Source: Ornithinimicrobium sp.
GTDB taxonomy: Bacteria > Actinomycetota > Actinomycetes > Actinomycetales > Dermatophilaceae
Direction: 5' to 3'
Length of the DNA: 14,755 bases
Assembly (NCBI GenBank): GCA_030145965.1
Contig: JASKZT010000244.1
Span: 1 to 14,755 of the forward strand
The notes under the pieces were generated by a model that was given only the letters and a program-made list of their open reading frames with translations, did no database searches and had not been told where the DNA came from. This document shows positions 1 to 14,755 of this stretch, piece by piece. Positions within the stretch are counted from its first letter, which is position 1. Each line of letters starts with the position of its first letter. The translations under genes and the position numbers were made by a program.

Positions 1-2
1 GA

Positions 3-20
3 CGGCGGGCTGACCCGCCG
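3..20. terminator. GC-rich hairpin before the FMN reductase gene
   Basis: A perfect 7-bp stem (CGGCGGG / CCCGCCG) closes a 4-nt loop. There is no T tract, which is common for actinobacterial terminators. It probably ends a gene lying off the left edge. About 68 bases without a recognisable gene separate it from the first start codon. Confidence 0.4.
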
Positions 21-88
21 GCACCACCCGTCCGGCCCGCCCTGCACCCTGCACCCGTCCGCATCCCGACCCCGAGAGGGGAGCACCC

Positions 89-760
89 GTGACCCGTCGC
101 ATCGTCGTCCTCACCGCCGGCCTGTCCCGTCCGTCCTCCACCCGCCTGCTCGCCGACCGCATCGCCGAGGCGGTCACCACCCAGGTGAGCGCGCGCGGTG
201 AGCGCGCCGAGGTGGAGGTCGTGGAGCTGCGCGAGCTGGCCACCGACCTGGCCGTCACCATGACGACCGGGGGGCTGCCGACCGGCGCCGTCCGCGCGGC
301 CCGTGACCTCGTCAGCTCGGCCGACGGCCTCGTGGCCGTCACGCCGGTCTTCACCGCGAGCTACTCCGGCCTGTTCAAGATGTTCGTCGACGTGCTCGAC
401 ACCGAGGCCCTCAACGGCATGCCGGTCGTCGTCGCGGCCACGGCGGGCACGTCGCGCCACCAGCTCGTCCTCGACCACGCGATGCGTCCGCTCTTCGCCT
501 ACCTGCGGGCGGTGGTGGTCCCGACCGGGGTCTTCGCCGCGACCGAGGACTTCGGCGGGGGCGACCACGACGCCCTGACGGCCCGGATCGCGCGCGCCGC
601 CTCCGAGCTGGCGGCGCTGGTCGTCGCCGAGTCCGGGGCCGTGGCGGGCTTCGCGCCGGGCGCGGAGGACCTCTCCAGGCCACGCCGTCGCCGCTCGGGC
701 AACGAGGTCGTGGACGAGGTGACCGACTTCGAGACGCTCCTCGGCGGGCTGGGGCAGTAG
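89..760 (+). CDS. NADPH-dependent FMN reductase, CE1759 type
   Basis: Flavodoxin-fold flavin reductase of 223 residues, expected to make reduced FMN from NAD(P)H for a partner flavin-dependent monooxygenase. The start of the protein (VVLTAGLSRPSSTRLLADRI) is the phosphate-binding segment. The central TPVFTASYSGLFKMFVDVLD and the GMPVVVAATAGTSRHQ segment match the pattern I know for the CE1759-type reductases that pair with luciferase-like monooxygenases. The GTG start is chosen because a purine-rich GAGAGGGGAG lies 6 nt upstream. The partner monooxygenase is usually adjacent; it is not downstream here, so it would have to lie off the left edge. The family call is firm. The physiological substrate of the pair is unknown. 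Confidence 0.85.
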   Translation: MTRRIVVLTAGLSRPSSTRLLADRIAEAVTTQVSARGERAEVEVVELRELATDLAVTMTTGGLPTGAVRAARDLVSSADGLVAVTPVFTASYSGLFKMFVDVLDTEALNGMPVVVAATAGTSRHQLVLDHAMRPLFAYLRAVVVPTGVFAATEDFGGGDHDALTARIARAASELAALVVAESGAVAGFAPGAEDLSRPRRRRSGNEVVDEVTDFETLLGGLGQ

Positions 761-795
761 CGGCCGCGCCGCGTGGCCGCCGGGCGCGGGCGACC

Positions 796-801
796 TACCC
801 T
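796..801 (+). promoter_or_regulatory. -10 hexamer TACCCT of a leaderless Nudix gene
   Basis: TACCCT fits the actinobacterial TAnnnT -10 pattern and ends 6 nt before the GTG at 808, so transcription would begin on the start codon. No Shine-Dalgarno sequence lies in the gap. The same spacing recurs at several other genes in the window. Confidence 0.55.
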
Positions 802-807
802 GTCGGC

Positions 808-1248
808 GTGGACTTCGACACCCGGGTGGGCTGCTACGCGTGGATCGAGCAGGAGGGCCGCGTGCTCCTGCCGCACTGGCGGGAGGGTGAGCCCGGCCGT
901 GAGCGGCACGGCTGGACCCTGCCCGGCGGCGGCGTGGAGCCGGGCGAGTCGCCGGAGCAGACCTGCCTGCGCGAGGTGCGCGAGGAGACCGGCCTCACCG
1001 TCGAGCTCGGCGGCCTGCTCGGCGTGCGCAACCACTGGATCAGCGCGGAGAAGCGGTTCCGGCGGACCACCCGCCCCCTGCAGGCGCTCCAGGTCGTCTA
1101 CGTGGCCCGGGTGACCGGGGGCACGCTGACCCGGGAGGTGGACGGCACCACCGACGACGTCCGCTGGGTCGACCTGCCCGAGCTGGGATCCCTGACCACG
1201 GTCTCCCTCGTCGACGCCGCGGCCGAGTGGGCCGCGGCGCGTCGCTGA
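808..1248 (+). CDS. Nudix hydrolase
   Basis: Cytosolic pyrophosphohydrolase of the Nudix family, 146 residues, which hydrolyses nucleoside diphosphate-linked compounds. The Nudix box is complete: G41, five residues, E47, seven residues, then REVREETGL at 55-63, giving the Mg2+-binding glutamates E56, E59 and E60. The rest of the chain is one Nudix domain of normal length with no extra domain, so the substrate cannot be read from it. The GTG at 808 is favoured because it lies 6 nt after TACCCT, the layout of a leaderless transcript. The gene sits 47 nt after the FMN reductase on the same strand but appears to have its own promoter. It converges on the small hypothetical gene downstream. Confidence 0.88.
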   Translation: MDFDTRVGCYAWIEQEGRVLLPHWREGEPGRERHGWTLPGGGVEPGESPEQTCLREVREETGLTVELGGLLGVRNHWISAEKRFRRTTRPLQALQVVYVARVTGGTLTREVDGTTDDVRWVDLPELGSLTTVSLVDAAAEWAAARR

Positions 1249-1268
1249 GCGCCGGCCCAGGACGCACC

Positions 1269-1284
1269 GGCCCGGACGCGGGCC
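1269..1284. terminator. Possible bidirectional terminator
   Basis: GGCCCG (1269-1274) and CGGGCC (1279-1284) form a 6-bp stem around GACG, in the 50-nt gap between convergent genes. The gap also has GCGCCGGC twice (1249-1256 and 1291-1298). In DNA this GC-rich such stems arise often, so the call is weak. Confidence 0.3.
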
Positions 1285-1298
1285 CCGGACGCGCCGGC

Positions 1299-1649
1299 TC
1301 AGCCGGACGTCCGGTCGAGGTGCTGCAGCAGGTCGTGGGCGGCCAGCTCCACGGCCTTGTGCCGCCACTGCGCGGCGCGGAAGACGCAGGCGATGAGGGC
1401 CGAGCGGTGCACCCGGCGGAAGTCCCCGTAGGCGAAGGCGTAGCGCCCCTTGGTGCCGTCGGTCGCGCCGACGGTCAGCCCCAGGTGCCACGCGGCGTAC
1501 TCCTCCACCGTGTGCCGCCCGAGGTAGGCGTTCTGCGCCGCCGCGTCCGGCTGGCGCTCGGACCACTCCGAGTCCAGGACGTACTGCCGGGCGTCGATGA
1601 GCTCCCGGCAGCGGGCGACCCCCGCCTCGTTGAGCTCGTAGGTGGCCAC
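1299..1649 (-). CDS. Small conserved hypothetical protein
   Basis: A soluble protein of 116 residues. It has no signal peptide, membrane segment or motif that I can tie to a function. The sequence is rich in Arg, His and Trp, with segments such as LIDARQYVLDSEWSE, YAAWHLGLTVG and ALIACVFRAAQWRHKAVELAAHDLLQ. I recognise it only as resembling a conserved bacterial protein of unknown role. The start is placed at GTG 1649 because CACCAT (1661-1656) lies exactly 6 nt upstream in the leaderless arrangement. An upstream in-frame GTG at 1670 would add seven residues (MTGHHGG) and has neither a ribosome binding site nor a -10 hexamer. The gene stands alone, convergent with the Nudix gene and divergent from the protease. 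Confidence 0.75.
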   Translation of the reverse strand: MATYELNEAGVARCRELIDARQYVLDSEWSERQPDAAAQNAYLGRHTVEEYAAWHLGLTVGATDGTKGRYAFAYGDFRRVHRSALIACVFRAAQWRHKAVELAAHDLLQHLDRTSG

Positions 1650-1655
1650 GCCCCC

Positions 1656-1661
1656 ATGGTG
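1656..1661 (-). promoter_or_regulatory. -10-like hexamer CACCAT before hypothetical gene
   Basis: On the minus strand CACCAT is followed by GGGGGC and then the GTG at 1649. It matches nAnnnT with the same 6-nt spacing seen at 808, 1721, 10907 and 13129. It supports the 1649 start over 1670. Confidence 0.4.
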
Positions 1662-1708
1662 GCCCGTCACCGGCCGGGCGTCACGGCGGAGCGGTCAGGC
1701 TCGTGGGC

Positions 1709-1714
1709 GAGACT
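1709..1714 (+). promoter_or_regulatory. -10-like hexamer GAGACT before protease gene
   Basis: GAGACT, six bases, then ATG at 1721. There is no ribosome binding site near that ATG. The hexamer fits nAnnnT only weakly, and the call rests mainly on the spacing shared with other genes of the window. Confidence 0.3.
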
Positions 1715-1720
1715 GTCCGC

Positions 1721-2431
1721 ATGACCGACGTCCCCCGCCGCCGCCGCTCCTGCGGCGGCGTCCTCGGCACGCTCCTCGTGGTCGGCACGGTCATCGTCGG
1801 CACCGTGGCCCTCTCGCCCGGTCTCGCGCTCACCGACCTGCGCGACGCGGCCGTCGACCCCCTGCGCGGCGTGCCGGGCTCCGGCGGCGAGGGCTACACC
1901 TTCATGGCCACGACCTCCTCCGGGGCGCCGGTGACGTGGCCCTGCGACGCCACGATCGAGGTGGAGGTCAACCCGCGCGGCGCGCCGGAGGGGTATGACG
2001 ACCTCGTCGCGTCCGCGCTCGCGCAGGTCGACGAGGCCAGCGCCTTCACGCTGCGGGTGGTGGGGGAGACCCAGGACCGGGGGTACCGCGACCGCGGGGC
2101 GGGACCGGTCCTGCTCATGTGGGCGGACGAGGACGAGGTGCCCGAGCTCGAGGGGCGCACGGCCGGCATCGGCGGGGCGACCTACGTCCGGGGGCCTGGC
2201 CGCGCCCAGGCGGTCGGCGGGATGGTCGTGCTCGACACCGACCTGCCCGGCGGCCTCCTGCGACGCACCGACCCGGAGCCGGTCCTCGTCCACGAGCTGC
2301 TGCACGTCCTGGGGCTGGGGCACACCGAGGACGCCTCCCAGCTCATGGCGCCGGAGTACTCCTCCCAGCGCGGCCTGGGCGAGGGGGACCTCGCCGGGCT
2401 GGAGGCGCTGCACGACGAGGCGTGCTCCTGA
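1721..2431 (+). CDS. Membrane-anchored matrixin-like zinc metalloprotease
   Basis: 236 residues. Residues 1-10 are basic (RRRR), and about 12-36 form a signal anchor or uncleaved signal peptide, so the rest should lie outside the membrane. The catalytic site is HELLHVLGLGH at 191-201: H191, H195 and H201 bind zinc and E192 is the general base, in the metzincin form HExxHxxGxxH. M209 in QLMAPEYSS fits the Met-turn. Residues 73-83 (WPCDATIEVEVN) open the protease domain, and C75 plus C235 near the end could form a disulfide. The layout resembles matrixin-like (peptidase M10) proteins of actinobacteria. The substrate is unknown. A GTG 18 nt upstream in frame is possible, but ATG 1721 is favoured by its -10 spacing. 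A paralogue lies at 10907-11974. Confidence 0.82.
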   Translation: MTDVPRRRRSCGGVLGTLLVVGTVIVGTVALSPGLALTDLRDAAVDPLRGVPGSGGEGYTFMATTSSGAPVTWPCDATIEVEVNPRGAPEGYDDLVASALAQVDEASAFTLRVVGETQDRGYRDRGAGPVLLMWADEDEVPELEGRTAGIGGATYVRGPGRAQAVGGMVVLDTDLPGGLLRRTDPEPVLVHELLHVLGLGHTEDASQLMAPEYSSQRGLGEGDLAGLEALHDEACS

Positions 2432-2452
2432 CCGGGGCCCAGCCGGCTCAGG
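2427..2452. terminator. Hairpin spanning two convergent stop codons
   Basis: CCTGACCGG (2427-2435) pairs with CCGG-C-TCAGG (2443-2452), with one bulged C at 2447 and a 7-nt loop. The stems contain the TGA of the protease gene and the complement of the TGA of the ATPase gene. With only 16 nt between the genes, it is the best candidate for a shared bidirectional terminator. Confidence 0.4.
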
Positions 2453-3602
2453 TGCCGGAGGGCACCGCGCGGCAGCCGCCCTCGACCCAGGCCCGAACCC
2501 GGTCGCCGGGGTGCGGCGGGTGGGCGCCGGTGCGGGCGCGCACGCTCGCGCCGTCGGGCAGCCCGAGGGTGACGAGCGCGTCGTGGCCGTGGAAGTCGAC
2601 CGAGCGCACGGTCACCGCGACGGCGCCCTCGGGCACCGCGCTCGCGACGTCGGGGCCGAGCCGCACCTGCTCCGGCCGGACGACGAGGTGGGTGGCCCCG
2701 GGGAGGGCGTCGGCGACGCGCACGCGACCGAGCGGCGTGAGCGCGTGGCCGCCCGGGACGCCGTCGACCTCGACGAGGTCCGCCTCGCCGACGAAGGTGG
2801 CCACCCAGGCGTCGACCGGGCGGGCGTAGACCTCCTCCGGCGTGCCGACCTGGCGGACGCGGCCCTCGCTGAGCACCGCGACGCGGTCGGCCATGGAGAG
2901 CGCCTCGCCCTGGTCGTGGGTGACGAGGACCGCCGTGGCCCCCGCCTCGCGCAGGGCGGTGCGGACGTCGGCGCGCAGCTCGCCGCGCAGGGAGGCGTCG
3001 AGCGCGCTGAACGGCTCGTCGAGGAGGACGAGCGGCGGGTGCGGTGCCAGGGCGCGGGCCAGGGCGACCCGCTGCTGCTGCCCGCCGGAGAGCTCGTGCG
3101 GCATCCGCGCGCCCATCCCGCCCAGGCCGACGAGCTCGAGGCACTCCTCGACCCGGCCGGTGCGCCCGGAGCGCCCGCCGGGGCGTCGCCGTCCCCGGCT
3201 CCCACCCAGGCCGAAGCCGACGTTGTCCGCCACCGACAGGTGCGGGAAGAGCGCGCCCTCCTGCGGCACGACCGCGACCTGGCGCCGGTGGGGCGGCAGG
3301 TGGATCCCGGGCAGGGCGACGGCGCGCTCGCCGAGGGCGATGCGGCCCTCGTCGATGCGCTCGAAGCCGGCGAGGCAGCGCAGCAGGGTCGTCTTGCCGC
3401 AGCCCGAGGGGCCCAGCACGGCCAGGAACTCCCCGGCCTCCATCGTCAGGCTCACCCGCGCCAGCGCGGCGACCGTCCCGAAGGACTTGCTCACGTCGAC
3501 GACCGTCACCGCGTGCTCGGGCGCGCGGGGCTCGGCCCGGTCGGGGGCGTGGGTCGTCATGGGGGTCGCGTCGCTCTCGGTGCGTGGCGGGGTGGTCGTC
3601 AT
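2448..3602 (-). CDS. fbpC: Ferric iron ABC transporter, ATP-binding protein
   Basis: 384-residue ATPase that powers uptake of Fe3+ through the permease encoded just upstream. Walker A is GPSGCGKT (64-71), the Q-loop glutamine is Q114, the signature is LSGGQQQ (171-177), Walker B is LVLLDE (191-196) and the switch histidine is H229. After about residue 275 comes the C-terminal TOBE-type domain found in FbpC/PotA-class ATPases. The ATG overlaps the permease stop codon in an ATGA, so translation is probably coupled. The first 30 residues are a Thr/Pro-rich extension. A second in-frame ATG at 3560 (MTTHAP) would remove 14 of them. A Gly/Arg-rich insert at 133-150 interrupts the helical region before the signature. 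The iron assignment comes from the neighbouring binding protein; a thiamine or phosphonate importer is less likely. Confidence 0.87.
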   Translation of the reverse strand: MTTTPPRTESDATPMTTHAPDRAEPRAPEHAVTVVDVSKSFGTVAALARVSLTMEAGEFLAVLGPSGCGKTTLLRCLAGFERIDEGRIALGERAVALPGIHLPPHRRQVAVVPQEGALFPHLSVADNVGFGLGGSRGRRRPGGRSGRTGRVEECLELVGLGGMGARMPHELSGGQQQRVALARALAPHPPLVLLDEPFSALDASLRGELRADVRTALREAGATAVLVTHDQGEALSMADRVAVLSEGRVRQVGTPEEVYARPVDAWVATFVGEADLVEVDGVPGGHALTPLGRVRVADALPGATHLVVRPEQVRLGPDVASAVPEGAVAVTVRSVDFHGHDALVTLGLPDGASVRARTGAHPPHPGDRVRAWVEGGCRAVPSGT

Positions 3603-5179
3603 GCTTTCACGCCCTCGAGGAGGTCGGTCGCGGCCTTGGGGTCCTCCACCTCGACCGGACTCAGCGGCTCGCGCTCGCCGGCGGCGGGCAGGATGCCGGT
3701 ACGGCGCACGACCAGCCAGGTCGGCACGGCGGCCAGGGCGACGAGGACGACGGCGTAGGGAGCGGCCTCGGCGTAGCGCCCGATCGCCGTCGCGCTCCAG
3801 AGCCGGGTGGCGAGCGTCTCCATGCCGGTCGGGCGCAGCAGCAGGGTGGCGGGCAGCTCCTTCATGGCGGTGAGGAAGACCAGCGCCGCGCCCGCCCCGA
3901 TGCCGGGCAGCGTCAGCGGCAGGGTCACCCGCCGGAAGACCTGGGCCGGCGTGCGGCCGAGGGCGGCCGCCGCCTCCTCGAGCGAGCGCGGTGCCTGCGC
4001 CGCGGCCGCGGCGACGGCACCGACCCCGAGCGGGAGGAAGAGCGTGGCGTAGGCGAGGGCCAGCAGCCACGTGGTCTGGTAGAGCGGCAGCGCCACCGTG
4101 ACCCCGAAGAACACCAGGGACAGGCCGACGACGACCCCGGGCAGGCTGTGCGCGAGGTAGGCCGCTCGCTCGAGCGCGCGGCTGAGCCGCCCCGGGTGGC
4201 GCGCGGCGAGGATGCCCACGGGCAGCGCGAGCAGCATCGTCAGCAGCGCGCCCAGGAGCGAGGCCGTGAGCGAGCCGGCGGCCGCGTCCCACAGGCGCCC
4301 GACGGCGTCCCGGGCGGAGGTGCCCTCGACGGTCCAGCGCACGAGCGACAGCGCCGGCACGCCGAGGGCGGCGACGAGCACGGCCAGGAGCGCCGCGCAC
4401 CCGCCCCAGCGCCATGCCCCGAGGTCCGCGGCGCGGGCGGGGCGCCGCAGGTGGGTGCCGGAGAACCGCGCGCCTGCGCGCCGGGTGCGGCCCTCCAGGA
4501 GCAGGATGACGACGGTGACGAGGACGAGCAGGGTCGCCAGCGTGAGCGCGCCCTGCCGGTTGAAGCCGGCGCTGAAGGCCGTGAACACCGCGCGGGTGAA
4601 GGTGTCCAGCCGCAGGATCGAGACCGCGCCGAAGTCCGCCAGGACGTAGAGCGCGGCGAGCAGCCCGCCGCCGGCGACGGCCGGGCGCACCTGCGGCAGC
4701 GTCACCGTGAGCACGGTGCGCAGGGGCCCCAGCCCGAGGGAGCGGGCGACCTCCTCCTGGGCCGGGTCGACGCGGACGAGCGCCGCCGCGACGGGCAGGT
4801 AGACGTAGGGGTAGGTGTAGAGCGTCAGCACGACCGCCGCGGCCGTGAACCCCTCGAAGCGGGTCCCGGGGTCGGCCGCCCAGAGGTCGGCCACGGAGAC
4901 CCAGGTGAAGGCGGCGACGTAGCTCGGCACCGCCAGCGGCAGCGCGAGGAGCACCGCGAAGGCGCGACGGCCGGGGGTGTTGCTGCGCGTCACCAGCCAC
5001 GCGCTGCCCACCCCGATGACGAGGCAGGCGGCGGTCACGACACCGGCGAGCAGCAGCGAGGTGGTGGCCAGCCGCGCCGTGCGCTCGGTGGCCACCGTCT
5101 CCACCCACGCGCCGAGGCCCCCCTGCCCGGTCCGCAGGACCAGGTAGGCGAGGGGGACCAGCGCCACCGCCGTGGCCAC
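3599..5179 (-). CDS. fbpB: Ferric iron ABC transporter, double-domain permease
   Basis: Inner-membrane channel of 526 residues with two fused MetI-type permease halves, as in FbpB/SfuB. Each half carries an EAA loop that docks on the ATPase: EEVARSLGLGPLRTVLTVTLP (starting at residue 142) and EEAAAALGRTPAQVFRRVTLP (starting at residue 401). About a dozen hydrophobic segments are visible. It ends in a 4-nt ATGA overlap with the ATPase gene. The start is uncertain: GTG 5179 falls inside the first hydrophobic segment, and the in-frame sequence continues upstream as LSPTRPHAALTAGAL to a CTG at 5224 that overlaps the TGA of the binding-protein gene. If CTG 5224 is used, the protein gains 15 residues and a full first membrane helix. 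Confidence 0.87.
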   Translation of the reverse strand: MATAVALVPLAYLVLRTGQGGLGAWVETVATERTARLATTSLLLAGVVTAACLVIGVGSAWLVTRSNTPGRRAFAVLLALPLAVPSYVAAFTWVSVADLWAADPGTRFEGFTAAAVVLTLYTYPYVYLPVAAALVRVDPAQEEVARSLGLGPLRTVLTVTLPQVRPAVAGGGLLAALYVLADFGAVSILRLDTFTRAVFTAFSAGFNRQGALTLATLLVLVTVVILLLEGRTRRAGARFSGTHLRRPARAADLGAWRWGGCAALLAVLVAALGVPALSLVRWTVEGTSARDAVGRLWDAAAGSLTASLLGALLTMLLALPVGILAARHPGRLSRALERAAYLAHSLPGVVVGLSLVFFGVTVALPLYQTTWLLALAYATLFLPLGVGAVAAAAAQAPRSLEEAAAALGRTPAQVFRRVTLPLTLPGIGAGAALVFLTAMKELPATLLLRPTGMETLATRLWSATAIGRYAEAAPYAVVLVALAAVPTWLVVRRTGILPAAGEREPLSPVEVEDPKAATDLLEGVKA

Positions 5180-5220
5180 GAGGGCCCCGGCGGTGAGCGC
5201 GGCGTGCGGGCGGGTGGGGC

Positions 5221-6282
5221 TCAGAGCAGCCCGGCCTGGGTGATCATCTCGATGGTCCGCTGCAGGTCGTCGAGGTCGTTGAGGTCGATGTCGGGCGTCT
5301 CGAGGTCCTCGAGCGGGGCCAGGTCGGCCGGCGTGCCGACGCCGGAGACCATCGGGTACTCCGAGGTCTCCTCGACGAAGTAGGTCTGTCCCGCCTCATC
5401 GAGCAGGTAGTCGACGAGCGCCTGGGCGTCGCCGTCGGCCTGCTCGCCGACGAGCCCGATGCCGGAGATGTTGACCAGCGCCCCGGCGTCGCCGTCGCCG
5501 AAGAAGTGCAGGCCGGCGCCGAGCTCCTCCGGCGCCACGCCCTGCTCCTCGGCGAGCTCGTAGAGGTAGTAGTGGTTGACCAGCCCGACGTCGATCGCGC
5601 CCGACTCCACATCGGCCACGATCATGCCGTTGCGCTCGCGGACCTGCGGGTCGTTGCCGGCGAGGTCGGTCAGCCACGCGGACGCGGCGTCGTCGCCCTC
5701 GAGCACGCGCATGGCGGTGACGAAGGACTGGAAGGAGGCGTTGGTCGGGGCGATGCCCACCCGGCCGGTCCACTCGGGACCGGTCAGCTCGGCGACGGTC
5801 TCGGGCAGCTCCTCCTCGCTCACGGCCTCCTTGTTGTAGACGAGGACACGGGAGCGACCGGTCAGGCCGACCCAGTCGCCCTCGCTCGAGCGGTAGGTCT
5901 CCGGCACGAGCTCGAGGGTCTCCTCCGGCAGCGCGACGAGGCGGCCCTCCCGGGAGACCGCCCCGAGGGCGCCGGCGTCCTGGGCGAGGAAGGCCTCGGC
6001 GGGCGAGCCCTCGCCCTCCTCCAGGATCTGCGCCGCCATCGCCGCGGTGTCGCCGTAGCGGACCTGGACCTCGATGCCGGTCTCCTCGGTGAACGAGTCC
6101 AGGACCGGCTGCACCAGCTCCTCGTTGCGGCCGGAGTAGAGCGTCAGCGTGCCGTCGCCCTCGGAGGCCGCCTCGGTGGACGCGCCACCGGTGGCCGGGG
6201 CGTCCTCCTCGGCGCCGCAGGCGGTCAGGCCGAGGACGAGGGCGCCGGCGGTCGTGAGGGCGAGCAGGCGGGAAGGAGTCAT
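5221..6282 (-). CDS. fbpA: Ferric iron-binding lipoprotein of the ABC importer
   Basis: 353 residues. The signal peptide ends in a lipobox (LGLTAC), so Cys22 should be lipidated and the protein anchored outside the membrane. The mature part starts with an acidic, Ala/Gly-rich linker and then TLTLYSGRNEELVQPVLDSF, the opening seen in FbpA/SfuA-class proteins. Y238 and Y239 in GLVNHYYLYEL match the tyrosine pair that binds Fe3+ in FbpA. The ATG at 6282 is chosen because AAGGA lies 7 nt upstream; a GTG two codons earlier would be almost on top of that site. It is the first gene of the three-gene import operon. A DtxR/IdeR-like palindrome lies 45 nt upstream, so repression by iron is the likely control. 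Confidence 0.88.
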   Translation of the reverse strand: MTPSRLLALTTAGALVLGLTACGAEEDAPATGGASTEAASEGDGTLTLYSGRNEELVQPVLDSFTEETGIEVQVRYGDTAAMAAQILEEGEGSPAEAFLAQDAGALGAVSREGRLVALPEETLELVPETYRSSEGDWVGLTGRSRVLVYNKEAVSEEELPETVAELTGPEWTGRVGIAPTNASFQSFVTAMRVLEGDDAASAWLTDLAGNDPQVRERNGMIVADVESGAIDVGLVNHYYLYELAEEQGVAPEELGAGLHFFGDGDAGALVNISGIGLVGEQADGDAQALVDYLLDEAGQTYFVEETSEYPMVSGVGTPADLAPLEDLETPDIDLNDLDDLQRTIEMITQAGLL

Positions 6283-6307
6283 GGGCACGTCCTTGGTGTG
6301 GTCGGTC

Positions 6308-6431
6308 CGCGCCGGAGCGCGAGCGGTTAGGTTGACCTAAGTGGATCACGCGCATGCCGTCGAGAGCAAAAGCGGTGCCCAGGGGTCGTCCGCAGTGCCT
6401 GCCGGCGGCGTCCGGCCGCGCGCCGGAGCGC
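6308..6431. repeat. Pair of 13-bp direct repeats in a divergent intergenic region
   Basis: CGCGCCGGAGCGC occurs at 6308-6320 and again at 6419-6431. Each copy has GCGC at both ends and can fold weakly. The copies flank the region that holds the iron-box-like palindrome and the start of the deacetylase gene. The second copy overlaps the first base of the CACAAT hexamer. Function is unknown, and in DNA this GC-rich chance is possible. Confidence 0.35.
6327..6340. promoter_or_regulatory. DtxR/IdeR-like iron-box palindrome upstream of fbpA
   Basis: TTAGGTTGACCTAA has perfect 6-bp arms (TTAGGT / ACCTAA) around TG. The arms equal the outer arms of the actinobacterial iron box TTAGGTTAGGCTAACCTAA, but here they are 2 bp apart instead of 7. 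It is an AT-rich island in very GC-rich DNA, 45 nt upstream of the iron-binding protein start. On the minus strand a -10-like CAACCT overlaps it, so a bound repressor would block the operon promoter. Confidence 0.6.
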
Positions 6432-6436
6432 ACAAT
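6431..6436 (+). promoter_or_regulatory. -10-like hexamer CACAAT before the deacetylase gene
   Basis: CACAAT ends 8 nt before GTG 6445 and 2 nt before an alternative GTG at 6439. A transcript beginning 6-8 nt after the hexamer would have at most a two-base leader before GTG 6445. That favours 6445 as the start. Confidence 0.4.
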
Positions 6437-6444
6437 GGGTGCTC

Positions 6445-7239
6445 GTGAGCACCCTCGTCCTCCTCCACGCCCATCCCGACGACGAGGCGTCGCAGACGGC
6501 CGGCACCATGCGCCTGGCCGCCGACGCCGGTCACCGCGTCGTCTGCGTCTACGCCACCGACGGCGACCACGGCACCGTCCCCGACGACCTCGCCGAGGGG
6601 GAGACGGTCGTCGCCCGCCGCCGCGCCGAGGCCGAGGCGTCGGCCCGGGTCCTGGGCACCGCGCGCGTCGCCTGGCTCGGCTACGCCGACTCCGGGATGA
6701 CGGGGTGGGAGCAGAACGGCCACGCGCTGTCCTTCCACGCCGCCGACACCGACGAGGCTGCCGCTCGTCTGGCGACCCTCCTCGACGAGGAGGACGCCGA
6801 CGTGGTGGTCGGCTACGACTGGCACGGCGGCTACGGCCACCCCGACCACGTCAAGGTGCATCACGTCGTCCACCGCGCGGCCGCCCTCGCGGCCCGCCGG
6901 CCCCGCGTGCTCGAGAGCACGATGAACCGGGACGAGCTGCGCCGTTCGTACGCGGCCGCGCGCGAGGCGGGGCCCCTGGGCGAGGCGGACTGGGACCCCG
7001 ACGCCCCGGCCGACGACGGCAACCCGCTGGGCACGCCCGAGGCGGAGCTGCACTGGCGGGTCGACGCCCGCCCCGTCCTCGCCGCCAAGCGGGCGGCGCT
7101 GGCCTGCCACGCCTCGCAGGACGACGTGCGCTGGATGCTGACGCTGGAGGAGGAGGTCTTCGCGCTGGCCTTCGGCGTCGAGTGGTACGCCGAGCCGGGG
7201 CGGGCCGCCGGCGTCACCGACGGGCACCCCGTGCCCTGA
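6445..7239 (+). CDS. PIG-L/LmbE-family zinc deacetylase
   Basis: About 264 residues of one PIG-L domain, which removes acetyl groups from N-acetylglucosaminyl compounds or related amides. The zinc site is visible: LLHAHPDDE near the N-terminus gives the His and Asp ligands and the catalytic Asp, and GYGHPDHVKVHH in the middle gives the third His ligand. MshB and Mca of mycothiol metabolism belong to the same family and share the late KRAALACHASQ pattern. Because actinobacteria carry several paralogues, I do not assign a specific substrate. The start is GTG 6445 or GTG 6439, differing by two residues (ML). It is divergent from the iron operon and convergent with the amino acid importer. Confidence 0.85.
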   Translation: MSTLVLLHAHPDDEASQTAGTMRLAADAGHRVVCVYATDGDHGTVPDDLAEGETVVARRRAEAEASARVLGTARVAWLGYADSGMTGWEQNGHALSFHAADTDEAAARLATLLDEEDADVVVGYDWHGGYGHPDHVKVHHVVHRAAALAARRPRVLESTMNRDELRRSYAAAREAGPLGEADWDPDAPADDGNPLGTPEAELHWRVDARPVLAAKRAALACHASQDDVRWMLTLEEEVFALAFGVEWYAEPGRAAGVTDGHPVP

Positions 7240-7248
7240 ACGGGCCCG

Positions 7249-7281
7249 CACGCCGCCGCGCCCGAGGGGCGGGGCGGCGTG
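7249..7281. terminator. Strong bidirectional terminator hairpin
   Basis: A 15-position stem (7249-7263 with 7267-7281) has a single G-G mismatch and a 3-nt loop GAG. It lies in the 49-nt gap between the convergent deacetylase and amino acid ATPase genes, 10 nt after one stop codon and 8 nt after the other. There is no T tract on either strand. Confidence 0.65.
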
Positions 7282-7288
7282 GACGTGG

Positions 7289-8047
7289 CTAGTGGTCGCT
7301 CAGCTGCGCCAGGAAGGCCTGGCCGCGCTCGCTGGTCGGCGCCCGGAGCACCTGGTCGGGCGGGCCCTGCTCGGCGATGCCGCCGTCGGCGAGGAGGACC
7401 ACCCGGTCGGCCGCCCGCTGGGCGAAGCGCATCTCGTGCGTGACGACCATCATCGTCATGCCGTCGTCGGCCAGGGACCGCATGACGTCGAGGACCTCGC
7501 CGACGAGCTCGGGGTCCAGCGCCGAGGTGGGCTCGTCGAAGAGCATGACGGCCGGGTCCATGGCGAGCGCCCGGGCGATGGCGACCCGCTGCTGCTGGCC
7601 GCCGGAGAGGTGCTCGGGGTAGGAGCCGGCCTTGTGGGCCAGGCCCACGCGCTCGAGCAGCTCGCCGGCGCGCGAGCGGGCCTCGTCCGCGGACCGGCCG
7701 AGCACCTCGCGCTGGGCGACCGTGAGGTTGCCCATGACGGTCATGTGCGGGAAGAGGTTGAAGGACTGGAAGACCATCCCGATCCGGGCCCGCAGGGAGT
7801 TCAGGCCCTTCTCGGTGTAGGCGAGCCGCTCGCCCGCGACCTCGATCGTGCCCTCGCTGATGCGCTCCAGCCCGTTGACGCAGCGCAGCAGCGTGCTCTT
7901 GCCGGCGCCCGAGGGCCCGATGAGGGTGACGACCTCGCCCTCGTGGACGTCGAGGTCCACGCCGTCGAGCACCGTCGTGCTCCCGAACCGCTTGACGATG
8001 CCTCGCATCGAGACCAGGGGCCTGCCCCGTCCGTCCGTGCTGGTCAT
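7289..8047 (-). CDS. Polar amino acid ABC transporter, ATP-binding protein
   Basis: 252-residue GlnQ-class ATPase. Walker A is GPSGAGKS (44-51), Q-loop Q94 is in [11 protein letters not shown], the signature LSGGQQQ is at 147-153, Walker B is VMLFDE (167-172) and the switch histidine is H204 in THEMRFA. The phrases [13 protein letters not shown] and [13 protein letters not shown] are typical of the polar amino acid subfamily, and there is no TOBE domain, unlike the iron ATPase of this window. Its ATG overlaps the permease stop by 4 nt (ATGA). It is the last gene of the operon, and a strong hairpin follows. The substrate is set by the binding protein and cannot be fixed from sequence; glutamine, glutamate, arginine and cystine are all possible. 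Confidence 0.9.
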
Positions 8048-8754
8048 GCCGACCTCACTCCTTCCTGCTCATGCCGCCGTGCCCGGACGGTCGCCTCCGG
8101 CCGGCGGTGGGCGCCGAGCCGGTGCTCGAGCCAGGAGACCAGCGCGGTCAGCGCCAGCACGATGACGAGGTAGTAGATCGCCACGACGATGTAGGACGTC
8201 AGCGGTTCGTAGGTGGTCGCCGCCATGTTGCGCGACGTCTGGAACAGCTCGGTCATCCCGATGAAGGAGACGAGCGAGGAGTCCTTCACGGCGATGATGT
8301 ACTGGTTGCCGAGCACCGGCAGCGTCGTGCGCAGCGCCAGCGGCGCCTGCACCCGCTTGAGCGTCCTCAGCCGCGACATCCCCAGCGAGCGGGAGGCCTC
8401 GGTCAGGCCCTTGGGCACGGCCTGGAAGCCGGAGCGCAGGATCTCGGCGATGTAGGCCGAGTTGTGGAAGGCGAGCGCCAGCGCGCCGGCCCAGAAGGCG
8501 TCGAGCGTGACGACCGCGGTCAGACCGAAGTAGATGATGAAGATCTGGGTGATGAGCGGCGTGCCGCGGACCAGGCCGATGTAGGCGGTGGCCAGCCAGC
8601 GCAGCGGCCGCACCCCGCTCATGGTCATGGCGGCGACGACCGCGCCGCCCACCATGGCCATGACGAGGGCGGCCGCGGTCAGCCGGAGCGTGACCCAGGT
8701 GGCCTCGAGGAAGAGCGGCGAGTACTCGGCGAACAGCTCGAGGAAGGAGGACAC
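8044..8754 (-). CDS. Polar amino acid ABC transporter, permease
   Basis: 236-residue inner-membrane permease of the GlnP/HisMQ type. The pattern YIGLVRGTPLITQIFIIYFG (59-78) is characteristic of polar amino acid permeases. The EAA loop that contacts the ATPase is at 119-148 (EASRSLGMSRLRTLKRVQAP...). About five hydrophobic segments can be seen. The C-terminal tail is strongly basic (HRRPEATVRARRHEQEG). The GTG start has GAGG a few bases upstream, adjacent to the stop codon of the binding-protein gene, with 9 nt between the two genes. Only one permease gene is present, so the channel is presumably a homodimer. Confidence 0.9.
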   Translation of the reverse strand: MSSFLELFAEYSPLFLEATWVTLRLTAAALVMAMVGGAVVAAMTMSGVRPLRWLATAYIGLVRGTPLITQIFIIYFGLTAVVTLDAFWAGALALAFHNSAYIAEILRSGFQAVPKGLTEASRSLGMSRLRTLKRVQAPLALRTTLPVLGNQYIIAVKDSSLVSFIGMTELFQTSRNMAATTYEPLTSYIVVAIYYLVIVLALTALVSWLEHRLGAHRRPEATVRARRHEQEGVRSA

Positions 8755-8763
8755 GGCCGGACC

Positions 8764-9666
8764 TCAGCCCTGCGAGGTCTCGGCCGCGTCGTCCGAACCC
8801 TGGTCGTCGCTCTCGAGGCGGGAGATGTCCTTGCCGAAGTACTTCTCGGAGATCTCGGCGTAGGTGCCGTTCTCCTTGATCGTGGCCAGCGCCTCGTCGA
8901 GCGCCTCCTGGAGCTCGGCGTTGCCCTCGTCGACGGCGAAGGCGGGCTCCTCGGTGAAGACCGGGTCGCCGCACTCGACGAGGTCGAGGCCGGACTCCTG
9001 GATCTGGTAGAGACCGACGTTGCGGTCGGTCATCGCGGCGTCCAGCCGGCCGGTGGAGACGTCCTGCAGCGCGGTGACGTCGGAGGTGAAGGTGCGCACC
9101 TCGCCGAGCCAGTCGCCGCCGTTCTCGGCGAGCCAGTCCTGGTAGGTCGTGCCGCTCGCGACGCCGATGACCGGGGAGTCGAGCTCGCTGATGTCGGTGC
9201 ACCCGGTGCCCGGGGCGACGAACGCCTGGGCGCCGGAGACGTAGTAGCTGTCGGTGAAGTCGACCTGCTCGTCGCGCTCCTCGGTGGGCGTCATCGAGGC
9301 GATGAGCACGTCGTAGCGGTTCGCCTTCAGCCCCTGGATCAGGGTGTCGAAGGCTCCGGTCTGGGAGTCGACCTCCAGGCCGAGCTCCTCGGCGACCGCG
9401 ACGCCGATGTCGTGGTCGAAGCCGGTCAGGGTGTTGCCCTCGAAGTAGCTGAAGGGCTGGAACTCACCGGACATGGCGACGACGAGGGTGCCCTCCTCGT
9501 CGACGCCGAGCTCGTTGTCCGAGGCTCCGCCGCCGCAGGCGGTCAGGGCCAGGGTGGCGGCGCCGGCGGCGGCCAGGGCGGCCGTGCGACGGTGGGCGCG
9601 TCGGGTGCTGGAAGGCTTGCTGTCTCCTCGGGGGGTCGGGCCAGGGCTACCGGACAACGTAACCAC
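8764..9666 (-). CDS. Polar amino acid-binding lipoprotein of the ABC importer
   Basis: Periplasmic-type binding protein (SBP family 3), 300 residues if read from GTG 9666. The lipobox LALTAC ends at Cys44, preceded by the basic STRRAHRR and a hydrophobic core. The mature domain begins GTLVVAMSGEFQPFSYFEG and includes GFDHDIGVAVAEELG and DVLIASMTPTEERDEQVDFT, typical of the family. The start is problematic. GTG 9666 puts 43 residues before the lipobox Cys and lies upstream of the likely transcription start. The good ribosome binding site GAGGAG (9629-9624) is followed, 5 nt later, by AAG (codon 17, 9618-9616) where a start is expected. From that point the signal peptide would have a normal length of 27 residues. 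First gene of a three-gene importer operon. Confidence 0.85.
   Translation of the reverse strand: MVTLSGSPGPTPRGDSKPSSTRRAHRRTAALAAAGAATLALTACGGGASDNELGVDEEGTLVVAMSGEFQPFSYFEGNTLTGFDHDIGVAVAEELGLEVDSQTGAFDTLIQGLKANRYDVLIASMTPTEERDEQVDFTDSYYVSGAQAFVAPGTGCTDISELDSPVIGVASGTTYQDWLAENGGDWLGEVRTFTSDVTALQDVSTGRLDAAMTDRNVGLYQIQESGLDLVECGDPVFTEEPAFAVDEGNAELQEALDEALATIKENGTYAEISEKYFGKDISRLESDDQGSDDAAETSQG
9624..9629 (-). promoter_or_regulatory. Ribosome binding site GAGGAG without a normal start codon
   Basis: On the minus strand GAGGAG is followed by ACAGC and then AAG in the binding-protein frame. No ATG, GTG or TTG occurs in that frame between here and the lipobox. See the finding on this start. 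Confidence 0.5.
9656..9661 (-). promoter_or_regulatory. -10 hexamer TACGTT for the amino acid importer operon
   Basis: TACGTT matches TAnnnT on the minus strand. Transcription would begin near 9649, about 20 nt before GAGGAG, giving a short normal leader. A weak ACGACG lies 17 nt upstream as a possible -35. If this is the promoter, GTG 9666 is not in the transcript. Confidence 0.45.
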
Positions 9667-9761
9667 GACCGCGACCCGCGTCGTGCCGAGGTCGGGGAAC
9701 GGGTCGGGATCCGCTACGCGCGCGCGCCTTGGCCCGCGCGGCAGCGCCGGCAGCGGCGCTC

Positions 9762-9794
9762 CGCGATCGTGACGCGATCGTGACGCGATCGTGA
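9762..9794. repeat. Three perfect tandem copies of an 11-bp unit
   Basis: CGCGATCGTGA is repeated three times without a mismatch (9762-9772, 9773-9783, 9784-9794). Each unit holds the palindrome CGATCG, so three palindromes are spaced 11 bp apart, about one helical turn. The array lies in the 148-nt gap (9667-9814) between the importer operon and the saccharopine dehydrogenase fragments, about 100 nt upstream of the importer promoter. An operator array is possible. The rest of this gap holds only a short CGCGCG stem at 9721-9740. Confidence 0.75.
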
Positions 9795-9814
9795 TGGACG
9801 GTGCCCGTCAGCCG

Positions 9815-10369
9815 TCAGTGGACGTGCCGGCGGAACCACGCCAGGCTCGCCGCCCACGGCCCGGAGCGGTCGGCGAGGTCGGGCAGGAGCGGCGCGAGCT
9901 CGGCGGAGAAGCTCTCGCTGGACTCCCGCGGCAGGAGCGAGGGCAGGTTGTCGATGGCGATGACGTCCAGGGGGTGCGTGGTGCCGCCCACCTGCCGGAC
10001 CGGCTCGTCCCACGTCGTGATGGCGGTGTTGACCGGCACGAGGTTGGCGTCGGAGGTGACGTCGCAGGTCACGTCACCCACGACCCGCAGGCGGCGGTCC
10101 GCCGTGAGGTCGGCCTCGGTGACGAAGGGCTCCTGGCCGTCCGAGCCTATGCTCACGACGCAGTTGACGAGGACGTCGTGGGCCAGCAGCGCCGCCCGGT
10201 CCAGCCGGATCGTGTCGGGCCGGTCCCACCGGGTCACGTGGCACCCGGCGACCGTGAGCGCCTCGACCGCGCCGCGGCCCGAGCGCCCGCGCGAGCCGAT
10301 GACCAGCGTGCGCTCGGGCTCGGCCGGCGTCGTTCCCCGCAGCCGGGCGTCGAGTTCCTCCCGCGTCAT
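9815..10369 (-). CDS. Saccharopine dehydrogenase, C-terminal (NAD-binding) fragment
   Basis: 184 residues from ATG 10369, or 187 from GTG 10378. It starts MTREELDARL, a linker typical of the middle of saccharopine dehydrogenase. TLVIGSRGRSGRGAVEAL is the glycine-rich NAD-binding turn. VLVNCVVSIG, the LRVVGDVTCDVTSDANLVPV segment and IAIDNLPSLLPRESS are family segments of the substrate and dimer region. The ATG overlaps the stop codon of the N-terminal fragment (ATGA), so re-initiation is possible, but I see no ribosome binding site. It lacks the N-terminal catalytic domain and cannot be a complete enzyme alone. The frame stays open to its natural stop at 9815. Confidence 0.75.
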   Translation of the reverse strand: MTREELDARLRGTTPAEPERTLVIGSRGRSGRGAVEALTVAGCHVTRWDRPDTIRLDRAALLAHDVLVNCVVSIGSDGQEPFVTEADLTADRRLRVVGDVTCDVTSDANLVPVNTAITTWDEPVRQVGGTTHPLDVIAIDNLPSLLPRESSESFSAELAPLLPDLADRSGPWAASLAWFRRHVH

Positions 10370-10857
10370 CGGGCCCACGGGTACGTCGGCGCGGCCCTCT
10401 CGGCGCTGCGCGCGCGGGGCGCCCTCGACGGCCCCGCCCAGAAGCCGAAGGCGACGACGCGCTTGCCGCCGACCGTGAGGTACTCGACGTCCAGCAGCTC
10501 CCCGCCGCCGCGGCGGAAGCGGTCGAGCACCTTCTCAGCACCTTCCTGCCCCTTGTAGGCGTGGGCGAAGAAGACGTGGGTGTGGCGCAGGTCCTCGGGG
10601 TCCTCGGGCAGCTCCTTGATGCCGACGACGACCGCGCCCTCGGGGGCGTCGGCCCAGGAGCCGGCCGGAGCCGTGGCGCAGCCGACGGCGACGTACTCCT
10701 CGAGGGGGACGACGCGGGTGGGCGACTCCTCGATCGTCACCGCGAAGCCGTCGGCGACGAGCCGGGCCGCGTCGGCGGGGACGATCGGGACGCGCTGCTC
10801 GGTCGGACGCGCCTCGGCACGGATCCACAGGTGGGGTCGGGTCAGGGGGTCGGTCAT
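10366..10857 (-). CDS. Saccharopine dehydrogenase, N-terminal fragment with a shifted tail
   Basis: 163 residues from ATG 10857. Residues 1-142 are the N-terminal domain of saccharopine dehydrogenase: HLWIRAEARPTEQRVPIVP, then GIKELP and HTHVFFAHAYK, in which K81 and H99 match the catalytic Lys and His of the family, then GGGELLDVEYL and VVAFGFWAG. From residue 143 on, the sequence (PSRAPRARSAERAAPTYPWAR) is foreign because the DNA from 10431 down to 10382 is inverted, and it stops at 10366. The ATG start is supported by TACCCT 7 nt upstream (leaderless form). Normal enzymes of this family are about 350-370 residues; the two fragments together give that length. The fragment may fold but lacks NAD binding. 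Confidence 0.75.
   Translation of the reverse strand: MTDPLTRPHLWIRAEARPTEQRVPIVPADAARLVADGFAVTIEESPTRVVPLEEYVAVGCATAPAGSWADAPEGAVVVGIKELPEDPEDLRHTHVFFAHAYKGQEGAEKVLDRFRRGGGELLDVEYLTVGGKRVVAFGFWAGPSRAPRARSAERAAPTYPWAR
10379..10435. other. 50-bp inverted segment within the saccharopine dehydrogenase gene
   Basis: On the plus strand, GGG (10379-10381) precedes a 50-bp core (10382-10431) followed by CCCC (10432-10435). Read on the plus strand, this piece encodes GYVGAALSALRARGALDG, the conserved linking helix that follows FGFWAG in saccharopine dehydrogenase, while the gene itself runs on the minus strand. Flipping the core between the G and C runs and restoring one C gives FGFWAGYVGAAL... and ...ALDGPVGPMTREELDARL in a single frame. 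No recombinase gene or long inverted repeat lies nearby. Confidence 0.82.
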
Positions 10858-10864
10858 GGGGTCA

Positions 10865-10870
10865 AGGGTA
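10865..10870 (-). promoter_or_regulatory. -10 hexamer TACCCT before the saccharopine dehydrogenase start
   Basis: On the minus strand TACCCT is followed by 7 nt (TGACCCC) and the ATG at 10857. The hexamer is identical to that before the Nudix gene. It sits back to back with the promoter of the divergent protease gene. Confidence 0.5.
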
Positions 10871-10894
10871 TGGAGTGTCCGCCACCCGGTGCGC

Positions 10895-10900
10895 CAGAAT
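10895..10900 (+). promoter_or_regulatory. -10-like hexamer CAGAAT of a leaderless protease gene
   Basis: CAGAAT, six bases, then ATG 10907, with no ribosome binding site. It differs from the consensus TAnnnT only in its first base. Confidence 0.5.
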
Positions 10901-10906
10901 GCCGCC

Positions 10907-11974
10907 ATGGGGATGTTCGAGGGGGCCGCGCGCAGGCGGCGGGCCGCCGAGCTGGAGCGGCGGCTGGCCGAGCTGGACGCGTGGGACCGCCGCTACGGGC
11001 TGGGCGGCGCCCCGCCCGGCCATCCCGCCCACCGCCCGGACACGACCTGGCGCCACCACTCGCCCGACGGCGTCGCACCGCTGCGCGCCCTGGACCCGGC
11101 GCCGAGAGCGCTCGCGCACCGTCCGCGGCGGCGCCGGGGACGTGGGGTCCTCGCGCTGCTCGCCGTGGGCACGGTCGCCGCGGCGGTGGCCCTGCCCGCG
11201 CAGCGGGTCCAGGTGCAGGACTGGGCGGCGCAGGCCGCCCGCTCGGTCATGGGCCTGCCCGAGCAGGAGACGGCGGGGGACGGGGGCGGCACCGCCCGGG
11301 GGGACCGGGCCCTCGACGAGATCGTCCAGCGCTGGACGCCGCCGGCGGACACGCCGGTCTGGGGCTGGGAGCCGCCTCGCGGGACCCGGGTCCGGCCACC
11401 GGTCGAGGCGACGACGAGCGGGTCCTACGTCGTCCTCCAGACCCAGCCCGGCACCGACGTCCCCGTCGGCTTCTCGCCCTGCGGTCCCGTAGGGGTGGTG
11501 GTCAACCCGGCCTCGGCGCCCCCGGACCACACCGAGCTCGTCCAGGCCTCCCTCGGCCGGCTGGGCGCCGCCTCCGGGCTTGAGCTCCTGCTCGTCGGCG
11601 AGACCGACGACGTCTGGACCGAGGAGTCGCGCGACCTGGGCGCCCCGGTGCTCGTGTCGTGGTCCGACCCCGCGACGGTGCCGCTGCTCGACGGGCCGAC
11701 CGTGGGGCTGGGCGGGGCGACCACGGTGAGCGGGCCGGACGGGGTGCGCTGGCACGCGACCGGCCAGGTCGTCCTGGACAGCACGGCCCTGACCCGGTGG
11801 GAGCAGCACGCCTCGGTCCTCGACCACGAGCTCGCCCACGTGCTGGGTCTCGACCACGTCGACGACCCGGGCGAGCTCATGGCGGCCGTGAGCACGACCG
11901 GCCGCGCCGGCTTCGGGCCCGGCGACCTCCAGGGGCTCGCGGCCCTCGGCGCCATCCCCTGCCCGGGGGAGTGA
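10907..11974 (+). CDS. Second membrane-anchored matrixin-like metalloprotease
   Basis: 355 residues. The N-terminal 1-75 are charged and cytosolic, with an Arg-rich start and a possible short coiled coil (RRAAELERRLAELDAW). A single membrane helix at about 79-98 follows RRRRGRG, then a spacer, then the protease domain from about 188. The active site HELAHVLGLDH (307-317) gives zinc ligands H307, H311 and H317 and catalytic E308. M325 in GELMAAVS fits the Met-turn. C192 (SPCGPVGVVVN) and C352 (PCPGE) align with the cysteine pair of the protein at 1721-2431. Shared landmarks include VVVNP, LLLVGET, APVLVSWSD, VGLGGATTVSGP and QVVLDS. Start chosen at ATG 10907 by its -10 spacing; an ATG two codons on is also possible. 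Substrate unknown. Confidence 0.8.
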   Translation: MGMFEGAARRRRAAELERRLAELDAWDRRYGLGGAPPGHPAHRPDTTWRHHSPDGVAPLRALDPAPRALAHRPRRRRGRGVLALLAVGTVAAAVALPAQRVQVQDWAAQAARSVMGLPEQETAGDGGGTARGDRALDEIVQRWTPPADTPVWGWEPPRGTRVRPPVEATTSGSYVVLQTQPGTDVPVGFSPCGPVGVVVNPASAPPDHTELVQASLGRLGAASGLELLLVGETDDVWTEESRDLGAPVLVSWSDPATVPLLDGPTVGLGGATTVSGPDGVRWHATGQVVLDSTALTRWEQHASVLDHELAHVLGLDHVDDPGELMAAVSTTGRAGFGPGDLQGLAALGAIPCPGE

Positions 11975-11977
11975 GGC

Positions 11978-13129
11978 TCAGACCAGGGCGGACCGGACCC
12001 GGCGCACCGCCTCGCGCATCAGCTCCTCGCTCGTGCCGACGTTGAGCCGGGCGAAACCCTGCCCGCCCGCGCCGAACGCCGGGCCGGGGGAGAGCAGCAC
12101 CCGCCCCCGCTCGAGGAAGGTCTGCGCGGGGTCCGGCCCCAGCCCGAGCTCGCGGCAGTCCAGCCAGGCCAGGTAGGACGCGGTGCCGGGGGCGTAGCGC
12201 ACCTGCGGCAGCTCCTCGGCGAGGAGGGCGGCGAGCTGGGCCGTGCGGGCCTCGAGCTCGGCGGTGACGGTGGCCAGCCAGTCGCGGCCCTCGGCGTAGG
12301 CGGCGACCGCGGCGTACTGGCCCAGGATCGAGGGCGCCCAGTCGGTCTCGGCCGGGATGTCGGGCCACCGGTCGGGCGAGGCGGTGGCGCCGACGGCGAG
12401 CTTGAGCCCGGCGGTGTTCCACGCCTTGGACGGCGAGTGCAGGGCGATGCCCACCTCGCGCGCCGCGTCCGAGACGGTGAGCCAGGGCACGAACGGCCGG
12501 GGGCTGCCGGGGTGGACCAGCGGGGCGTGGATCTCGTCCGAGACGACGACCGCGCCGTGCTCCCGGGCCAGCTCGGCCAGCTCGGCCAGGTCCGCCGTCG
12601 GGTACACGAGCCCGAGGGGGTTGTGCGGGCTGCACAGCAGGACGACGCGGGTGCCCTCCGCGAGCGCGCGCGCCATCCCGTCGAGGTCGAGGCGGCCGCC
12701 GGAGGCGACGTCGAGCATCGGCACCTCGTGCGCCTCGAGCCCGAGCGAGCGCAGCCACGGGTAGAAGGAGAGGTAGACCGGCGGGTTGAGCACCACGCGG
12801 TCGCCCGGTCGCGTCAGCGACCGCAGCACCTCCTTGACGCCGTGGCCGACGTCGGCGAAGAGCCGCAGCGAGCCCTCGCCCGCCGCCGGGTCCCAGCCCC
12901 AGGTGTCGCGCGCGAAGCCGGCGAACGCCTCGGTGACCGGCGCGGGGTCGCCGGCGTAGCCGTAGTCGGACCGCTCGACGGCCAGCCGGATCGCGTCGGC
13001 GACGGCCGGCGCCGCGCGCACGTCCATCTCGGCCGTCCACGCGGGGAGCACCCCGTCGGGCACGCGGCTCCACTTGGCCGAGCGGTGCTCGAGCATCTGC
13101 TCCAGCGTGAGGTCGAAGGGGGTCGCCAT
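11978..13129 (-). CDS. PatB/MalY-type PLP-dependent C-S lyase or aminotransferase
   Basis: 383-residue fold-type I PLP enzyme. The Schiff-base lysine is K235 in HSPSKAWNTAGLK, the pattern of the MalY/PatB cystathionine beta-lyase group. CSPHNPLG (166-173) supplies the Asn that contacts PLP, VVVSDEIHAPLV (194-205) the Asp that binds the ring nitrogen, and GFARLNVGTS near the end the Arg that binds the substrate carboxylate. The opening PAWTAEMDVRAAP, with a DYGYAGDP segment, is also typical. The likely reaction is beta-elimination from cystathionine or another cysteine conjugate, giving pyruvate, ammonia and a thiol; transaminase activity is an alternative. ATG 13129 lies 6 nt after CAGTCT. 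Its stop lies 3 nt from that of the convergent protease, within the palindrome TGAGGCTCA. Confidence 0.87.
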   Translation of the reverse strand: MATPFDLTLEQMLEHRSAKWSRVPDGVLPAWTAEMDVRAAPAVADAIRLAVERSDYGYAGDPAPVTEAFAGFARDTWGWDPAAGEGSLRLFADVGHGVKEVLRSLTRPGDRVVLNPPVYLSFYPWLRSLGLEAHEVPMLDVASGGRLDLDGMARALAEGTRVVLLCSPHNPLGLVYPTADLAELAELAREHGAVVVSDEIHAPLVHPGSPRPFVPWLTVSDAAREVGIALHSPSKAWNTAGLKLAVGATASPDRWPDIPAETDWAPSILGQYAAVAAYAEGRDWLATVTAELEARTAQLAALLAEELPQVRYAPGTASYLAWLDCRELGLGPDPAQTFLERGRVLLSPGPAFGAGGQGFARLNVGTSEELMREAVRRVRSALV

Positions 13130-13135
13130 CGCCCC

Positions 13136-13141
13136 AGACTG
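13136..13141 (-). promoter_or_regulatory. -10-like hexamer CAGTCT before the PLP enzyme gene
   Basis: On the minus strand CAGTCT, GGGGCG, then ATG 13129. It fits nAnnnT with the 6-nt spacing of the other leaderless genes. Confidence 0.4.
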
Positions 13142-13161
13142 TCAGCCCCCCGGCGCCGCGC

Positions 13162-13167
13162 CAGGAT
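13162..13167 (+). promoter_or_regulatory. -10-like hexamer CAGGAT before hypothetical gene
   Basis: CAGGAT ends 5 nt before ATG 13173. CTGTCA at 13139-13144 lies 17 nt upstream and matches TTGACA at four of six positions. That -35-like box overlaps the -10 of the divergent gene. Confidence 0.4.
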
Positions 13168-13172
13168 GGGGT

Positions 13173-13784
13173 ATGGCGACACGCGGGTGGCGGTTCACCG
13201 GCCGCATCCTCGGGGTCGGCACGAGCAGCGGGGTGCGGCTGGTCGTGGGGCTGTGGGACGACTCCCCGCTCGGCAGCTTCGCCGACGTCATGGTGGAGCG
13301 CGCGGACGGTCACCGGCTGCTGCTCGCACCGGGGCGGGAGGTGGCCGACTTCGTGTCCGCCACCTACTCCTTCGACACCGTCCGCGTGGAGCCGGTGCGG
13401 GGCCGCTGCGCGGACGGGCGGCTCGAGGTCTCCTCGCCCTCGCTGCGCCTGACGGCGACCCTCGGCGGGCGCACCCCGCTGGGTCGGCTGCTGCGCGGCG
13501 TGCCCCGCGGCATGGCCGGCCGGCCGCTCGTCGCCACGCTCACCGACCCCGTCGCGCGGGTCGCCCTGCGCGGGGTCCGCACCCGGGGCAGCGCCGGCGG
13601 CGGGCGTCGGGAGTACTACGGGGCGACCGACGTGCACGCGGTGGTGGGGCTGGACGCGACGCTGGAGGGGGCCGACCTGGGCGTGCTCGCCCCGGTCGAC
13701 CCCCCGACCCGCTTCGGCTTCTCCTCGACGCCGCGCCGGCCCAGCCTCACCACCGTCGTGACGACGGTGGTCGGCGCGGGCTAG
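13173..13784 (+). CDS. Conserved hypothetical protein
   Basis: 203 residues, no signal peptide or membrane helix, and no motif that I can assign to a known enzyme. It is a beta-rich looking, Val/Arg/Gly-rich chain with segments RGWRFTGRILGVGTSSGVRL, DSPLGSFADVMVERADGHRLLLAP, FVSATYSFDTVRV and RREYYGATDVHAV. I have the impression of homologues only in actinobacteria but cannot check that. The ATG at 13173 is chosen by CAGGAT 5 nt upstream; an in-frame opening further upstream would run into the divergent gene. The C-terminus repeats TTVV twice, encoded by a palindrome (13749-13771). Its TAG stop overlaps the TAG stop of the convergent aldo/keto reductase. Confidence 0.7.
   Translation: MATRGWRFTGRILGVGTSSGVRLVVGLWDDSPLGSFADVMVERADGHRLLLAPGREVADFVSATYSFDTVRVEPVRGRCADGRLEVSSPSLRLTATLGGRTPLGRLLRGVPRGMAGRPLVATLTDPVARVALRGVRTRGSAGGGRREYYGATDVHAVVGLDATLEGADLGVLAPVDPPTRFGFSSTPRRPSLTTVVTTVVGAG
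13749..13771. terminator. Perfect 11-bp palindrome at the end of two convergent genes
   Basis: The left arm (13749-13759) and right arm (13761-13771) are exact reverse complements around a single G at 13760. It lies inside the last codons of the hypothetical gene and 10 nt past the stop of the aldo/keto reductase gene. No other hairpin is available to end either transcript, so it may serve both. As RNA the central bases would form the loop. Confidence 0.45.
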
Positions 13785-14755
13785 GCGACGCGCGTCCCCG
13801 GCGCGCGGGCGGCGGTCTGGCCGGCGTCGCGCTGCACGACGTCGCCGAGGGCCTCGTCGATCTTGGTCATGAGGTCGGCGTCGAGCGTGACGCCGGCGGC
13901 CTTCACGTTGTCCTGCACCTGCTCGGGGCGGGAGGCGCCGACGAGCGCGGCGGCGACGTTGGGGTTCTGCAGCACCCAGGCGACCGCGAGCTGCGGCATG
14001 GTGAGGCCGGCCTCCTCCGCGAGGGGCTTGAGCCGCTGCACCGCGGTGAGCACCTCGTCGCGCATGAAGCCCTCCATGCCGCGGCCCATCTTCGCGTCGG
14101 CGGCGCGGCCCTCGGTGGGCTGCCGGCCGGGCAGGTACTTGCCGGAGAGGACGCCCTGGGCCATCGGGCTCCAGACGATCTGGGAGATGCCGAGCTCCTC
14201 GCAGGCCGGGACGACCTCGGGCTCGATGACGCGCCACAGCATCGAGTACTGCGGCTGGGAGGAGATGAGCTGGAAGCCGAGCTCCCTGCTCAGCCGGTGG
14301 CCCTCGCGGATCTGGTCGGCGGTCCACTCCGAGACGCCGATGTAGAGCGCCTTGCCCTGGCGGACGATGTCGGCGAAGGCCTGCATCGTCTCCTCGAGCG
14401 GCGTCTCGGTGTCGTAGCGGTGCGCCTGGTAGAGGTCCACGTAGTCGGTCTGGAGCCGGCGCAGCGAGCCGTCGATCGACTCCATGACGTGCTTGCGCGA
14501 CAGGCCGGTGTCGTTCTTGCCGCCGGGACCGGTCGGCCAGTAGACCTTGGTGAAGATCTCCAGGCTCTCGCGGCGCTCGCCCTTGAGGGCCTCGCCGAGG
14601 ACGGTCTCGGCCTTGGTGTTGGCGTAGACGTCCGCCGTGTCGAAGGTCGAGATGCCGGCGTCGAGCGCCGCGCGCACGCACCGGTGCGCCACCTCGTTCT
14701 CCACCTGGGACCCGTGGGTCAGCCAGTTGCCGTAGGTGATCTCGCTGATCTTCAG
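13781..14755 (-). CDS. Aldo/keto reductase, Kv-beta-like, partial at the right edge
   Basis: At least 324 residues of an NADPH-dependent TIM-barrel oxidoreductase. The frame is open to the window edge, so the true start lies beyond it. The first visible residues (LKISEITYGNWLTHGSQVEN) are typical of the beginning of this family, so only some ten residues should be missing. The catalytic tetrad can be placed: Asp and Tyr in STFDTADVYA, Lys in IFTKVYW, His in LYQAHRYD. The NADPH-binding region is visible in VAAALVGASRPEQVQDN. IGVSEWTADQI and QPQYSMLWR are close to the AKR6 group (voltage-gated potassium channel beta-subunit-like). The substrate cannot be predicted. Its stop TAG overlaps that of the convergent hypothetical gene in a CTAG. 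Confidence 0.9.
   Translation of the reverse strand: MKISEITYGNWLTHGSQVENEVAHRCVRAALDAGISTFDTADVYANTKAETVLGEALKGERRESLEIFTKVYWPTGPGGKNDTGLSRKHVMESIDGSLRRLQTDYVDLYQAHRYDTETPLEETMQAFADIVRQGKALYIGVSEWTADQIREGHRLSRELGFQLISSQPQYSMLWRVIEPEVVPACEELGISQIVWSPMAQGVLSGKYLPGRQPTEGRAADAKMGRGMEGFMRDEVLTAVQRLKPLAEEAGLTMPQLAVAWVLQNPNVAAALVGASRPEQVQDNVKAAGVTLDADLMTKIDEALGDVVQRDAGQTAARAPGTRVA

Follow-up and report, generated by a model that had tools for sequence, protein, structure and literature searches.

The question raised by this locus is how a gene for a saccharopine dehydrogenase of the Lys1 type (the NAD+, L-lysine-forming enzyme) came to be divided into two overlapping reading frames in Ornithinimicrobium sp., and what kind of event would account for the break. 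The locus lies on the minus strand of a stretch of 14,755 nucleotides, which was analysed as a whole and is termed the window. Within the gene, a core of 50 bases was observed to be inverted in place. The explanation that agrees best with the evidence, to which a probability of about two in three is assigned, is that a recent template-switch micro-inversion at G/C runs disrupted an ordinary Lys1-type gene.

The identity of the gene was established by comparison with relatives, by which its start was also placed at the ATG at 10857. The best genome match of the gene displayed 82% DNA identity over query bases 9-1040 of 1043, and the best named matches of the window belonged to Ornithinimicrobium and Serinicoccus. 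The protein of an intact relative was aligned over residues 5-340 of 342 with the yeast Lys1 structures 3ugk, 2q99 and 2qrj (E 7e-63 to 4.3e-62), and the window gene is, as judged from sequence likeness, a homologue of yeast Lys1, the NAD+ saccharopine dehydrogenase; a search of NCBIfam returned no model above its cut-off for this gene. Both the AlaDh/PNT N domain and the Rossmann C domain were matched and can be aligned with Lys1, whereas the single open frame over both domains is absent in the window, where the gene is broken, unlike the intact enzyme. At the sensitivity of a DNA search, the Lys1-type gene was recovered from at least 41 of the family's 186 genomes, counted from listed matches with a span of about 770 nt upwards, and this patchy spread is consistent with the gene being dispensable.

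Table 1. Features of the disrupted Lys1-type locus, with positions counted in the window
Feature	Position	Strand	Basis
Disrupted Lys1-type saccharopine dehydrogenase gene, whole locus	9815..10857	-	82% DNA match; Lys1 structures
N-terminal ORF, 163 aa, AlaDh_PNT_N domain to FGFWAG	10366..10857	-	Pfam PF05222, E 1.7e-20
CCCC run, other junction	10432..10435	+	sequence
Inverted 50-bp core	10382..10431	.	plus strand carries the relatives' sense-strand content
GGG run, one junction, arm of 3-bp inverted repeat	10379..10381	+	sequence
ATGA, in which the C-ORF ATG (10369-10367) overlaps the N-ORF TGA (10368-10366)	10366..10369	-	sequence
C-terminal ORF, 184 aa from ATG, Rossmann (AlaDh_PNT_C-like) domain	9815..10369	-	PF01262

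The nature of the segment between the two pieces was revealed by the nearest fetched protein, P0131, which shares 96.4% identity with the N-terminal piece and 90.8% with the C-terminal piece. Where P0131 carries FGFWAGYVGAALAALRARGALDGPVGPM, with a sense strand over the segment of FGFWAGYVGAALAALRARGALDGPVGPMTR, the plus strand of the window core reads YVGAALSALRARGALD. The peptide encoded by the plus-strand core reached a score of 72 against the P0131 segment, compared with 28 for the sense core in its best frame. Of 5000 sequences shuffled in two-base blocks none attained this score (maximum 43), nor did any of 3858 other 50-mers of the window (maximum 35), the latter being drawn from both strands at every seventh base outside the gene, and the match between the core peptide and P0131 is not a product of chance.

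At the DNA level, it had been predicted that relatives should carry the core in the opposite orientation, and the inverted core indeed gave the better fit in 63 of 69 loci. The six exceptions comprised L027, L032, L035, L037 and L038, which are remote or partial genes, and L046, a short spurious match. In 30 of the 69 loci the score of the inverted core was unmatched by any of 200 shuffles; the signal from DNA alone was weaker in the others, of which L054 (91 of 200 shuffles) is an example, and the core as it stands scored above all shuffles at the spurious L046 only. One open frame was found across the spot in 71 of the 72 loci with a tblastn match, which represent 60 distinct sequences because duplicates of the same gene are included, and the 72nd locus, L038, matches residues 182-326 only and leaves the spot uncovered.

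A reversal scan was further conducted against three syntenic relatives, with 1362, 1057 and 777 testable blocks respectively, some places being testable in fewer than three. The block 10371-10440 fitted better reversed in all three relatives and furnished the largest reversal gain in each, and no other reversed place recurred in all three, where testable. Somewhat better fits in reverse were encountered elsewhere, including some blocks common to two relatives (about 7201-7300, 11181-11240 and 13741-13790). The core corresponds, as a reverse complement, to what the relatives have at this position, as would be expected of a template-switch micro-inversion.

Inversion alone does not account for the event, since the interval between the TTC codon and the ATG measures 74 nt in the window and 75 nt in all 20 relatives examined. 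The base that was lost is plausibly a C of the run, given that P0131 has a proline at the supposed position of this C. The sequence-only reading had described a minus strand that is clean up to ..VVAFGFWAG and again from MTREELDARL, a plus strand that encodes the family's peptide in between, a core with GGG and CCCC at its borders, and a saccharopine dehydrogenase gene divided by the inversion of 50 bp, with one base lost overall; this description, the single-base deficit included, was borne out by the comparisons, and its coordinates for the core proved exact.

As for the consequence at the protein level, the N-terminal ORF acquires a tail of 21 residues from and after the inverted core, which matches no fetched homologue and is followed by the TGA. 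The C-terminal ORF would comprise 187 aa if it were begun at GTG 10378, and it retains 77-81% identity to the three syntenic relatives without stops; its match to the Rossmann family attained E 1.2e-4 and 22.1 bits, below the gathering score of 23. A single helix spans residues 134-149 in the structural model of an intact relative (mean pLDDT 90.7; alignment of 31 sequences). This helix comes after the Pfam match to the N domain has ended and before the Rossmann part, and is thus presumably an interdomain helix. The reversed codons span roughly residues 139-155, and Y139, G141, A142 and L144 of the helix are invariant in the 31 sequences. The flip is therefore predicted by the model to swap most of this putative interdomain helix for unrelated residues, and loss of enzyme function is to be expected because invariant helix residues are among the reversed codons.

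The mechanism proposed for this inversion is a template switch, which would proceed as follows. During replication, the nascent strand would leave its template at the G run, anneal to the complementary strand at the C run some 50 bases further on, copy the 50 intervening bases backwards, and return at the C run with the register shifted by one base, so that one event with two switches would yield both the flipped core and the net loss of one base. In the window the frame is lost, most of the helix is predicted to be replaced, and translation would end at the TGA that overlaps the next in-frame ATG. The inverted repeat at the flanks is weak evidence for this mechanism, being 3 bp as it stands, a length found in 3% of the 40-60-nt blocks of the window, whose G+C content is 75%. 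At the same offset, complementarity amounts to 0-1 bp in the 20 relatives examined, which implies that the junction complementarity may be specific to this lineage or have arisen in part through the event itself.

Whether a hairpin drove the event was considered as well. Shuffled sequences folded at least as well as the junction DNA in 179 of 200 cases (z +1.14), a result computed on the present sequence rather than on that before the event, and the longest inverted repeat in 10340-10480 (10345-10365 with 10413-10433, 21 nt, 76%) fails to bracket the core. A hairpin-driven event was rejected on the fold, and a hairpin is not required for an intermolecular template switch. The sequence-only proposal of a hairpin-mediated template switch or a cut-and-flip is upheld in part: the template switch is retained as the best available mechanism, and the hairpin is weakly supported in view of the fold and the 3-bp repeat.

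Comparable events have been reported in other organisms. In S. cerevisiae genes, intermolecular template switching is documented to invert the spacer that separates two short inverted repeats (PMC8604942), which resembles the window in that an in-gene stretch is inverted between complementary runs and two switches suffice. The yeast cases have arms of more than 9 bp, inverted spacers of 2-5 bp and amino-acid replacements (PMC8604942), whereas in the window the arm of the present sequence is 3 bp, 50 bases are inverted, one base is lost and the gene is split. Because the spacer inversions of yeast have longer arms and far shorter spacers, the template switch is regarded as the best available mechanism and not as a proven one. 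Short-range template-switch mutations are also described for great apes (PMC7954356), in an account that cites an original hairpin model proposed for bacteria. The likeness to these mutations consists in local reverse-complement copying in one event, and the window differs from them in its lack of a hairpin signal, in its bacterial gene and in being a single case. Template-switch inversions have thus already been described, and the window is a new instance rather than a new kind.

The age of the inversion was approached through the constraint on both halves. No departure from columns conserved at 95% or more was observed in either half, compared with means of 0.57 and 0.61 among 119 homologues, which makes for a weak test since the median homologue also has 0 departures. 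The pN/pS values of the halves against three relatives were 0.17-0.20 and 0.33-0.47, similar to those between the same three relatives (0.19-0.23 and 0.32-0.43). In relative-rate comparisons with 10 outgroups, the window accumulated 2-4 changes in the N-terminal piece against 0-1 in P0131 (chi-square up to 4.0), and 3-6 changes in the C-terminal piece against 0-3 (chi-square up to 5.0); given this excess, the event may date from earlier than would be judged from the conserved columns. Clear decay is not apparent in the coding sequence of either half, and a recent inversion seems likelier, with the reservation that an artefact would look alike. The recency claimed from the window is therefore upheld by the absence of clear decay and by pN/pS values like those of relatives, and is tempered by the relative-rate excess.

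Among the alternatives, an artefact deserves the most attention and is judged possible but unlikely. It would take the form of a template-switch chimera from library preparation or whole-genome amplification, or of a consensus error in a G+C-rich contig of low coverage. The flipped allele has been sighted once, in the window only: it was absent from the best 120 of 138 protein matches to the C-terminal fragment (best identity 79%), none of 11 protein matches to the N-terminal fragment extended more than 2 residues into the out-of-family tail, and in the 249 fetched proteins the best match to the tail was one of 10 residues at E 4.2, the fragment searches covering only called proteins of limited length. 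Such an origin would also suit a G+C-rich site with an additional 1-nt deficit, and halves that have not clearly decayed. Against it stands the rest of the window, in which the 14 other genes compared with relatives are all open in frame (the plus-strand ORF ending at 13784 was left out of this comparison) and no other reversed block recurs in the three relatives. The general quality of the window hence looks good, poor sequence quality as a general cause is disfavoured, and the earlier statement that no other damage is visible holds as far as the comparisons reach. Moreover, both junctions would have to share the same reads, and an assembler alone would be an unlikely source of a flip from a 3-bp repeat.

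In the course of this search, the database protein P0249 was considered as a second sighting because of 93% identity over 27 residues, and it was rejected since it matches the N-terminus only. This protein of 187 aa consists of 27 N-terminal residues of the enzyme followed by other sequence (PF00717, precomputed), and is possibly a chimera or a misassembly.

A cut-and-flip, in which two close breaks release a 50-bp piece that is religated backwards by end joining with the loss of one base, is decidedly improbable. Its end product would be identical, the base lost at a junction would be accounted for, and many actinobacteria are known to possess Ku/LigD end joining. Such a route would, however, demand breaks 50 bp apart and the retention of a tiny duplex in between, and the complementary junction runs favour copying, albeit modestly, given the 3% of blocks with equal complementarity.

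A reversible intragenic inverton, namely a phase-variable switch acting on the Lys1-type gene, is very improbable. Intragenic invertons, reportedly described by Chanin et al. in 2024, share with the window an inversion within a bacterial gene that alters the protein, and the inversion here does fall inside coding sequence. Invertons have longer inverted repeats that serve a recombinase, and both orientations occur in one population. In the window, by contrast, the inverted repeat is just 3 bp, no recombinase was recognised among the ORFs (inspected by eye, with Pfam run on 10), flipping back with the 1-nt deficit gives no open frame, and the 71 covering loci of relatives are all open across the spot.

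Equally hard to credit is a functional split enzyme, in which the flip would be a gene-splitting mutation and no knock-out, and two translationally coupled half-proteins would still assemble: the ATGA arrangement is a common one and both halves look constrained, but the flip replaces the greater part of a putative interdomain helix that contains invariant residues, the purine-rich AGAGGG lies 16 nt upstream of the GTG, which is farther than usual, and constraint that predates a recent event would look identical.

On the template-switch reading, this locus is a clear-cut case in which a bacterial gene has apparently been lost because 50 bp were inverted in place. An annotation would list a pair of frameshifted fragments and overlook that both have one cause, and, if the inversion is real, some of the bacterial 'frameshifted pseudogenes' merit rescanning for short reversed segments.

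Several further features of the window and of the relatives were recorded. Matrixin-like genes are located at 1703-2428 (+), with a Peptidase_M10 match of E 1.5e-7, and at 10907-11971 (+), with E 6.3e-5, just under the gathering score; the former has about 66% DNA likeness to the relatives' region that matches the latter, from which the two look like paralogues. An ABC importer set at 2448-6288 (-), composed of an ATPase with TOBE_2, a permease and a solute-binding protein, has orthologous DNA at the same place in L070 and no match in the fetched stretches of L071, L072 and L073, that of L072 stopping at a contig end, and this set may be a variable cassette. Finally, the locus L007 (QEUR01000023.1), labelled 'Acidobacteria bacterium ATN4', harbors an Ornithinimicrobium-like gene whose C part is 79% identical, and its genome is grouped in the family of Ornithinimicrobium sp. 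CNJ-824 (as G006), so that the label is probably wrong.
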